Positions 1 through 64,000 of a DNA stretch of 64,000 nucleotides are shown piece by piece. Source of the stretch: Desulfovibrio sp. JC010 (GTDB taxonomy: Bacteria > Desulfobacterota > Desulfovibrionia > Desulfovibrionales > Desulfovibrionaceae); the NCBI RefSeq assembly GCF_010470675.1, contig NZ_VOIQ01000002.1, positions 62,001 through 126,000 on the forward strand, read 5' to 3'. Numbering within the stretch: the stretch's first letter is position 1; the number at the start of each line of letters is the position of its first letter. A model generated the notes under the pieces. It ran no database searches. It saw only the letters and a program-made list of their open reading frames with translations, and was not told the origin of the DNA. The translations under genes were made by a program, and so were the position numbers.

Positions 1-600
1 GAAGACCTGCGCCAGCGCGGTGTAAACGTAATCGACGCAACCTGCCCCAAGGTCAAAAAAGCGCAGCTGCTCATCCAGCGCAATACTGAAGATGACCGTG
101 TACTTCTTCTTTACGGCGAAGACAGTCACCCGGAAGTGAAAGGACTGCTCAGCTACGGACCAGAAGGACCGCACCTTTTTGACTCCCTTGAAGAGCTTCA
201 GGACATTGAACTGGACCCGAACCGGAAGTACTGCCTCGCAGCCCAGACCACTCAGGACCGTGCCGTATACGCGGACTGCATCCAGTATCTTGAAAGCAAG
301 GGCATCGAATTCGTAACCCTGAACACCATCTGTGACGCCACCCGCCAGCGTCAGGACGAAGCCATCACCCTTTCCGGTGAAGTGGACCACATGATTGTTG
401 TGGGCGGTCGCATCTCCGGCAACACCCGCCGTCTGGTGCAGGTTGTCGAGACAGCGGGCACCAAATGCACCCATGTTGAAATCGCTGACGAACTCCCTCT
501 TGAAGACCTTAAAGACATAGACAAGATCGGACTCACCGCCGGGGCATCCACCCCTAAAAGGCTGGTGGACGGAATTCAGAAGATTCTGGAAGACTTGTAG
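1..600 (+). CDS. ispH: 4-hydroxy-3-methylbut-2-enyl diphosphate reductase, 3' part
   Basis: The reading frame is open from base 1, so the 5' end lies outside the window; 199 residues remain of a protein usually near 280-310. IspH (LytB) is a [4Fe-4S] enzyme that makes IPP and DMAPP in the last step of the MEP isoprenoid pathway. Visible family signatures are VIDATCPKVKKAQ near the start of the fragment, with a cluster cysteine, then DSHPEVKG, AAQTTQD, the second cysteine region TICDATRQRQ, VVGGRISGNTRRL, and TAGASTPKRLVDGI near the C-terminus. It is followed by a hairpin terminator and faces the RND efflux operon convergently. Identification is secure; only the start is missing. Confidence 0.97.
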   Translation, partial: EDLRQRGVNVIDATCPKVKKAQLLIQRNTEDDRVLLLYGEDSHPEVKGLLSYGPEGPHLFDSLEELQDIELDPNRKYCLAAQTTQDRAVYADCIQYLESKGIEFVTLNTICDATRQRQDEAITLSGEVDHMIVVGGRISGNTRRLVQVVETAGTKCTHVEIADELPLEDLKDIDKIGLTAGASTPKRLVDGIQKILEDL

Positions 601-621
601 AATTCAAATCACACCAACTAA

Positions 622-655
622 AAAGGCCCGCAACTCTGATGAGTTACGGGCCTTT
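622..655. terminator. Bidirectional terminator between ispH and the RND pump gene
   Basis: Arms AAAGGCCCG and CGGGCCTTT are extended inside by AACTC/GAGTT around a short loop. The hairpin sits between two convergent stop codons (600 and 677) and is bordered by A-rich and T-rich bases, so it can serve both strands. Confidence 0.8.
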
Positions 656-676
656 CCTATTACTTATATATACAGG

Positions 677-3600
677 CTACACATCACTGCCCTGCTTAAC
701 AACATCCTGATTCCATTCATACTTCTTGAAACCCTGTTTGTAGAAGAGTGAATAAAGAACCGGGCAGAGGATCAGGGTCAGCACGGTGGCGAACATGAGC
801 CCGGACATGATGCAGTTGGCCATGGGCCGCCACATCTCACCGCCCTGCAATGAGAGCGGAACCATGCCTATAATGGTAGTAGTAGCGGTCATGATGATGG
901 GTCGCGCCCGCTCAAGGGAGGCCAGCACAATGGAGTTATCCAGCGTCAGCCCGCGCCCGCGCAGGATTTCAATGCGGTCGATAAGCATGATGGCGTTGTT
1001 GACGATAATGCCCAGCAGACTGATCATCCCCAGCATGGGCATGAATCCGAAGGGCGAGTTGGTCAGGATCATACCCGGCGTGATCCCGCACATCATGGGC
1101 GGCAGGGTCAGCAGGATGATCAGCGGGCGGCGGAAAGAGTTGAACTGGAAGATAAGCACCAGCACCAGCAGCCCCATGGCCAGAGGCATGTTGGCATTGA
1201 TGGCTTCCTGACTTTCTACACTCTTCTCAAACTCACCGCCGTAGGCCACGGAATAACCCACGGGCCAGCCCGGAGACTGCATCATTTTATTTATTTCAGG
1301 ACGTACTGCATCAAGGGTCTGCATGGCAAAGTAGCCGTTAAAAAGGTCAGCCTTGACGGTCATGGTCCTTGTCTGGTCCCTGCGGCGGATATCCGAAGGC
1401 TGCCAGACAAGTTCCGCAGATGCAATCTGGCTCAAGGGAACATTTCTCTGGGCCTGATAGGAATAGACATTCAGACTTTCCAGCTTATCCAGACGGTCGC
1501 GAAAGTCGCCTTCGGAACGCAGCATGATGGGGATATTGGTATCCCCGTCGCGGTAGGTGGAAGCCTGATAGCCGCTCATGCTTGATTGCAGGCTGAGCGC
1601 AACATCGGAACTGGTCAGTCCGGCCTGACGGGCCTTTTCCTGATCCACATTCACTTCCATCTTCTTGGTCCACTGGCCCCAGTCGTCCCAGACACGGGCC
1701 ACACCGGGAGTACTTTCAACAATGGCGGCAATCTTATCCCGCAGATGGTAGAGGGTTTTCTGGTCCGGTCCGGAAATGCGAATCTGCACCGGAGCACCCA
1801 CCGGAGGACCGTTCATCAATTTCTTGAGACTGAAATCGGCATCCGGGAAATGGGATTTAAGCTCGGTGCGGGTGCGCTCGATAACTTCATCAGTAGCTTC
1901 AACACTTTTGGTGTTAACCACAAATGTTGCGAGGTTATCATTACGCTGTTCAAGGTTCAGGGGCAGGTACCAGCGCGGACCGCCGTGGCCGATGAATGTT
2001 CCCACACTGTCCACACCTTCATCGCTGAGCAGGAACTGCTCCAGCCTGCCGACCTCATCCGCAGTGGCGGTAATGTCGGTGCCGAAGGGCTGCCAGAAAT
2101 CAATTGTGAACTGGGCCCGCTCGTTGGGCGGAAAGAACATTTTGGGTACGAACTGGAATCCCCAGAACGCAGCCATGCAGCCGATGAGCACCACAGCCAA
2201 AAAGCTGGGACGATGGCGCAGGCAGAAAAGAAGCATTCCCCTGTAAACACGGTACATGCGGCTGGAAAATGTCTGGATAACAATTTTCGGTTTCAGCACA
2301 TAGTAGCAGAGCATGGGCACCATGGACATGGACAGCCCCCATGAACAAAGCAGGGTCAGGCTGACCACGATAAACAGGGAAAAACAATATTCCCCGGTGG
2401 TATTCTCCGCCAGCGGAATGGGTAGAAAGGCAAAAACAGTGGTCAACGATGCGGCCAAAAGCGGCATCCAGAGTTCAGAAACGGCTCCGGCCACTGCTTT
2501 CAAACGTTCCTCACCCGAAGCAAGACGCACCAGAATAGCCTCCGAAACAACTACCCCGTTATCAACAAGGATACCCAGCGCGATAATCAGCGAGGCAATG
2601 GAGATACGCTGCAAACCCACATCAAAAAGAGGCATGAGCCCGAGGCAACCGAGCATAGCCATAGGCACCAGCGACCCGGCCACAAGTCCGGTCTTGAACC
2701 CGGCGAACACGAGAATAACAATGACCACGAATATGAACGATTCAAGCAGGTTGATCATGAAGTCGGTAACAGCGGTATCAACGTAATCCGGCTGATAAAC
2801 GACCACATTATACTCCATGCCGTGGTAAAGATCAGCGGAAAGCTTTTCGAGCTTGGCTGTAACCAGTTTGCCCACTTCCATGATATTGTTGCCGTCGGCC
2901 ATGGAGATAGCGAGCATGATGCACGGATCACCGTCGTAACGGGCCATAACACCCGGCGGATCTGCAAAACCGCGGGTAACATCGGTCACATCGGAAAGCT
3001 TGAGCGAGGATCTCATGCCCTCGACACGCAGGGACATGTTTTTAATATCATTAACAGATTTGAATTCCCCGGTGGGCTCAATGTAGATGCGCTCAGGTCC
3101 GACCTTGGCCGAACCGCTGGGACGGATCATATTCTGCTGACTGAGCATCTGGGCGAGAGCAAAAGGAGTGATCCCGGCCGCAGCCATGCGTGAATTGGAA
3201 AAATCCACAAACACCCGCTCATCCTGCAAGCCCCAGCGATCAACCTTACCGACACTGGGAATGGAAAGCAGTTCATCACGGGTGTAGTCAGCAACGTCTT
3301 TAAGCTCACGATAACTGAAGCCGTCCCCGGTCAGGGCGACAACAATACCGAAAACATCCCCGAACTCATCGTTGACCACAGGCTCGTAGGCCTCGGCAGG
3401 CAGATCGCGCTTGGCATCGGAAACCTTATTGCGCAACCGCTGCCAGACCGGGTCCATGTTTTTCTGGTTATCCTGAAATTCCACCTCAATAATGGATAAT
3501 CCGGTCATGGACTGGGATTTGACGTTTTTAATGACATCAATTTCCCTGATCTTTTCTTCCAGCTTATCAGTAACCAGCTCTTCCACCCGCTGCGGCGAAG

Positions 3601-3760
3601 CACCGGGAAAAACGGTGGTCACAACCGCAGTCCGGATGGTGAAATCAGGGTCCTCAGATTTGGGGATGCTGAAAAATGTGGACACCCCTGCAAAAGCGAT
3701 CAGCACAAACAGGGCAATGGAAGTCCTGTTATTTTCAATGCACCATCTGGCAAGATTCAC
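677..3760 (-). CDS. RND-family efflux pump permease (AcrB/HAE1-like)
   Basis: Inner-membrane pump of 1027 residues that, in this family, exports drugs or hydrophobic compounds using the proton gradient with an adaptor and an outer-membrane channel. The usual layout is visible: TM1 near residue 15, a large periplasmic loop, a block of TM segments at about 335-475, a second periplasmic loop and a C-terminal TM block. The TM4 relay reads LGILVDNG, so Asp400 is kept but the second acidic residue of AcrB is Asn401. In the C-terminal TM block the AcrB lysine position reads VNNAIML, so the proton relay is not AcrB-like. The start is GTG at 3760; it overlaps the adaptor stop by 3 bases (GTGA), implying coupling. 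No outer-membrane factor is adjacent. Substrate unknown. Confidence 0.93.
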   Translation of the reverse strand: MNLARWCIENNRTSIALFVLIAFAGVSTFFSIPKSEDPDFTIRTAVVTTVFPGASPQRVEELVTDKLEEKIREIDVIKNVKSQSMTGLSIIEVEFQDNQKNMDPVWQRLRNKVSDAKRDLPAEAYEPVVNDEFGDVFGIVVALTGDGFSYRELKDVADYTRDELLSIPSVGKVDRWGLQDERVFVDFSNSRMAAAGITPFALAQMLSQQNMIRPSGSAKVGPERIYIEPTGEFKSVNDIKNMSLRVEGMRSSLKLSDVTDVTRGFADPPGVMARYDGDPCIMLAISMADGNNIMEVGKLVTAKLEKLSADLYHGMEYNVVVYQPDYVDTAVTDFMINLLESFIFVVIVILVFAGFKTGLVAGSLVPMAMLGCLGLMPLFDVGLQRISIASLIIALGILVDNGVVVSEAILVRLASGEERLKAVAGAVSELWMPLLAASLTTVFAFLPIPLAENTTGEYCFSLFIVVSLTLLCSWGLSMSMVPMLCYYVLKPKIVIQTFSSRMYRVYRGMLLFCLRHRPSFLAVVLIGCMAAFWGFQFVPKMFFPPNERAQFTIDFWQPFGTDITATADEVGRLEQFLLSDEGVDSVGTFIGHGGPRWYLPLNLEQRNDNLATFVVNTKSVEATDEVIERTRTELKSHFPDADFSLKKLMNGPPVGAPVQIRISGPDQKTLYHLRDKIAAIVESTPGVARVWDDWGQWTKKMEVNVDQEKARQAGLTSSDVALSLQSSMSGYQASTYRDGDTNIPIMLRSEGDFRDRLDKLESLNVYSYQAQRNVPLSQIASAELVWQPSDIRRRDQTRTMTVKADLFNGYFAMQTLDAVRPEINKMMQSPGWPVGYSVAYGGEFEKSVESQEAINANMPLAMGLLVLVLIFQFNSFRRPLIILLTLPPMMCGITPGMILTNSPFGFMPMLGMISLLGIIVNNAIMLIDRIEILRGRGLTLDNSIVLASLERARPIIMTATTTIIGMVPLSLQGGEMWRPMANCIMSGLMFATVLTLILCPVLYSLFYKQGFKKYEWNQDVVKQGSDV

Positions 3761-4836
3761 GAGAGCCCCCCGACATTACGTACCTTCAGCCCATCCTTAA
3801 GGGAATGTACACCACGGGTGACCACGGTTTCGCCGGATTTGAGACCGTCCTTGATCAGCACGCCCTTAGAAGAAATGTTGCCCACTTCCACATCACGACG
3901 TTTGACCACAGAGCCGTTCTCCACCACCCAGACATGCTTGCTGCCGTCCGGGTTGCCCACGATGGCCGAGGGGGCGACAAATACATTGGAACTAGCGGAA
4001 CGGGCGGCAAAACGGACATTACCGGACATACCGCTACGCACCAGCTGCTTGGAATTATCAAGATATACCTTGACCGGGAAGGAAGCACCCTCGTTGGTGC
4101 CGATACCCACTTCCATGATCACACCCTGCATTACCTTTCCGGGCAGTGCATCAAAAGTAACCTGTACTTTCTCCCCTTCTTCCACTGAAGAAATAAGGGT
4201 ATCGGGCAGGGAAATATACATCTTCATCTGCTTACCGGCATTGAAACCGATAACCTTCTGGCCGGACTGCACGTTCTGGTGCACGTTCACGGAAACAGCA
4301 CCTACCCAGCCGTCAAAAGGTGCCTTGAGCACGGTGTAGCGCAGACGTTTGCGGGCAATATCAAGTTTTTTGGCTGAAGCGTTGAGCTGAGCCTGATAGG
4401 ATTTGAAATCGGCCTCGGACTGGTCAAGCTCGGACTTGGAAACAACCTTGCGCTTGTAAAGCTGGCTGATGCGTTCCACATCGGCCTTGGCACGCACAAA
4501 ATTGGCGCGGACCTGCTCCAGATTGGATTCTGCCTGCCGGACTTCAAGCTCGTAATCTTCCGGGTCCAGACGGGCAATGACTTCCCCGGCCCTGAATTTG
4601 CGACCGATCTGATCACCGGGAAAAGAGGTGATCTTGCCGCCCACACGGAAAGAGAGGTCAGACTGCAATGCATCCTCGGCAGTACCGGAGAAAACCCAAT
4701 TTCTGCCGGAAACACCTTCACCAACCTGCATGGTCTTTACCGGGCGCAATATCTCCTGCGCCGGGACAGGCTTTTCCTTACAACCGCTCAAAGCGAAGCC
4801 GAGCACCAATATTGAAATAATTATTAATCTTTTCAT
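3757..4836 (-). CDS. RND efflux periplasmic adaptor lipoprotein
   Basis: Membrane-fusion protein of 359 residues. The start is ATG at 4836 because AGGAGG lies 9 bases upstream (4846-4851); a longer in-frame start would remove the signal at the N-terminus. It begins with a lipoprotein signal (LVLGFALSGC), so it is probably lipid-anchored. Then come the split lipoyl/barrel-sandwich halves (SFRVGGKI and LKAPFDGWVGAVSVN) flanking a coiled-coil hairpin of about residues 90-150, a beta-barrel, and a C-terminal proximal domain (VVTRGVHSLKDGLKV). It lies between the TetR regulator and the pump gene: the ribosome-binding site overlaps the regulator stop and the last bases overlap the pump start. This is a single tetR-adaptor-pump operon. 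Confidence 0.94.
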   Translation of the reverse strand: MKRLIIISILVLGFALSGCKEKPVPAQEILRPVKTMQVGEGVSGRNWVFSGTAEDALQSDLSFRVGGKITSFPGDQIGRKFRAGEVIARLDPEDYELEVRQAESNLEQVRANFVRAKADVERISQLYKRKVVSKSELDQSEADFKSYQAQLNASAKKLDIARKRLRYTVLKAPFDGWVGAVSVNVHQNVQSGQKVIGFNAGKQMKMYISLPDTLISSVEEGEKVQVTFDALPGKVMQGVIMEVGIGTNEGASFPVKVYLDNSKQLVRSGMSGNVRFAARSASSNVFVAPSAIVGNPDGSKHVWVVENGSVVKRRDVEVGNISSKGVLIKDGLKSGETVVTRGVHSLKDGLKVRNVGGLS

Positions 4837-4849
4837 TTTAATATGCCTC

Positions 4850-5515
4850 CTAACAGCAGACAAAAGCCACTACCCTTCTGGACAGTATTTCTATGAGTTC
4901 TTCAATGCGTTCAGGGGTCATTTCATCCCAGCCAACACGATCGGTAAAAGCTTTTGACGCCACAAACTTAAGCACAATACCGATTAAAGCAGTCCCTACT
5001 GTCATTATTTCAGTATAAGAACTACCCTCCGGCATGGCCGCTTTCAGCAGAAGATTCATGGCCTGAATGGCAGGTTCGAAAAATTCCTCATCTAATAACG
5101 GATAAACTTCACTGGGAGCAGCCATTTCACGGTTGATCAACATAATCCCCCAGATAGTGATTGGATCACTGAGAATTCCTTCCATCTGGGAACGGAAAAA
5201 CCAGGTAACCATCTCTTCTTTGGAAATTTCACCGGACTCTACACGTTTAATCTGCTCACGAACGACACTGACCCCCGGCATAAACTCTTCACGGAAACGG
5301 ATAATCTCTCTGATCACTGCTTCATAAAGGCCCTGTTTGCCACCGAAATGGTAGCCCACAGTAGCCAGATTAACCTCTGCTTCTGAAGCAAGATTGCGCA
5401 TACTCACGCCATTAAAACCGTTCATGGCAAAAAGCTGCAAGCCAACGTCAACAAGCTTTTCGCGGGTCTCTTCGCCACGGGCCTTATTTGTTTTTCCTTT
5501 AGGATGAACCGTCAT
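4850..5515 (-). CDS. TetR/AcrR-family repressor (CecR-like C-terminal domain)
   Basis: A 221-residue regulator. The ATG at 5515 is preferred over a TTG 15 bases upstream because GAGAGG sits 7 bases before it. The N-terminal helix-turn-helix is typical of TetR (NGFNGVSMRNLASEAEVNLA followed by TVGYHFGGKQGLYEAVI, about residues 30-70); the helical C-terminal ligand domain resembles the CecR/DUF1956 group. It is the first gene of the efflux operon, so autoregulation is expected. The upstream AT-rich region carries several GTTTG/CAAAC blocks that could be its operators. The inducer cannot be read from sequence. Confidence 0.92.
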   Translation of the reverse strand: MTVHPKGKTNKARGEETREKLVDVGLQLFAMNGFNGVSMRNLASEAEVNLATVGYHFGGKQGLYEAVIREIIRFREEFMPGVSVVREQIKRVESGEISKEEMVTWFFRSQMEGILSDPITIWGIMLINREMAAPSEVYPLLDEEFFEPAIQAMNLLLKAAMPEGSSYTEIMTVGTALIGIVLKFVASKAFTDRVGWDEMTPERIEELIEILSRRVVAFVCC

Positions 5516-5560
5516 ATTTAAACCTCTCAACTTGAGAATTTCTCATTCTTTCAAGAAGAG

Positions 5561-5637
5561 ATTTAAACAAACGTTTAACTAAAGTCAAACACTTGTTTAA
5601 AAGAATCGTTTGAAACTTTCGTTTGTTTATTTTAAAC
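5561..5637. promoter_or_regulatory. Candidate operator region of the tetR-RND operon
   Basis: An AT-rich stretch between the divergent tetR gene and the cysteine hydrolase gene holds repeated GTTT/AAAC blocks: AAACAAACGTTTAA at 5565-5578, CAAACACTTGTTTAA at 5586-5600, and CGTTTG and CGTTTG at 5608 and 5620. The inverted arrangement is what a dimeric TetR repressor would bind. Binding by the adjacent regulator is inferred. Confidence 0.45.
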
Positions 5638-5712
5638 CTTCACATCTCCCTAAAAACAAACTAAAAAACATCCCAAACTCAGCTAACTAACCAGAACAGA
5701 CAAGGACTCAGC

Positions 5713-6243
5713 ATGAAATCTTTACTGATCATAGACATGCAGAAAGCATTATTCGCAGCGGGAAACCGCTATGACACAGACGGGGTAATCAGCAGGGTAG
5801 ATCTGCTCACAGGGAAGGCACGGGACAAAAATATCCCCATAATATTCGTACGCCACAACAGCGCAGAAGACGGGCTGGCAATAAATTCAGACGGCTGGCA
5901 GATTCTGGATGAGCTTGATTTTCGACCAACAGATACGGTCATAGAAAAGACCTGCTGCGACTCTTTTTGCGAAACAAATCTTGCGCAGAGGCTAAGCGAC
6001 TTGAACGTAGAAGAACTAATAATCACCGGATGCTGTACGGACTTCTGCATAGACAGCACAGTGCGCCAGGCCGCAAGCATGGGCTACAAAGTGCGGGTAG
6101 CTTCAGACGCGCACACCACTGCCGACAAACCCTATTTAGATGCTGAAACAATAATCAGGCACCATAATTTTGTCTGGTCGGAGATGTATGTGCCGCAGTT
6201 GATTGAAGTGGAATTGACTGAGAAGGTTCTTGATGAGGTATAA
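5713..6243 (+). CDS. Isochorismatase-like cysteine hydrolase
   Basis: A 176-residue cytosolic hydrolase of the isochorismatase/nicotinamidase superfamily. The triad can be seen: Asp8 in LLIIDMQ, a lysine in the VIEKTCCDSF segment, and the nucleophilic cysteine in ITGCCTDFCIDSTVRQA, with the cis-peptide region before it. The length is usual for single-domain members. The substrate is not defined; nicotinamidase is unlikely because the metal-binding histidine motif of that group is not evident. It is divergent from the tetR-RND operon and may share its control region. Confidence 0.88.
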   Translation: MKSLLIIDMQKALFAAGNRYDTDGVISRVDLLTGKARDKNIPIIFVRHNSAEDGLAINSDGWQILDELDFRPTDTVIEKTCCDSFCETNLAQRLSDLNVEELIITGCCTDFCIDSTVRQAASMGYKVRVASDAHTTADKPYLDAETIIRHHNFVWSEMYVPQLIEVELTEKVLDEV

Positions 6244-6279
6244 AAAAAGTCCTCCGCAGCGACGAGGACTTGCGGAGGA
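6242..6279 (-). terminator. Terminator of the YhaV-like toxin operon
   Basis: On the minus strand TCCTCCGCA pairs with TGCGGAGGA and is followed by a run of seven T, just past the toxin stop at 6298. On the plus strand the T run is weaker, so it mainly serves the minus-strand operon. Confidence 0.8.
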
Positions 6280-6297
6280 TGAGACTCTGAATACTTT

Positions 6298-6774
6298 TTA
6301 ACTTTGCGCGCTAATGCTCTTTTGAGAGGAAGCACCGTACTCTTCCGAGCTTTCTAGAAGCTCCTCATAGCGATCCGGGACCTTACCACTTTCAAGCATT
6401 TTAAAAAAAACATGGTAAACATCAGTCTTAGCACCCTCCTTACGGAGTGTTTTATCATCATTCAGCCAAGCTAAAACCACGCTAGTTTGATCTGAACGGA
6501 ATCTAAAAAAGAGCCGATGCCTTTGCGGAAGGTGTCTTTTTACCCTTCTCCAATAACGAAACCCTGATAAAACTTTAACCCCCATCTGATATTCGTCACC
6601 AGTAGGATCTTTTTTCAACAACGCAATACACTTAACAACAGAAGCAAACATCTTAGTCGTTTTGTGCTCTTTATACGAATCAGGGTCTTTGGCTTTTAAT
6701 CGTTTCACTTCGTTAAATAAATACTCGTAACGAAGCTTAAAAAGATGATATAAAAAAATCTTCCACTCACCCAT
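6298..6774 (-). CDS. YhaV-family toxin-like protein
   Basis: This 158-residue protein resembles E. coli YhaV, a RelE-superfamily ribonuclease toxin. Shared features are an N-terminal helical part (VKRLKAKDPDSYKEHKTTK), a basic core (RRVKRHLPQRHRLFFRFRSD), then VLAWLNDDKTLRKEG and KTDVYHVFFKML, ending in a proline-containing ESGKVPDRYEELLE. In the canonical system the partner is the AbrB-like antitoxin PrlF. Here the gene immediately upstream, overlapping by one base (TAATG), encodes an unrelated TPR-like protein. The pair is AT-rich compared with its neighbours, as is common for acquired toxin modules. Toxin family is a fairly confident call; activity is inferred. Confidence 0.8.
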   Translation of the reverse strand: MGEWKIFLYHLFKLRYEYLFNEVKRLKAKDPDSYKEHKTTKMFASVVKCIALLKKDPTGDEYQMGVKVLSGFRYWRRVKRHLPQRHRLFFRFRSDQTSVVLAWLNDDKTLRKEGAKTDVYHVFFKMLESGKVPDRYEELLESSEEYGASSQKSISAQS

Positions 6775-7346
6775 TATTCAACCTCAACACCTTCTACAAG
6801 TTCCAGTGCTTCAGCAAACATGTCTTCATCTAGAGGAGTCACTAATTCAGGATACACCGACATTTGCTGCTGGAGTGCTCCAAGCGTAAAGCACAAATCT
6901 AAATCAATATTTTCTCCACAAAATTCTTCACGAATCTTAACTAATCGTTCTAATGCACCTTCATCATTTAATTGCTTGGAGATTGCAATTGCAGTGTCAA
7001 TACTTGCGATATCGGAACCTTTAGCTAAAGCCTTAAAAGAAATATTCAACGCCTCTTGTAAGGCATTACAAGAAAACAATGCTTGGGCATAATTAGCTAA
7101 ATGGACAAAATCATCTCCATCAATCTTCAAAGCATTTTCAAAATGCTTATGGACTCCAAGGATATCTCTCCGAAAAGATGCAATTACGCCAAGAAAAGTA
7201 TGCGCTGTTCCGGGGGCACTATTCATGAGTTTCAAGACTTCACTTTCGAGCCTTTTAAGGTCAAATTCAGTAGGTTTCTTCCCTTCAATAAAAGGGAGGA
7301 ACATCTTCCGAACCTGTTCAGTTGCTTTCTCAGCAGCTGGAATCAT
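6774..7346 (-). CDS. TPR-like protein, candidate antitoxin partner of the YhaV-like toxin
   Basis: A 190-residue acidic protein without a recognisable DNA-binding domain. Residues about 45-115 look like two TPR-type helical hairpins (AHTFLGVIASFRRDILGVHK and VHLANYAQALFSCNALQEAL), and the C-terminus is acidic (LDEDMFAEALELVEGVEVE). The start is ATG at 7346 with AGAGG 8 bases upstream. Its stop codon overlaps the toxin start by one base, so both are translated from the same message and probably in fixed ratio. By position it would be the antitoxin, but it is not a PrlF homologue. It could instead be a chaperone-like or regulatory subunit. Function is inferred only from context. Confidence 0.7.
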   Translation of the reverse strand: MIPAAEKATEQVRKMFLPFIEGKKPTEFDLKRLESEVLKLMNSAPGTAHTFLGVIASFRRDILGVHKHFENALKIDGDDFVHLANYAQALFSCNALQEALNISFKALAKGSDIASIDTAIAISKQLNDEGALERLVKIREEFCGENIDLDLCFTLGALQQQMSVYPELVTPLDEDMFAEALELVEGVEVE

Positions 7347-7370
7347 TACTTTTTCCTCTATTTTTTAAAT

Positions 7371-7399
7371 ATAATATATCTAATAAGTAACTTTTGTAA
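7371..7399 (-). promoter_or_regulatory. Candidate promoter of the toxin pair
   Basis: On the minus strand TTACAA (7399-7394) and TATTAT (7376-7371) are separated by 17 bases, about 25 bases before the ATG at 7346, in a very AT-rich stretch. Found by eye only. Confidence 0.35.
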
Positions 7400-7490
7400 G
7401 CAATCCTTTCAAGTTTTTTAATATGAGAAGTCTAACAATACCACTAATCCGAAGAAAAACATCAAAGGAATCTTTCTGAAAAATAGAAAT

Positions 7491-7517
7491 GTCCCGCCGA
7501 GCCAAGTTCAGCGGGAC
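7491..7517 (-). terminator. Terminator of the rel gene
   Basis: GTCCCGC and GCGGGAC arms lie 30 bases past the rel stop; the minus strand continues into a T-rich tail (ATTTCTATTTTTC). Confidence 0.7.
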
Positions 7518-7546
7518 GTTTTGTCATTGGTCAAAATGAGTCAGCC

Positions 7547-9718
7547 CTAACTCAACCGAGTAGCCTCCAAAACATGCTCAATAGTCTTGAGCTTGTTCAA
7601 AGAACGGTGCAGATGCCCGAGGTCGGTGACCTCAACGGTGAATTCGAGCACGGAACTGCCGTCGAGGTCGGACTTGAATTCACCGGAATCGATGTTCACG
7701 TCCATATCGGTCAGCACGGTACAGATCTTTGCCAGCATACCCTTGTGGTTGCGGCAGCGGATGCGGATCTGGGCCGGATGCTGGGATTCTTCCTGTCCTC
7801 CGGTCCATGAAACATTGAGCAGACGCTCTTCTTCCAGGTTCTTGATATTGGGACAGGTTGCAGAATGGATGACCACACCGCGTCCACGGCTGATGTAACC
7901 GATGATCGGCTCTCCCGGCAGCGGGGTGCAGCACCCTGCAAAACGGATCAGGACGTTATCCACACCTTCGATATCAATGGAATTAGCAGCACTCTTGGCC
8001 TTGTCCTCCTCGGTCTCGTGATGATGCTGTTCCGGCTTGGGTGCTTCTTCCACAACGCCCTCGACTTCATTGAGGATGGCATGGAGGCGTCCCAGCACCT
8101 TGCGCGGGGTGATGCGTGAATAGCCGATATTTGAAAGCAGATCATCCACGTGCCCGAAATTGAATTCATCAGCCAACATGATGAAATAACCGTCTTTCAT
8201 GGCCTTGGCCACATTGATATTCATGCGCCGGCCTTCTTTCTCAAGCAGCTCCTTGGCAAGAATGATGGAACGGGTCCGCTCCTCGGTGCGAATGTAGTGC
8301 TTGATCCTTGTGCGGGCCTTGGCGGTCTTTACGAACTTGAGCCAGTCGCGGCTGGGCTTGCGTTTTTTATCGGTGAAAACCTCGATGGTATCACCGTTCT
8401 TGAGCACGGAGTTGAGCGGCACCATGCGCCCATTGACCTTGGCCCCGGTACAGTGGTTACCTACCTCGGTGTGAATGGAGTAAGCAAAATCAACCGGGGT
8501 GGCACCGTCGGGAAGTTCTTTGATCTCACCAGCGGGGGTGAAGACGTAAACTTCGTCGTTAAAAAGATCGAAACGCAGCGAGGCCATGAATTCACGGGGG
8601 TCTTCCAGCTCGCGCTGCCAGTCCATGATCTGCCTGAGCCATGAAAATCGTTCCGCATCACGGTTGGTCTTGGCGTCGCTCTTGCCGGATTCCTTGTACT
8701 GCCAGTGGGCAGCAACACCGTATTCCGCCACCTGCTGCATCTCTTCGGTCCTGATCTGGATCTCGATACGCTCACCTTCCGGCCCGATGACCGTACTGTG
8801 CAGGGACTGGTACATATTGGCCTTGGGAATGGAAATATAATCCTTGAACTTACCGGAAACAGGCTTCCACATGGAGTGGACCAGACCGAGCACGGAATAA
8901 CAGTCCTTTACGGAATCAACGATGACCCGGAATGCAATAATGTCATGCACCTGATCAAGGCTTAAACCCTGACGCTGCATCTTCTTATGGATGGAATACT
9001 TGTGCTTGGTGCGTCCTTTGATGGTCCCCTTGATTTCGTTATCATCAAGGATACCGGTCAGCAGTCCGATGACGTTATCAACGTATTCCTTACCGATGGT
9101 GTGCTGGCGTTCCAGCCCGTCGGTAATATCCTGATAGACATCCGGCTTGAGGTAGAAGAGACAGAGATCTTCAAGATCGCGCTTGACCATGTACAACCCA
9201 AGCCTGTTGGCAAGGGGGGAGTAGATATCCATGGTTTCCTGCGCAATGAGCAGCTGCTTGTAATTCTTCTGAAAATCAAGGGTGCGCATATTATGCAGAC
9301 GGTCGGCGAGCTTGACCATGAGTACGCGGATATCTTCAGCCATAGCCAGAATCATCTTGCGGATATTCTCCGCCTTGGCGATAGCCTTGGATTCGAAATC
9401 CATCATCCCGATCTTGGTCACACCGTCAACAATGTCGGCAACTTCTTCACCGAAAAGATCAGCAATCTCGTCAATGGTGGTATCGGTATCTTCCACCGTA
9501 TCGTGCAGCAGTCCGGCGGCCACAGTGGGCTCATCAAGACGCATATCGGCCAGAATCTTGGCCACGTGCAGCGGATGGGCGAGATAAGGCTCACCGGAAA
9601 GGCGCACCTGACCTTCATGTGCCCGTGCGGAAAAGACGTAGGCCCTCTGGATCAAGTCCAGATCAGGATCATCAATATAGGTACTGACAACGTCAGTGAT
9701 TTCGTTAATGCGTATCAT
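7547..9718 (-). CDS. rel: Bifunctional (p)ppGpp synthetase/hydrolase (RelA/SpoT family)
   Basis: Alarmone enzyme of 723 residues for the stringent response. The start at 9718 (MIRINEITDVVS) is chosen because a longer frame would begin inside the preceding gene; it lies two bases after that gene's stop. Domains in order: HD hydrolase (LAHPLHVAKI and GLLHDTVEDTDT, about residues 40-110), synthetase with GRTKHKYSIHKKMQ and AFRVIVDS (about 235-330), TGS (VYVFTPAGEIKELPDGATP, about 385), a zinc/helical linker with two adjacent cysteines (IRFAGCCTPLPGEPI), and a C-terminal ACT domain. Both the HD motif and the synthetase loop are intact, so both activities are expected. It probably is co-transcribed with the upstream solute-binding lipoprotein. 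Confidence 0.96.
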   Translation of the reverse strand: MIRINEITDVVSTYIDDPDLDLIQRAYVFSARAHEGQVRLSGEPYLAHPLHVAKILADMRLDEPTVAAGLLHDTVEDTDTTIDEIADLFGEEVADIVDGVTKIGMMDFESKAIAKAENIRKMILAMAEDIRVLMVKLADRLHNMRTLDFQKNYKQLLIAQETMDIYSPLANRLGLYMVKRDLEDLCLFYLKPDVYQDITDGLERQHTIGKEYVDNVIGLLTGILDDNEIKGTIKGRTKHKYSIHKKMQRQGLSLDQVHDIIAFRVIVDSVKDCYSVLGLVHSMWKPVSGKFKDYISIPKANMYQSLHSTVIGPEGERIEIQIRTEEMQQVAEYGVAAHWQYKESGKSDAKTNRDAERFSWLRQIMDWQRELEDPREFMASLRFDLFNDEVYVFTPAGEIKELPDGATPVDFAYSIHTEVGNHCTGAKVNGRMVPLNSVLKNGDTIEVFTDKKRKPSRDWLKFVKTAKARTRIKHYIRTEERTRSIILAKELLEKEGRRMNINVAKAMKDGYFIMLADEFNFGHVDDLLSNIGYSRITPRKVLGRLHAILNEVEGVVEEAPKPEQHHHETEEDKAKSAANSIDIEGVDNVLIRFAGCCTPLPGEPIIGYISRGRGVVIHSATCPNIKNLEEERLLNVSWTGGQEESQHPAQIRIRCRNHKGMLAKICTVLTDMDVNIDSGEFKSDLDGSSVLEFTVEVTDLGHLHRSLNKLKTIEHVLEATRLS

Positions 9719-9720
9719 AA

Positions 9721-11397
9721 TTACTGCTGTAAACTCTTTTTCTTCTGTAACTCTTCGGGAATCCACCACCAATCGGCATTATAGCCCAGACCTGCGGGTT
9801 CCACTTTCAGACCTTGAATTCGACTGCTGTATATGGGCAGAGCCATGGGAACATACAAAAAACAATAAGGCTGCTCTTCATGCATGATCTCCTGAATGCG
9901 GTCATAAATGACCTTGCGTTCAGACTGATCAAGTGTGGACCGGCCACGCTCAAGCAACTCGTCAAGCTCACTGTTTTTATATTTGATAAAATTAAGTCCG
10001 CCGTCTACGGCCTTGGATGAATGCCAGACCGTATAGCTGTCAGGGTCCTGCAGAATATTCCAGCTGAGCAGGGTGGCATCAAAACGTCCCTTTAGAATAA
10101 AATCATTAAGAAACGCCGCCCACTCAACAGTCCTGATCTTAACATCGATTCCGACACCCTTTAGACGGTTCTGAATAATTGTTGCGGACTTAATACGCAA
10201 GGAATTTCCCTGATTAATGATAATCGTAAAGGAAAAAGGTTTGCCGTCACGGTCAAGAATCCCGTCCCCGTCACTGTCGGACCACCCCGCTTCCTCAAGC
10301 AAAGCTTTTGCTTTTTCAGGATGATAGCCATAGGGTTTGAGCTTATCATTATACACCCATGTACCGGGTTTATACGGTCCCATGGCCGGATAGCCCAGTC
10401 CCAGAAGCACACCTTTGACGATCTCTTCCTTGTCAATGGCGTAGTTAATGGCCTTGCGCACCCGCACATCTTTGAAAAAAGGGCTTTCCATATTAAACCC
10501 GAGATATGAATAAGAAAAGGAAAGGTATTTGAATTTCTGAAAATCACGTTCCCAATTCCCGCCCTTGGTCTGAAAAAGATACTGCTGCGGGGTCAGCCCC
10601 ATGTTGTCGAGACTGCCGCTTTTCAACTCCAGAAACTGCGTGGAAAGATCAGGTATGACCCGGTATACCAGTTCATCAATGTACGGGCGTCCCTCAAAGT
10701 AATCATCATTAGCCTCAAGTATCAATCTGCGGCCGGGAACCCATTCCTTAAGCTTGTACGGCCCCGCTCCAACGGGATTACGCCTGTACTTGGTGGTATT
10801 CAGGTCTTCACCTTCAAGAATGTGCTTGGGCAGAATATCTGAAGCCCAGGTAATCAGGGAACGGGCAAAAATATTGTCATAACGTACTTCGAAAGTATAT
10901 CTACCGGTCCGCTTGAATTCCTTGATATTCTTGAAATCCCCGGCATAAGCGGTGGGGGTATTCGGATCAAGCATCATATTATAAGTAAATTCAACATCTT
11001 CAGCAGTCAAAGGCTTTCCGTCAAACCACTTGATATCTTCCCGGAGCTTGAACTTTAACAGCTTACCGCCTTCCAGCACTTCGAAAGATTCAGCAGCATA
11101 TGGAACAAGTTCGATATCTTTGTTGTATTTAAGCGCAGAAACAAATATCTTGCTGGCGACAGTGTGGCTTGCAGAATCTGAAGAGAGTGTGGAAATCAAA
11201 CACATGGGCTCAGCCAGCGTCGGCTCAGTCAGCCTGCCGCCATAAACGGGTTTGGAATCAGCAATTTTTACAGCAGCCGGGGCGGGACCAGTCTTTGTAT
11301 CGGCGTCCTTGCCAGCCTGCTGTCCGCCATCCTGACCGCAGGCTGGAAGAAAAGCCAGACAAGTAATCATCACTGCGGCAAAGAGAAATCTGTTCAT
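9721..11397 (-). CDS. ABC-type peptide/oligosaccharide-binding lipoprotein (SBP family 5)
   Basis: A 558-residue solute-binding protein with a lipoprotein signal (ITCLAFLPAC, cysteine 20), so it is likely anchored on the outer face of the inner membrane. Family-5 hallmarks include KLREDIKWFDGKPLTAEDV near residue 118, the segment RRNPVGAGPYKL, and VRKAINYAIDKEEIV. A stretch SDSDGDGILDRDGK resembles a calcium-binding loop often inserted in such proteins from this group. No permease or ATPase genes are adjacent, so it is an orphan binding protein here. Dipeptide or oligopeptide is the default ligand for the family; the actual ligand is unknown. Confidence 0.9.
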   Translation of the reverse strand: MNRFLFAAVMITCLAFLPACGQDGGQQAGKDADTKTGPAPAAVKIADSKPVYGGRLTEPTLAEPMCLISTLSSDSASHTVASKIFVSALKYNKDIELVPYAAESFEVLEGGKLLKFKLREDIKWFDGKPLTAEDVEFTYNMMLDPNTPTAYAGDFKNIKEFKRTGRYTFEVRYDNIFARSLITWASDILPKHILEGEDLNTTKYRRNPVGAGPYKLKEWVPGRRLILEANDDYFEGRPYIDELVYRVIPDLSTQFLELKSGSLDNMGLTPQQYLFQTKGGNWERDFQKFKYLSFSYSYLGFNMESPFFKDVRVRKAINYAIDKEEIVKGVLLGLGYPAMGPYKPGTWVYNDKLKPYGYHPEKAKALLEEAGWSDSDGDGILDRDGKPFSFTIIINQGNSLRIKSATIIQNRLKGVGIDVKIRTVEWAAFLNDFILKGRFDATLLSWNILQDPDSYTVWHSSKAVDGGLNFIKYKNSELDELLERGRSTLDQSERKVIYDRIQEIMHEEQPYCFLYVPMALPIYSSRIQGLKVEPAGLGYNADWWWIPEELQKKKSLQQ

Positions 11398-11488
11398 GTT
11401 ATCCTTATTTTTTTGAATAAAAACCTTTCATTAAGCCAACTACATTGATAATATAAGCAGTATGGACTATTGTGGATTAAAAGCCAAG

Positions 11489-11503
11489 TAACGAACCGTT
11501 ACA
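11489..11503. other. Small palindrome upstream of the SNF2 helicase gene
   Basis: GTAACGAACCGTTAC has five-base arms and lies in a 240-base non-coding stretch between the divergent solute-binding gene and the helicase gene. It could be an operator; nothing identifies a regulator. Confidence 0.3.
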
Positions 11504-11637
11504 GATTGACCCGAATCGCTTTTTACTTTACGGATTCAGCGGAAGCGGTTTAACGCGTACTATTTTTACACTAAGCTATTTATTTCATATAAGATATAAT
11601 AAACTATGGAAAGTTACAGTTCGGGGAAAACGTAATC

Positions 11638-14600
11638 ATGTCTCAAAACGAAGAAGCTGTAGTAAAATCAATTCTCAAAGCATTTGTCTCAGACACCGTA
11701 CCGGAATATATTCTGGACGGCGCACGCACGATCGTAAATTCTGACGGGGTCCTGAAACTCGATCTTAAAAAACGCGAACGCTACTGGGATGTGGACGCCA
11801 CCATCCAAGGCGATGATTTTCAAAACTACTCCTCAGAGCTGGGTCTTAACCTGGCCGAGGAAAGCATAAACCATTACTGCAACTGCCCGGAATCCTTTTC
11901 CGGCGTGTGCAAACATGTGGGTGCTGCTGCATTAAAGCTGCTTCTCTCCCTTGATTCCGAGGAAGAAAAAGCCGAAAGCCAGAAGCAGGCCGACTGGCGC
12001 CAGAATTTCCGTTCATTCTTTGCCACGGAACTGGAGCCCGAAGCAGGCAAGCACTACATTATTTACCGCATGTACCCGGAACCGGAACGCTTGCAGGTGG
12101 CCTTTTTCCGGGCCCGCCAGAACAAGTCCGGCCTCTCTCAGGTGCAGAACGAAATAGAACTGCAGGATATCATCGAAAAACCGGAATGGGCCGAAACCTC
12201 GCCCAGCCTGCCGCATGTTTCCGAACAGATCGGGCACTACCTTGATTACCGCGGACACCGGGTGGAAATTCCCGCCGGGCTGCATGCATGGTTTTTTACT
12301 GCCATCAAAGACGAATATTACATGTTCCTGCGCGATACAGATATTCCCATCCGCATTGAAAGCAGAACCATGCAGCTAAAACTCTCCCCGGAACTTTCCG
12401 AGGAAGGTCTTTCATTCGACATCCTGCTTTCCGATGAAGGCAAACCGCCTTTCTCCATAATGGATGACGATGAAGTCTTTTTCTACGGCAGACTGCCGCT
12501 CTGGGTATACTGGAAACAGGGTTTCTACCCGGTCCAGACCACTCTTGCTCCCAAACTGGTGCAGGAAATGCGCATCCAGAATCCGGTCATCCCTCCCGGG
12601 GATATCCCGGAATTCCTTGACCGTGTCTGGACCCAGATTCCGGTTTCCGACCTGCACGACCATGAGGAATTCCTTGAGAAGATGCAGCCGTTCTTTGTAC
12701 CGGCCACATTCAATCCCAAGCTCTACCTCAACGAGGAAGGTTCACTGCTGACCATCAGGGTCGACAACACCTACGATACCGAGCATGGGGAAATCTCCAT
12801 GGGCGAACCCAACCCCGACCTGCAGACCGGAAGCTACAAGGATGGCGAAAAATCCTATCTTGTACGCCGTGCTCAGGACGAGGAAGCACAGCTTTTTGCC
12901 GAACTGCGCGACATGGGTTTCCAGCCGCGTAACAACTCCATCTGGTTCATGGAACAGGAAGCGGCCATCACCTTCCTGCTGGACCACTATCCGCAGCTGG
13001 TTGAAGCCTACCGCATCTACGGTGAGAAAAACCTGACCCGTTACAAGGTAAGGCTGACCAATCCGCAGATTGTTGCCGAAGTTGAAACAGACGAAGACAA
13101 CAAGTGGTTCAACCTCGACATCAACGTTGAATACGATGACCAGCGCGTGCCCATTGAAAAAATATGGGAAGCGTGGAGTCAGGGCAAACGTTATGTCCAG
13201 CTCAAGGACGGCTCTTACACCAGCCTGCCCGAATCATGGCTCAAGAAACTCAGCCACAAGCTCAAGGCTCTGGGTTACGATCCCGAACAGCCTCCGCGCC
13301 AGCAGTTCGAGCAGTATGAAACTCCGGTGCTGGACAAGATCATCGAAGACCTTCCCGACGCCAAGACTGACGAACATTTCGTCAAACTGCGTGAGAAGAT
13401 CCACAACTTTGATGAAATCAAAATGCTTGATCAGCCCAAGGCACTGAATGCGACCCTGCGTCCCTATCAGGTACAGGGCCTCAGCTACCTGAACTTCCTG
13501 CGCGACTACAAGTTCGGCGGCATCCTTGCGGATGAAATGGGTCTCGGTAAAACCATTCAGACCCTGTCCTTCATCCTTTCCCTGCACGAGCGGGGCATTA
13601 CCGGACCGAACCTGATCATCGTGCCCACTTCGGTCATGCCCAACTGGGAACGTGAGGCGCAGAAATTCTGCCCGCACCTGCCGCTTTTGACCATTTACGG
13701 CTCAAGACGCGAGGACCTGTTCAAGAAAATTCCGGATTCAACAATCGTAATAACCACTTACGCATTGCTGCGCCGGGACCTTGAAGAGCTGCTCAAGCAC
13801 GAATATACTTCTGTGATTCTGGATGAAGCCCAGAACATCAAGAACCCGAACACCATCACCGCCAAGTCGGTGCGCAAGCTTAAGAGTGACATGCGCCTCT
13901 GCCTTTCCGGTACGCCCATTGAGAACAACCTCTTTGAGCTCTGGTCTCTGTTCGAATTCCTCATGCCCGGCTTCCTCAGCTCACAGCATGCTTTCCAGAG
14001 GGGCATTGTCAAACCCATCAAGGATGGTGACGAAGAGACCCTCAACTATCTGCGCACAAGGGTGAAACCGTTCATCCTGCGCCGTACCAAGTCCGAGGTG
14101 GCCAAGGACCTGCCGCCCAAGATCGAGACCGTCCATTACTGCGATCTCATCGAGGAACAGCGCGAACTTTACAACGCCCTTGCCAAACGCCTCAAAGATC
14201 AGGTGCTCAAGGATGTGGACGAGAAAGGCATGGCCAAGAGCCAGATGTCCATTCTCGACGCACTGCTCAAGCTGCGCCAGATCTGCTGCCACCCGCGGTT
14301 GCTCAAGCTGGATATGCCCGGCCTGTCCACCAACCTGCCTTCCGGTAAATTCGACGCCTTCAAAGACCTCATCTTTGATATCGTTGAAGGCGGACACAAG
14401 GTGCTGGTCTTCTCCCAGTTCGTACAGATGCTGCACGTTATCCGTTCATGGCTGACCATTAAGGATATCCCCTTCACCTACCTCGATGGCTCCAGCAAGG
14501 ACCGCTTCGAGCAGGTGGACCGCTTTAACGACAGCCCGGATATCCCCATCTTCCTGATCTCGCTGAAAGCAGGCGGTACCGGTCTTAACCTGACCTCCGC

Positions 14601-14847
14601 CGACTACGTCATCCACTACGATCCGTGGTGGAACCCGGCAGTGGAAAATCAGGCCACTGACCGTACCCACCGTATCGGCCAGAAACGTCAGGTCTTTGCT
14701 TACAAGATGATCTGCCAGAACACCGTGGAAGAAAAGATCCTCGGCCTGCAGGAAATGAAGAAGAGCGTTGCGGATGCCATTATTCCGGGTCAATCCGCGC
14801 TCAAGTCACTCACCCGTGACGACCTCGAAATGTTGTTCGAAATTTAA
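11638..14847 (+). CDS. SNF2-family helicase-like ATPase with SWIM zinc finger
   Basis: A 1069-residue protein of the bacterial SWIM-SNF2 type. The SWIM finger HYCNCPESFSGVCKHVGAAA lies near residues 78-97. The ATPase half has motif I ILADEMGLGKT (about 628), VPTSVMPNWEREA (Ia region), the Walker B box VILDEAQNIKNP (about 725), LSGTPIENNLFELWSLF, and the C-terminal helicase lobe with LISLKAGGTGLNLTSADYV, DPWWNPAVENQATDR and THRIGQ. Homologues translocate on DNA and are thought to remodel DNA-protein complexes; a role in transcription or repair is only suggested. It stands alone with its own terminator. The ATG is preceded by GGGGA about 10 bases upstream. Confidence 0.95.
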   Translation: MSQNEEAVVKSILKAFVSDTVPEYILDGARTIVNSDGVLKLDLKKRERYWDVDATIQGDDFQNYSSELGLNLAEESINHYCNCPESFSGVCKHVGAAALKLLLSLDSEEEKAESQKQADWRQNFRSFFATELEPEAGKHYIIYRMYPEPERLQVAFFRARQNKSGLSQVQNEIELQDIIEKPEWAETSPSLPHVSEQIGHYLDYRGHRVEIPAGLHAWFFTAIKDEYYMFLRDTDIPIRIESRTMQLKLSPELSEEGLSFDILLSDEGKPPFSIMDDDEVFFYGRLPLWVYWKQGFYPVQTTLAPKLVQEMRIQNPVIPPGDIPEFLDRVWTQIPVSDLHDHEEFLEKMQPFFVPATFNPKLYLNEEGSLLTIRVDNTYDTEHGEISMGEPNPDLQTGSYKDGEKSYLVRRAQDEEAQLFAELRDMGFQPRNNSIWFMEQEAAITFLLDHYPQLVEAYRIYGEKNLTRYKVRLTNPQIVAEVETDEDNKWFNLDINVEYDDQRVPIEKIWEAWSQGKRYVQLKDGSYTSLPESWLKKLSHKLKALGYDPEQPPRQQFEQYETPVLDKIIEDLPDAKTDEHFVKLREKIHNFDEIKMLDQPKALNATLRPYQVQGLSYLNFLRDYKFGGILADEMGLGKTIQTLSFILSLHERGITGPNLIIVPTSVMPNWEREAQKFCPHLPLLTIYGSRREDLFKKIPDSTIVITTYALLRRDLEELLKHEYTSVILDEAQNIKNPNTITAKSVRKLKSDMRLCLSGTPIENNLFELWSLFEFLMPGFLSSQHAFQRGIVKPIKDGDEETLNYLRTRVKPFILRRTKSEVAKDLPPKIETVHYCDLIEEQRELYNALAKRLKDQVLKDVDEKGMAKSQMSILDALLKLRQICCHPRLLKLDMPGLSTNLPSGKFDAFKDLIFDIVEGGHKVLVFSQFVQMLHVIRSWLTIKDIPFTYLDGSSKDRFEQVDRFNDSPDIPIFLISLKAGGTGLNLTSADYVIHYDPWWNPAVENQATDRTHRIGQKRQVFAYKMICQNTVEEKILGLQEMKKSVADAIIPGQSALKSLTRDDLEMLFEI

Positions 14848-14888
14848 TGCAGCCGTAACAATTAAATGATTACCCGTGATTAAGTAGG

Positions 14889-14924
14889 CCCGGAACCGTC
14901 TTTTGGTTCCGGGTTTTTTATTTT
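14889..14924 (+). terminator. Terminator of the SNF2 helicase gene
   Basis: CCCGGAACC pairs with GGTTCCGGG around a 7-base loop and is followed by a run of six T and further T-rich bases. Confidence 0.9.
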
Positions 14925-14938
14925 CAGGAGTAATATCA

Positions 14939-15607
14939 ATGAACAGCGATAATTTATCTATTCTGGCCTACACCGACAGTCACCAGCCCTACCGCAATTT
15001 TCAGAACCATTCCAAAATGGAAATAAAGTTCTGCTCTGATCTGGAACAATTTTTCCAGGAAGCACTGAGCCATGACTTTTCCGGGATGATCCTTGAAATG
15101 AAAAAAGTCATGTCCACCCCGGCCCGCGAACGCAACAAGATATTCACCCTTGCCGCAGACAAGCCCCTCATGCGTACCCGCATAAACAAAGGGGCAGCCA
15201 TTTTTGTTGACGACCCGGACCGCTTCCGGGACCACTGCACCCAAAAGAAAAAAGCCCTTATCCGCCGCAACGACAGGGTGAATGTAGACCTGCAGAGCAA
15301 AATCAGCCACGGTGACGACCACGCCATGGCCAATAAATTTGATGCTGAAATAATCAATTTATCTGAAACCGGATGCTACCTGAAAACAGACACCGATCTC
15401 TCTGCAAACCAGCTCGTCAATATCAAAATCTGTAAGCTTGCCAACCAGCTTCCCATTTGCGGCGGTATCCGCTGGTCTACCATTCCCAAAGACGGTGTTT
15501 ACGGCTACGGAATCCAGTTTATGAAAGCCGAGCCGGACCAAACTGCCCAACTATATACTGAATTCATTAAACCGGGACTGAAAAAAGAGACTGCCCCCTC
15601 CGCCTAG
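14939..15607 (+). CDS. PilZ-domain protein with a family-specific N-terminal domain
   Basis: A 222-residue protein. The ATG at 14939 is chosen because AGGAG lies 8 bases before it; an earlier frame start would run through the terminator. Residues about 1-105 form a domain with no known name (SGMILEMKKVMSTPARERNK), and about 110-215 a PilZ domain with the c-di-GMP arginines in RRNDRVNVD and the DxSxxG-like stretch INLSETGCYLK. It is therefore probably a c-di-GMP effector. The gene at 16204 is a clear paralogue, since both share the order SG.IL..KKVM.TP..RN.IFT. The target of its signal is unknown. Confidence 0.85.
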   Translation: MNSDNLSILAYTDSHQPYRNFQNHSKMEIKFCSDLEQFFQEALSHDFSGMILEMKKVMSTPARERNKIFTLAADKPLMRTRINKGAAIFVDDPDRFRDHCTQKKKALIRRNDRVNVDLQSKISHGDDHAMANKFDAEIINLSETGCYLKTDTDLSANQLVNIKICKLANQLPICGGIRWSTIPKDGVYGYGIQFMKAEPDQTAQLYTEFIKPGLKKETAPSA

Positions 15608-15660
15608 CCGCCTTTTTATAACCCGCAGAATTACTAATTCTCTACAAAAATAATGATTTG

Positions 15661-15689
15661 TTGTTGACAACAATTCATTATCTAATTTA
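15661..15689 (+). promoter_or_regulatory. Candidate promoter with palindrome TTGTTGACAACAA
   Basis: A 13-base palindrome (15661-15673) contains a -35-like TTGACA (15664-15669); a weak -10-like TTAATT begins 17 bases later at 15687. It precedes the small gene at 15738. Confidence 0.4.
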
Positions 15690-15692
15690 ATT

Positions 15693-15711
15693 GATATTGA
15701 AACTCAATTTC
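15693..15711 (+). promoter_or_regulatory. Fur-box-like sequence
   Basis: GATATTGAAACTCAATTTC matches 14 of 19 positions of the E. coli Fur consensus by direct comparison. It overlaps the expected transcription start of the downstream small gene, a position suited to repression. Iron regulation is inferred. Confidence 0.45.
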
Positions 15712-15737
15712 ACAAACTTAATAATCCGGAGGAACAA

Positions 15738-16040
15738 ATGTTTATTCCCGATTCAATGTGCGGATACTCAGCAGAGGTAAAACTTAACGAACGTGAAGCG
15801 GTCAAAATTTCATTATTTGAAGTACAATTCACCCAGAAAGCAATGATCCTGATCGGCATGGGCATAAAAAAACTGGCAGCCAAGCACGGCCTGCCCGAAG
15901 GAATCATCAAAGAACACATGAAGGGCAACCTCTTCATCGCTCCGCCCTCACAGCATCTTTACTTTCTCTTCCATGTACCGGAAATCGATGCGGACATGCA
16001 TATTGCAATACCGCCCTGCCATTACTATTTCGTGGGTTAA
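15738..16040 (+). CDS. Small protein of unknown function, possibly iron-regulated
   Basis: A 100-residue protein that I do not recognise. The ATG is supported by GGAGG six bases upstream. It has no signal peptide or obvious membrane segment; the middle is amphipathic (TQKAMILIGMGIKKLAAKHG) and the C-terminus is aromatic and His/Cys-containing (IPPCHYYFVG). Upstream lie a promoter-like TTGACA and a Fur-like box. It sits between two paralogous PilZ-type genes and is followed by a structured intergenic element. A role linked to iron is suggested only by the Fur-like site. Confidence 0.7.
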   Translation: MFIPDSMCGYSAEVKLNEREAVKISLFEVQFTQKAMILIGMGIKKLAAKHGLPEGIIKEHMKGNLFIAPPSQHLYFLFHVPEIDADMHIAIPPCHYYFVG

Positions 16041-16057
16041 AAATTAAGTTGAACACA

Positions 16058-16165
16058 TATTTCACGGGAGGGAATCTGGCCAGATTTTCCACGTATCGTG
16101 TAAAGGAAAGTCCGTCTCCGGCACCTGCTCCGGCCTGCAGGTGAACAGATTTCTCCCGTGATATT
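16058..16165 (+). ncRNA. Candidate structured RNA or complex terminator
   Basis: A long inverted repeat closes this 108-base element: TCACGGGAG-G-GAATCTG at 16062-16078 pairs with CAGATTTCTCCCGTGA at 16146-16161. Inside are two smaller hairpins: TTTCC/GGAAA (about 16086-16108) and CACCTG/CAGGTG (16122-16143). The whole folds as a three-way junction by eye and ends in GATATTTTTAT. It may be a small RNA, a riboswitch-like leader of the gene at 16204, or an elaborate terminator of the gene at 15738. It matches no riboswitch class I know. Confidence 0.5.
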
Positions 16166-16203
16166 TTTATACACTGACAAACTATTGGGGAATGGTGGAG
16201 GTA

Positions 16204-16860
16204 ATGAGTCAGCAAAACAATCAGGTAATTATCTATACTGATAATCCTGAACAATATTCAAATTCAACACTCTCAGCATACGTAAAGCTGGAGTTCTGCT
16301 CCTGCCCGGCAAAATTCTGCCATGCTCTGCTGGAAAAAGAATATTCCGGGACAATTCTTGATGTACGCAAGGTCATGAACACGCCCTGCTGTGACCGAAA
16401 CAGGATATTCACCATTTCATCCGGGATACCGACCATCAGAACCCTTGAAAAAGGAAAGAGGCCCGTTTTTCTGGACGACCACGAGAATTTCATCTGCGAC
16501 TGCCTGACCCGCAAGTGCGCCATTCCGGGATCATCCTGCCCGATCAATGTCAATATGGCGGTGGAAATCAGCCTTGAAGATGATCCGGCCATGTCCCGGT
16601 CCGTGCACGGAACAATCCATCACATTTCGGAAAAAGGCTGCACTTTCCACACTGATGCGGATCTCAGGGACAAAAAATTTCTATTTCTTAAAATATTCTC
16701 TCTGAAAAACAGACTGCCCATCTATGCCGGCGTCTACAAAGCGCAGAGTAAGGCCCACTGCTCCTGCGGATTCAGGGTAAAATTTCTGGATTTAAAAGAT
16801 GACCAGAAGGAAGAAATAATCGAGGCAATCAAATCGGATGAATCCACGGCACTGGAGTAG
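16204..16860 (+). CDS. Cysteine-rich PilZ-type paralogue lacking the c-di-GMP arginines
   Basis: A 218-residue paralogue of the protein at 14939. It shares the N-terminal domain (YSGTILDVRKVMNTP, RNRIFTISS) and the C-terminal PilZ-like fold (HHISEKGCTFHTDADL). However, the RxxxR segment of the sister is replaced by SSCPINVNM, so canonical c-di-GMP binding is unlikely. It contains 12 cysteines, among them FCSCPAKFC, PCCD, ICDCLTRKC and HCSCG, against 5 in the sister. This suggests metal or redox sensing, which is inference. The start is uncertain: GGAGG lies only two bases before the ATG at 16204, and an ATG at 16192 lacks a ribosome-binding site. The structured element lies just upstream. Confidence 0.75.
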   Translation: MSQQNNQVIIYTDNPEQYSNSTLSAYVKLEFCSCPAKFCHALLEKEYSGTILDVRKVMNTPCCDRNRIFTISSGIPTIRTLEKGKRPVFLDDHENFICDCLTRKCAIPGSSCPINVNMAVEISLEDDPAMSRSVHGTIHHISEKGCTFHTDADLRDKKFLFLKIFSLKNRLPIYAGVYKAQSKAHCSCGFRVKFLDLKDDQKEEIIEAIKSDESTALE

Positions 16861-16913
16861 AGCACGGCTACCCCATAGACATGCAAGGTCAGGCTGTGCG
16901 ATACTTCGGCATT

Positions 16914-17456
16914 ATGACCCAAAAGCCTGTGCAGATACCCCGCATTCTGACCTGCCTGTCACTTTTCCTGCTGCTGTTTTCAATCAGCGGCTGCTCATTT
17001 TTTTACCAGCCCATTGAGCAGGCTCAGGAATACACCCGCCATCATGAATATGACGCGGCTGTGGACAAGCTCAGCGACATCATCGATTCAGATTATTCCG
17101 AAGAAGAAAAAGCGCACGCATTCATGCTCCGAGGGCAGGCTTATACATCACTGAAAGAATACCGCTACGCCTACCGGGATCTGCAGGTGGCCTGGAAACT
17201 TGCCTGCCATATCTATCAGGTCTCACCGCCTGCAGAGCCTGTAACCGCAGCTGAAGAACCGCAAGCACCGCCCGCAGAAAACGGCACGCAGCAATCCCCC
17301 GCCCCGGCTCCCTTTGTCCCTGCACGGGCCTGTATTGAGCAGTTGCCCCGGCTGATTGATGAGCTGAAACCCTTCACCAGCGAATTCGGGGCCATCATGG
17401 CTACGCAGGAAGCTTCAGCCATTGTGAAGGAGATGTTTCCGGATATGCCCAGATAA
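16914..17456 (+). CDS. TPR-like lipoprotein
   Basis: A 180-residue predicted lipoprotein. The start at 16914 gives a normal signal peptide ending in FSISGCSFF (lipobox SISGC). Residues about 45-105 look like two TPR-like helix pairs (YDAAVDKLSDIIDSD and HAFMLRGQAYTSLKEYRYAY), followed by a Pro/Ala-rich linker and a C-terminal helical part. No specific function can be assigned; similar lipoproteins act in envelope assembly complexes. An intergenic repeat begins right after the stop. Confidence 0.78.
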   Translation: MTQKPVQIPRILTCLSLFLLLFSISGCSFFYQPIEQAQEYTRHHEYDAAVDKLSDIIDSDYSEEEKAHAFMLRGQAYTSLKEYRYAYRDLQVAWKLACHIYQVSPPAEPVTAAEEPQAPPAENGTQQSPAPAPFVPARACIEQLPRLIDELKPFTSEFGAIMATQEASAIVKEMFPDMPR

Positions 17457-17460
17457 AGGC

Positions 17461-17570
17461 AGATTTGCTGCGCTTCGCGCTTTTTGATGAATTGATTTCG
17501 CCTCCGGCGGCTTAAAACCTTTTTGAAAAAGGTTTTAAGAATTCCCAAAACTTTTAGTTGGACTTCGCCA
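17461..17570 (+). repeat. Dispersed intergenic hairpin repeat, copy A
   Basis: Element order is GCGCTTCGCGCTTTTTGATG, CCTCCGGCGGC, the palindrome AACCTTTTTGAAAAAGGTT, then CCCAAAACTTTTAGT. The same order occurs at five other places in the window. It lies directly 3' of the lipoprotein gene. Confidence 0.85.
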
Positions 17571-17598
17571 TCTTGTCTGCTTAATCCGCATAAATTAA

Positions 17599-17630
17599 AA
17601 AATCCCCAATCTCAGTGAGATTGGGGATTT
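17599..17630 (-). terminator. Terminator of ssb
   Basis: AAATCCCCAATCTC and GAGATTGGGGATTT form a 14-base perfect stem with a short loop; the minus strand continues with a T run. Confidence 0.9.
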
Positions 17631-17653
17631 GATTTTGCAATTTCAAAACCTGC

Positions 17654-18217
17654 TTAGAACGGGACTTCGTCCATTCCGCTGGCTTCGGAAGGAAATGCGG
17701 GACCGAGGTCCTCTTCTTCCTGAAAACCGCCGCCCTGCTGTTGCTGCTGGGGCTGCTGGTTGTTGTACTGTTGCTGCTGGGGCTGGCCCTGATAGCCGCC
17801 ACCCTGCTGCTGGTTGTTGTACTGGCCGCCGCCCTGCTGCTGGTATCCACCCTGCTGCTGGCCCTGATAGCCGCCGTCCTGTCTGCTGTCGAGACCCTGA
17901 ACGTTGTTGGCGACGATTTCAGTGGTGTAGCGGTCCTGACCGTTCTGGTCCTGCCACTTGCGGGTCTGGAGCTTGCCTTCAACCATGACCAGACGGCCCT
18001 TGGAGAGATATTTACCTACGAATTCGGCAGTGTGTCTCCAAGCGGTGACGCGGTGCCATTCGGTTTTATCAACCTTCTGTCCGGTATTGCGGTCCTTGTA
18101 ACCTTCATCAGTCGCAACCGAAAAGTTGACAAATGCCTGACCGGATGTGGTGTATGAAAGTTTCGGGTCCTGCCCGATACGTCCTATCAATATAACTTTG
18201 TTCATGCTTCCAGCCAT
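17654..18217 (-). CDS. ssb: Single-stranded DNA-binding protein
   Basis: A 187-residue SSB. The OB fold covers about residues 5-110 (NKVILIGRIGQDPKL, FSVATDEGY, TEWHRVTAW, GRLVMVEGKLQTRKW), then a Gln/Gly-rich disordered linker with repeats of the QQQGGGYQ type, and the acidic C-terminal tip MDEVPF that recruits repair and replication partners. The linker is coded by CAG-type triplets, which makes the DNA repetitive at 17735-17880. It is downstream of a short unknown gene with a 12-base gap, so the two are probably co-transcribed. Confidence 0.97.
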   Translation of the reverse strand: MAGSMNKVILIGRIGQDPKLSYTTSGQAFVNFSVATDEGYKDRNTGQKVDKTEWHRVTAWRHTAEFVGKYLSKGRLVMVEGKLQTRKWQDQNGQDRYTTEIVANNVQGLDSRQDGGYQGQQQGGYQQQGGGQYNNQQQGGGYQGQPQQQQYNNQQPQQQQQGGGFQEEEDLGPAFPSEASGMDEVPF

Positions 18218-18229
18218 TTAGGCCCCCAT

Positions 18230-18583
18230 TTATCTGAATTTTCTTTTGGATGCTATTTTTTCCGCTACGCTCAGCTCGTCTTCAAGATCATAACTGATAG
18301 TATTGGCTTCCGAAGCTTTCCAATCGCCAAGGGCTTTTTCCATGCGCAGTTTGAGATCAAACGCCTTACGGATGGAATCAGCCATGGCCTCGGCTTTTTC
18401 ATCGGGAATCATGCCCAGTTCCAGCCTGTCCTTAAGGTCCTCGACTAACTCGACAACTCCGTGCGGACGGCCTTCCACGTGGGGTTCTTCCCATGCGGTT
18501 TCAACCAGATAAGGCCACTTTTTCTCAACTTCGGCCTCATCATACGTGCGGGCCATGACCCTGATCTGAAGAACATTTCCCAT
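18230..18583 (-). CDS. Conserved hypothetical protein upstream of ssb
   Basis: A 117-residue soluble protein of unknown function. It starts with a beta strand (NVLQIRVMARTYDE), followed by charged helices, including a segment ending in a basic tail (VAEKIASKRKFR). There is no signal peptide or membrane segment. The 12-base distance to ssb suggests a bicistronic unit, so a DNA-related role is possible but unproven. Confidence 0.72.
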   Translation of the reverse strand: MGNVLQIRVMARTYDEAEVEKKWPYLVETAWEEPHVEGRPHGVVELVEDLKDRLELGMIPDEKAEAMADSIRKAFDLKLRMEKALGDWKASEANTISYDLEDELSVAEKIASKRKFR

Positions 18584-18655
18584 GCGAAAATCCTTTATTA
18601 ATACGGAAAAAAAGAGTCCGTCAATGGCTACATTTTAAAAGGGCGAAAGAACTTG

Positions 18656-19306
18656 TTAGTCAACCTCTTCCCATTCGCTCTGAACGCGGTTCACAACTTC
18701 CTGAATCTGCTTGAGCTGGTCAGCCGGGCAGATACCGATCAGAGGCTGTGCTGCGTCAACGTTATCACCGTTATGAAAATAAACGGAATAAATGAGACCC
18801 TCAGGACCGCTGTAGTTAAGCGGGGTTTCCCTCTTCATGCGGGAAACTATGAACAGGTCCATACCTTCGGTAACCTTAACGGAACGCTCGCCGGAGCCTT
18901 TAATCTTGGCATCAACTTCAGGGGTGAAGTAGTACTTCGCTTTTTCCGGGGCATTGAACAGGAAAAGTGCTTTCTTGAGAATCAGCTGGATAACCTCTTC
19001 CTTGGAAAGGAAATGGCGGATTTTGATCAGCACTTCGCCGGCTTCCACAAAACGGCCTTCGAGATCTTCACGAATGGAAACAATCTCGCCCTTTTCAGGA
19101 GCGGTAATGTTCTTGGTGTTGCGCTCGCGGGTGAGCTTTGCCAACACGGTTCCGGGTTTTTCCTTCCATTCGCCGGAAGGTCCGTTCACTTTATCACCCA
19201 CTTTCAGTCCGGTAAATTCCACAGATCCGGTATGGGGTACGGATATTTCGATTTCCTCGTAAGGAGAAGCCTTGATCTCTTCAAGCAGTTCTTTAATATT
19301 CAGCAT
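18656..19306 (-). CDS. Biotin/lipoyl-attachment-like protein without a canonical biotinyl lysine
   Basis: A 216-residue protein. Residues about 20-98 resemble a biotinyl/lipoyl barrel (VPHTGSVEFTGLKVGDKVNG ... ITAPEKGEIVSIREDLEGRF VEAGEVLIKI). Where carrier proteins have the AMKM loop ahead of the (I)xAP strand, this one reads RERNTKNITAP, so the usual modified lysine is displaced or absent. The C-terminal part has a second barrel-like stretch (NYSGPEGLIYSVYFHNGDNVDAAQPLIGI). Its gene precedes no carboxylase on the same strand but lies downstream of the carboxyltransferase and biotin-carboxylase-like genes in the same direction. It could be their carrier, or a structural relative. Confidence 0.7.
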   Translation of the reverse strand: MLNIKELLEEIKASPYEEIEISVPHTGSVEFTGLKVGDKVNGPSGEWKEKPGTVLAKLTRERNTKNITAPEKGEIVSIREDLEGRFVEAGEVLIKIRHFLSKEEVIQLILKKALFLFNAPEKAKYYFTPEVDAKIKGSGERSVKVTEGMDLFIVSRMKRETPLNYSGPEGLIYSVYFHNGDNVDAAQPLIGICPADQLKQIQEVVNRVQSEWEEVD

Positions 19307-19543
19307 TATATTAACCTCTGGATTATTTTCACTTATATTTCACCATCATGGGCGAAGATCAATTTCTTACATTAAAAACCGAAGCCTTTGAATCCGGCAT
19401 CCGGTCCGGGCAATTTGCAAATATTATCAGGCAAAGTCAACCTGAAGAAACACTCCCTAACACAGAAAAGTAAATACGATAAGCACCTACACAAACGTAG
19501 GTAAGTCTAACTCAACGCACACTTCACCAGATAAGGCGGCAAA
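19307..19543. other. Intergenic stretch with a possible 41-codon frame
   Basis: The 329 bases between the biotin-attachment-like gene and the carboxyltransferase gene hold a plus-strand ATG frame at 19348-19473 (begins MGEDQFLTLK) with no ribosome-binding site, and a small CCTAC/GTAGG hairpin (19486-19501), followed by repeat copy B. The frame is probably not a gene. Confidence 0.3.
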
Positions 19544-19635
19544 GCCCTACTAAAAAGTTTTGGGATTCTTAAACCCTTTTCCCAAAAGGGTTTAAGCCCC
19601 CGGAGGGACCGCCGGTAGGCTTGACGAAGGCATTC
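19544..19635 (-). repeat. Dispersed intergenic hairpin repeat, copy B
   Basis: On the minus strand the order is CTTCG, ACCGGCGGTCCCTCCGG, AAACCCTTTTGGGAAAAGG, CCCAAAACTTTTTAGTAGGG. It directly follows the stop of the carboxyltransferase gene. Confidence 0.85.
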
Positions 19636-21888
19636 TTATCTATAATATAAATTCCTGCCGCCCATGGTCATGAATGCCTCTGCTATATTGCGCCCCATTT
19701 CGCGACGATCCCAGATACCCTGAATATGCCCGCGAGCAAGGGCGTTCCACGCATTGTGGTAATCAGGCGGTATGGGAATCCCGGTGGTCTCGGTGATAAC
19801 CCGCGGTCCGGCAAAACCGATCTTTGAAGACCTGATTCCGAACTGGTAGGGGGAACAGCCCAGAAAACTGGCCACCGAACCACCATAGGAATTGGTATCG
19901 TAAATAACCAGATAAAGCCCCCCGGCATCCACATAACGGCGCAGGGCCATGGTGCAGCGCGGCATCTGGAGCACCCCGTTGGTACCTTCCTGAATGCGGA
20001 TTCCGGCTGTCCCATGGGCATAAAAAACCAGCGGCAGCTGCTTGCGCTGGGCCCTTTCCGCTGCCCGAATAATTTTCTCACCTTCGGCAGCACCTACGGA
20101 ACCACCCCGGAACGGTGCCGCAAGGCAGATAACTACCGCATTTATGCCGTCCATGCGGGTCTCAAAGGTAATACAAGATGAGCGCAACCCGGTCTTTTTG
20201 CGGGCCTCATCCAGCTTAAGGTCAAATCCTTCGTAGTTCAGCGGATTAGCGGATTCTATTCCTGAGTTAAACTCAAAACCTTCGGCATAATTGAAAATAT
20301 TATACAGATACCACTGATATTCCATGGAAAAATGGTGTCCGCAATTGCTGCAGACCCCGGCGAAATCCCCGAAAAGATCCGGTGCCCAAAGATCAAGACA
20401 ACCCTCGGCAGCGGAATTGGGGCAACTGAAAGTGCGGTCTTCCCGGCACTTGGGACTGCTGTACTTCCAGCGTCCTTCCTCAAAACAGGGCGACTGGTCC
20501 GAGGTGGACAAACAGAGCAGCTTATCCCGTACATCGCTGGAAATTTTAGCAGTTGTACCATTCCCGGACTGCCCTTTCTTCAGCAGCCGGGAGGTGCGTT
20601 CCTTGACCAGATGGGCCTCGGCCTGAATCTCTTCCATACCCTGCTTGGCTGCACGAACGGTCCGCCCCACCATATTGTAGACGAACAAGGATTTGGTGGC
20701 CCAGGCCATCCCCTGCACAGCCGCTCCCATCTTCAGGAACACGGAACGCTGATCCATGTAGGCGGAAGTTGAGAGACGGCGGAATTTTTCATAACGCTTT
20801 TCCACCAGCCGCGCACGGGCACTGGAGCTCAAGGCCCAGCGCATGAAAACATCCTCGCCATCTTCCGGCCCTTTCTGTTTGAGAGCCATGGCCCGGAACA
20901 ACTTAAGCCCCTTTACGGAAATGCAGACCTCGTTGGTGGCCCGGATAACCTCGGAACGCAGATTTCGGAAAAAATCATAGCTGGCAATTTTGGCTCCAAG
21001 ATGCGGCTCCTGAATAACCCGGTCAATATAGCCCATGTCGAGGTTCTCTTCAGCGGTAATGCCGAGTTTGCGGGCGCAGCCGGCGATCAGGGAATCATCA
21101 ACTCTTTTGCCGTCGCGGAGATTGGCCTCAATTGCCGCCGCGCCTTCCGGTGAGATGACCGAGTAGTAGCCGTGAGAAAGCATGAGCCTGCGGTCGGCAA
21201 GGCCGATGGCCTCGGCACCGCCGGACCCGCCTTCAGAAATAACAGAGATAATGGGCACATCAATCCTGCCCATCTCATAAATATTCTTGGCAATCTGCTG
21301 CGCCGCACCGGGGTAATCCTCAATGGGATAGGAACCGGGGGTAAAAATATAAGTGTGGATGGGAATTCCTTCTGCCTGCGCAACCTTCATGTAGTGCAAC
21401 GCCTTGGCATTTCCCCACGGCTTGACTGAGCCGCCGTTGCGAAACTCCTGCCCGTGCCCTTTCTCCTGCCCGATAACCATGACCGGCTGGTGGACAACCT
21501 TCTGCCCTACCCTGCGGGTGATGTAGGCTTGAGCAATGAGCATGGAAGGATCGATACTGAACTCGCCCAGCCCCCCCAGTTCGGTGTAGTTGTCGTAAAC
21601 ATTTTCCAGAATATCGGTCAGGCAGATACGCTGCGGATGACGCACAATGCGCACCCGGTCCATGGCGGTCAGCTCTTTTTCCAGTTTGGATTCAAGAAAA
21701 GAAAAAAGATCCTCAAGACGGGCCAGCCTGCTCAGGGAATCTTTAGTGGAAATGGTCCCGCGCAACTCACGAAACTCAGTCAGTTCGGAACTGAGCATGC
21801 TGATATTGGCATTTTCCAGATTCCCGAAAATGTCCTTGATATAGTTGAGCCGCTCCGCAAGAGCGTTGATGCGCTTATCAATATTCAT
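19636..21888 (-). CDS. Fused acetyl-CoA carboxylase carboxyltransferase (AccA-AccD-like)
   Basis: A 750-residue fusion. Residues about 1-340 match the alpha subunit (helical N-terminus, then GQEKGHGQEFRNGG, ALHYMKVAQAEGIPIHTYI, ISVISEGGSGGAEAIGLAD, YSVISPEGAAAI), and about 470-750 match the beta subunit (zinc-finger-like CSNCGHHFSMEY, then VVICLAAPFRGGSVGAAEGE, LPLVFYAHGTAGIRIQEGT, GFAGPRVITETTG). It transfers CO2 from carboxybiotin to acetyl-CoA. The start at 21888 lies one base after the stop of the biotin-carboxylase-like gene. The order alpha then beta in one chain is the reverse of the order in many organisms. A propionyl-CoA or other acyl substrate cannot be excluded. Confidence 0.88.
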   Translation of the reverse strand: MNIDKRINALAERLNYIKDIFGNLENANISMLSSELTEFRELRGTISTKDSLSRLARLEDLFSFLESKLEKELTAMDRVRIVRHPQRICLTDILENVYDNYTELGGLGEFSIDPSMLIAQAYITRRVGQKVVHQPVMVIGQEKGHGQEFRNGGSVKPWGNAKALHYMKVAQAEGIPIHTYIFTPGSYPIEDYPGAAQQIAKNIYEMGRIDVPIISVISEGGSGGAEAIGLADRRLMLSHGYYSVISPEGAAAIEANLRDGKRVDDSLIAGCARKLGITAEENLDMGYIDRVIQEPHLGAKIASYDFFRNLRSEVIRATNEVCISVKGLKLFRAMALKQKGPEDGEDVFMRWALSSSARARLVEKRYEKFRRLSTSAYMDQRSVFLKMGAAVQGMAWATKSLFVYNMVGRTVRAAKQGMEEIQAEAHLVKERTSRLLKKGQSGNGTTAKISSDVRDKLLCLSTSDQSPCFEEGRWKYSSPKCREDRTFSCPNSAAEGCLDLWAPDLFGDFAGVCSNCGHHFSMEYQWYLYNIFNYAEGFEFNSGIESANPLNYEGFDLKLDEARKKTGLRSSCITFETRMDGINAVVICLAAPFRGGSVGAAEGEKIIRAAERAQRKQLPLVFYAHGTAGIRIQEGTNGVLQMPRCTMALRRYVDAGGLYLVIYDTNSYGGSVASFLGCSPYQFGIRSSKIGFAGPRVITETTGIPIPPDYHNAWNALARGHIQGIWDRREMGRNIAEAFMTMGGRNLYYR

Positions 21889-21889
21889 A

Positions 21890-23308
21890 CTAAAATTCCA
21901 GCAGACCGGAAGTCTTATCAATCAGATAGGAAATATTGGACTCAAGCTTCCTGCCCGCACGGTCCTGCCCCTGCAATACCAGTCCGTTCAAAAATTCCAC
22001 ACCGCGCTGTTTAGCCTCTGTCAGATTGCCCCCGCGCACAATTGCCAGCGCAAGGTTGGGATCAAATTCTGTAGGGATCTCATAAGACCGGTCAGTGGGA
22101 ACCTGTGTGTAAACTTCCAGCCAGCTCTGGTCCTGCCAGCCGAAGTCTTCAATTTTGCCCACCCACGGAGCAAAATCATTATCCGGATTCTCGGCAATAA
22201 TGCGGTACTCGATAGCGACACCGGACAGCTCAACATCGCTCTGATTATAATTGATGGCATCGCCGAGTCCAAGACGGACCTGCTCACGCACGATGTTCAC
22301 GTTTCGCTCATCCTTGATGGCTGAGATGGCCGCAGAAACCCCGTTTTCAACCTGAATACGGGTGTTGACCTCCATGAGGAACGGCTCCCCGCGAGGGGTG
22401 ACTATCCATTCCCATGTGCCCACATTATCGTAATTAACAGCCCGGGCCATAGACAGGGAATGTTCGGTAATGCTCTCCAGTACTTCGGAAGCATTGAAAA
22501 TATAATGGATTTCGTCCGGCGCGAAACCGGGCGCAACTTCGATCCGTTTCTGGTTTCCGCTGCTTTGCACCGAACAATTGCGGGTACCGAAATGAACATG
22601 CTTTTTACCGCTGCGTTCGCAGACCACCTGAACTTCCAGATGATTGAAGCCGTAGATACGCTGCTCTATGAGCACGCCTTCATCATTGAACTGACGCTTG
22701 GCGTAATTACGGATGCGGCGATAAACAGAACGGAATTCATCAGGATCATTGACTTCTTCAATGCCCATGCCCCCGCCCCCGGCGGAAGCTTTGACCATGA
22801 TAGCCGGGGCTTGGAATCCCTGTTCCCGCTGAAATGCAAAAAGGCTGTCGGCAAGCTCGACAGCCTCAAGTTCATCATAAATAGGACTGTCGGACCCCGG
22901 AACAGTGGGGACGCCCAGACTGCGCGCAAGACGTTTGGTATTAATCTTGTCGCCCAGTTCCTGAATCACCCGCCACGAAGGCCCGATAAAAATAAGCGGT
23001 TTTTCGCGCCTGACCACCCGGCGCGCAAAACGGAAATCCTCAGCAAAAAAACCGTATCCCGGATGAATGGCCGTGGCCCCGCTACGGTCTGCGACACTGA
23101 AAATCTCATTGGCGTCCCGGTATGAGCTGATGCGGAAAAGGCTCTCCTCCCCTCCGTTCTCACGCGCGAAACGCACATGCCCGCTCTCAGAATCCGGCTC
23201 CGTGTATACGCAGACAAAATCCTGATTAAGCTCCAGACAAGCCCTGGCTATCCTGATGGCGATCTCACCCCGGTTGGCGATGAGGACCTTATGTTCACCT
23301 TTGTACAC
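21890..23308 (-). CDS. Biotin carboxylase-like ATP-grasp protein (AccC-like, divergent)
   Basis: A 472-residue protein with the full biotin-carboxylase layout: IANRGEIAIRIARAC at the N-terminus, HPGYGFFAEDFRFAR, the glycine-rich lid KASAGGGGMGIEEV, and EVNTRIQVE, with the arginine of YRIIAENP also kept. The segment that reads CSMQRRHQK in E. coli here reads CSVQSSGNQKR, so the active-site histidine is missing and one residue is inserted. The chain ends near residue 472, so no fused carrier domain is present. It lies one base upstream of the carboxyltransferase fusion and is probably co-translated with it. Activity is expected but should not be taken for granted. Confidence 0.85.
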   Translation of the reverse strand: MYKGEHKVLIANRGEIAIRIARACLELNQDFVCVYTEPDSESGHVRFARENGGEESLFRISSYRDANEIFSVADRSGATAIHPGYGFFAEDFRFARRVVRREKPLIFIGPSWRVIQELGDKINTKRLARSLGVPTVPGSDSPIYDELEAVELADSLFAFQREQGFQAPAIMVKASAGGGGMGIEEVNDPDEFRSVYRRIRNYAKRQFNDEGVLIEQRIYGFNHLEVQVVCERSGKKHVHFGTRNCSVQSSGNQKRIEVAPGFAPDEIHYIFNASEVLESITEHSLSMARAVNYDNVGTWEWIVTPRGEPFLMEVNTRIQVENGVSAAISAIKDERNVNIVREQVRLGLGDAINYNQSDVELSGVAIEYRIIAENPDNDFAPWVGKIEDFGWQDQSWLEVYTQVPTDRSYEIPTEFDPNLALAIVRGGNLTEAKQRGVEFLNGLVLQGQDRAGRKLESNISYLIDKTSGLLEF

Positions 23309-23329
23309 TGCTCAGCACCGGACCAATAA

Positions 23330-23695
23330 TCAGGACGCGCCTTTTTTCTTGCGCAGCTGAATCATCCGCTTCTGGACTTCAAGAACAAGCTTATCAAGCC
23401 GCGCTTCCTGATATTTATCCAGATCAATGTAAACACAGCCCATAAGCCCTTTACCTATGTCGCGCACGATTTTGATATCAAGCCCGGTCAAAAGCTCTTT
23501 TTTGCCAAGGACAAAATCCACCTTGAACTGCTGTTCTACTTCAAAGGTGTCTTTCCCGGCGGAAAAAGCAAGACCGTTAACACTGAAATCCTTCACGCTA
23601 TAAGGGGATTTTTTGCCTTCAATCTTGAGAGCAAGCCCCGGAAGACTTGTCCTGAAAGCACCTCTGGCCGAACTGCTATCGAATGAAATATCCAT
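23330..23695 (-). CDS. PilZ-like domain protein
   Basis: A 121-residue single-domain protein. The ATG at 23695 is preceded by GGAGAG; an upstream frame start adds a tail without a ribosome-binding site. The sequence runs RTSLPGLALKIEGKK, VKDFSVNGLAFSAGKDTF and ends with a basic helix. The DxSxxG motif (DFSVNG) is present; the RxxxR arginines are not clear, so c-di-GMP binding is uncertain. It follows the biotin-carboxylase-like gene upstream by position but precedes motBA in the opposite sense of order: on the minus strand it lies downstream of motAB, which suggests a link with flagellar control. Confidence 0.7.
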   Translation of the reverse strand: MDISFDSSSARGAFRTSLPGLALKIEGKKSPYSVKDFSVNGLAFSAGKDTFEVEQQFKVDFVLGKKELLTGLDIKIVRDIGKGLMGCVYIDLDKYQEARLDKLVLEVQKRMIQLRKKKGAS

Positions 23696-23831
23696 CCTAC
23701 TCTCCAATCGTAAATTCAAATGATTAACGTCGATGCCTCCAAAGCACGACCTTAACATCTCCTTCCTGCAATAAAACCATGTTTATGGCGGAAGTTAAAT
23801 TTTAATTTTCATTTTTTTTATAACCCTGCCC

Positions 23832-24581
23832 TTAAGGACCGGTCATTATCTTATCCAGAACAAATTCAACCCGCCGGTTGCGCTGACGGTTGCGGGGAGA
23901 ATTGTTAGGCACAAGAGGGTCCATCTCCCCAAGTCCTGTTGCCGTAAGTCTGTTCGGCTTAATTCCCAGCTTCATAAGGTAGCGCAGGACATTTACCGCA
24001 CGCAAAGATGAAATTTCCCAGTTGTCCTTCAGCCTGCTTTTGCTGCTGGGCTGGGTATCATCCGTATATCCTTTAATATTGATATACTGGTCCGGATGGC
24101 TGATGAAAAAATTCTTCAGGGCTTTTATTGCTGCCCGCCCTTTTTTACTGAGCTTCACCTGTCCGGAACTGAAAAGCACATCCGAGGGCAGCTTGATAGT
24201 GATCTTGCCGTCCTCGAATTTTGCGCTCATGATCCCTTCCACCCCTTTGGTGGTCTGCAGGTATTTAACATCTTCAAAGACCTTGCGCTGGGCCTTGATG
24301 ATCTGCCTGCGGGTCACAACCTGATTGAGGATGGCCCCGGCCTCCTCACGCGAAACCTTGCTGGTGGCTATCTTCTGCAATTTTCCGCTGATGGATTTAC
24401 TGACCGACTGGAAAGTCATATCAAATTTTTTCGCATCAATCTCGGACATGGAATAAAGCAGGATAAAGAAAACCAGCAGCAGCATGGATAAATCCGCAAA
24501 AGTGGTTATCCACTCATTAGGTTCATCCTCGTCCGCTTCTTCGCCGCCGATCAACGAGCCTTTCAGGAGTTCATCATCCAT
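23832..24581 (-). CDS. motB: Flagellar motor stator protein MotB
   Basis: A 249-residue stator subunit. It has an acidic N-terminal tail, one TM segment with the conserved proton-site aspartate (TTFADLSMLLLVFFILLYSM, Asp near residue 31), a plug/linker region, and a C-terminal OmpA-like peptidoglycan-binding domain (IKGYTDDTQPS, NWEISSLRAVNVLRYL, LTATGLGEMDPLVPN, RQRNRRVEF). It starts three bases after motA ends, so the pair is one operon. Together MotA and MotB form the ion channel that drives flagellar rotation. Confidence 0.95.
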   Translation of the reverse strand: MDDELLKGSLIGGEEADEDEPNEWITTFADLSMLLLVFFILLYSMSEIDAKKFDMTFQSVSKSISGKLQKIATSKVSREEAGAILNQVVTRRQIIKAQRKVFEDVKYLQTTKGVEGIMSAKFEDGKITIKLPSDVLFSSGQVKLSKKGRAAIKALKNFFISHPDQYINIKGYTDDTQPSSKSRLKDNWEISSLRAVNVLRYLMKLGIKPNRLTATGLGEMDPLVPNNSPRNRQRNRRVEFVLDKIMTGP

Positions 24582-24584
24582 GGC

Positions 24585-25337
24585 TTAATCTCCACTTCTG
24601 TCCTTGGGCGCCTGGAATGAAGAAAGCTTCTCATAAACCAGACGGGGGTTGTTGTTCTCAAGGATAGACTTGGCGCCCTCGAAAATGATTTCAAGGTGCA
24701 GCTGTTCCTGCAGGGTTCTGGCTTTGAGCTTGGCACCGATGGGAATAAAAAGCAGGGTCGCCAGCAGGGAACCGTAAAAAGTGGTCAGGATGGCAACAGC
24801 CATGGCCGGACCGATGGACGCAGGGTCCTGCAGGTTTGAAAGCATCTGGACCAGACCGATCAGGGTACCGAGCATCCCGAAAGCGGGAGCCAGCCCGGCA
24901 AGACGTTTGTATACGTCCTGTGCAATCTTGTGGCGTCTTTTCATGGCCGAAATTTCAATCTGCAAAGTGGCGCGGATGAGTTCAGGATCGGCGTTGTCCG
25001 CGATCAGCTGGCAGGATTTACGCAGGACAACGTTTTCGGTCTGTACGTTTTCAAGGGCGATCAAACCTTCACGGCGGCTGATTTCAGCAACCTTGACCAT
25101 GATGTTTACGACTTCGTTTACTTTGACCTTTCTGGAAGAAAAAGCCTTGAATCCGGCCAGCATGGCCTGCAGAACTTCCTCAAAAGGAAAAGCAACGCAT
25201 ATGGATGCCAAAGTCCCGCCGATAACAATCATCATGCCGGGAACGTTGACAAAGACATCAACCGCCCCGCCGATAAAAATCGCTCCCACAACAAGGGAAA
25301 GACCGACCAGCATCCCGATTAAGGTGGAAAAATCCAT
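24585..25337 (-). CDS. motA: Flagellar motor stator protein MotA
   Basis: A 250-residue membrane protein with four TM segments (residues about 5-25, 30-50, 145-170 and 180-205) and a large cytoplasmic loop between TM2 and TM3 that contacts the rotor. The segments VPGMMIVIGGTLASICVAFP and PAFGMLGTLIGLVQML are characteristic of the MotA/TolQ/ExbB superfamily. It is the first gene of the motAB operon; the ATG at 25337 is preceded by AGAGA. The divergent neighbour is the purine nucleoside phosphorylase gene. Confidence 0.95.
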   Translation of the reverse strand: MDFSTLIGMLVGLSLVVGAIFIGGAVDVFVNVPGMMIVIGGTLASICVAFPFEEVLQAMLAGFKAFSSRKVKVNEVVNIMVKVAEISRREGLIALENVQTENVVLRKSCQLIADNADPELIRATLQIEISAMKRRHKIAQDVYKRLAGLAPAFGMLGTLIGLVQMLSNLQDPASIGPAMAVAILTTFYGSLLATLLFIPIGAKLKARTLQEQLHLEIIFEGAKSILENNNPRLVYEKLSSFQAPKDRSGD

Positions 25338-25448
25338 AGAATCCCGTTCTCTTTTGAGTTACTAGTTAAAACGGACGACAGACTTACTGCAGTGCTGTTT
25401 ACAGCCGCATCCATCAAATTAAACCCGAAAATACGAGTAAAACTACCT

Positions 25449-26276
25449 ATGACCTCCCCGGAATCTATACATACTATTAGCAGGCATATACTAGAAAAGA
25501 TAGATAATTTTCAAGCCTCTGCAACAGGAATAATTCTCGGCTCCGGTCTTGGAGAAGCCATTACCAGACTGGACTCTCCCATTGAAATACCCTACTCCGA
25601 AATTCCCGGCTTCCCGCAATCCACTGTCAAAGGTCATTCCGGCAGTCTCATCTACGGATTTATAAAAGGAAAACCAGTACTTGTATTCAGCGGACGCTTT
25701 CACATCTACGAAGGGTACACTGCCGCCGAAGCCTGCACCCCGGTACGGGTAATGGGTGAACTGGGTATCAAAAAAATTTTCATCACCAATGCCGCAGGCG
25801 CGCTCAATCCGCAATTCGATGCCGGAGACCTGATGCTGATCACCGACCAGATCAACTTCACCGGGCACTCCCCGCTCAGCGGACCCAACAACGACCAATG
25901 GGGAGTCCGCTTCCCGGATATGAGCAAAGTGTACTGCGAAAAGCTGCGCGCAACCGCCACTCAGGCCGCCAAAGACAAGGGCATCCGCCTTGAACGCGGC
26001 GTCTACGTGCAGGTAACAGGTCCCAACCTTGAAACCCCGGCGGAAACCCGCATGTTCAAGCGTCTCGGCGCAGACGCGGTAGGCATGTCCACCGCCATTG
26101 AAGCCATTGCCGCCGTGCACATGGGCATTAAAGTCATGGGCGTCGCCTGCCTGACCAACAAAAACCTGCCGGACTGCATGGCCGAGACAACCCATGAAGC
26201 GGTAATCGCACAGGCCGCAAAATCATCAGCCGCCATGTCCGCGCTGATCAGAGAAATTATTTCCCGGCTGGATTAA
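25449..26276 (+). CDS. Purine nucleoside phosphorylase, class I trimeric type
   Basis: A 275-residue enzyme that splits purine nucleosides with phosphate in salvage. The start at 25449 (MTSPESIHTI) gives the normal length; a longer frame lacks a ribosome-binding site. Family motifs are ILGSGLGE (phosphate loop), FPQSTVKGHSG, FSGRFHIYEGYT, ITNAAGALNPQFDAGDLMLI, VYVQVTGPNLETPAETRMF, ADAVGMSTAIEAIAA, and CLTNKNLPD in the base-binding region. The ending Asn of TNKNLPD points to a guanosine/inosine type enzyme. It has a hairpin terminator directly after it. Confidence 0.93.
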   Translation: MTSPESIHTISRHILEKIDNFQASATGIILGSGLGEAITRLDSPIEIPYSEIPGFPQSTVKGHSGSLIYGFIKGKPVLVFSGRFHIYEGYTAAEACTPVRVMGELGIKKIFITNAAGALNPQFDAGDLMLITDQINFTGHSPLSGPNNDQWGVRFPDMSKVYCEKLRATATQAAKDKGIRLERGVYVQVTGPNLETPAETRMFKRLGADAVGMSTAIEAIAAVHMGIKVMGVACLTNKNLPDCMAETTHEAVIAQAAKSSAAMSALIREIISRLD

Positions 26277-26281
26277 CCCCT

Positions 26282-26310
26282 GCCGGGAAAAGTGCCAATT
26301 TTCCGGCTTT
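26282..26310 (+). terminator. Terminator of the purine nucleoside phosphorylase gene
   Basis: GCCGGGAAAA pairs with TTTTCCGGC around a short loop, then TTT. It starts five bases after the stop. Confidence 0.7.
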
Positions 26311-26342
26311 ATCTGCCCGGTTTTGCCGAAACAATTAAAATA

Positions 26343-26395
26343 GCCACGGGGTCAAGAGGCTGTATAAGCGGCTCTTTTATCCCGTGGCATTTTCA
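26343..26395 (+). terminator. Second hairpin between pnp and the FlgO-like gene
   Basis: GCCACGGG and CCCGTGGC enclose an inner AAGAGGC/GGCTCTT stem and are followed by ATTTTC. It could be an additional terminator or part of a leader for the gene at 26460. Confidence 0.6.
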
Positions 26396-26459
26396 TTGCA
26401 TCCGATTTAGCGTCAGTAAACTATTGCCCTTGCTCATATTTTAAAAACAGGGAACTTTC

Positions 26460-27128
26460 ATGAAAGGCAAAACAATCAGCTTGATAATGGCACTGGCCGC
26501 GCTTATGGCCCTTGGCGCATGTTCCGGATACAAGGAACGGACCTTGGATTATCTCGGCAAACGCCCCACAACCGGACCTTTTTTCAAAGAAGACAACACT
26601 CCCATGGTGGAGTTGAACTACAAGGCCGGGGACCAGATTTCCAACCAGCTTGAAGAACGGCTGCCTCCGGGATCACCCATTACCGTGACCATGTTCCGGC
26701 TGCGCGGCAGCAACCTGCAGACCGACTTCGCCAAGGTACTCACCGAGCAGGTTGCCTCACGCATTGCCCAGAAAGGGTTCGCCATTGTTGCTGACAGTTC
26801 CCGCTTCCCCACCACCGCCCTTGATGAAGACCTTGCGCCGCCGGAAAAATGCGTGCTAGCCGGTGCATATTCCGTGGGCACCGAACGCATCTTCATCACC
26901 GCCGCAGTATCCACCGTAGCCGATGGCGAAATCCTCGGGTCATGGGACTGGAACGTGCCGCTTAATTCCAGAACGCGCACCCTGCTGCCCATCAAGGAAG
27001 ACCCGAACATCAGTCCCATGGTCAACACCTCCGGGCCGCTGGAAAAATCTGATTCCGCAGCGCAACCGCACTACGTGCCGGACCAACTCCACAACCAGCC
27101 CGGATTTGAGCAGGATATTATGAATTAA
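26460..27128 (+). CDS. FlgO-like outer-membrane lipoprotein
   Basis: A 222-residue lipoprotein (signal ending ALMALGACSGY). The middle carries the FlgO-type domain: AGDQISNQLEERLPPGSPI, FAKVLTEQVASRIAQKGFAI, KCVLAGAYSVGTERIFITAA and DGEILGSWDWNVPL. In Vibrio, FlgO helps anchor the flagellum at the outer membrane; in other phyla the domain is also found in general envelope proteins. Proximity to motAB is consistent with a flagellar role but does not prove it. A repeat element begins after the stop. Confidence 0.72.
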   Translation: MKGKTISLIMALAALMALGACSGYKERTLDYLGKRPTTGPFFKEDNTPMVELNYKAGDQISNQLEERLPPGSPITVTMFRLRGSNLQTDFAKVLTEQVASRIAQKGFAIVADSSRFPTTALDEDLAPPEKCVLAGAYSVGTERIFITAAVSTVADGEILGSWDWNVPLNSRTRTLLPIKEDPNISPMVNTSGPLEKSDSAAQPHYVPDQLHNQPGFEQDIMN

Positions 27129-27129
27129 G

Positions 27130-27217
27130 AATGCCTTCGGCGACCCTCCGGGGGCCAAAGAACCCTTTTGAAAAAGGGTTCTCTGGACTCTCCTAAAACT
27201 TTTAGTAAGCTTCGCTA
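27130..27217 (+). repeat. Dispersed intergenic hairpin repeat, copy C
   Basis: ATGCCTTCGGCGACCCTCCG, GGGGGCCAAAG, palindrome AACCCTTTTGAAAAAGGGTT, CTGGACTC, AAAACTTTTAGT, CTTCGC. It lies directly after the FlgO-like gene in the same orientation. Confidence 0.85.
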
Positions 27218-27245
27218 CGAAAAATCTAAATAGTCTTAAAAATAG

Positions 27246-27284
27246 AAACGGGGCATTTCCGATCAATTCGGAAATGCCCCGTTT
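27246..27284 (-). terminator. Terminator of the ferredoxin gene at 27333
   Basis: AAACGGGGCATTTCCGA pairs with TCGGAAATGCCCCGTTT; the minus strand continues CTATTTTT. A strong stem, usable from both sides. Confidence 0.85.
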
Positions 27285-27332
27285 CAGCTTATATAGTCAA
27301 AGGAGGTAGATGAACCCTTCTTTATGTAAATC

Positions 27333-28148
27333 CTAGAGCGGCACAGGCTGGTCAAGTGTAGTCTTGGCCTTGAGCTGTCCGGTTCTGGTGAAGATAATCT
27401 TTTCAGCAGGGATGTCCGATCCGGCCTGCTTCAGTGCAGTAGCAACAATTCTGCTGAAATTGGAACAGCAGGGAACTTCCATTTCCAGCACAGTAACAGA
27501 CCTAACCCCGCTGGTAGCGAAAATTTCAGTCAGTCGCTGCACGTACATCTGCACATCATCAAACTTGGGACAACCCATAAGCACCTTCTTACCCGGCAGG
27601 TAACGCTCATGATAACCGGGAACGGAAACCGCCACACAGTCTGCTGTCAGCAAGAGGTCCGCACCTTTCAGGAAAGGAGCGTCCGCAGGCACCAGACGGA
27701 TCTGGATCGGCCAGTGGGTCAGCTGCGAGGGTCCGGCTTCAGCATCAGTAGGCACATTGGCCTGCTGACAGGGCGAAGCAGCCGGAGCAAAAGCTTCAAT
27801 CTTCGAACCGGAACAGCCGCAACCGCCGGAAACAGGTTTGGCACCTGCATTATCCAGATGCAGACTCTTGGGATCAGGCATATGATTGGGAATGTCGCGC
27901 CCCTGCTCGGTCAGCAATTCCTTGACCGCTTCAGGGTCAAAGTCATCAGCTTCCACCTCAATCACCTTCAGTGCGCCTGTAGGACATTCGCCCAGACACG
28001 CGCCAAGGCCGTCACAGTATTTCTCAGCAACAAGCCTGGCCTTGCCGTCAATTATCTGCAGTGCGCCTTCTTCACAACCCGGTACACACTGCCCGCAACC
28101 GTCGCAAAGTTCCTCGTCTATAGAAATCATCTTACGTAATACTTTCAT
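27333..28148 (-). CDS. Hcp-associated dicluster ferredoxin-type iron-sulfur protein
   Basis: A 271-residue protein. Residues about 8-70 form a double [4Fe-4S] ferredoxin module (CDGCGQCVPGCEEGA and CDGLGACLGECPTGA), followed by a linker with a cysteine-rich GGCGCSGS and a C-terminal domain of about 110 residues that holds LMGCPKFDDVQMYVQRL and VPCCSNFSRI. In D. vulgaris a similar protein is encoded beside hcp and belongs to the HcpR regulon, probably carrying electrons for Hcp. The ATG at 28148 has AAGGAGG 8 bases upstream. It lies 398 bases downstream of hcp, with repeats between. Confidence 0.87.
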   Translation of the reverse strand: MKVLRKMISIDEELCDGCGQCVPGCEEGALQIIDGKARLVAEKYCDGLGACLGECPTGALKVIEVEADDFDPEAVKELLTEQGRDIPNHMPDPKSLHLDNAGAKPVSGGCGCSGSKIEAFAPAASPCQQANVPTDAEAGPSQLTHWPIQIRLVPADAPFLKGADLLLTADCVAVSVPGYHERYLPGKKVLMGCPKFDDVQMYVQRLTEIFATSGVRSVTVLEMEVPCCSNFSRIVATALKQAGSDIPAEKIIFTRTGQLKAKTTLDQPVPL

Positions 28149-28203
28149 TTTATTATCCTCCTTGCCGTGCCTTGTAGGGCTCCGGCGGCCCTGCGGGGCT
28201 TAG

Positions 28204-28318
28204 GATTTGATGCGCTATCGCGCTTTTGATGGAAGCATTTTGCCTCCGGCGGCTCTCCGAGGGCCAAAGAAACTTTTTGAAAAAAGTTTCTCTGGACTCT
28301 TCAAAAACTTTTAATAGT
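28204..28318 (+). repeat. Dispersed intergenic hairpin repeat, copy D
   Basis: TTTGATGCGCTATCGCGCTT, GCCTCCGGCGGC, palindrome AACTTTTTGAAAAAAGTT, CTGGACTC, CAAAAACTTTTAATAG. It lies in the 398-base gap between hcp and the ferredoxin gene, opposite in orientation to both genes and to copy E. Confidence 0.85.
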
Positions 28319-28464
28319 TTTTAGCCAGTTATGAACTTCTTTGATTGTGCCTCAGGAGATTAAGCCCAAGACGGAAATTTGTATTAAACCTTAAACGACG
28401 CTCTAACAGGTAAAAATAAATTTATGAGGTTAAGTAAAATCTTCTGATTAAAAGAGCGACAGCT

Positions 28465-28547
28465 TATTAAAAAGTTTTGAGGGGATGGGGTCTGGGGAAG
28501 GGGAACTTTTCCCAAAAGTTCCCCTTCCCCAGCCGCCGGAGGCAAAC
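28465..28547 (-). repeat. Dispersed intergenic hairpin repeat, copy E
   Basis: On the minus strand: TTTGCCTCCGGCGGCTGGGG, then AAGGGGAACTTTTGGG pairing with AAAAGTTCCCCTT, then CCTCAAAACTTTTTAATAAG. It begins exactly at the end of hcp. Between copies D and E (28319-28464) I see no gene or signal. Confidence 0.8.
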
Positions 28548-30148
28548 TATCCTAAAATAGCTTTCAAATCTTCTTCAGGAGTGCTGATGGGCATGATGTT
28601 GAAGTTTTCAACGAGGAAGTTCAGCACGTTAGGTGTTACGAATGCAGGCAGACTGGGCCCGAGGCGGATATCCTTGATGCCGAGGTGCAGCAGGGTCAGC
28701 AGGATGGATACTGCCTTCTGCTCGTACCATGACAGGACCATGGACAGGGGCAGGTCGTTAACGCCGCATTCGAATGCGTCGGCAAGTGCTACTGCAATCT
28801 GGATTGCGGAGTAGGCATCGTTGCACTGTCCGATATCCAGCAGACGGGGGATGCCGCCGATGTCGCCGAGCTGCTTGTCAAAGAAACGGAACTTACCGCA
28901 GGCGAGTGTGAGGATTACGGTATCCTTGGGAGCCTGCTCTACGAAATCGGAGTAGTAGTTACGTCCGGGCTTGGCACCGTCACAACCGCCCACGAGAAAG
29001 AAATGCTTGATAGCACCGGCCTTCACGCCTTCGATTACCTTGTCAGCCACGCCGAGGACGGAATTGCGGGCGAAACCGCAGAGTACTGCGCCGTTATCGG
29101 TATCAGCTGCGAAACCGGGCAGTTCCTTGGCCTTTGCGATCACTTCAGCAAAATCACCGTTGGTTACGTGGGTAACTCCGGGCCAGCCGACAAGACCGGT
29201 GGTGTAGATGTTGCCCTTGTAGCTTTCAACAGGCTTCTGGATGCAGTTGGTGGTCATCAGGATGGCACCGGGGAATGCTGCGAATTCCTTGGCCTGATTC
29301 TGCCATGCGGTTCCATAATGGCCGTAGAAGTGGTCAAACTTCTTCAGCTCGGGATAGCCATGACAGGGCAGCATTTCACCGTGGGTGTAAATATTGATTC
29401 CGGTTCCTTCGGTCTGCTCGAGAAGCTGACGCAGATCCTTGAGATCGTGACCGGAAACGAGGATGGCCTTACCGGCTTTGGCACCGAGGGGAACTTCGGT
29501 AGGTACGGGATGTCCGTAGGCTCCAGTGTTACCCGCATCGAGAAGTTCCATGGCCTTGAGGTTCATTTCACCGCACTTCATGGCCCAGCCGACCAGATCT
29601 TCCATGCCCAGCTGCTGCGGGACTGCGGAAAGTGCTTCGTGAATCTGAGCGTAAAGTTCATCGTCTTCCTGACCTAGAATGGCGGCATGATCAACGTATG
29701 CTGCAACACCCTTGAGGCCGTATACAAGAATCTGCTTCAGGGAGCGCAGATCTTCATTTTCATCAAAGGAGGTTACGGGGAATGCTTCGCCCTGCTTGCT
29801 CAGTTCAGCAGCGGTGGCAGCAACCTTGGTTACCGGACCACAGTCAGCTTTAATCTTGGCGGCCAGCTCATCACGTGCGGCAGCAACGTTCTTAATGACC
29901 GGAACAAATCTTTCGTCGTCAAAGTTGACGTTAGTCAGGGTGGAGAAAACTGCTTCAGCGGTGAGGCGGTTAACGTCGTTGGATACTGCAATGCCTTCCT
30001 TGCGGGCAGCGGTGGCTACTGTTCCAAGCTCAACGCAAACCTGAACCAGAAGATCCTGAATGGCGGAAACCTGTTCGTTCTTGCCGCAAACACCTTTAAC
30101 TGTGCAGCCCTGTCCTTTTGCTGTCTGTTCACACTGGTTGCAAAACAT
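28547..30148 (-). CDS. hcp: Hybrid cluster protein (hydroxylamine/NO-stress reductase)
   Basis: A 533-residue Hcp from the ATG at 30148. It carries the N-terminal cluster pattern CNQCEQTAKGQGCTVKGVC (Cx2Cx8Cx5C) typical of anaerobe Hcp, and hybrid-cluster ligands in GINIYTHGEMLPCHGYPEL, TTNCIQKP, FFLVGGCDGAKPGRNYY, LACGKFRFF and ARGE-like IGQCNDAYSAI. Hcp reduces NO or hydroxylamine in nitrosative stress. The frame could start 31 residues earlier at 30241, which also has a ribosome-binding site, but that extension overlaps a Crp/Fnr-type site and is not part of known Hcp. AAGGAG six bases before 30148 supports the short start. Regulation by the HcpR-like protein of this locus is likely. Confidence 0.95.
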   Translation of the reverse strand: MFCNQCEQTAKGQGCTVKGVCGKNEQVSAIQDLLVQVCVELGTVATAARKEGIAVSNDVNRLTAEAVFSTLTNVNFDDERFVPVIKNVAAARDELAAKIKADCGPVTKVAATAAELSKQGEAFPVTSFDENEDLRSLKQILVYGLKGVAAYVDHAAILGQEDDELYAQIHEALSAVPQQLGMEDLVGWAMKCGEMNLKAMELLDAGNTGAYGHPVPTEVPLGAKAGKAILVSGHDLKDLRQLLEQTEGTGINIYTHGEMLPCHGYPELKKFDHFYGHYGTAWQNQAKEFAAFPGAILMTTNCIQKPVESYKGNIYTTGLVGWPGVTHVTNGDFAEVIAKAKELPGFAADTDNGAVLCGFARNSVLGVADKVIEGVKAGAIKHFFLVGGCDGAKPGRNYYSDFVEQAPKDTVILTLACGKFRFFDKQLGDIGGIPRLLDIGQCNDAYSAIQIAVALADAFECGVNDLPLSMVLSWYEQKAVSILLTLLHLGIKDIRLGPSLPAFVTPNVLNFLVENFNIMPISTPEEDLKAILG

Positions 30149-30192
30149 TTTAAACTCCTTTTCAGGTAATTGGTTTTCTACTTCTTCACTAC

Positions 30193-30234
30193 CGAATACA
30201 GAAACAACCTTTTTAAGTATTTGATTCAGATCAA
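30193..30234 (-). promoter_or_regulatory. Proximal Crp/Fnr-type promoter of hcp
   Basis: TTGATTCAGATCAA (30221-30234) is a near-perfect Fnr/HcpR-type palindrome. On the minus strand a -10-like TATTCG lies at 30198-30193, giving the site-to-start spacing of a class II activator site. It lies inside the optional N-terminal extension of hcp. Confidence 0.6.
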
Positions 30235-30348
30235 AAGCCATAAAATTTTCTCCCTTCCTGCTAAATACTGTTATTTAAATTAACCTGCCGCTGGCTATGC
30301 ATTCATATCAGCCCCATCGGCAGGTTTCATCTCTCATTCGTTGAGTCC

Positions 30349-30390
30349 AAAATAGGAAAACAACGTTCAAAAGTATTTGATTCAGGTCAA
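30349..30390 (-). promoter_or_regulatory. Distal Crp/Fnr-type promoter of hcp
   Basis: TTGATTCAGGTCAA (30377-30390) and a minus-strand -10-like TATTTT (30354-30349) have the same spacing as the proximal copy. About 50 bases around the two sites are nearly identical (AAGTATTTGATTCAG in both), so this is a duplicated element. Confidence 0.6.
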
Positions 30391-30413
30391 AGGAGACATA
30401 ATTTTATAATTTT

Positions 30414-30605
30414 TTATTCCTCCCAATAGATACAATTAGTCGGACAAAGCTCCATAGCCGATTCAACCTCAGACTCATCAGCCCCTTCGGGATTCTGAAC
30501 CTGAGCCAGATCGCAGGCACCCATGGTAAAAACACCGGGACAGACTTCAACGCAAGCCTCACAGCCGACACATTCATCAACATCAACAACTACGGTACGA
30601 GTCAT
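30414..30605 (-). CDS. Single-cluster [4Fe-4S] ferredoxin (Desulfovibrio ferredoxin I/II type)
   Basis: A 63-residue electron carrier. The start at 30605 has AAGGAG seven bases upstream. The cluster ligands are CVGCEACVEVCP plus the distal CP in MELCPTNCIYWEE; the second site of dicluster ferredoxins has degenerated, as in ferredoxin I of Desulfovibrio. It lies just upstream of hcp on the same strand and may feed electrons to Hcp or other reductases. A Fur-like sequence lies about 100 bases before its start. Confidence 0.92.
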   Translation of the reverse strand: MTRTVVVDVDECVGCEACVEVCPGVFTMGACDLAQVQNPEGADESEVESAMELCPTNCIYWEE

Positions 30606-30704
30606 GGCGTTCTCCTTTTCATCATCAGGCCCGAACCTGAACCTATTAAGAATAACACAGTACAAATATCTTCCCAAAAAGATTTTTTATTTTTATCCAT
30701 TTCA

Positions 30705-30723
30705 GGTAAAAATAATCATTACT
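30705..30723 (-). promoter_or_regulatory. Fur-box-like sequence upstream of the ferredoxin gene
   Basis: GGTAAAAATAATCATTACT matches 14 of 19 positions of the Fur consensus by eye. AT-rich DNA gives such matches by chance, so this is weak evidence. Confidence 0.3.
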
Positions 30724-30765
30724 ATTAAATAAGTAAAGCTGTTTCCATGAGTTTCATGCAAAACA

Positions 30766-32073
30766 TTAAATTCTTGCCACCCCAAGAAAAAGAGCATGCA
30801 GCGAAACTATCATGACCAGAAAAAACATTCTGGAATTACTGTAACTGAGAAATGGGAATTTGAACCTGAGGCTTCCGGTAGAACAACTGGAAACACAATC
30901 CCCGCAAAGAGTGCAGGATATGCCGGGCCGCCCGGCTTCAATGTCTTCCGGCTTAAGGGCGTTGTAGCGGCAAACCCTGCTGCACTTCATGCATTTGCAG
31001 CAGTCTGAAGAGATTTTCATCCGCCATGGAGAAATACGTCCCAGCAGGTTGGAAACAATGCCCATAGGACAAAATGCCGTGCAATGGACCATCATGCCCA
31101 TATCGCGGGAAAAAACGAGCATAACCACAACACTGAGCAGCCCGAACTGCGATGCTGCCCAGACCGCCACCACCGACGAGATTCCCGCCCTGCGCATCTC
31201 CCATGCAACGCCGACAATCAATATCAGCAAAACAAGCCGCACCCATATCAACCGAGGGTTGAAATCCTTTGTCGGCGGTTTTCCTTCTTTACGGCTGCAC
31301 AGGTCATCCCATGCCCCGATATAGCAGAGATGGCTGCACCATGCCGAGCCCACCAGCAGAACCGAGACCGTAAAAAGTATGGGCATAAAAAAACCGGAAC
31401 CGCGGTAAACCGGACCGGCGGCAATAAGTGCGGGGATTGGCAGATGCAGTTTCCCGGTCATCAGGAATTGTTCCAGTCCGCTAAGACCGAGGGCCAGCTG
31501 CCCGAAAAACACCAAGGAGAACAAAGCCCAGATGCGCGGACGCATATACCTTGCCCCTTCCGGGCTGAACATCTTTCCGCCCAGCCATGATGCGTAAAAG
31601 GCCAGCAGAAATATCTCCGCCCTGCCCCAACCCGGAAAAAAGCGGTCAACCAGAAGTATGGGAAAAGAAACCTTGCTGCGGGTAATCTCAAGCAGGAGTG
31701 CAGTAAGCAGAAATATTGAAGCCCGGAACCACCCCTGTTCTGCGTTGCGGCTGAAACGTTCCCTCCCGGCAGAGGAGAAACAGTAGGCGGCGGAAAACAG
31801 GGTCAACGCAAATAGGGCACCCATAATCAAAGCCAGCCGAGTCCAATCCCCTCCGGTAAAAATGCGCAGGTTAATAAGTGCTGTCCCTTTATCAAGCCAG
31901 AGCAGAGAAGCACACCCGAGCAATATCCCGCTCACATTTCCGGCCCAGCGTTCACGGCTGAAAACCAACCCGGCAGCACCGACCATAAAAAAGACCAGAC
32001 CGTTATCGCCGCCGCGCAACGCATGTGCTGCAAGCAGGAGATATGAAAAGGATATAAAAAAAAGTCCGGCCAC
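30766..32073 (-). CDS. Multi-spanning membrane protein with C-terminal [4Fe-4S] clusters (NapH/RdxA-like)
   Basis: A 435-residue integral membrane protein with about ten hydrophobic segments and two cysteine motifs that follow CTAFCPMG: CCKCMKCSRVCR and CTLCGDCVSSCS in the last 70 residues. Such proteins are quinol- or membrane-associated electron-transfer subunits of the NapH/CcoG/RdxA type. The likely start is GTG at 32073 with AGGAC nearby. It is in the same direction as the siroheme-like gene 27 bases upstream and the ferredoxin downstream, fitting an electron chain toward Hcp or an NO or sulfite-related reductase. Confidence 0.82.
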   Translation of the reverse strand: MAGLFFISFSYLLLAAHALRGGDNGLVFFMVGAAGLVFSRERWAGNVSGILLGCASLLWLDKGTALINLRIFTGGDWTRLALIMGALFALTLFSAAYCFSSAGRERFSRNAEQGWFRASIFLLTALLLEITRSKVSFPILLVDRFFPGWGRAEIFLLAFYASWLGGKMFSPEGARYMRPRIWALFSLVFFGQLALGLSGLEQFLMTGKLHLPIPALIAAGPVYRGSGFFMPILFTVSVLLVGSAWCSHLCYIGAWDDLCSRKEGKPPTKDFNPRLIWVRLVLLILIVGVAWEMRRAGISSVVAVWAASQFGLLSVVVMLVFSRDMGMMVHCTAFCPMGIVSNLLGRISPWRMKISSDCCKCMKCSRVCRYNALKPEDIEAGRPGISCTLCGDCVSSCSTGSLRFKFPFLSYSNSRMFFLVMIVSLHALFLGVARI

Positions 32074-32100
32074 GTTACCGTCCTGAGTTAAGAATAAATT

Positions 32101-32724
32101 TTAATCCAGCAGAAGTTTATCATGGCCGACCCGTTCCATGACCCAGCCGAAACGTTTACCGTCCACATAATTATCCATCCAGATTTTCATACATCTGGCA
32201 ACAAGGTCCAATGCTTCTTCGCTGGTGTATACACCGGGCAGTTCCGTCGCCAGCCGGGGGTGCCGCCCCAGCCTGCCGCCGATAAGAAAACGCCAGCCGC
32301 TACGGGAGCAGGAAATAACTTCGGTGGGACAGACATTGGTACAATAGCCGCACACAAGACACTTCTCACGGGTGATTACCACTTTACCGTCAACAAGTTC
32401 CATAGCCTCGTCAGGGCAGGCCCGCACACATTCTTCACAGCCGATACAGCCGTCATGGTCAATTACCGGCACACAAGCCCGGATCAATCCGATATCAGCG
32501 ATATGCGGCCGAGAACAACCGTTAGGACAGGATGCTCCGCTCACCGAAACCATCTTATGCCTGCTTATCTTATCCCCGAATCTTTGCTGCAGGAATTCAG
32601 GCCAGCCGCTGTTGTTGATTACTTTCTCAATGCGCCCGGCAAAGCCCTCATCCACAAACAGAGCAAAACGGCAACCGCCCTCGCCAGACCCGCGGCAGAT
32701 ATTTATTACGGCTGTTTTATTCAT
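32101..32724 (-). CDS. Short siroheme/[4Fe-4S] reductase-like protein with ferredoxin module
   Basis: A 207-residue protein. The start at 32724 has AAGGAA six bases upstream, while the ATG at 32742 has none. It combines part of a nitrite/sulfite reductase cluster motif (GASCPNGCSRP) with a two-cluster ferredoxin (CIGCEECVRACPDEA and CLVCGYCTNVCPTEV) and a C-terminal sulfite-reductase-like tail (GGRLGRHPRLATELPGVYTS). This is close to the catalytic core of AsrC-type proteins but much shorter than dissimilatory sulfite reductase. It may be a small sulfite or nitrite reductase, or an electron carrier. It is divergent from the HcpR-like gene. Confidence 0.75.
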   Translation of the reverse strand: MNKTAVINICRGSGEGGCRFALFVDEGFAGRIEKVINNSGWPEFLQQRFGDKISRHKMVSVSGASCPNGCSRPHIADIGLIRACVPVIDHDGCIGCEECVRACPDEAMELVDGKVVITREKCLVCGYCTNVCPTEVISCSRSGWRFLIGGRLGRHPRLATELPGVYTSEEALDLVARCMKIWMDNYVDGKRFGWVMERVGHDKLLLD

Positions 32725-32786
32725 GATGTTTCCTTTCTTCATATTATCGGTTAGTTGACTATAGTACTGTTACTTGGCACAAACCC

Positions 32787-32798
32787 TGACTTAAGTCA
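32787..32798. promoter_or_regulatory. Crp/Fnr-type palindrome between the siroheme-like gene and hcpR
   Basis: TGACTTAAGTCA is a perfect 12-base palindrome with the half-site spacing of Crp/Fnr sites. It lies between two divergent genes, so it could serve one or both. It differs from the hcp sites (TGAC rather than TGAT). Confidence 0.5.
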
Positions 32799-32834
32799 TT
32801 TACCGGACACCATTAATTATAAAAGAAAAATGTA

Positions 32835-33515
32835 ATGAAAAAGACACATAATCTGGACAAAATAAGCCTTTTTGCAGGACTGAGTGCGGAGCAGCTGGAG
32901 AAAATCGGACAAATCATTGTATCCCGTGAGCTGAAAAAAGGGGAACAGATTTTCACCGCCGGAAGCGATGCCACGGGATTTTATTCTATTGAATCCGGTA
33001 AAGTCAAAATCTACCGGGAATCATTGGCCGGAAAAGAACAGATCATCCATATTTTCGGGGCCGGGGAAATCTTCGGGGAAGTGCCCGTTTTTCAGGGAGC
33101 CTGCTATCCGGCAAGCGCGGTAACTCTGGCTAAATCCACCCTGCTCTATTTCCCGCGCGACCGTTTTGAAAAGGTCATCCGTGAAGACCCGGATCTGGCA
33201 ATGTCCATGCTGGCCCTGCTTTCCGGCAGGCTCCGCCAGCTGGTAAATCAGGTGGCCGCGCTCAGCCTGAGTGAAGTTCCGGCCCGGCTGGCAAGCTACC
33301 TGCTGCTGCTCAAGTCCACCCAGAATTCCAATGTGCTGGAACTGGACCTGCCCAAAGGATTGATCGCTTCGTATCTGGGAACAATTCAGGAAACCCTCTC
33401 CCGCGTTTTCAAAAAAATGAGCGAACAGGGGTTGATTAAAGTGGAACGTAAAACAGTTGAGATTATTGATGAAGCCGCGCTGGAACTCATTGCCAGCGGT
33501 GAAGAACAGCTTTAA
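32835..33515 (+). CDS. Crp/Fnr-family regulator (HcpR-like)
   Basis: A 226-residue regulator: cyclic-nucleotide-type beta-roll (ELKKGEQIFTAGSDATGFYS, GEIFGEVPVFQG), dimerisation helix (about 125-145), and a Crp-type helix-turn-helix (LIASYLGTIQETLSRVFKKM). No N-terminal Fnr-type cysteine cluster is present, so it is not an oxygen sensor of the Fnr type; HcpR of Desulfovibrio senses NO through heme. The position beside Hcp and ferredoxin genes matches the HcpR arrangement. It ends four bases inside the convergent cheV gene. Target sites are suggested upstream of hcp and at 32787. Confidence 0.85.
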   Translation: MKKTHNLDKISLFAGLSAEQLEKIGQIIVSRELKKGEQIFTAGSDATGFYSIESGKVKIYRESLAGKEQIIHIFGAGEIFGEVPVFQGACYPASAVTLAKSTLLYFPRDRFEKVIREDPDLAMSMLALLSGRLRQLVNQVAALSLSEVPARLASYLLLLKSTQNSNVLELDLPKGLIASYLGTIQETLSRVFKKMSEQGLIKVERKTVEIIDEAALELIASGEEQL

Positions 33516-34516
33516 CCGTCACGCTTGTAAAGCCCGTTCAAATCCTCTCTGGCCTGCTTGACCAGCGTGGCGATCTGGGGCTTGGAGTACTGACGGTTTG
33601 CACCTACGGCGTCCCCTTTATGCAGCAGTTCTTCTGTGATCAGGGATGAAAAAAGATACACGGTCAGGTCACGCAGATTGGGGTCTTCCTTGATGCGCTT
33701 GGTCAGGGCGTGGCCGTCCATTCCCGGCATTTCAATATCCGAGACAACCAGCTGGATGAATTCGGAAACATGCAGTCCGGTCTTGGTTACTTTTTCAGAA
33801 ATTTCTTCAAGGGCCTTCCAGATTTCAAGGCCGTTGGGATAGGCTTCAACCTCAAACCCACCCCGTTGAAGTGATTTTTGGACCAGATTACGCATGGACC
33901 GCGAATCATCGGCGCACAGAGCCTGATAAACGCAGTCAATGGATTCTTCCACCTCTTCAAGGGCAGCCTTGTCCCGCGCCGGATTAAGGTCTTCCATGGC
34001 CTGTTCAAGGTCAAGCACCTGCAGGATGCGGTCAGGATCGGTAAGCTTTACCGTACCGATGATGGTCCCTTCGGCATATTTAGCCATATCGCCCTGCAGG
34101 GATTCGAGCTCCTGCCAGCTGACCCGGTGAATGCGGTTGACTCCCGAAACAAGGAATGCACTGACAATCTCATTGAACTCGGTAACCAGCACCATGCGCC
34201 GGTCCTTGGAAACAGGCTCCATGCGCAGCCAGCCGCTGAGGTCGATAAGCGGAATGACCGTGCCCATAAATTCGAACATACCCAGTACCAGAGGGCTCTG
34301 CGGGTCAATATCCGGCGCGCCCTGCGGGGTGGAACCGTTATTCTTGCGCCCGGAAAAATTCTTCAGGTCGGCCTCACGGACAATCTTTTTGACTTTCGCA
34401 ACGTTCAGACCGAAAGACCAGCGTTTGTATGTATCGCCGCTGCCTTCATCAAGATAGAGTTCCAGAAGTTCCACCTCGTTGGTACCGGACTCAAGCAGAA
34501 TTTTACTACCCGTCAT
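33512..34516 (-). CDS. cheV: Chemotaxis coupling protein CheV (CheW plus receiver)
   Basis: A 334-residue cytosolic protein. It has a CheW-like domain (ELLELYLDEGSGDTYKRWSF, GLNVAKVKKIVREADL, LGMFEFMGTVIPLIDLSGWL) and a C-terminal receiver (ALCADDSRSMRNLVQKSL, LVVSDIEMPGMDGHALT, RQYSKPQIA). CheV couples chemoreceptors to CheA and is tuned by phosphorylation. The start at 34516 follows GAGGGG 10 bases upstream; an earlier frame start is TTG without context. It overlaps the hcpR-like gene tail by four bases convergently. Confidence 0.93.
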   Translation of the reverse strand: MTGSKILLESGTNEVELLELYLDEGSGDTYKRWSFGLNVAKVKKIVREADLKNFSGRKNNGSTPQGAPDIDPQSPLVLGMFEFMGTVIPLIDLSGWLRMEPVSKDRRMVLVTEFNEIVSAFLVSGVNRIHRVSWQELESLQGDMAKYAEGTIIGTVKLTDPDRILQVLDLEQAMEDLNPARDKAALEEVEESIDCVYQALCADDSRSMRNLVQKSLQRGGFEVEAYPNGLEIWKALEEISEKVTKTGLHVSEFIQLVVSDIEMPGMDGHALTKRIKEDPNLRDLTVYLFSSLITEELLHKGDAVGANRQYSKPQIATLVKQAREDLNGLYKRDG

Positions 34517-34548
34517 TACTGGCTGTCCCCTCAAATCAATTTAAAATC

Positions 34549-34576
34549 TTAATCGAATTTTTTAAGTACGATTAAC
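34549..34576 (-). other. Short inverted repeat upstream of cheV
   Basis: TTAATCG and CGATTAA arms around a T-rich loop lie just before the cheV start. It may be a weak hairpin or an operator; evidence is thin. Confidence 0.25.
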
Positions 34577-34641
34577 CAGTTACCCCACCTGTGGATTTCA
34601 GTCCAGTATTCTTCATAAAAAAGCACCGGCTTGCCACATAG

Positions 34642-36048
34642 TTAACCGAAAATTTTCTTTTTGAGAGCACCCAGCATGCTGCTGAAGACAAGATCCCAAT
34701 CCCCGGCTTTTTTCTGGCGGAAAAGAGTCATGGACGGATACCACGGGGAATCCTTGCGTTTACGCATCCAGCGCCAGTCCGGATTATAGGGTATGGCGAC
34801 CCAGACAGGGACATTCAAGGCTCCGGCCAGATGAGCCACCGAAGTATCCACTGTGATGATAAGGTCAAGCTGCCCCATAATCTTGGCGGTATCGGCAAAA
34901 TCCTCACACCCGCTGCCGAGATCGCGGACCAGCAGACCGCAGCCGTATTTTTCCCGCTGCGCTGTTTCCGGACCTTTCTGCAGAGAATAAAGAGTCACTC
35001 CGGGAATTCCGGCAAAGGGCAGAAAATTTTCAATACTTACTGAGCGGTTATGGTCATTTTTATGAGTAGGTTTTCCGGCCCAGACAATGCCTATCTTGAA
35101 TTTTGTCCCCTGCGGAACATGGACCGGGAATCCGGCCTGCGCCGGAGGGATAATGTAGGGACACTTACGGGGAATTGATTTCAAATCATGCTTCATTATA
35201 CGCGGCAGACTGAGCAACGGACTCTGCACATCAAAATCCGGCAGCCTTTCCCCGTTGCGTATAATGGCATCAATACCGTCCATTCCTTCCAGCAGACTGA
35301 CCAGTTCCGGCTGGCATTCAAAAATGACCTTACCTCCGGCTTCAGCCACAAGAGGCAGGTAGCGGCAGAAATTCAGGGTATCCCCGAAGCCCTGCTCACC
35401 GTAGATAAAGATGGTTTTTCCATTCAAGGGAGAGCCGTCCCAGACAGGCTGACGGAAATGACGCAGGGTCAGTTCCTCACGCTTCCAGCGGTATTCATAA
35501 AGTTCAAAGCCGTTTATAAAATCACCCTTGGACAGCAGAGCCAGCGATTTATCCCAATTGATGCGGTGGTCACCGGGCCTGTATTTCAGGCAATAGTTGA
35601 AAAGACGAATGGACTCATCCAGCTTGCCCAGATCCTGAAGAACCAGCCCCAGATTGTAATAGGCATCGATAAATTTGCGGTCCAATTCTATGGCCCTGCG
35701 ATGGCAGTTCACTGATTCTTTCAGCCGGCCCTGCCTGCGCAGAACATTACCGAGATTGCTGAACGCTCCGGGACTGTCCGGGCGCACAGCCACAGCCCTG
35801 CGGTAACAGGTCTCAGCAGCCTTGAATTTACCTTCTTCGCGCAGGGCCACACCTAGATTGGTCAAAAGCACCGGGTCATCCGGCAATATACTCAGGGCCA
35901 TGGCATAATGGGTAACAGCCTCACCATACTTGCCCGCAGAATGGGCTTTCACCGCAGCAAGAAAACTTTCCTTTACCCTCGGCGGGACAGTATCAATCCA
36001 GTCGGGCTGTTTTTTCTCCGGCTTTCCGGGAGCTGCTTCAGTGCTCAT
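34642..36048 (-). CDS. TPR protein with glycosyltransferase-9-like domain
   Basis: A 468-residue protein. Residues about 25-200 carry TPR repeats (YGEAVTHYAMALSILPDDP, LTNLGVALREEGKFKAAETC, FSNLGNVLRRQGRLKESVNC, YYNLGLVLQDLGKLDES). About 210-450 resemble ADP-heptose LPS heptosyltransferase family GT9 (GEQGFGDTLNFCRYL, IVWAGKPTHKNDHNRS, ITVDTSVAHLAGALNVPVWV). It may glycosylate a protein or surface polysaccharide; substrate unknown. Its start overlaps the stop of the HlyD-type adaptor gene by four bases, so it belongs to the type I secretion operon. Confidence 0.85.
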   Translation of the reverse strand: MSTEAAPGKPEKKQPDWIDTVPPRVKESFLAAVKAHSAGKYGEAVTHYAMALSILPDDPVLLTNLGVALREEGKFKAAETCYRRAVAVRPDSPGAFSNLGNVLRRQGRLKESVNCHRRAIELDRKFIDAYYNLGLVLQDLGKLDESIRLFNYCLKYRPGDHRINWDKSLALLSKGDFINGFELYEYRWKREELTLRHFRQPVWDGSPLNGKTIFIYGEQGFGDTLNFCRYLPLVAEAGGKVIFECQPELVSLLEGMDGIDAIIRNGERLPDFDVQSPLLSLPRIMKHDLKSIPRKCPYIIPPAQAGFPVHVPQGTKFKIGIVWAGKPTHKNDHNRSVSIENFLPFAGIPGVTLYSLQKGPETAQREKYGCGLLVRDLGSGCEDFADTAKIMGQLDLIITVDTSVAHLAGALNVPVWVAIPYNPDWRWMRKRKDSPWYPSMTLFRQKKAGDWDLVFSSMLGALKKKIFG

Positions 36049-37328
36049 CGTTCCCTCATGGCATAGCTCATGGAGCCCATGAACGGCTCAAGGATATATT
36101 CCATAACCGAACGGGTACCGATATGGATACCGGCAATCACGCGAATGCCGGGAAAAAGCTTGTAGTAGTTGCCGTCGTGCTCGAAGTAATCCTTATCGGT
36201 CACAATGCGCACCCGGTAATAGGTCACGCCCCGGTCGGTGGAATCGGCATCCGGGCTGATATTAATGACTTTGCCGTCGATGTTGCCGAAACGTGAGGCA
36301 TCGCCGGAAGCCAGCTTGACCACCGCTTTCTGGCCGTCCTTAACGTAGCCGATATCGCTTATGGGCAGCCGGGCCTCGATAACCAGCTTGTCGCCTGCCG
36401 GAACAATATCCATGATGGTCATCCCGGGTTTCACAACTTCTCCGGTACTGTATACGAAAAGGGTCTTGATAACGCCGTCCACCGGGGAACGGATAACTGT
36501 CCGGTTCAGATTATCCGCAAATTTACGCTGACGCTGGGACAATTCATCAAATTCCCTGCGGTCTTCCTGTAGTTCCTCACGCACTGAAGCCAAATATGAA
36601 TTCCTGATCTCGCCGATATCGGCCTTGGCCTGCGCCAGTGCGGAACGGGCTTTGCCCAGCTTGGCTGAATCCTCTTCAATGCCGCTCTTGAGCTTGGACT
36701 CCTCCTTAAGAAAACCGAGGTGCTTGTAACGGGAAGTCAGACCGTCTTCCAGCAGTCCGGCACTGATCCCGATCTGCTCCCGCAGCAGCTTCAGGCTGTT
36801 CCTTGAGTTACGCTGCCGGGATGTGATCTGTTTGATATCCTGCTCACGCTGCTTGATTTTTTCCTGCTCGGAAAGCAGGTCACTCTCAAGACGGGCCTTG
36901 CGGGTCTCGAAAAGTTTCAGGGACCGCTCAATCAGGGACGGAAATTTCTCATAAATATCTTTGGGATAATCCGGCGCGGCAAGTCCCTTGTCCTCCGCTT
37001 CCAGCCGGGCAATGTTTACCCGCAGGGAAGTTACCCGGACCTCAAGTTCTTCCACAGTGGAATCACTGGCCGTGGCTTCAAGGACAATAAGCTCCTGCCC
37101 TTTACGGACATTCTCGCCTTCACGCACATTGATCTGCCTGATGATGCCGCCCTCAAGGTGCTGCACCGGTTTGACCCTTGAGCTGGGTATAACCTCGCCC
37201 TCGGCCTGACTGACGATATCCAATTGAAAAAAACAGGCCCAGCCGAAAAAGCCCAGACACATGGCGATGCACAGAAAAAGAAAAAAGTGACTGGTCGCCT
37301 TTACATCTCCGGAATATTCAGGACTCAC
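36045..37328 (-). CDS. HlyD-family type I secretion adaptor
   Basis: A 427-residue membrane-fusion protein with one N-terminal TM segment (FFLFLCIAMCLGFFGWAC, about residues 15-33), a lipoyl half (VKPVQHLEGGIIRQINVREGE), a long coiled-coil region (about 90-270), a second lipoyl half (TVIRSPVDGVIKTLFVYSTG), and a beta-barrel to the C-terminus. It bridges the inner-membrane ATPase and the outer-membrane channel. Start and end overlap the neighbouring genes by four bases each, so all three genes are translationally coupled. Confidence 0.92.
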   Translation of the reverse strand: MSPEYSGDVKATSHFFLFLCIAMCLGFFGWACFFQLDIVSQAEGEVIPSSRVKPVQHLEGGIIRQINVREGENVRKGQELIVLEATASDSTVEELEVRVTSLRVNIARLEAEDKGLAAPDYPKDIYEKFPSLIERSLKLFETRKARLESDLLSEQEKIKQREQDIKQITSRQRNSRNSLKLLREQIGISAGLLEDGLTSRYKHLGFLKEESKLKSGIEEDSAKLGKARSALAQAKADIGEIRNSYLASVREELQEDRREFDELSQRQRKFADNLNRTVIRSPVDGVIKTLFVYSTGEVVKPGMTIMDIVPAGDKLVIEARLPISDIGYVKDGQKAVVKLASGDASRFGNIDGKVINISPDADSTDRGVTYYRVRIVTDKDYFEHDGNYYKLFPGIRVIAGIHIGTRSVMEYILEPFMGSMSYAMRER

Positions 37329-39049
37329 TGCACACCTCCATCCCCGGAGGGTTTAACAGACGCTTTGTCAGAAGGGTCAGCATTGGAGTCCGACACGTCC
37401 TGCTTGGGAAAAAGCACCTGCGGCTTGGGCTTGCTGCCCAGATCAATAATAATATCTGCACGCTGCATCAGCCGCATATCCTGCGAAACTATGACCATGG
37501 TCTTTTGGGCCTTGACCATGCTCTGGATAATCATATCCATGGCCCGCAACCCTTCAATATCAAACCCTTCGGCAGGCTCATCCAGCACGGCCACAGCACC
37601 CTGTACGGAAAGGGCACGGGCCAGGGCCAGCCTGCGCCGGATGCCCACGGCAAGCTCCGCGCCGCCGTTAACCACCTGAGCCTCCAGCCCGTTTACGCTG
37701 GTATCGAGATATTTTTTAAGCCCGGCAATCTCCACCACCCGCTTCAAACGTTCCTCGTCCATATCCGGGTTATTCAGGCAGATATTTTCCCTGATGGTGG
37801 CATTGAGAAAAGTGGGCTCCTGCGGGAGATACATAACCTGCCTGCGCCACCATGGAGCGGAAAGCTGGCGGACATCCACCCCTCCGGCCAGAATCTGGCC
37901 CCGTCCGGGGTCAATGAGTCCCAGCAGCAAACGCACGAGGGAGGTTTTCCCGGCCCCGTTATGGCCGGTGACAACAACAACATTTCCCGGCTCAATATTC
38001 ACATCCAAACCTTCGAAAAGAGGTCCGGTGGAACCGGGGTAGGCAAAACCGAGATCCTTGATTTCAATGGCTCCCCGGTAATTTTTCAACTCGGTTCCGC
38101 TTTCCGATTCAAGGGGTTGGCGGACAAACTCCTGCAGGGACTGCATCATCTGCCCGGCCTGCGAGATCATGGTCCGGGATTTCATGAAGGATGCGGAAAC
38201 AGCCAGAGCCTTACCGGAAAGAATGGAAGCACCGATCAGCCCGCCGGTACTCATGGACCCGGCCACAACTTCACGTGCGCCCACAGCATAAACCATGACC
38301 CGCAAGAGCATGGCTATACTCTGCAAAACGGCCTGCCCGCGGGTGCTGCCCTGCACCATGTCCCGTTTGATCTGCTGCAGCTTGCCCATCTGGTTCTGAA
38401 ATACCCCGGTCAGAAAACCGCGTCCGCCGAAAGCCCTTACCGTATCCGCCCCGCTGATGGCATTGGCGAGGTTGCCGCGATGAACAATGGACTCATTCCG
38501 CATGGTGTCGGTCATACGTTTGCCGCGGCGCATGCTCAGCCATCCCGCAAGCAAAGAACAACCGATGGCCAGTACGGTAATCAGGGCCAGTACCGGACTG
38601 AGGAAAAAAGTAGCCCCCACAAAAAGAATGAAAAACGGCATATCCAGCACAGAGCAGATGACCGAAGCATCATACCCGGACTGCACCACCTGAATTCCGC
38701 CCATAAGTTCATGAATCCGGGCCGGGGGAATCCGCCCCAGAGTGGACATCTTGGCCCGGGCCAGACAGCCCAGCACGGTATCGGCCAGATGCTTATCCGG
38801 TCCCACGTTAACGGCGGAAGCAAGCCGCACCCGGCCCAGCGTAAAAGCATGGTTGAGAACCCCGGCGATGAGCATGCCCACGGTCAGGGTGATCAGGGTG
38901 CCGTCAAAGCCGTAGCCCACATAACGGTTCAGGACCTGAATTACAAAAATAGGAGAAGCAAGGGACAGGACATTGATAAACAAAGAGGCGAGGCAGATTT
39001 CAAATGCCAGAAAAGGATGTAACGACAATCGCCTCAATAACTCTCTCAT
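37325..39049 (-). CDS. Type I secretion ABC exporter with altered signature and H-loop
   Basis: A 574-residue transmembrane ABC protein. The start at 39049 has AGGGGA eight bases upstream; a longer frame would run through the hairpin at 39100. Six TM segments occupy about residues 20-290, with no C39 peptidase domain. The ATPase has Walker A GHNGAGKTS (near 361-369) and Walker B AVAVLDEPAEGFD, but the signature is NGGAELAVG instead of LSGGQ, and the H-loop reads VIVSQDM with Gln in place of His (near residue 523). This suggests slow or regulated ATP hydrolysis. It presumably exports a large unfolded protein not encoded in this window. Confidence 0.88.
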   Translation of the reverse strand: MRELLRRLSLHPFLAFEICLASLFINVLSLASPIFVIQVLNRYVGYGFDGTLITLTVGMLIAGVLNHAFTLGRVRLASAVNVGPDKHLADTVLGCLARAKMSTLGRIPPARIHELMGGIQVVQSGYDASVICSVLDMPFFILFVGATFFLSPVLALITVLAIGCSLLAGWLSMRRGKRMTDTMRNESIVHRGNLANAISGADTVRAFGGRGFLTGVFQNQMGKLQQIKRDMVQGSTRGQAVLQSIAMLLRVMVYAVGAREVVAGSMSTGGLIGASILSGKALAVSASFMKSRTMISQAGQMMQSLQEFVRQPLESESGTELKNYRGAIEIKDLGFAYPGSTGPLFEGLDVNIEPGNVVVVTGHNGAGKTSLVRLLLGLIDPGRGQILAGGVDVRQLSAPWWRRQVMYLPQEPTFLNATIRENICLNNPDMDEERLKRVVEIAGLKKYLDTSVNGLEAQVVNGGAELAVGIRRRLALARALSVQGAVAVLDEPAEGFDIEGLRAMDMIIQSMVKAQKTMVIVSQDMRLMQRADIIIDLGSKPKPQVLFPKQDVSDSNADPSDKASVKPSGDGGVQ

Positions 39050-39099
39050 ACCGATGGTCCCCTGTGCAGATTCAGAATGTAGAAATATAGCCGGAAAAA

Positions 39100-39133
39100 G
39101 AAAATTCCATGAGCATGCACACATGGAATTTTC
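39100..39133 (-). terminator. Hairpin between the TolC-like gene and the ABC exporter gene
   Basis: GAAAATTCCATG and CATGGAATTTTC form a perfect 12-base stem; on the minus strand TTTTCTTTTTCC follows. It may attenuate read-through from the TolC-like gene into the exporter genes. Confidence 0.65.
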
Positions 39134-39160
39134 AATTAATCTCTAACTGACGTCCTGACT

Positions 39161-40501
39161 TTATTTAAAAACGTCAATACCCATCATGCCCATTTCATAC
39201 AAAAGCTTGTAAGCGAAAATAATGTTATCAATGTCGGCGGTAACGCTGGCACTGGTAGCAGTTGAGTAATCCCGTTCACCAACAAGGATGTCGAGCAGTT
39301 CAACCTGTTCGCCGGTGGCTCTCTTCTTCTTGATCAGCTCAAGAAACTCCGCAGTGATATTGGCCTGAGTCCTGTACAACTCCGCGTTCTTGCGCAGAGT
39401 CATCAGTTCCAGCCATGCGTTGCGGACATTTTCTTCAACTGTGCGGCGCACATCCAGAGTGGTCTTGCGGATTTCGCGCAGGTTCGCTTTTGCGGCCTGA
39501 GCACCTTCGTATTCATAAAGACCGCTGAACCCGGTATAGCTGACCTGAAAAGTAGCCTTGTTCTCCATTCTTACACCGGATGCTCCCTGATCCTGCTCTC
39601 TTCTCTTTCCTTCAAGCACGAATTCAAACTGGGGATAGAGGGAAGCTTCCTGAACACCTACATCATGGGAAAGTCTTTCCTTGGTGAACTTCAGCTGCAG
39701 CAGCATGGGGTTCTGGGCCTGAGCCTGTGTAATGGCATCATCAAGGGATGCAGGCATGTAAGTGGCAGGCATATCCACCGGAACCATCTTGTTGATTTCT
39801 TCCATGGTCACCGGAAACCCGAAAACCGCCTTAAAACGGTTACGTGCGGTCTGAACGGAACGTTCTACTGTAACCCTGTAAGAAGTTGCCCCGGCAAGCT
39901 GGGCTTTAATCTGGAGTTCCTTATATGAGAGTCCCGCGCCACGCTTGACCAGAGTCTCTTCCATGCCGGAAAGACGTTTCATGCTCTCTTCAGACTGGAT
40001 AGCGTACTTCAGGGTTTCCCTTGCCCGGATAAGGCCGAGGTAAGCTTCCACACCCTGAATCAGCAGTTCCTGACGGGTCTGCTCGAGCACGGCCTTGTAT
40101 TCATTCAGCAAAGCTTTGCTGCTATCGATATTGCTGTTCACCCCGCCGAAATCGTAAAGCAGCTGAGTGGCTTCAATACGCTGTTCGTTGCGGGCTTTAT
40201 TGGTACCGCCGCCGGGCTTGTCAATCTCCTCACGTCCGCCCTCTATAGAGGCATCAACTGAAGGGGTCCAACCTGACCAGCTCTGGGAGACAAGGTGTTC
40301 TGCGGATTCCACGCGGGCTTCCGCAGCCTTGATGCGGTCATGGGTGGAGAGAAGGTCCTGCAAAATATTTCTAAGATAGGGTGAACCGTCAACCTGCTCT
40401 GGATTCATGGGAGACATTTCCGGCTGCGCAAAAGCAACACCAAAACTCCCCAACAACAGGCACGCCGTCAGACAGAGAATTAAAGACCTCACTTTTCTCA
40501 C
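39161..40501 (-). CDS. TolC-family outer-membrane channel protein
   Basis: A 446-residue protein with a cleavable signal peptide (CLLLGSFGVAFA then QPEMSP) and the paired helical repeats of TolC/AprF/LapE proteins (LLYDFGGVNSNIDSSKALLN, VEAYLGLIRARETLKYAI, SEEMKRLSG-like helices, LELMTLRKNAELYRTQANIT). It is the outer-membrane duct for the type I exporter, whose ATPase and adaptor genes follow in the same direction after a hairpin. The ATG follows a weak ribosome-binding site. Confidence 0.9.
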   Translation of the reverse strand: MRKVRSLILCLTACLLLGSFGVAFAQPEMSPMNPEQVDGSPYLRNILQDLLSTHDRIKAAEARVESAEHLVSQSWSGWTPSVDASIEGGREEIDKPGGGTNKARNEQRIEATQLLYDFGGVNSNIDSSKALLNEYKAVLEQTRQELLIQGVEAYLGLIRARETLKYAIQSEESMKRLSGMEETLVKRGAGLSYKELQIKAQLAGATSYRVTVERSVQTARNRFKAVFGFPVTMEEINKMVPVDMPATYMPASLDDAITQAQAQNPMLLQLKFTKERLSHDVGVQEASLYPQFEFVLEGKRREQDQGASGVRMENKATFQVSYTGFSGLYEYEGAQAAKANLREIRKTTLDVRRTVEENVRNAWLELMTLRKNAELYRTQANITAEFLELIKKKRATGEQVELLDILVGERDYSTATSASVTADIDNIIFAYKLLYEMGMMGIDVFK

Positions 40502-40682
40502 AACCGATCCCTCCCGAAAAAACTAACTATATTAAAAAGATACAATATATTCTACTTTTCTCAACCCATTTATATCTATAGTATATATATAAATTCAATT
40601 GAAAAATCCAGATGATTCATACATATATAAATAACATAGAGTAATTTTTATTAACACAACTTAAACTCTTTCCGGGAAAAAA

Positions 40683-43043
40683 ATGCTGGCTATCTTAAAA
40701 AAAATAACAGGTTCGGACTCTTTTTTCCTCATCGCCACCGGACTGGCGGTCTCAATTCTGGTGGCAGCCCTCTATATTTTCCAGCCGCCCATCCTTCAAT
40801 TTGTGGATTACAAAATTTACGACCAGTACATGCGCTCCAGCCCGGTGGGCAAGAAGACAAACATTCCGGTAATTGTGGATATTGACGATGAAAGCCTTGC
40901 CGAACTGGGCCAGTGGCCATGGCCCCGCTACCGCATGGCCCTGCTGCTGGCAAAACTACAACAGGCCGGGGCACTTTCCACCGGGCTTGATATTCTCATC
41001 GGTGAACCGGACCGCACCTCTCCGTCCACCATCCGGGACAGCCTGCGAGAGGAACTGGGCGTAACCGTTGATTTCAAAGGACTTCCTCAAGGACTTATGG
41101 ATAACGACAAGGTCCTTGCCGATGTGCTGGAACGGGGCCGTTTTGTGCTCGGTTTCTATTTTGATTTTCTGGAAGACAAAAAGGACCCGTCAGTCATGGC
41201 ACTGCCCTGTTTTGCCAAACCGGTACCCATCGCCCAGATCAGGGCCAAGGGCGCGCCGGACCTCAAAGACCTGACCCTTAACGCACAGGACGCCATCTGC
41301 CCGCTCCCGGTGCTGGCCAAGGCCTCCCCCCTGTGCGGATTCTACAACTCCATCACCGATTATGACGGTGTTGTACGCCGGGTACCGCTGATCATCACCA
41401 TGGACGGCAAGCAATACCCCAGCCTTGCCCTTGCCACACTAATGAAAGCCATAGGCCGCAGGAATATCCTCGTTAAAACCAGCCCCATCGGTATTGAATC
41501 CATCAGACTGGGCAAAACCACCATCCCTGTCGATGCCAAAGGACAGATGATGGTCCGCTACCGGGGCGGCATGGAAGAATTCCCCTACTACAGTGCCAAG
41601 GATGTTCTGAGTGGAAAAGTCGGGGAAAAGGAACTCAAAAACAAAATAATTTTCATGGGCACCTCTGCCGCCGGACTGCGTGATTTAAGGGTTACCCCCT
41701 TTGCATCGGACTATCCGGGTGTTGAAGTGCACGCCACCATCGTGGACAACATCCTGACCAAGGACTTCATCCTCAAACCGGACTGGGTGCCCGGCCTTGA
41801 ACTGCTGCTGGTACTGGCGGCCGGCATAGGCTCCATGATCCTGCTGACCTGGACCCGTTCCATGTGGATGATCATGCCCATCGCAGTCATGGGTGCGGGC
41901 ATTGTTTACGGTTCCATCTACATTTTCCGGGAGTACGATGCTTATTTCACGCCCATGTACGCGCTCATTGTACTGGGCCTGAACTTCACCCTGCTGACCC
42001 TGATCAAGTTCTGGCGCGAAGAAGGCCAAAAAAAATTCCTGCAGGCCACATTCTCCTCCTATCTGGCCCCGGAACTCATCGACGAGATGTTCTCCAACCG
42101 TGAAATGCCGGAACTGGGCGGTGAAGCAAGGCAAGTCACCGCCTACTTCACCGACATCCAGAGCTTTTCCACCTTTTCTGAAAAGCTGACCGCGCCGCAG
42201 CTGGTTGAATTGCTTAACGAATACTTATCGGTAATGACCGATATTCTCATTGAGGAGAAAGGAACCCTTGATAAATACGAAGGTGACGCCATCATCGCCT
42301 TTTTCGGCGCCCCCATGGATGTGCCGGACCACGCCCTGCGCGCCTGCCGGGTGGCGGTGAAAATGCAGAATGCCGGACTTGAGCTGCGCGACAAATGGGC
42401 CAAGGAAGTACAGCTCCCGGACGAACCGGACCGCAACACCAAGAACTTCCCCGAAGAGCAATGGGCCAAGGGCGAAAAGTGGCCCAAGGTAGTGCACAAC
42501 ATGCGCACAAGGATCGGAGTCAACTCCGGTGAAATCGTGGTCGGAAACATGGGCTCATCCATGCGCATGAACTACACCATGATGGGCGACGCTGTTAACC
42601 TCGCCGCCCGCCTGGAAGAGGGTGCCAAGCAATTCGGCATCTTCAATGCGGTTTCCCATTTCACCCTTGATCAGGAAGTGGAAGTAAACGGAGAAACCCA
42701 CAAGATTCTTGATCTGGTGGAAGCAAGGCTTATCGATAACATTCAGGTGGTCGGTAAAAACGAACCCGTGCGCATCTACGAGCTTGTAGCCATGAAAGGC
42801 GGCCTGACCGAAAGCGAGGAGATCCTCTTCGACCTCTTCAACAAAGCCCGCGAAGAGTACGTGGCCCAGAACTGGGACAAGGCCATTGAAATATACACCG
42901 AAGCCAACAAATACGAACGATACGACGACACAAAATTCACACCCTGCGATGTGTTCATCAAACGCGCCGAGGAGCACAAGATTAATCCGCCCGTACCTGA
43001 AGGCGAAGTCTGGGACGGGGTTTATCGGATGACTAAGAAGTAG
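40683..43043 (+). CDS. CHASE2-domain adenylate/guanylate cyclase
   Basis: A 786-residue receptor cyclase. One TM segment near residues 14-33, then a periplasmic CHASE2 sensor (about 40-345; PVIVDIDDESLAELGQWPWP, VVRRVPLIITMDGKQYPSL, TSAAGLRDLRVTPFASDYPG), three TM segments (about 355-440), and a class III cyclase domain (about 470-680) with metal aspartates in YFTDIQSFSTFSE and LDKYEGDAIIAFFGAP, and MMGDAVNLAARLE. The catalytic lysine and Asp are kept. The C-terminal end has a TPR-like helical stretch. It is divergent from the secretion genes and precedes the ATPase/nuclease pair. cAMP production is expected, specificity not certain. Confidence 0.93.
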   Translation: MLAILKKITGSDSFFLIATGLAVSILVAALYIFQPPILQFVDYKIYDQYMRSSPVGKKTNIPVIVDIDDESLAELGQWPWPRYRMALLLAKLQQAGALSTGLDILIGEPDRTSPSTIRDSLREELGVTVDFKGLPQGLMDNDKVLADVLERGRFVLGFYFDFLEDKKDPSVMALPCFAKPVPIAQIRAKGAPDLKDLTLNAQDAICPLPVLAKASPLCGFYNSITDYDGVVRRVPLIITMDGKQYPSLALATLMKAIGRRNILVKTSPIGIESIRLGKTTIPVDAKGQMMVRYRGGMEEFPYYSAKDVLSGKVGEKELKNKIIFMGTSAAGLRDLRVTPFASDYPGVEVHATIVDNILTKDFILKPDWVPGLELLLVLAAGIGSMILLTWTRSMWMIMPIAVMGAGIVYGSIYIFREYDAYFTPMYALIVLGLNFTLLTLIKFWREEGQKKFLQATFSSYLAPELIDEMFSNREMPELGGEARQVTAYFTDIQSFSTFSEKLTAPQLVELLNEYLSVMTDILIEEKGTLDKYEGDAIIAFFGAPMDVPDHALRACRVAVKMQNAGLELRDKWAKEVQLPDEPDRNTKNFPEEQWAKGEKWPKVVHNMRTRIGVNSGEIVVGNMGSSMRMNYTMMGDAVNLAARLEEGAKQFGIFNAVSHFTLDQEVEVNGETHKILDLVEARLIDNIQVVGKNEPVRIYELVAMKGGLTESEEILFDLFNKAREEYVAQNWDKAIEIYTEANKYERYDDTKFTPCDVFIKRAEEHKINPPVPEGEVWDGVYRMTKK

Positions 43044-43071
43044 GAACTCCGGCGTACCTGTTTAGTGAAAA

Positions 43072-43104
43072 ATTCTCAGGTGATATTGACAAATCCCTGA
43101 GAAT
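43072..43104 (+). promoter_or_regulatory. Inverted repeat around a -35-like TTGACA upstream of the ATPase gene
   Basis: ATTCTCAGG and CCTGAGAAT are perfect 9-base arms separated by 15 bases that contain TTGACA (43086-43091). No T run follows, so it fits an operator better than a terminator. No -10 box at the right distance is clear. Confidence 0.4.
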
Positions 43105-43139
43105 GAAGAACTTCACGGGTATAACTTTGCGAGGAAAAT

Positions 43140-44399
43140 ATGAAATTACTGATCGAGAATTTTTACAATATCAAGCACGCCGAACTGGATTTCAAAAAGT
43201 TCAACATACTGATCGGCCCGCAGGCTGCCGGGAAGAGTTTGATTGCGAAGGTGCTGTATTTTATGGAAGATAGGATCTTGCACTACAGTGCACATGAACT
43301 AGCTGATCCTGATATAGAGACAAAAGAGTTTAATAAAGATTCGCTAAAGTTATTTTATTCAATTTTTGAAAAAAAATCCTTAGACATCAACTTTAAACTA
43401 ACTATAAGCAATAACATAAATCGGACATGGGAATTCACTTATACTGGATTCAACCCAAACGATTTAAAAGATATTACCCTTAGCGAAACTCAAGAAAATC
43501 CATCCATATCTTCTGCTGTAAAAACAGTTGTCCAGCACGCTCTTGAGAACAACATTGACTTTGCGAAAAGTATGGGCAAAAAATTTAACTCTGAAATAGA
43601 TAAGGATGCATTTTTAAGCAAAGTATACAACTACATAGTCAGCGGACTTCCACCCGAAGCAGACACTAGACGTATATTCATTCCAGCATCAAGATCTCTA
43701 GTAAACACTATTTCAGACAATTCATTCTGGATGACAGAAAACAATGTTGACTTTTTGCTAAATAAATTTGGCCAGATATACTCACGTCAAATTAAAAAAG
43801 ACACTGAAGACGCGCCCATAGAGTGTTATCAGCTCAGCAGTATCATTAAAGGAAATATTGAAAGATCAAACAACGAATACTTTATTAATGAGAATGGAAG
43901 AACTGTCGCTCTATCCAATGCATCATCAGGACAACAAGCAGCAACACCTATTCTAATTGGCTTAAATAGAGTACAAAACAAAGATATATTTCATGCTTTC
44001 ATCGAAGAACCAGAAGCCCACATATTCCCCGAAGCCCAATATTTGCTAACACGCTATATCTCGGAAATACATAACCATGCAGAAACCAAAATAACCCTAA
44101 CCACCCACAGCCCCTACATCCTAACAGCAGTAAACACCCTCATCTACGCAGGAACTGTAGGCAAACAAAGTGAAGCAAAAGCCGCAAAGGTCAAAGAAAT
44201 TATCCCTGAAGACCAGTGGCTGAATTCTGAAGACGTAGCCGCTTACATGGTGGAAGCAGACGGAGCAGTACGCTCGATCATGGATGAAGAGACTGGACTG
44301 ATTGAAGCGGATAGCATCGACGATGTTTCCGATGTAATTGGCGCAGAATTCAATAAATTGCTGGACATTGAATTTGATGAAGAGGGACACGATGAGTAA
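43140..44399 (+). CDS. OLD/ABC-type ATPase without nuclease domain, candidate defence subunit
   Basis: A 419-residue SMC/OLD-like ATPase. Walker A is IGPQAAGKS (residues 26-33), the ABC signature LSNASSGQQ (258-266), Walker B FIEEPEAHIFPEAQ (287-300) and the switch TTHSPY (321-326). OLD-family nucleases have a C-terminal TOPRIM domain; here the chain stops about 95 residues after the switch without one. The next gene overlaps by 8 bases and encodes a PD-(D/E)XK-like protein that could supply the nuclease. Composition is uneven: the middle is AT-rich (two 60-base lines at 43321 and 43381 contain 12 and 18 G+C), while both ends are GC-balanced. This looks like an acquired or recombined module. 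Function is inferred. Confidence 0.82.
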   Translation: MKLLIENFYNIKHAELDFKKFNILIGPQAAGKSLIAKVLYFMEDRILHYSAHELADPDIETKEFNKDSLKLFYSIFEKKSLDINFKLTISNNINRTWEFTYTGFNPNDLKDITLSETQENPSISSAVKTVVQHALENNIDFAKSMGKKFNSEIDKDAFLSKVYNYIVSGLPPEADTRRIFIPASRSLVNTISDNSFWMTENNVDFLLNKFGQIYSRQIKKDTEDAPIECYQLSSIIKGNIERSNNEYFINENGRTVALSNASSGQQAATPILIGLNRVQNKDIFHAFIEEPEAHIFPEAQYLLTRYISEIHNHAETKITLTTHSPYILTAVNTLIYAGTVGKQSEAKAAKVKEIIPEDQWLNSEDVAAYMVEADGAVRSIMDEETGLIEADSIDDVSDVIGAEFNKLLDIEFDEEGHDE

Positions 44400-44844
44400 A
44401 AAGTGCACCACTTCTTACAATCAAAAAAGAATCACCTTAGTAGACAAAAGCGACAAAGAAGCAAAGGCAGAACTTCATGTTGAGAATAAGGAAAAAATCA
44501 AATTTGATGTGATCGATTTTGATGGATGCGTAAAGCCACAAAACACAGCCTGTGACTACGTCTTGGTCACTAACAAAAAACAAAGCAAAAAAAACATAGC
44601 CTTATATGTCGAACTAAAAGGATCAGACATACCTAAAGCATACAAGCAAATAGAAGTCGCTGCCGTACACTACAAACATCAGCACAACAACATAACAAAA
44701 ACAGGCATAGTCTCATTCACTGGACAATTTGGAACCCCAAAAACCAAAACAAAACTTCAGTTATTAGAAGCAAAATTTAGAAAGAAATATAATCTAAAAA
44801 TGATCAGACAGCGTAGTCCAGCAACACACAGACTAAACGTCTAA
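44392..44844 (+). CDS. Small PD-(D/E)XK-like protein coupled to the ATPase
   Basis: A 150-residue protein. The ATG at 44392 lies inside the ATPase stop region, overlapping 8 bases, so it is translationally coupled. The order Asp55 (ACDYVLV), Glu74-x-Lys76 (YVELKGSD) and Gln86 (YKQIE) fits the PD-(D/E)XK nuclease fold, and the length matches small stand-alone nucleases. The C-terminal end is basic (KKYNLKMIRQR). No homologue is recognised with certainty. It shares the AT-rich composition of the ATPase gene. It would be the effector of a two-gene defence system, but this has no experimental support here. Confidence 0.7.
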   Translation: MSKKCTTSYNQKRITLVDKSDKEAKAELHVENKEKIKFDVIDFDGCVKPQNTACDYVLVTNKKQSKKNIALYVELKGSDIPKAYKQIEVAAVHYKHQHNNITKTGIVSFTGQFGTPKTKTKLQLLEAKFRKKYNLKMIRQRSPATHRLNV

Positions 44845-44850
44845 CAACAA

Positions 44851-44890
44851 AACTCCCCCTGCCGCACCAGACGACAGGGGGAGTTAAATT
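44851..44890 (+). terminator. Terminator of the ATPase/nuclease pair
   Basis: AACTCCCCCTG pairs with CAGGGGGAGTT, followed by AAATTTT. It closes the two-gene unit. Confidence 0.75.
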
Positions 44891-44899
44891 TTAATCACC

Positions 44900-44983
44900 A
44901 CGCGAAGCGTAACTAAAAGGTTTTGGGATTCTTAAACCCTTTTGCAAAAGGATTTAAGGCCCTCGGCAGAGCCGCCGGAGGCA
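44900..44983 (-). repeat. Dispersed intergenic hairpin repeat, copy F
   Basis: On the minus strand: GATGCCTCCGGCGGCTC, TTAAATCCTTTTGCAAAAGG, AATCCCAAAACCTTTTAGTT, CGCTTCGCG. It directly follows the stop of the cysteine synthase fusion gene. Confidence 0.85.
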
Positions 44984-47278
44984 TCACCTCACCCGAAAAA
45001 CCCGCGCCCCCTCCGAGCTGTCCTCCACATTGAACCCAAGCTCCAAAAGCTTATCACGCAGACCGTCAGCAGTGGCGAAGTCTTTGTTTGCACGGGCAAG
45101 CTCGCGCTGTTCAAGTAGATCTTTTGCGTCCTCGGGCAGGGAGACGAAGGGTACGGGCATGGCTTCGTGGTCGAGGATACCGAGGATGTCGTCCACTTCG
45201 AGAAGCTGGTCGAGGCAGAATTTGGCTTCCTTGCCAGAAAGCTTGCCGCTGCCCAGCTGGGAATTGATGGACTTGGTGAAGCTGAACAGGATGGGCCAGA
45301 AACGGTGCAGCATGAGATTATCGTTCAGGGCCTGCGAAAGTCCGGACTTGAGAGTGAAAACCTCCTGATCAATATCTTCCGAGACCTGCCCGGAATCCCC
45401 GGCATGCACGCTTAATCCTGCGGCAAGATCCTGCAATTTCTGCTGGTTCTTGACCCACATGGAAATGGACTGTTCGCTGCAAACCAGCGGTTTTTTGTAG
45501 GAAGAAGAAAGCATCCACATGCGCACGGCGATGGGCTGGCCGGACTGTTCGAGGAGTTCATCCACACAGGGCAGCACCGGGCCTCCGGGAAGTACCGGCT
45601 GGGCCACCATCCATGCCTGCGGGGAAACCCCGGCCCCGGCCCAGATGGCGCGCAGGTTTTCCAGATGCGGAAAACGGTGGATTTCCCCGGCCAGTACGAG
45701 ACTTACTCCGGGCAGACCTTCAAGGGCGGTCACCGCCTGCTGCATAAACCAGCTGGGGCGTACATTGCCCCACTCGGTCTCAAGAATGTCGCCGAGCTTG
45801 AGATCCTGCAGGGTGGCCCGCTTGAGCAGGGTAAAATCGCGCGGATTCTCCTTCACGTAATCATCCATATCCACAGTCTTGCCGAGACTCACTTTGTCGA
45901 TATCCATATTGGACATCTGGCCGTAGCCCTTGTCGCGGGAGATGTCGAAATATACGGAACGCAGCTTTTCGTAAGCCAGCCCGTGGGCCAGCAGGGCGCG
46001 GCAAAGTTCTACCGTACGGTCTACGGACTCGGAAGCGCGCTCAAAACGCATGGATTTGCGCACGCCCAGCAGGTATGCGGCCTTGCGCACAGCTGTAGCA
46101 ATCTCAGTAGAAAATGTATTGCGGTCCACACCCCGTTCACGGGAGGCAGCCAAGGTCTGATCCTCAAGGTCAGCCAGCCCCACCAGCGCGGAAACCTTGG
46201 CTCCTTCACGCTCAAGATGACGGGCCAACACATCCAGAAGCACAATACGCCGGAACACTTCCGGATCATAAGGGTTGTCAAAAGACGGTCCCATGGTGAA
46301 CAGCCCGGTTTCAGCTTCAGAGATGGAAAGTACCCGGTCCTCGCCGCTGCTATGATCAAAAAGCTTCGGTCCTTTCAAAGCCTGCGGACGGAACAACGGG
46401 GTGGAAAGATAGCGTTCACCGCCATCGGGAAAAATGGTCACCACCATGCCGTCTTCCAGTTCGGATGCAATATCAGCCGCCCCGGCCATGGCCGCGCCGG
46501 AACTCATGCCCACGAACACGCCCTCTTCCCTGGCAAGGCGGCGGCAGGCATCAAAGGCATCATTATCCTGCACCCGGATGATGCGGTCCAGCTTCTGCTT
46601 ATCGTAAATGCCGGGGGGATAGGACTCCTGCATGTTCTTAAGGCCCTGAATTTTATGTCCCGGTTCAGGTTCCACGGCAATGATCTGAATATCCTTATTC
46701 AATTCCTTGAGCCGCTTGGTGATGCCCATGACTGTACCGGAAGTTCCGAGACAGGCCACAACATGGGTCACCCTGCCCTCTGTCTGGTCCCAGATCTCCT
46801 GCCCGGTGCCTTCGTAATGGGCTTCGATGGAGGCTTCATTATTGTATTGGTCCATGAGCAGGTATTTTTCCGGCTCCTCACGGTAAAAACGGTAAGCCTG
46901 TTCGATTGCCCCGTCCGTGGCGAGATGTCCGGGAGTGAGCATTATCTCGGCCCCGTAGGCACGCATGATCATCTTACGCTCCTCGGAAGCGGTCTCGGGC
47001 ATGATCAGCATCAACTTGTAACCGCGCACGGCACAGGCCATGGCCAGCCCGATCCCGGTATTGCCGGAAGTAGCTTCGATGATAACTTTATCCGGGGTAA
47101 GCTCCCCGCTGCGCTCGGCACTGCGGATCATGGCCCCGGCTGCGCGGTCCTTGATGGACCCTCCGGGATTCATGGATTCCAGCTTAGCCAGAATCTTGAC
47201 ATTTTTATTGGGATTAAGCCCCTGCATCTCAACAAGGGGGGTTCCGCCGACCAGTTCCAAAATATCACGAGCAAACAT
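44984..47278 (-). CDS. Cysteine synthase fused to a degenerate cysteinyl-tRNA synthetase-like domain
   Basis: A 764-residue fusion. The start at 47278 (MFARDILELVGGTPL) has GAAAGGA nine bases upstream. Residues about 1-305 are a PLP-dependent cysteine synthase (SMNPGGSIKDRAA with the PLP lysine, EATSGNTGIGLAMAC, CLGTSGTVMGITKRL, VFVGMSSGAAMAG, FPDGGERYLST). About 330-764 resemble CysRS: SEAETGLFTMGPSFDNPYDP aligns with the CGPTVYD region and LEQRELARANKDFATADGLR with its C-terminal domain. The HIGH sequence is absent and no KMSKS is seen, so it cannot be a normal synthetase. A regulatory or CysRS-binding role is possible. It is followed by repeat F. Confidence 0.88.
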   Translation of the reverse strand: MFARDILELVGGTPLVEMQGLNPNKNVKILAKLESMNPGGSIKDRAAGAMIRSAERSGELTPDKVIIEATSGNTGIGLAMACAVRGYKLMLIMPETASEERKMIMRAYGAEIMLTPGHLATDGAIEQAYRFYREEPEKYLLMDQYNNEASIEAHYEGTGQEIWDQTEGRVTHVVACLGTSGTVMGITKRLKELNKDIQIIAVEPEPGHKIQGLKNMQESYPPGIYDKQKLDRIIRVQDNDAFDACRRLAREEGVFVGMSSGAAMAGAADIASELEDGMVVTIFPDGGERYLSTPLFRPQALKGPKLFDHSSGEDRVLSISEAETGLFTMGPSFDNPYDPEVFRRIVLLDVLARHLEREGAKVSALVGLADLEDQTLAASRERGVDRNTFSTEIATAVRKAAYLLGVRKSMRFERASESVDRTVELCRALLAHGLAYEKLRSVYFDISRDKGYGQMSNMDIDKVSLGKTVDMDDYVKENPRDFTLLKRATLQDLKLGDILETEWGNVRPSWFMQQAVTALEGLPGVSLVLAGEIHRFPHLENLRAIWAGAGVSPQAWMVAQPVLPGGPVLPCVDELLEQSGQPIAVRMWMLSSSYKKPLVCSEQSISMWVKNQQKLQDLAAGLSVHAGDSGQVSEDIDQEVFTLKSGLSQALNDNLMLHRFWPILFSFTKSINSQLGSGKLSGKEAKFCLDQLLEVDDILGILDHEAMPVPFVSLPEDAKDLLEQRELARANKDFATADGLRDKLLELGFNVEDSSEGARVFRVR

Positions 47279-47463
47279 TTTATCTAATCCTTTCAGGTAA
47301 TTATCTTTAAGAAAACGAATTTCAGGCCTCGTCCTTTTCATTTCTGGCAATCATTTTGCAAATAGAGGGCAGATATCACATCAGTCTGGTTGGAAAAACC
47401 GGGGCAAGGAATGAACCCGGCACAGCTACAGCTAATAAAAACAGTCTGCCAAGGACGGAACAA

Positions 47464-49239
47464 ATGTCAGCCTATCCTTTTCTTAAAGACAACATCGAAG
47501 CTCTTGAAACATACAACCCGCCCTTTTATGCCTGGCTCAGCGGTCAGGATATTGACGAAGAGAAACTGACGCAGTCACTCTTCAAAAACAAGTGGGACAT
47601 TCTCGACTGGAAAATGGAAGACGGCAACGGAATGTTTGAAACCGTCCCGCCCAATGCCATCTACAAAGGCTGGGTGGCGAACGAAAAGCCCGAAACCAGT
47701 GCCACCATCATAGTGGGCTGCAACGTGGGCTACGGTCTCAATCAAGTACTGATGAGCACACCGGACACCCACAAGGTTATCGTTACCGACCCCAATCCGG
47801 AAATGCTGCTCGCCTGTCTGGGACAGACCGACTACCGTCCTTTCATGGAGGCCGGAAAGCTCCATTTCTGTCCAGCCGATGAACACAGCCTGATGCTTAT
47901 CATTAAAGAACTCGACCTTCAATTCGTATACGGTAAAATTTATCTGCGGCTCGATATGGCCAGTCAGCAACTTGGTCCGGAATACTCACAGTGGTCTTCC
48001 ACAGTCAAAGCCAAACTGGAATCTTTCACCGTTGAAATGACCACCCTGCGCCTCAAGCAGGACGTCATGGTCGGCAACGAACTGGATAATTTCTCACGTA
48101 TACTTAAAGATGGATCCATCTCCCCACTCAAGGGAGCCGGACGTGGTATGGGCGCGGTAATCCTCGGTGCAGGCCCTTCGCTGGCCCGGTTCGGACCTGA
48201 ACTGGCGGCAAATCCCGGTCAGGCAATTTACGCCACTTCCCTGCAGGGGTTGCCCGCAGTGCAGAAAACCGGAATCAAACCCCATTTCTGCGTCGGTATT
48301 GACTACAACGCATCCATGAGCAGAGTCTACGAACAGCTTGATAAAGAATGGGCCAAGGATATCCCGCTCATCTACTCCACCAAGCTGGATCATAAAGTAC
48401 TGGCCGAATACCCCGGCCCGACCATCCCCATGTGGACCGTCGGCGGAATCGGAACATTCGTACTCGGCCACCACGAAGAAATTTTTGACGCAGGTAGTAA
48501 CGTCAGTATCACGCTGGCAAGATTCCTTGACTGGTGCGGCTTCAACCACATCATGATGGTGGGTCAGGACTTTGCATGGAAAGGCAACTCTTCCCACGCC
48601 CCCGGTCACCAGAATGCCAGAGCGGTTAAGCATAACGCATACAATCCGGCCATGCTGGTGGAAACAGTAAATGCCGATGGCGAAAAACTGACCTCCACAG
48701 TCCAGTACATGACTTCAAAGCATGAAATGGAAGATGACATCAAAAAACTGCGCGCCCCGGTATTCAACCTTTACGGCGGCTGTGCCGTCATCAAAGGCAC
48801 CCGCAATGTGGATATGCAGGAAGTAAATATGGAAGGGCTGCTCTCAGCCGTCACCGGAAGCATGGATTATTTCAAAACAGCCATGAACATGACCTCCACC
48901 CCGAGACCCATGCCTTCATTTGAACCGCGCAGCCCCAAGTGGACTTCATCGCTGAACCACGTGACCAAGAGGCTGGAAAAGCTTTTCCGCAAGCACGGCA
49001 AAAATCAGCAGGAAATCCACAAAGCCCTGCACGAAGTATACTTCTTCATCAGGCAGGACCTGCTCTATATGCCCTACCTGTACAACGAAATCCTCGACAT
49101 GGCCGGGCTGGCAAGAGCTAAGTCAAGCTACGCTCCTAAGGACCTGCCCCGCTATAAAAAGATCGTCAAAAAGATTCTGACCAAAGTCCGCCACATGGAC
49201 CGGTCCATCTGCGTAAATGTAAACCGCAAGGCGGCCTGA
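47464..49239 (+). CDS. Maf-type motility-associated glycosylation protein (DUF115)
   Basis: A 591-residue cytosolic protein with a 6-hydroxymethylpterin-pyrophosphokinase-like DUF115 core (MGAVILGAGPSLARFGPELA, LQGLPAVQKTGIKPHFCVGI, IMMVGQDFAWKGNSSHAPGH). Maf proteins attach nonulosonate sugars to flagellins. Upstream it has a Rossmann-like N-terminal part (ATIIVGCNVGYGLNQVLMST). The start at 47464 follows AAGGA about eight bases before. No flagellin or nonulosonate genes are adjacent, but the window contains motAB and cheV. A polysaccharide-related role is a second option. Confidence 0.82.
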   Translation: MSAYPFLKDNIEALETYNPPFYAWLSGQDIDEEKLTQSLFKNKWDILDWKMEDGNGMFETVPPNAIYKGWVANEKPETSATIIVGCNVGYGLNQVLMSTPDTHKVIVTDPNPEMLLACLGQTDYRPFMEAGKLHFCPADEHSLMLIIKELDLQFVYGKIYLRLDMASQQLGPEYSQWSSTVKAKLESFTVEMTTLRLKQDVMVGNELDNFSRILKDGSISPLKGAGRGMGAVILGAGPSLARFGPELAANPGQAIYATSLQGLPAVQKTGIKPHFCVGIDYNASMSRVYEQLDKEWAKDIPLIYSTKLDHKVLAEYPGPTIPMWTVGGIGTFVLGHHEEIFDAGSNVSITLARFLDWCGFNHIMMVGQDFAWKGNSSHAPGHQNARAVKHNAYNPAMLVETVNADGEKLTSTVQYMTSKHEMEDDIKKLRAPVFNLYGGCAVIKGTRNVDMQEVNMEGLLSAVTGSMDYFKTAMNMTSTPRPMPSFEPRSPKWTSSLNHVTKRLEKLFRKHGKNQQEIHKALHEVYFFIRQDLLYMPYLYNEILDMAGLARAKSSYAPKDLPRYKKIVKKILTKVRHMDRSICVNVNRKAA

Positions 49240-49300
49240 AAGGATCAACCGAAAAATTCAGAGAACAACGTCCAGTAAAAGGATATTCATCATCATAAGA

Positions 49301-49336
49301 AACTCCCCCGCAGCACCTGCCCGCTGCGGGGGAGTT
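49301..49336 (+). terminator. Terminator after the Maf-type gene
   Basis: AACTCCCCCGCAGC pairs with GCTGCGGGGGAGTT; a T-rich tail follows (TTTCGCG). Strong stem. Confidence 0.8.
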
Positions 49337-49414
49337 TCGCGTTAATTATTACAATCCGGTCAGGGACGAAAACATTCCCTTGAATCCTCTCCCGTCAACG
49401 TGTAAACCGTGCCC

Positions 49415-49642
49415 ATGAGTGATAATAAGCAAGACATGCCCTATCTCTTGGAAGACGGCACACTGGTTATCCCGTTTTCCTGCCCGGACCACGAATACAA
49501 GTACTGGAAAAAAGAAGGTAAAAAGCTTTCCGAGGTGCTTGAAGAACTGAATACGGACAAGGAGACCTGGTATAAATTCACCACGGATAAACACCCGGAC
49601 GACAGACCTCCCAAAGAGGAGTCCACGGACGGCGGGGAGTAG
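49415..49642 (+). CDS. Small acidic protein of unknown function
   Basis: A 75-residue protein (MSDNKQDMPYLLEDGTLV...). It is highly charged, with no membrane segment or known motif. A longer in-frame start at 49409 exists. The stop lies four bases before the PAP2 gene start, and GGGGAG at its end is the PAP2 ribosome-binding site, so the genes are coupled. Coding potential is supported mainly by this close spacing. Confidence 0.6.
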   Translation: MSDNKQDMPYLLEDGTLVIPFSCPDHEYKYWKKEGKKLSEVLEELNTDKETWYKFTTDKHPDDRPPKEESTDGGE

Positions 49643-49646
49643 GTAA

Positions 49647-50273
49647 TTGAATTCCTTTATTCACAGAAACCTGACCCTCTGCCACTATTTTCTGGGTTCC
49701 CTGCCCCTGCTGCTCATTTTTGCCTGCCTGTATTTTAATTTCAGCAACGAAATTGAGGTACTGGCTTTTTTCAAGGCCCATGCGCAGGCCCACCCGGACC
49801 TGGAATCTTTTGCCAAAATCGTGACCAACTGGGGTAACGCCTGTTTTTACCCCATTTATCTCTGGTTCCTGATCACAGGCATCAGGCAGCGCAAGACCGA
49901 TAAATCAAAACTGCGCTTTGCCCTTGTTTTTCTTGGTGTGCAGCTGGCGGTCAGCCTGATCACCGTGCGTTTCCTTAAGATTGCCATAGGCAAACCACGT
50001 CCGGGCGAAGGACCGTTTTTCGAGCCTTTTTCCACCAAGGGAGTTTACCACTCCATGCCTTCGGGCCATACATGCGAAATTTACGGGGCCAGCCTGCCCC
50101 TTATCCTGCGTTACCGGAACCTGCTGCTGACCTTGGGGCTGGGCATCTTTGCCGCAGCCGTGGCCTTCAGCCGCATCTACCTTAACTGGCACCATCCCAG
50201 TGATGTTCTCTGCGGATGGATGCTTGGATCAGTGGCCGGATTCGCCATTCACCTTTTTTCCAAAGAGGACTAG
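49647..50273 (+). CDS. PAP2-family membrane phosphatase
   Basis: A 208-residue membrane protein with about five TM segments and the acid-phosphatase signature: KIAIGKPRP, SMPSGHTCEIYG and SRIYLNWHHPSDV. Members dephosphorylate undecaprenyl pyrophosphate, lipid A or phosphatidic acid. The start is TTG at 49647 after GGGGAG; no ATG is suitable. It precedes an ArnT-like transferase by three bases, so recycling of a lipid carrier for that transferase, or lipid A modification, is a good guess. Confidence 0.85.
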   Translation: MNSFIHRNLTLCHYFLGSLPLLLIFACLYFNFSNEIEVLAFFKAHAQAHPDLESFAKIVTNWGNACFYPIYLWFLITGIRQRKTDKSKLRFALVFLGVQLAVSLITVRFLKIAIGKPRPGEGPFFEPFSTKGVYHSMPSGHTCEIYGASLPLILRYRNLLLTLGLGIFAAAVAFSRIYLNWHHPSDVLCGWMLGSVAGFAIHLFSKED

Positions 50274-50276
50274 CCA

Positions 50277-51914
50277 ATGCGCTACGAAAAAAGACCTTTT
50301 CTCTGGGACATCATGGAAACCAATCCATGGCTAAGTGTCCTGTTCATTCTCTTTCTGCAGTCCATCTTCACCATGGACTACCGTTCCCTGTGGTTTTCCG
50401 ATGAAGTCCGCTACGCAGATGTCTACACCCAGATGAAAGACGCCGGACACTGGCTGGTCATGTACCTCAACGGCGTGGCCTACCCGGACAAACCTCCGGT
50501 ATATTTCTGGTTCCTGTCCCTCATCGATGCCGTTACCCCGGCGGACGGAATCAGCGTGTTCTTCCTCGGCTCGGCCCTTTCTGCGGGATTCTTCCTGTTT
50601 TCCACTGTCAGCTTTGCCCGTACGCTGGGCTGCGGCCGCAAGACTTCCCTTGCCACCGGACTGGTGCTCTTGAGCAATGTCTTTTTCATCGGCATAGCCC
50701 ATTATTCACGCATGGACCTGCTCTTCGGCGGTTTCATCCTCTGGGCCAACATCTGTCTGTTCAAGGGCTTCCAGAACCGCGAATCCGGGAAATATTTCCT
50801 CTGGGCCTTCGGGTTCATGGGTATCGCCACCCTGACCAAGGGCCCGCTGGGCTTGATCTTCCCCCTGCTCACCGCAGCCTGTTTCCTGATCTGGAAAGGA
50901 CAACTCAAACTCCTGCGCGATAAGAGCCTGCTCAAAGGTCTGGGCATCCTGCTGGCGATCCTGCTGGCCTGGGTGGTGGGTGCGATCATCGTGGACGGAA
51001 CCGCTTTCATCCACAACATCTTCTACAAGCAGATTTACCAGCGCGCGGTAAGCTCCTTCCACCACGAAGAGCCTTTTCAGTACTACCTGATCGCCTTCCC
51101 GCTGGCATGGCTGCCGTGGACTCTGGCAATCTTCGCCGCACCGGTTAAAAAAATCTTCAGCATTGAGCACTGGGTTGCAGTTGCTGCCGAACGCAAAAAC
51201 ACCCTCAATGCGGGCCGCGACTGGGCCTGGATCATGTTCATCAGCGGATTTATTCTGCTGACCTGCTTGAGCATCAAGGTGCTGATTTACATCCTGCCCC
51301 TTTTCGCGCCTCTGGCCATGCTCACTGCCCGCGGACTGCTTGGAGAAGACGGACAGGAGCCGGCTCTTGATTCCAAACGTCTCTGGACCGCCATAGCCGG
51401 ATTCTACCTGCTCCTCGCTGTTGCCGCGCCTTTTGCCGAAATACTAATTCCCTTTGATGTCACCCTGAACGGCCTTTCCTTCACTGTCCTGATCATGGGA
51501 CTGGCCGGACTGGCCCTGCTCAAGGTCAAGGAATGCGGAGCATACAAAGGCCTGCTGGTCATGACTGCGGCCATGGTCATCTGGCTGCAGCCGCTGGCCC
51601 TGCAGACCCTGCCTTCACTCGACCCGCTCATGAGTCCCCGCCAGACCGGGGAAATGATGCAAAAATACGTGGCCGAAGGCAGTTATCCGCTGGCCCACAA
51701 GATCTATTCCGGTATCTTCACCTACTACGCCGGGACCAATATTCACGAGACCAGCGACTTTGCTGAAATCGAAAAGGTCCTTGCGGAACAGGATGACGTA
51801 ATTCTGGTCATGCAGAAAAAATATTACGACCGTTGGGAAAACCGTCCCGAAGGGCTGACTGTGGTCAATGAACAGTTCATTTCCGACCGCCCCTACCTGC
51901 TGATCAAGAAATAA
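50277..51914 (+). CDS. ArnT/PMT-like lipid-linked glycosyltransferase
   Basis: A 545-residue protein with about 11-12 TM segments and the family GT83/39 signature: SLWFSDEVRYADVYTQM near residue 38 (Asp-Glu-x-Arg-Tyr), then LNGVAYPDKPPVYFWFLSL (about 62-80). Such enzymes transfer sugars from undecaprenyl phosphate to lipid A, proteins or glycans in the periplasm. It begins three bases after the PAP2 gene, so it is one operon. The acceptor is not known. Confidence 0.87.
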   Translation: MRYEKRPFLWDIMETNPWLSVLFILFLQSIFTMDYRSLWFSDEVRYADVYTQMKDAGHWLVMYLNGVAYPDKPPVYFWFLSLIDAVTPADGISVFFLGSALSAGFFLFSTVSFARTLGCGRKTSLATGLVLLSNVFFIGIAHYSRMDLLFGGFILWANICLFKGFQNRESGKYFLWAFGFMGIATLTKGPLGLIFPLLTAACFLIWKGQLKLLRDKSLLKGLGILLAILLAWVVGAIIVDGTAFIHNIFYKQIYQRAVSSFHHEEPFQYYLIAFPLAWLPWTLAIFAAPVKKIFSIEHWVAVAAERKNTLNAGRDWAWIMFISGFILLTCLSIKVLIYILPLFAPLAMLTARGLLGEDGQEPALDSKRLWTAIAGFYLLLAVAAPFAEILIPFDVTLNGLSFTVLIMGLAGLALLKVKECGAYKGLLVMTAAMVIWLQPLALQTLPSLDPLMSPRQTGEMMQKYVAEGSYPLAHKIYSGIFTYYAGTNIHETSDFAEIEKVLAEQDDVILVMQKKYYDRWENRPEGLTVVNEQFISDRPYLLIKK

Positions 51915-51938
51915 TCCAAGCTACTGTCACAAAACTGC

Positions 51939-51978
51939 AAAACCCCGTTCCGTTCTACGCGAAACGGGGTTTTTTATT
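51939..51978 (+). terminator. Terminator after the ArnT-like gene
   Basis: AAAACCCCGTT pairs with AACGGGGTTTT, followed by further T. The loop is about 13 bases. Confidence 0.85.
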
Positions 51979-52071
51979 TTTCAAAAGCAGCAGACCATGC
52001 TATCGTGAATCCATAAACCGCAAATTCAACCGATAAGATATTAAATACATTTCACATTCCCGGAGATGATT

Positions 52072-53289
52072 ATGGGCCGTTCAAAGAACATTCTCTTTAT
52101 TGACGCAGACAAATCCCAGCTTGAATCCCTTGATAACGAGCTCACCGCCATGAAAAAAAGGTGGGCGATTCAATTTGCCTCCACAGCCGAAGAGGCTATG
52201 GACCTGCTGCGCACCTATCCCTTTGATGTTATCGCTTCCGATTTCTGCGTTGAAGGATTTAAGGACTATGAACTGCTGGAAGAAATAAAAAGCAGACAAC
52301 CCGGCAGCATACGCTTTATTATCTCAGAGACGATTAATTCAGAAAATTGTCTGGAGTTCATGAATTATGCGCACCAGTTCGTTACAAAACCGTATGTCGG
52401 CACCGAACTGGTCTCAAAAATCAAAAAAAGCCTGCGCCTTAAAAACATATTCCTCAATGAGCGTGCGGCCAAGGGGGTTGCGTCCATCGAAGACCTGCCC
52501 AGCCTGCCGGACCTGTATCTGACTCTGGAAAAAGAACTGAGAAAAGAAGATGTGGTGATCAGCGACATCGGTAAGCTGATCGGTGAAGACATGGGCATGA
52601 CCGCCGGACTGCTCAAGCTGGTAAACTCCCCCTTTTTCGGACTCTACTCCAAAGTGACCAAGCCTGAACAGGCCGCCACCCTGCTGGGACTGGACAATCT
52701 CAAGGGACTGGTCCTCGGAATCCATCTTTTCAACTCGACCAAGGAAGTCAATATTGATTTTTCCATTGCCGAACTGGGAAGACACTGCCAGTACACGGCC
52801 CTTATGGCCCGGGCCATCGTCAAGGCCGAAGGCGGCAGTAACGAACTGGCCGAACACACCTTCCTTGCCGGATTCATGCACGACATTGGCAAGCTGGTGC
52901 TCGCCACATCGTATACTGATGAATATTCCACCATTTTAAGCATCGTCCGCGATGCCAACATTCCCATTCAGGAAGCAGAAAAAGACATTCTCGGATTTAC
53001 CCACGCCGAAGTGGGGGCATACCTGCTGGCTATCTGGGGATTCGATGAAGATGTTATTGAGGCCATCTACTGCCACCATGAACCGCAAAGGCTGGGCAGT
53101 ACGGACCTGAGTCCTGCCGTGGCCGTCCACGTGGCCAATTCCTTTGACCATGAACTGCGGGTAAAAAACTCTGATTACGCCCCGCACCTGCTTGCTGCCG
53201 ACTGGCTGGAACAGAACGATTTTGGCCCCAAACTTCCCGAATGGCTGCAGATCTGCGCCGAACTGATGGAAGACGTCACCGAAGAGTAA
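52072..53289 (+). CDS. Response regulator with HDOD output domain
   Basis: A 405-residue signalling protein. The ATG at 52072 is six bases after CGGAG; the one at 52066 touches it. The receiver has ILFIDADKSQLESL, Asp in VIASDF (near 61) and FVTKPYV. The HDOD domain runs from about 140 to 340 (LPSLPDLYLTLEKELRKEDV, LLKLVNSPFFGLYSKVTKPE, FLAGFMHDIGKLVLA, IYCHHEPQ). HDOD proteins control motility, c-di-GMP or cell-cycle processes. It is convergent with the NAD synthetase gene. Confidence 0.9.
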   Translation: MGRSKNILFIDADKSQLESLDNELTAMKKRWAIQFASTAEEAMDLLRTYPFDVIASDFCVEGFKDYELLEEIKSRQPGSIRFIISETINSENCLEFMNYAHQFVTKPYVGTELVSKIKKSLRLKNIFLNERAAKGVASIEDLPSLPDLYLTLEKELRKEDVVISDIGKLIGEDMGMTAGLLKLVNSPFFGLYSKVTKPEQAATLLGLDNLKGLVLGIHLFNSTKEVNIDFSIAELGRHCQYTALMARAIVKAEGGSNELAEHTFLAGFMHDIGKLVLATSYTDEYSTILSIVRDANIPIQEAEKDILGFTHAEVGAYLLAIWGFDEDVIEAIYCHHEPQRLGSTDLSPAVAVHVANSFDHELRVKNSDYAPHLLAADWLEQNDFGPKLPEWLQICAELMEDVTEE

Positions 53290-53291
53290 GA

Positions 53292-53325
53292 AAAAGCCCA
53301 TCAAGTACGTACATACCTGATGGGC
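53292..53325 (-). terminator. Terminator between the HDOD gene and nadE
   Basis: GCCCATCA and TGATGGGC enclose a palindromic GTACGTAC; on the minus strand TTTTT follows. It fits nadE termination and probably also the HDOD gene. Confidence 0.8.
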
Positions 53326-53353
53326 CAATTCTGATAATTATCAATAACTTAGA

Positions 53354-55003
53354 CTATCCCGTAAACCTGCAGGCGATAGGCATGCGCCATCCGGTACCGA
53401 AGGCCCTTGAAGTAATCTTCAGCCCCGGTGCGGCCTGCTTGCGTTTAAATTCAGAAATCCTGATCAAGCGCAGCACATGCTGCACGGTTTCAGGATCGAA
53501 TCCGGTCTCGGCAATAATCTCACTCTCCGCCCGGTGCCCTTCAACACGGAGTTCAATAATCCGGTCCAGCACATCGTAAGGCGGCAGGGAATCCTCATCC
53601 TTCTGGTCCGGACGAAGTTCCGCGGACGGCGGTTTTTCAATGATCGGCACCGGAATAACCTCACCGCGTCCCTGCTCATTGAGCCAGCGGCAGACCCGGA
53701 AAACAAGGGTCTTGTAAAGATCGGAAATAACGGCCAATCCACCGGCCATATCCCCGTAAATAGTGCAGTAGCCCACAGCAAGTTCACTTTTGTTGCCGGT
53801 GGTAACCAGCAACGCGCCCATCTTGTTTGAAATAGCCATAACAAGGTTGCCGCGGATACGGGACTGGATATTCTCCTCTGTCACGTTGGCGGGCAGCCCG
53901 GCAAAAGTCGGGGCAAGGGCTTCCTCGAACTGGCCCATAAGCTTTTCGATAGGAATGGTGGTGCAGTTGATACCTATATTTTTGACCAGATCAAGGGAGT
54001 CATCCACGCTGCCTTTGCTGGAGTAGGGAGACGGCATCAGCACCCCGGTCACATTCTCCGGCCCGAGGGCCTCGGCTGCGACAGCTGCGGTCAGGGCCGA
54101 ATCAATGCCCCCGGAAAGCCCCAGCACAACCTTGCTGAACCCGGTCTTGCCCAGATAGTCGCGCAGACCGAGCACCATGGCCTGCCATGCTTCGGGTTCC
54201 TCGCAAAAATCATCTTCCTCAATGCGCCCGTGCGAACCGTCCGATTCAACAATGACCACATCTTCCTTGAACCCATGCCCGCGCGCGGCAAGAACTCCGT
54301 CAGCGGAGAAAGCACAGCTGCGGCCGTCGAAGACCAGATCATCGTTTCCGCCGATCTGGTTGGCATAAAATACCGGAACCCGGTACTTGGCCGCAATATC
54401 GCCAAGCAGTTTTTCGCGAACCCGCTGCTTGCCGATACTGAACGGGGAAGCGGAAAGGTTGACCAGCACATCCGGATTCATTTCCATGATCTGCGGAATG
54501 GGATTGCTGCCGTAGCGACGTCCGTTACGGTTCTCGCGGTCATTCCAGACATCTTCACAGATGGTCACCCCGACCTTGATGCCGTCGAACTCAAAGAAAT
54601 TTATATTTTCCGCAGGCTCAAAATACCGCTGCTCGTCAAAAACATCATAGGTGGGCAACAGCCATTTATAAAAAACCTTGGGCACGGCCCCGTGTTCGAT
54701 CAGCCATGCTGCGTTGCGCAGGGGATTACCGATTCCTTCATGATTGAGATCAACTCCGCCGGCCAGCAGAGCCACACCTTCAGGCATACGCCGGGAAATT
54801 TTAGAAACTGCTTCGCGGCAGCGGGAGACAAAATCCGCATTGAGCAACAGGTCCCGCGGCGGATAACCGGTCAGGGCCAGCTCGGAGGTAATACAGATTC
54901 TTGCACCGCGCTCTGCGGCCTTCTGCACTCCGCCCAGAATGAGTTCAACATTTCCTTCAAGGTCGCCAACTGTCAGGTTGAGCTGCAACAGGGCTATTTT
55001 CAT
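53354..55003 (-). CDS. nadE: Glutamine-dependent NAD+ synthetase
   Basis: A 549-residue two-domain enzyme that makes NAD from deamido-NAD. The N-terminal glutaminase (CN-hydrolase) domain has the triad in ITSELALTGYPPRDLL (Glu), VFYKWLLPTYDVFDEQRYF (Lys) and VGVTICEDVW (Cys). The C-terminal ATP-pyrophosphatase domain has VVLGLSGGIDSALTAAVAAE and TTGNKSELAVGYCTIYGD with AELRPDQKDEDSLPPYDVL. Length and motifs are normal. It has its own terminator and starts at 55003. Confidence 0.96.
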   Translation of the reverse strand: MKIALLQLNLTVGDLEGNVELILGGVQKAAERGARICITSELALTGYPPRDLLLNADFVSRCREAVSKISRRMPEGVALLAGGVDLNHEGIGNPLRNAAWLIEHGAVPKVFYKWLLPTYDVFDEQRYFEPAENINFFEFDGIKVGVTICEDVWNDRENRNGRRYGSNPIPQIMEMNPDVLVNLSASPFSIGKQRVREKLLGDIAAKYRVPVFYANQIGGNDDLVFDGRSCAFSADGVLAARGHGFKEDVVIVESDGSHGRIEEDDFCEEPEAWQAMVLGLRDYLGKTGFSKVVLGLSGGIDSALTAAVAAEALGPENVTGVLMPSPYSSKGSVDDSLDLVKNIGINCTTIPIEKLMGQFEEALAPTFAGLPANVTEENIQSRIRGNLVMAISNKMGALLVTTGNKSELAVGYCTIYGDMAGGLAVISDLYKTLVFRVCRWLNEQGRGEVIPVPIIEKPPSAELRPDQKDEDSLPPYDVLDRIIELRVEGHRAESEIIAETGFDPETVQHVLRLIRISEFKRKQAAPGLKITSRAFGTGWRMPIACRFTG

Positions 55004-55197
55004 TGATTCATATCCGTCCTTAATCTTTGGAATGCAGACTACCTAACGTTTGAACCGCTGCTTGTCCATCGGTCGCATTCAAATAATTTCCACCAGTTTA
55101 ACCTGTTTACCTTGCACTGAATATGCTGGAATGCTAAACAGTTGTCTATATCTATGAGCAGGATCAAAAAACTTAGCACAACCAGTCAGCCAACGGA

Positions 55198-57981
55198 TTG
55201 AAATTGTTAAAAATAGATAAAGTTCAAACCAGAATCGGGATACTCATCGTAGTAATCTCGCTAATTTCATTTGTTGTTTCAGGAGCTTACGACTACAGCT
55301 CCATGCGCAACAATATGCTTAAAGAGCTTAACCAGAAGGCGGACGGACTGGTTGAGAGGCTTTCCGAATCCCTGATTACCCCGCTCTGGAATGTTGATCA
55401 GGCGGCCATCAACCGTATCCTGCTTTCTGAGATGAATGATAAACGCATCAAGGCCATTCTGGTAACTGAAGATAATGGCAACAACGTTTTTGCCGGAAAA
55501 ATACGTAATGAAGAATGGCACATAGTTAGTTTCAAGAGTTGGCCCATCGGTAAATTCGTTAAGCGCAAGGCTGAAATATCCATCATGAACCAGCCCATCG
55601 GGGCCGTGGAAATATTCCTTTCCCCCAAATTTATAGATGATGAATTGTATCAGTCGCTGCTCAATTCGCTGCTGCGGACTATGATGCTGGTAGTTCTTAT
55701 CAATCTGGCCCTTTTCGTGACCATGCGCCGGATTCTGATCTCGCCCATTGCAAAACTCAGCCAGACCGCGCGCCAGATTTCACTGGATAAAAACTACAGC
55801 TCCCGGGTGCAGATAGAATGTAAAGGGGAGATGAAAAGCCTTGTTGAAAACTTCAACAACATGCTGCAACAGATTGAAGAACAGGACCTGAAACTCAAAC
55901 AGTACAGTGGTCAGCTGCAGGAAAAAATTCATCAGAGTAACAAAAACCTTGAAAACAGCTATCGCGAACTGAAGATAATCAACCGGGAACTGGAAGTCGC
56001 TAAAGACGATGCCGAGGCAGCATCAAAATCAAAAAGTGAGTTCATGGCCAATGTGAGTCATGAAATCCGCACCCCCATGAACGCCATCATCGGCATGGCC
56101 GACCTGACCATGGAAACCCGTCTTTCCGCCAAACAACGGGAATTTCTTAAAATTATCATCAGTTCCGGGAAAGTACTGCTGCGGCTGATCAACGACATTC
56201 TTGATTTCTCAAAAATCGAAGCCGGCAAACTCAGTCTGGAGGAAGTCAACTTCAACCTGCACCAGCTCATCCATGACATCAGCGACCTTTTTGTGGAACA
56301 GATGGTGGCTTCGCAGACCGAACTGGTAATCGACATCAGGCCCGGAGTGCCGCAAAGAATCATCGGTGACCCCCTGCGACTGCGGCAGGTTCTGATCAAT
56401 ATCACCGCCAACGCCTTTAAATTCACCAGTCAGGGCGAAATCGTAATCACTGTTTCCGCTGATAAAATAAGTGCCCACAAGGCTGAAATTGTTTTCGCCG
56501 TCAAAGACAGCGGAATAGGTATCCCCGAAGAGGTACAGCCACATCTTTTTGAAGCCTTCAAGCAGGCAGACGGCTCCACCACCCGCAAATACGGCGGCAC
56601 GGGACTGGGCCTTTCCATCTCGAAACGCATTGTAGACCTCATGGGCGGAAATATCTGGTTCCGCAGTAAATCGGAGGAAGGAAGTACCTTTTTCTTCACT
56701 ATAACTTCCGATATTGCCGCAGAACCGTCCCCTGCAGAATTCAAGCTGCCCCCGGAACTTCAGAATGCTCCTGTGCTGGTTGCGGATGACAACTTCGCTG
56801 TGCGCAGTGTGCTGGTGCGCTATCTCAAACAATTCGGTTTTCAGCCGACCAGTGTGCCGGATGCGGAAAAAGCTTTGCAACTCATTGAAGAGGAAAAATC
56901 CGCCCCCTTCAAACTGCTTATCATCGACCTTAAACTGCCCGGCATGAATGGTGACGAGGCAAGTTCGCAGCTGCGCAAAAAGTACAACAAAGATGAACTG
57001 CCCATCCTGATGATCACCGCAACGGAGATGAATACCGCCCTTGAAAGAGCCCAGAACGCGCAAATCAACAGGATGATAAGCAAGCCCCTGAAACAGAACA
57101 CTCTTTTCAATTCCATTCTGGAAACTCTTGGGTACGAAGTGCCCAAAGAATATTCATACGAACCATCCAAACCGGTTGAAAACGAATTCCGGAACTACAA
57201 TCTGCTGCTGGTGGAAGACAATCCCATCAACCAGCAGGTGGCCGAGCAGATCCTGCTGCCCACCGGCATAGAAATCGATGCCGCATCCAACGGCAAGGAA
57301 GCCGTAAAAATGGTACAGGAAGCGAGCTACGACATAGTCCTCATGGATATTCAGATGCCGGAAATGGACGGTTATGAGGCAACAGACATAATCCGCAATG
57401 AACTCGGCCTTACCGAACTGCCCATAATAGCCATGACCGCCCACGCCATGCGCGGCGACAAGGAACGCTGCCTTGAATCAGGTATGGATGATTACATACC
57501 CAAACCCATTGATAAAGAGCTGATGATCGCCACTATCCGCAGCCACCTGCCTGAAAACCAAACAATAAAAGAAAAAGCTCCCGTCCCCCCTGCCTCGACT
57601 TCGATTTCAGCACAGGAAGCTCCAGAATCCATGGAATGCCGGGAAATAAACATGGAGGAAGTGCTGGAACGCATCGGCGGAGACATGGGAATTCTGGTCA
57701 GTATTTTGCGCAACTTCAAAGAATACAATTCGAATTTCAGCGAGGAAATGCAGACCCTGCTCCGCAATAACCAGCTTAAGGAAGCCGGGGACAAAGCGCA
57801 CACCCTGAAAGGCTCAGCAGCGAACATTTCCGCACAGGAACTGGCCATGGCAACACTGGATCTGGAGAAAGCATGCAAATCGGATCTCTTGAAAGATGCA
57901 CAGGAAGCCCTTGAAAATACCTCTAAGAAACTGGAACTGCTCTTTAAGGAAATTTCAATGCTGGAAAAGGATTACGATTGA
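55198..57981 (+). CDS. Hybrid sensor histidine kinase with two receivers and an HPt domain
   Basis: A 927-residue phosphorelay kinase. The start is TTG at 55198: no in-frame ATG precedes the N-terminal TM segment ([18 protein letters not shown]). Domains: TM1, periplasmic region (about 31-150), TM2, HAMP (about 185-235), coiled coil, HisKA with [16 protein letters not shown], HATPase with [33 protein letters not shown], receiver 1 ([23 protein letters not shown]), receiver 2 ([37 protein letters not shown]) and C-terminal HPt ([14 protein letters not shown]). Input signal unknown. Its relay target is not encoded next to it. Confidence 0.94.
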
Positions 57982-58053
57982 TTCAGTTGAAATTAAATCA
58001 TATTTGAGGCAGAAATCATCAATCAATTCTGACTGTAAAAAAGGATTTCAAAT

Positions 58054-58404
58054 ATGGCATTAATGTTCGGAAGCCCCAACCGCAAACCAAGCAGGACCAT
58101 TGAGGACGCCAAAAAAGACCAGCGTCTTGATATGGCCCGCACCATGTATCTAGGCGGCAAGGTAAAAATTGTGACCACTGAAGAAGTCCCCAACCGGGAA
58201 GTTCTGGGAACATTCGGTCTCATTGTCTGCAGAAGCTACAATTTCGACAACGCATTCTACGGTCTCATCGCACAGGCCATCGACGCCAACGCCGATGCCA
58301 TCGTCGGCTACCGGGAATCAGTCTCCTTCCACCCTGAAGGCGACAAATTTTACTCCTGCTACGGAACAGCCGTACGCTTGAAAAAAGTTAAGCCTACCAA
58401 ATAA
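58054..58404 (+). CDS. YbjQ-like heavy-metal-binding-domain protein
   Basis: A 116-residue protein with the YbjQ/UPF0145 fold: VKIVTTEEVPNREVLGTFGL, AIDANADAIVGYRESVSFH and CYGTAVRLKK. Function of the family is not defined; a stress or metal-linked role has been proposed. The distance of 72 bases from the kinase gene makes a shared message possible. It ends with a strong terminator. Confidence 0.82.
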   Translation: MALMFGSPNRKPSRTIEDAKKDQRLDMARTMYLGGKVKIVTTEEVPNREVLGTFGLIVCRSYNFDNAFYGLIAQAIDANADAIVGYRESVSFHPEGDKFYSCYGTAVRLKKVKPTK

Positions 58405-58405
58405 A

Positions 58406-58443
58406 AAAACCGCAGGGATCGTTTAGACAATCCCTGCGGTTTT
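58406..58443 (+). terminator. Terminator after the YbjQ-like gene
   Basis: AAAACCGCAGGGAT pairs with ATCCCTGCGGTTTT around a 10-base loop. It lies between convergent genes, so it can serve both. Confidence 0.9.
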
Positions 58444-58455
58444 ACCTTAATAAAA

Positions 58456-60921
58456 TCAGCCCTTCACAGATTTTATATTCCATATATCTTCCGCATATTC
58501 ACGCATGGTCCTGTCTGTTGAGAATTTACCCATGCGCGCGGTATTCAGTATCGCCTTTCCGGCCCATAGCTCTCTGTCCGCGTAATCCTTATCGATCCGC
58601 TTCTGGGCGGCAATGTACGATTTAAAATCAGCCAGATGCATATACTGCTCGTTATCGGAAAGCAGCTTATCCACGACCCAGCGGAATAAATCCGGTTCAT
58701 TGGGTGAAAACCTGTTCTTTTGCAGGGCGGTGAGAACCTGCCTGATTTCCGGACTCCGGTTGTAGATTTCCCGCGGGTGGTAGCTGGAGTTGCGCAGCTT
58801 TTTATCGACCTCTTCCTGCTTAAGGCCGAACAAATAAAAATTGTCCGCACCGATCTCTTGCAGCATTTCTATGTTGGCACCGTCGTATGTGCCTATGGTC
58901 AATGCCCCGTTCATGGCGAATTTCATATTTCCGGTGCCTGAAGCCTCGGTTCCGGCAGTGGAAATCTGCTCACTCACATCACAGGCCGGGATGATCTTCT
59001 CGGCAAGGGAAACCCGGTAATCGGGCACAAAGGCCACCTTGATCAGTCCTTCAGTTCTGGGATCGTTGTTGACCACGTCCGCCACTGAATGGATCAGCTT
59101 GATAATCTGCTTGGCTTCCCAATAACCCGGGGCAGCCTTGCCCGCAAAGATAAAGGTCCGCGCACAGGAGGGCTCCACCTCATTATCCACCAGCTCCAGA
59201 TAAAGATGCATGATATGCAGCACATTCAGCAGCTGGCGTTTGTATTCATGGATACGTTTGGACTGAATATCAAAAATGGAATCCGGGGAAACATCGATAT
59301 CCAGCGTTTTTTTAATGAAATTACCCAGCCGGACTTTATTGGCCCGCTTGGCTTTCATGAAACGGGCCCGGAAACCCTTGTCGTTGACCAGCCCCTCCAG
59401 CCGACGCAGTTCTCCAAGGTCTGTTATCCAGCCCTTGCCCAGAAAGTCGGTCAGCAGACCTGAAAGCGCGGGGTTGGCCTTGAGCAGCCAGCGGCGCGGG
59501 GTGACCCCGTTGGTCTTGTTGTTGAATTTCTCCGGTTCCAATTCATGGAAATCAGGAAACAGCCGGGTCTTGACCAGCTCCGAATGAAGCTCGGAAACCC
59601 CGTTCACCGAATGGGAACCGATAACCGCAAGATTTGCCATACGCACGTTTTTACTTCCATCCTCACAGATTAAAGACATGCGACGCAGCTTGTCAGTATT
59701 CTCGGGATATCTGGATTTCACCTTTTTCAGGAAACGGCTGTTGATTTCATAAATGATCTGCAAATGACGCGGCAGGACCTTTTCAATCAGAGAAACAGAC
59801 CAAAGTTCCAAAGCCTCGGGCAGCAGGGTATGGTTGGTATAGGCACAGGTGGCACGGGTTATTTCCCATGCTTTTTCCCACTCGATGCGCCGTTCATCCA
59901 CAAGATAGCGCATCAGCTCCACCACGGTCAGGGCCGGATGGGTGTCATTAAGCTGGATGGCTACGTAATCGGCAAATTCTTCAAAATTCTTGTTCTGAGC
60001 CATGAATCTGCGGGTAATATCACGCAGACCGCAGGCCACGAGAAAATATTCCTGCACCAGCCGGAGTTCCTTTCCGAAAGAGACCGATTCCGTGGGATAG
60101 AGCACCTTGGAAACCATCTCCGACTCAACCTTGCGCTGCACGGCCCGGATATAGTCGCCGTGGTTGAAAATATCCATGTCGAAATTTTCAGAAGCACGGG
60201 CGGCAAACAGACGCAGATAATTAACAGTGTTGCCGCCATAGCCGACCACCGGAACGTCGTAGGGGACACCTATAATGTCATCCCAGTCCACCCACATGGG
60301 CAGGTATTCACCGCTGGGGGAAACCGCACTCTCAACCCTGCCGTAAAGCGGCACAATCACTGACTGGTCGGGACGGGCAATCTGCAGCGGCATACCGGTT
60401 TTCATCCAGTAATCGGCCAGCTCCTTCTGATACCCGTTGTGAATGGACTGGCGGAACAAACCGTACTCATAGTGAATTCCATATCCGCAACCGGGCAGAT
60501 CGAGGGTTGCCAGAGAATCAAGAAAACATGCCGCCAGCCTGCCCAGCCCACCGTTACCGAGGGCCGGATCGCGCTCACTGGCCCGGACTTCATCCAGATC
60601 AAATCCGAGGTCTTTGAAAATATCCTCGCAGACATCCAGAAGCTCCATATTGCACAGGGAATTACCCAGACAACGTCCCAGCAGGTATTCTATGGAGAAG
60701 TAATACATGCGCTTGGCCTTCACCTTGCGGTAACGGTCGCGGGTTTCAATCATCCGCTCCACCAGCCTGTCACGCAATGCAAGAGCTAGTGCTTTGCCTG
60801 CGTCCCATTCACTGGCATCTTTCACTTCCTTGCTCAGCGAATAAACAACATGATCCTTGATATCCGAGAGCAAACTCTCACGGTCGTTTTTCTTCTTGAT
60901 TTTAAAGACGGTGTTTTTCAT
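58456..60921 (-). CDS. glgP: Glycogen/maltodextrin phosphorylase
   Basis: An 821-residue PLP enzyme that releases glucose-1-phosphate from alpha-1,4-glucans. Motifs include RERDPALGNGGLGRLAACF near residue 115, KTNGVTPRRWLLKANP (about 477), YKRQLLNVLHIMHLY, and the PLP lysine in EASGTGNMKFAMNGALTIGT (about 657). Length is normal. The ATG at 60921 follows AGGAGG. It is not in a glycogen operon here. Confidence 0.96.
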   Translation of the reverse strand: MKNTVFKIKKKNDRESLLSDIKDHVVYSLSKEVKDASEWDAGKALALALRDRLVERMIETRDRYRKVKAKRMYYFSIEYLLGRCLGNSLCNMELLDVCEDIFKDLGFDLDEVRASERDPALGNGGLGRLAACFLDSLATLDLPGCGYGIHYEYGLFRQSIHNGYQKELADYWMKTGMPLQIARPDQSVIVPLYGRVESAVSPSGEYLPMWVDWDDIIGVPYDVPVVGYGGNTVNYLRLFAARASENFDMDIFNHGDYIRAVQRKVESEMVSKVLYPTESVSFGKELRLVQEYFLVACGLRDITRRFMAQNKNFEEFADYVAIQLNDTHPALTVVELMRYLVDERRIEWEKAWEITRATCAYTNHTLLPEALELWSVSLIEKVLPRHLQIIYEINSRFLKKVKSRYPENTDKLRRMSLICEDGSKNVRMANLAVIGSHSVNGVSELHSELVKTRLFPDFHELEPEKFNNKTNGVTPRRWLLKANPALSGLLTDFLGKGWITDLGELRRLEGLVNDKGFRARFMKAKRANKVRLGNFIKKTLDIDVSPDSIFDIQSKRIHEYKRQLLNVLHIMHLYLELVDNEVEPSCARTFIFAGKAAPGYWEAKQIIKLIHSVADVVNNDPRTEGLIKVAFVPDYRVSLAEKIIPACDVSEQISTAGTEASGTGNMKFAMNGALTIGTYDGANIEMLQEIGADNFYLFGLKQEEVDKKLRNSSYHPREIYNRSPEIRQVLTALQKNRFSPNEPDLFRWVVDKLLSDNEQYMHLADFKSYIAAQKRIDKDYADRELWAGKAILNTARMGKFSTDRTMREYAEDIWNIKSVKG

Positions 60922-61141
60922 GGCTCCTCCTGCGACTTAGGCTGCTTCGGGGATTAGACCCAAGATAACATCTTGCAGGGGCTAAATCCACTTGAAACAT
61001 CTGCAATCCGAAATAGAGGAGTATTTTGTACTCCCGGTTATGGCGCAGCTATCAACAAAATGTTATAAGCAAACCAGCAAAAATACATTTCCATATAAAC
61101 CAACAAATTTAATATCCGACCACAGAGCAGAGGTAAGCCGC

Positions 61142-62743
61142 ATGAAATCATCAACCACCCGAAACAGCACTGGAAATTTGGAAGTCTTACTCAAAGAAGC
61201 TGAAAAAGTTATCCAGCAGATTATGGACAGCGGTGTTGCTGAAGAACAGATAATCGAACAGATTCAAAGATTCCGGGACGGATTCCCAAGCACTCCGCTG
61301 CTTAAACCATGCACTCCCGGTGACGGCATAACCATCATTGCTGACGAAGAACGTCCTGGACTGCTCGAATCGTACAAACAGGCTGTGCAGGAAGGACGGA
61401 TAACCAAATTCGTCCCGGCATCAGGGGCCGCGACCCGCATGTTCAAATCCCTGCTGGCGGTCTACAATTCTTCTGAAGATGAAATTTCAGACCTCAAAGG
61501 AAGCACTGAAAACGTCGTCTTTTGCCGCACTTTCATTGATTCACTGGATAAATTCGCCTTTTATGCCGAGCTGCAGAAGATTATGGCTGACCACGGAATT
61601 GATCTGGAGACAGCCCGCAGAAGCAACGATTTCAGAACCATCCTGCACCATGTGCTCAGCCCGCAAGGCTTGAGTTACGGAGCACTGCCCAAAGGACTGA
61701 TCCCCTTCCACAGCTATGAAGACCATTCTCGGACCCCGTTTGCAGAACATATTGCCGAAGCAATTGAATATGCCAGAGACAGGGAAAACATCGTCCGGGT
61801 CCACTTCACGGTCTCGCCGGACCACCGGGAAAGAATTGAAAAGCACGTATCTGAGACACTCAAACGGTATCCGCAAATGGATTTCCGGATTTCATATTCC
61901 GAACAACGCAAGCAGACCAACACCATTGCCGTTGATCTGAGCGGAGAAGGATTCCGCACCAGCGACGACAGACTGCTTTTCAGACCGGCAGGACACGGGG
62001 CATTGCTGGTCAACCTGAACGAACTGGAAGGAGACATTGTATTTCTGAAGAACATCGACAATGTGGCCCCGGACCATTTAAAAGGAGACACCATCGAGTA
62101 CAAACAAATTCTCGGCGGACTGCTGGTGGAATTGCAGAATGAAATATTCGGCCACATCCGCAGCCTGAAGCAGGAACAGCCCACCGGGCTGAATTCAGTA
62201 GAGAACTTTATGGCCGGACGTCTGAACATGGAACTTCCGGACTCCTACAATTCCATGGAACATGAGCAAAAAGCTACATGGCTGCTTGCTAAACTGGACC
62301 GCCCGATCAGAGTATGCGGCATGGTGGAAAACACCGGAGAACCCGGCGGAGGACCTTTCTGGGTGCTTGGATCGGACGGAGAACCATCAAGGCAGATTGT
62401 AGAAAAAAGCCAGGTCGATCTTGATAATCCGGATCAGGCTGAATGTATGAGTAAGGCAACACATTTCAACCCGGTGGATATCATCTGCGGGCTGCGTGAC
62501 CATGAAGGCAAACCTTTCAATCTGCTGGAAAGAATAGACAAGGATTCCGGATTCATATCCGTGAAATCAAAGGACGGAAAGGAACTCAAGGCAATGGAGC
62601 TGCCCGGACTCTGGAACGGGTCCATGGCTGACTGGACCACTATTTTCGTTGAAGTGCCGCTCAGCACATTCTCCCCGGTAAAAACAGTAAATGACCTGCT
62701 TAAAACGGTGCATCAACCGGCCATGCGCCCGGCTGAAAGATAA
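61142..62743 (+). CDS. DUF4301-family protein
   Basis: A 533-residue soluble protein of the DUF4301 family. The start at 61142 follows AGAGG nine bases upstream; the longer frame (from 60992) lacks one. Notable segments are VPASGAATRMFKSLLA, LSYGALPKGLIPFHSYEDHS, and RVCGMVENTGEPGGGPFWVL. The FVPASGAATRMF motif recalls nucleotidyltransferase-like folds, but no function is established. Its last 31 bases overlap the convergent ABC ATPase gene. Confidence 0.82.
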   Translation: MKSSTTRNSTGNLEVLLKEAEKVIQQIMDSGVAEEQIIEQIQRFRDGFPSTPLLKPCTPGDGITIIADEERPGLLESYKQAVQEGRITKFVPASGAATRMFKSLLAVYNSSEDEISDLKGSTENVVFCRTFIDSLDKFAFYAELQKIMADHGIDLETARRSNDFRTILHHVLSPQGLSYGALPKGLIPFHSYEDHSRTPFAEHIAEAIEYARDRENIVRVHFTVSPDHRERIEKHVSETLKRYPQMDFRISYSEQRKQTNTIAVDLSGEGFRTSDDRLLFRPAGHGALLVNLNELEGDIVFLKNIDNVAPDHLKGDTIEYKQILGGLLVELQNEIFGHIRSLKQEQPTGLNSVENFMAGRLNMELPDSYNSMEHEQKATWLLAKLDRPIRVCGMVENTGEPGGGPFWVLGSDGEPSRQIVEKSQVDLDNPDQAECMSKATHFNPVDIICGLRDHEGKPFNLLERIDKDSGFISVKSKDGKELKAMELPGLWNGSMADWTTIFVEVPLSTFSPVKTVNDLLKTVHQPAMRPAER

Positions 62744-63360
62744 AAAATAGTATCAGCAACTTCCTCCAGCCAGGGATGGTCATGGCTGACGATGACAAGC
62801 GTAGTTCCCTGCTCATCACGGGCGGAAACAGCGGCGTCATGGATAAGTTGCGTGGATTCAAAATCAAGGCTGGCTGTGGGCTCGTCAAGGAGCAGCACCC
62901 TTGGGTTCAGAACCAGCCGCGCGGCCAGAGCCACCCGTTGGGCCTCCCCGCCGGAAAGCTCAAACCAATGACGGTGCATGAATTTATCAGGTGCCAGACC
63001 TACCTTTGAAAGGGAATGGCAAACCTTGTCGTGAACATTCTTTTCCCCGCGCAATTCAAGTCCGTATGCAACGTTTGCGGCAACGGAACGCTTAAGCAGG
63101 TACGGCTCCTGAGTAAGCATGGTCACTTCGCGGCGCAATGAATGTTCCGGTTCCTCTATCTCCCTGCCGTCATAAAAAAGAGAGCCCGAATCAGGACTTT
63201 CCAGAAAAGCGAGCATGCGCATGAGGGTACTCTTACCGCTGCCGTTATGTCCGGCCAGCCCGACAATGTCACCTTCATTAACGGAGAATTCATCCACCGT
63301 AAGCACCAGACGTCCGTTGTAACGCTGCCGGACCTGCTTAAGTCTGTATAATTCCTTCAT
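62713..63360 (-). CDS. ABC transporter ATPase, tungstate/anion type (TupC-like)
   Basis: A 215-residue ATPase with Walker A GLAGHNGSGKST, signature ELSGGEAQRVALAARL, Walker B VLLLDEPTASLDFE and H-loop VIVSHDHPW. It resembles TupC and related anion importers. The start overlaps the permease stop by one base (TAATG). Tungstate transport would fit the tungsten enzymes of sulfate reducers, but the binding protein lies outside the window, so specificity stays open. Confidence 0.85.
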   Translation of the reverse strand: MKELYRLKQVRQRYNGRLVLTVDEFSVNEGDIVGLAGHNGSGKSTLMRMLAFLESPDSGSLFYDGREIEEPEHSLRREVTMLTQEPYLLKRSVAANVAYGLELRGEKNVHDKVCHSLSKVGLAPDKFMHRHWFELSGGEAQRVALAARLVLNPRVLLLDEPTASLDFESTQLIHDAAVSARDEQGTTLVIVSHDHPWLEEVADTIFYLSAGRMAG

Positions 63361-64000
63361 TACTGCCCTGCCCTTTTACGGACACCGGACATGCAATAAT
63401 TGACCGCAAAAGCAATCATCATCAGCACCAGCCCAAGCGCGATACCCATGGCAAATTCTCCCTTGCCTGTTTCAAGGGCAATGGCAGTGGTGATGGTCCG
63501 GGTGTGCCATTTGATATTGCCGCCCACCATCATGGAAATACCGATCTCGGAGACAATACGCCCGTAGGCCGCTGCTGCCGCTAGGATAAGGCTGTAACGG
63601 GCCTCCCAGAGGGTGGTGCGCAAAATCTGGCTGTGTGAGGCACCGAGGGTCAGCAGGGTCTGCTTGAGGCGTAGGTCGAGATTCTCCACCGCTGTGGCCA
63701 TCATGGCGATGACAATGGGCAGGCCGAGCAGTGTCTGGCCCACGGCTATTCCGGGTATGCTGAACAGAAGCTCCATTTCGCCCATGGGGCCGCGGCGGGA
63801 AAGCATGGCGTAAACCAGCAGCCCGATAACAACAGTGGGAAAAGAAAGCAGGGTATCGGCAATAAGGCGGATTGCCCTTTTGCCGGGAAATTCGTGATAG
63901 CCGAGCAGAAACCCCAGCGGCGCACCGAGAATCAGGGTGGCACTGATGGAAATGGTGGTCACGCAGACCGTGGTATAAATGGCGGAATAGGTTTCCGGGT
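63360..64000 (-). CDS. ABC transporter permease, tungstate/anion type (TupB-like), 5' end outside the window
   Basis: The frame is open to the window end (first full codon near 63998), so the start is missing; about 213 residues are visible. There are four to five TM segments and the EAA-type cytoplasmic loop (LTLGASHSQILRTTLWEARY), followed by GRIVSEIGISMMVGGNIKWH and TITTAIALETGKGEFAMGI, which are typical of TupB permeases. It is coupled with the ATPase gene downstream. Residues upstream of GTG 63962 are coherent (PETYSAIYTTV), which supports a longer gene. Confidence 0.85.
   Translation of the reverse strand, partial: PETYSAIYTTVCVTTISISATLILGAPLGFLLGYHEFPGKRAIRLIADTLLSFPTVVIGLLVYAMLSRRGPMGEMELLFSIPGIAVGQTLLGLPIVIAMMATAVENLDLRLKQTLLTLGASHSQILRTTLWEARYSLILAAAAAYGRIVSEIGISMMVGGNIKWHTRTITTAIALETGKGEFAMGIALGLVLMMIAFAVNYCMSGVRKRAGQ

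What the first reader, a model, noticed from the sequence alone, without database searches (positions are those of the whole stretch)
43140..44844. Two-gene AT-rich ATPase plus PD-(D/E)XK-like module
An OLD/ABC-type ATPase that lacks the usual C-terminal TOPRIM nuclease is followed, with an 8-base overlap, by a 150-residue protein whose Asp55, Glu74-x-Lys76 and Gln86 fit a PD-(D/E)XK nuclease. Many phage-defence systems pair an SMC/OLD-like ATPase with a separate effector (PARIS, Septu and Gabija are known examples), but this pairing of a ~420-residue ATPase with a small PD-(D/E)XK-like protein does not match one I can name. The unit has its own terminator and a candidate operator, and its base composition differs from its neighbours. 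Defence is inference from architecture.
Basis: partly seen in the sequence, partly recalled or inferred. Interest (0 to 1): 0.78.

Follow-up and report, generated by a model that had tools for sequence, protein, structure and literature searches.

The report
WonAB-like ATPase–nuclease phage-defence pair
Two overlapping genes encode an ATPase and a small protein with an unvarying nuclease signature; the pair sits at a chromosomal spot where some sister species carry other cargo or nothing, and it is likely a phage-defence unit of a recently described kind (WonAB) that would shut the infected cell down.

Summary
The two genes, their 8-base overlap and the D55/E74-x-K76/Q86 signature are real. 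The architecture already has a name: PADLOC's candidate PDC-M29 is the best PADLOC match of the ATPase and the only one of the small protein, and layout and key residues match WonAB (Nat Microbiol 2025), which blocks phage by abortive infection and translation arrest. In 74 aligned proteins (window included) D55, E74, K76 and Q86 never vary. The small protein folds confidently (pLDDT 88) in a PD-(D/E)XK-like order, but no solved nuclease matches it decisively. All 37 loci found through the small protein have the ATPase, whole or cut by a contig end, just upstream; all six close ATPases found from the ATPase side in 294 genomes are followed by it. In the 17 genomes of the genus the spot between two conserved convergent genes holds this pair (5), other cargo (6) or next to nothing (6). 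The ATPase's middle is hypervariable (19-26% identity), while upstream region, start and Walker A are nearly identical between species. The 'own terminator' is not supported. New member of a known kind; defence, trigger and target are untested here.

The parts
43140..44399 (+). Gene A: OLD-type ABC ATPase, 419 aa, no TOPRIM domain (WonA-like sensor/ATPase, inferred)
   Evidence: AAA_15 8.4e-21; PDC-M29A 4.8e-27, AriA 8.4e-23; invariant Walker A, R185, signature, Walker B, H323; model; matches PtuA, SMC/Rad50, AriA
44392..44844 (+). Gene B: 150-aa protein with PD-(D/E)XK signature (WonB-like effector nuclease, inferred)
   Evidence: PDC-M29B 8.2e-5; D55, E74, K76, Q86 in 74 of 74; model pLDDT 88
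43215..43238 (+). Walker A of A, GPQAAGKS (residues 26-33)
   Evidence: a published WonA primer encodes PQANGK
43275..43679 (+). Hypervariable middle of A (residues 46-180): mean identity 19-26% among five species of one genus; three stretches within 109-174 have pLDDT under 50
44175..44396 (+). C-terminal extension of A (residues 346-419), 73% mean identity in the genus; equivalent of the WonB-docking surface of WonA (inferred)
   Evidence: paper
44554..44649 (+). B active-site stretch: D55 (44554-44556), E74 (44611-44613), K76 (44617-44619), Q86 (44647-44649)
43072..43104 (.). Candidate operator: dyad ATTCTCAGG-N15-CCTGAGAAT around TTGACA; both arms differ together in G042 (12 of 12 paired)
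43077..43270 (+). Near-constant 5' block: upstream region, ribosome site and codons 1-44; identity falls to 0.24-0.57 just after (end read from the alignment)
44851..44885 (.). Strong hairpin; terminator-like for the opposite (-) strand; probably belongs to the site, not to the pair

Best explanation
The pair is a two-gene operon-like unit, an OLD-type ABC ATPase gene overlapping the gene of a small protein with an invariant PD-(D/E)XK signature, and it is likely a WonAB-type abortive-infection system in which the ATPase would sense phage infection and switch on the small protein as a nuclease, predicted to stop the host's translation rather than to cut incoming DNA. Shown here: gene layout, motif invariance, constant pairing in all close relatives that I found, presence or absence at one chromosomal spot, and a hypervariable middle of the ATPase. 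Inferred from WonAB: dimeric ATPase, docking of B on the C-terminal extensions of A, activation after infection, RNA (tRNA or rRNA) as the target. Inferred here: the hypervariable middle is the sensor.
For: Profiles: A's best PADLOC hit is PDC-M29A (4.8e-27), B's only hit is PDC-M29B (8.2e-5); 64 of 74 aligned B proteins (window included) match PDC-M29B. Residues: WonA K34, R182, E300 and H333 are essential; A has K32, R185, E290 and H323, invariant in 26 of 26 aligned ATPases, with the same 33-residue E-to-H spacing. WonB is 16.1 kDa with essential K71; B is 150 aa with invariant K76. WonA and WonB qPCR primers printed in the paper encode PQANGK (Walker A of this family) and NCLKGS / CDWILS (compare the C46 and C54-D55 motifs). 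Pairing: 6 of 6, 30 of 30 (24 complete, 6 cut by contig ends) and 1 of 1 B loci have A just upstream; from the A side all 6 ATPases scoring at least 416 bits among 294 genomes have B. A and B distances correlate, r 0.95 over 31 pairs and 0.90 over 16 thinned pairs, 0 of 2000 permutations each. Spot: pair 5, other cargo 6, empty 6 of 17 genomes; the Fic cargo of G257 matches PADLOC SoFic.
Confidence: 0.7

Rival explanations
1. Phage defence by direct cutting of phage or host DNA: A loads on DNA like Rad50/OLD and B is a DNase, as in Gabija- or restriction-like systems.
For: A's model matches SMC/Rad50 heads and PtuA; the weak nuclease-like matches of B are DNases (BamHI, Mus81, FokI, EndoMS); of 11 defence systems with DNA-binding or cleavage parts in one screen, 7 gave direct immunity (passage).
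Against: WonB, with the same layout and motifs, left chromosomal DNA intact and stopped translation.
Confidence: 0.17
2. Toxin-antitoxin or selfish cassette: B is a toxin held by A, kept by addiction and without a role in defence.
For: Overlapping genes, presence/absence at one spot, constant pairing.
Against: In WonAB the nuclease is toxic only when its ATPase is present and active, which the authors take to rule out simple sequestration.
Confidence: 0.07
3. A chromosomal repair or maintenance function (an SbcC/RecF-like ATPase with a nuclease partner), unrelated to phage.
For: A resembles Rad50/SMC heads; neighbours elsewhere look like ordinary chromosomal genes by eye.
Against: Present in 5 of 17 genomes of the genus and 6 of 297 of the class; in the four sister species A is 51-63% identical to the window's while the two flanking proteins are 85-95% identical.
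Confidence: 0.04

Closest known systems
WonAB (V. cholerae WASA-1 prophage; Adams et al. 2025, PMC12137116; sections 7-9 and passages read)
   Same: Two-gene operon, ATPase then nuclease; OLD-type ABC ATPase without TOPRIM; small PD-(D/E)xK protein; equivalents of the essential K34, R182, E300, H333 and K71; C-terminal extension on the ATPase; primer-encoded Walker A and CD motifs agree.
   Different: Host is a Desulfovibrio-type bacterium, not a Vibrio; here a fixed chromosomal spot, not a prophage; full sequence identity to WonAB not measured; no function shown here.
PADLOC PDC-M29 (phage-defence candidate; name expansion recalled)
   Same: Best PADLOC hit of A and only PADLOC hit of B; 64 of 74 B proteins match; one relative (L034, Bacteroidales) matches PDC-M29A nearly full length at 1.3e-56.
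   Different: Window members are a divergent branch (B 8.2e-5); no paper naming PDC-M29 was found.
'OLD-ABC ATPase + Novel REase' of Krishnan, Burroughs, Iyer & Aravind 2020 (paper not held; seen only as cited in PMC12137116 and PMC12409358)
   Same: Same architecture; [quoted passage not shown]
   Different: Could not be read or compared directly.
PD-T4-4 (Vassallo et al. 2022, PMC9519451, and PMC10952713; passages read)
   Same: AAA_15-type ATPase plus PD-(D/E)XK partner; A matches PD-T4-4_A at 1.6e-21.
   Different: No PD-T4-4_B hit for B up to E 1; 1 of 74 aligned proteins has one, at 0.004.
PARIS, Septu, Gabija
   Different: Effectors differ (passages and recalled): TOPRIM in PARIS, HNH in Septu, TOPRIM fusion with a helicase partner in Gabija; B matches none of these.

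Membership tests
WonAB / OLD-ABC ATPase + REase | Two adjacent genes, ATPase first, small nuclease second | tested here: met
   Window; 37 of 37 B loci, 6 of them with A cut by a contig end
WonAB / OLD-ABC ATPase + REase | OLD-type ABC ATPase without TOPRIM, with catalytic K, R, E, H | tested here: met
   K32, R185, E290, H323 invariant in 26 of 26; no TOPRIM in Pfam
WonAB / OLD-ABC ATPase + REase | Small PD-(D/E)xK protein with invariant Lys | tested here: met
   D55, E74, K76, Q86 in 74 of 74; model with D55 just before strand 56-60, E74/K76 at the end of strand 69-75, Q86 in helix 80-93
WonAB / OLD-ABC ATPase + REase | Sequence homology to WonA/WonB themselves | tested here: inconclusive
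   Only primer-encoded peptides compared; full sequences not fetched
WonAB / OLD-ABC ATPase + REase | WonB docks on dimerised C-terminal extensions of WonA | not tested
   No complex was predicted; the C-terminal extension is conserved
WonAB / OLD-ABC ATPase + REase | Abortive infection, translation arrest | not testable with these tools
   Needs bench work
PADLOC PDC-M29 | Both components match their models as best hit | tested here: met
   A 4.8e-27, B 8.2e-5; PADLOC's own coverage and synteny rules not applied
PD-(D/E)XK fold | Decisive structural match to a solved member | tested here: inconclusive
PD-T4-4 | PD-T4-4_B effector | tested here: inconclusive
   No hit for the window B up to E 1; 1 of 74 aligned proteins at 0.004; only profiles compared
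PARIS | Separate TOPRIM effector AriB | tested here: not met
   B has no TOPRIM hit in Pfam and no AriB hit in PADLOC up to E 1
Septu | HNH effector PtuB | tested here: not met
   No HNH or PtuB hit in B up to E 1
Gabija | C-terminal TOPRIM in the ATPase and a UvrD-like helicase partner | tested here: not met
   A ends at 419 aa without a TOPRIM hit; its partner is B

The most novel reading that the evidence does not exclude
The ATPase is a swap-in sensor: a constant front (operator, start, Walker A, codons 1-44) and a conserved rear (Walker B to the docking tail) are kept by recombination at one chromosomal spot, while the middle is exchanged between alleles that recognise different phage triggers, so that this genus carries one immune receptor with interchangeable recognition domains.
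Probability: 0.2. Interest if true: 0.65.

Novelty: new member of a known kind. Interest (0 to 1): 0.42.

Why it matters
It ties an unannotated pair, and its relatives in cyanobacteria, Pseudomonas, Bacteroidetes-type and Firmicutes-type genomes, to a defence architecture whose mechanism is partly worked out, and gives that architecture a 74-member effector alignment. If the middle of the ATPase is the sensor, natural alleles with near-constant ends in one genus would let the still unknown trigger of WonAB-type systems be mapped by domain comparison. The spot shared with a SoFic-type gene and large repeat-bearing NTPases is also a place to look for further defence genes in sulfate reducers.

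Tried and rejected
PADLOC family model PDLC04563 across 395 genomes found nothing, not even the window's own copy, and no control rang, so it says nothing about absence. A metal site C5-C46-C54-H98 looked invariant in 8 sequences but H98 is kept in only 20 of 74 aligned sequences (C5 66, C46 63, C54 73), so the four-ligand idea is dropped; the cysteines remain unexplained. Sequence searches of solved structures gave nothing useful for B; for A the best was OLD 6p74 (E 0.0024). The viral fold library gave no match below 0.001 for B. Promoter: no convincing -35/-10 pair could be assigned; 4 promoter-like sites were found against 4.6 expected, and TTGACA lies near the centre of the dyad but 28 bases before TATAAC (and sequence). 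The dyad is strong in G042 (12/12, 0 of 2000 shuffles) and G191 (10/12, 10 of 2000), fair in G000 (63 of 2000), weak in G073 (416) and G103 (1349). The repeat search showed only short imperfect repeats besides the hairpin. The idea that neighbours elsewhere form defence islands was looked at by eye in 12 loci and not supported. ATPases just below the clade: G085 (125 bits) and G218 (119) have weak B-like partners (2.1e-6, 3.6e-9); G286 (102) has none within 1101 bases; G136 (75) had only 188 bases to look at. In one search none of the 23 rows without a partner scored above 152 bits; its rows include several loci of the same place, and its ATPase profile was built from ATPases of these loci. 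One search listed many weaker ATPases whose loci I did not hold. Literature: 'PDC-M29' in no held paper; 'WonAB' in two; 'OLD-ABC' in three; bioRxiv is not held as a library.

Full report
What is there. ORF A (43140-44399, 419 aa) and ORF B (44392-44844, 150 aa) lie on the + strand and overlap by 8 bases. They sit between a CHASE2/adenylate-cyclase gene (40683-43043, +) and a fused PALP/CysRS-like gene (44984-47350, -). GC is 36.6% and 41.8% in the two 1-kb bins; the first is the lowest of 64 bins. A matches AAA_15 and AAA_21 without TOPRIM; B matches no Pfam family above its cut-off (RE_endonuc 14.4 bits against 23.4). The window's genome holds one match to A at 1e-3.

Identity. In PADLOC, A is best matched by PDC-M29A (4.8e-27), then AriA (8.4e-23) and PD-T4-4_A (1.6e-21); B matches only PDC-M29B (8.2e-5, residues 4-140). 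Ten further ATPases were scanned, of 30 other loci with a complete A held at that time: PDC-M29A was best in six (L007, L008, L014, L029, L034, L038; 1.3e-56 in L034), second behind AriA in two (L018, L030) and third behind AriA and PD-T4-4_A in two (L031, L036). Of 74 aligned B proteins, window included, 64 match PDLC04563 and 25 match PDLC04564, both PDC-M29B.

Pairing. B search of 297 genomes of the class: 6 hits, each with A directly upstream. B-alignment scan of the genome collection: 69 stretches matched a pattern and 30 were confirmed; all 30 have A upstream, 24 complete and 6 cut at the contig end (L009, L010, L011, L020, L028, L037; L010 and L037 also seem to have broken frames, and in L037 the detected pieces lie 178 bases apart). 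Viral collection: 1 of 27 stretches confirmed, also paired. From the A side: among 294 genomes, six places score 416-451 bits and all six have B; the next four are 125, 119, 102 and 75 bits, of which the first two have a weak B-like partner, the third none, and the fourth could not be judged. Distances of A and B correlate (r 0.954, 31 pairs; 0.897, 16 thinned pairs; 0 of 2000 permutations each); shared ancestry alone would give part of this. Hosts of the 30 loci: 21 cyanobacteria, and one each of Pseudomonas, Myroides, Faecalibacterium, Lachnospiraceae, Pseudoflavonifractor, Provencibacterium, Bacteroidales, Saprospira and Bacteroidetes records.

The spot. In all 17 genomes of the genus the cyclase and PALP/CysRS genes are convergent neighbours. 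Five have the pair between them (G000, G042, G073, G103, G191), six other cargo (1316-3067 bases between the matches), six 63-169 bases. Cargo: a protein of 649-917 aa in G100, G101, G132 and G038 (AAA_16 in three, below its curated cut-off; PPR-type repeats in three; no PADLOC hit), a Fic protein in G257 and G120 (PADLOC SoFic 1.1e-44 for G257; G120 was not scanned in PADLOC), and in G191, beside the pair, a protein closely similar by eye to the Fic of G257. Hairpins similar to that at 44851-44885 occur in empty G125 and in G257 (by eye).

Constant ends, variable middle. Among the five species A averages 90% identity in residues 1-45, 26% in 46-100, 19% in 101-180 with 30% gaps, 46-51% in 181-285, 80% in 286-345 and 73% in 346-419; third-position identity at unchanged residues is 0.79 in the first stretch and 0.44-0.57 elsewhere. 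DNA identity is 0.83-1.00 from 43077 to 43256 and 0.24-0.57 beyond; around and just after the cyclase stop (43033-43046) it is 0.22. The block was found once in each of the five genomes and in none of the other 12 at 1e-3, so there is no sign of silent copies. Low divergence even at third positions suggests recombination or a recent sweep of the 5' end rather than protein constraint alone (inference).

Relation to what is known. PMC12137116 (sections 7-9 and passages read) describes WonAB: both genes needed; WonA K34, R182, E300, H333 and WonB K71 essential; abortive infection after phage DNA replication starts; WonB overproduction toxic only with active WonA; translation stopped, chromosomal DNA intact, tRNA or rRNA suspected. 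A's K32, R185, E290 and H323 are the counterparts by motif order, with the same 33-residue E-to-H distance; B's K76 is the counterpart of K71 (inferred from positions). The printed primers encode PQANGK in WonA and NCLKGS and CDWILS in WonB, each in one of three frames. PMC12839542 (passages) reports OLD-ABC ATPases paired with PD-(D/E)XK and other nucleases beside BREX systems. PMC10952713 (passages) lists PD-T4-4 under both PF13175 and PD(D/E)XK. The kind is therefore in print; this pair is a divergent member with no function shown.

Verdict. Real, conserved and probably defence; not an unnamed architecture. What is left of interest is the variable middle between near-constant ends, the unexplained cysteines (C5, C46, C54) and the spot.

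Noticed in passing
window 44984-47350 (-): 788-aa fusion of a PALP (cysteine-synthase-type) domain with a CysRS catalytic domain and CysS_C; found in all 17 genomes of the genus, where separate, weaker matches to its halves also occur.
   Followed up: partly
L111, L112, L114, L115 (spot in G100, G101, G132, G038): 649-917-aa proteins at the same spot, NTPase-plus-repeat and STAND-like by eye, no PADLOC match; possible undescribed defence genes.
   Followed up: partly
L113, L116, L117: Fic proteins (SoFic-type in G257) at the same spot; G191 seems to carry a Fic gene and the pair together.
   Followed up: partly
window 43077-43270 and its copies in G042, G073, G103, G191: Upstream region plus codons 1-44 nearly identical between species while the rest of the gene has diverged; dyad arms change together in G042.
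   Followed up: partly
window 44392-44844, residues C5, C46, C54: Three mostly conserved cysteines around the nuclease motif (66, 63 and 73 of 74), role unknown.
   Followed up: partly
L036 3758-7330: The pair lies between what look by eye like the two halves of a split transketolase, suggesting a stand-alone insertion.
   Followed up: no
L012 7431-8294: A DNA-methyltransferase-like ORF (by eye) just upstream of the pair in a Microcoleus contig.
   Followed up: no
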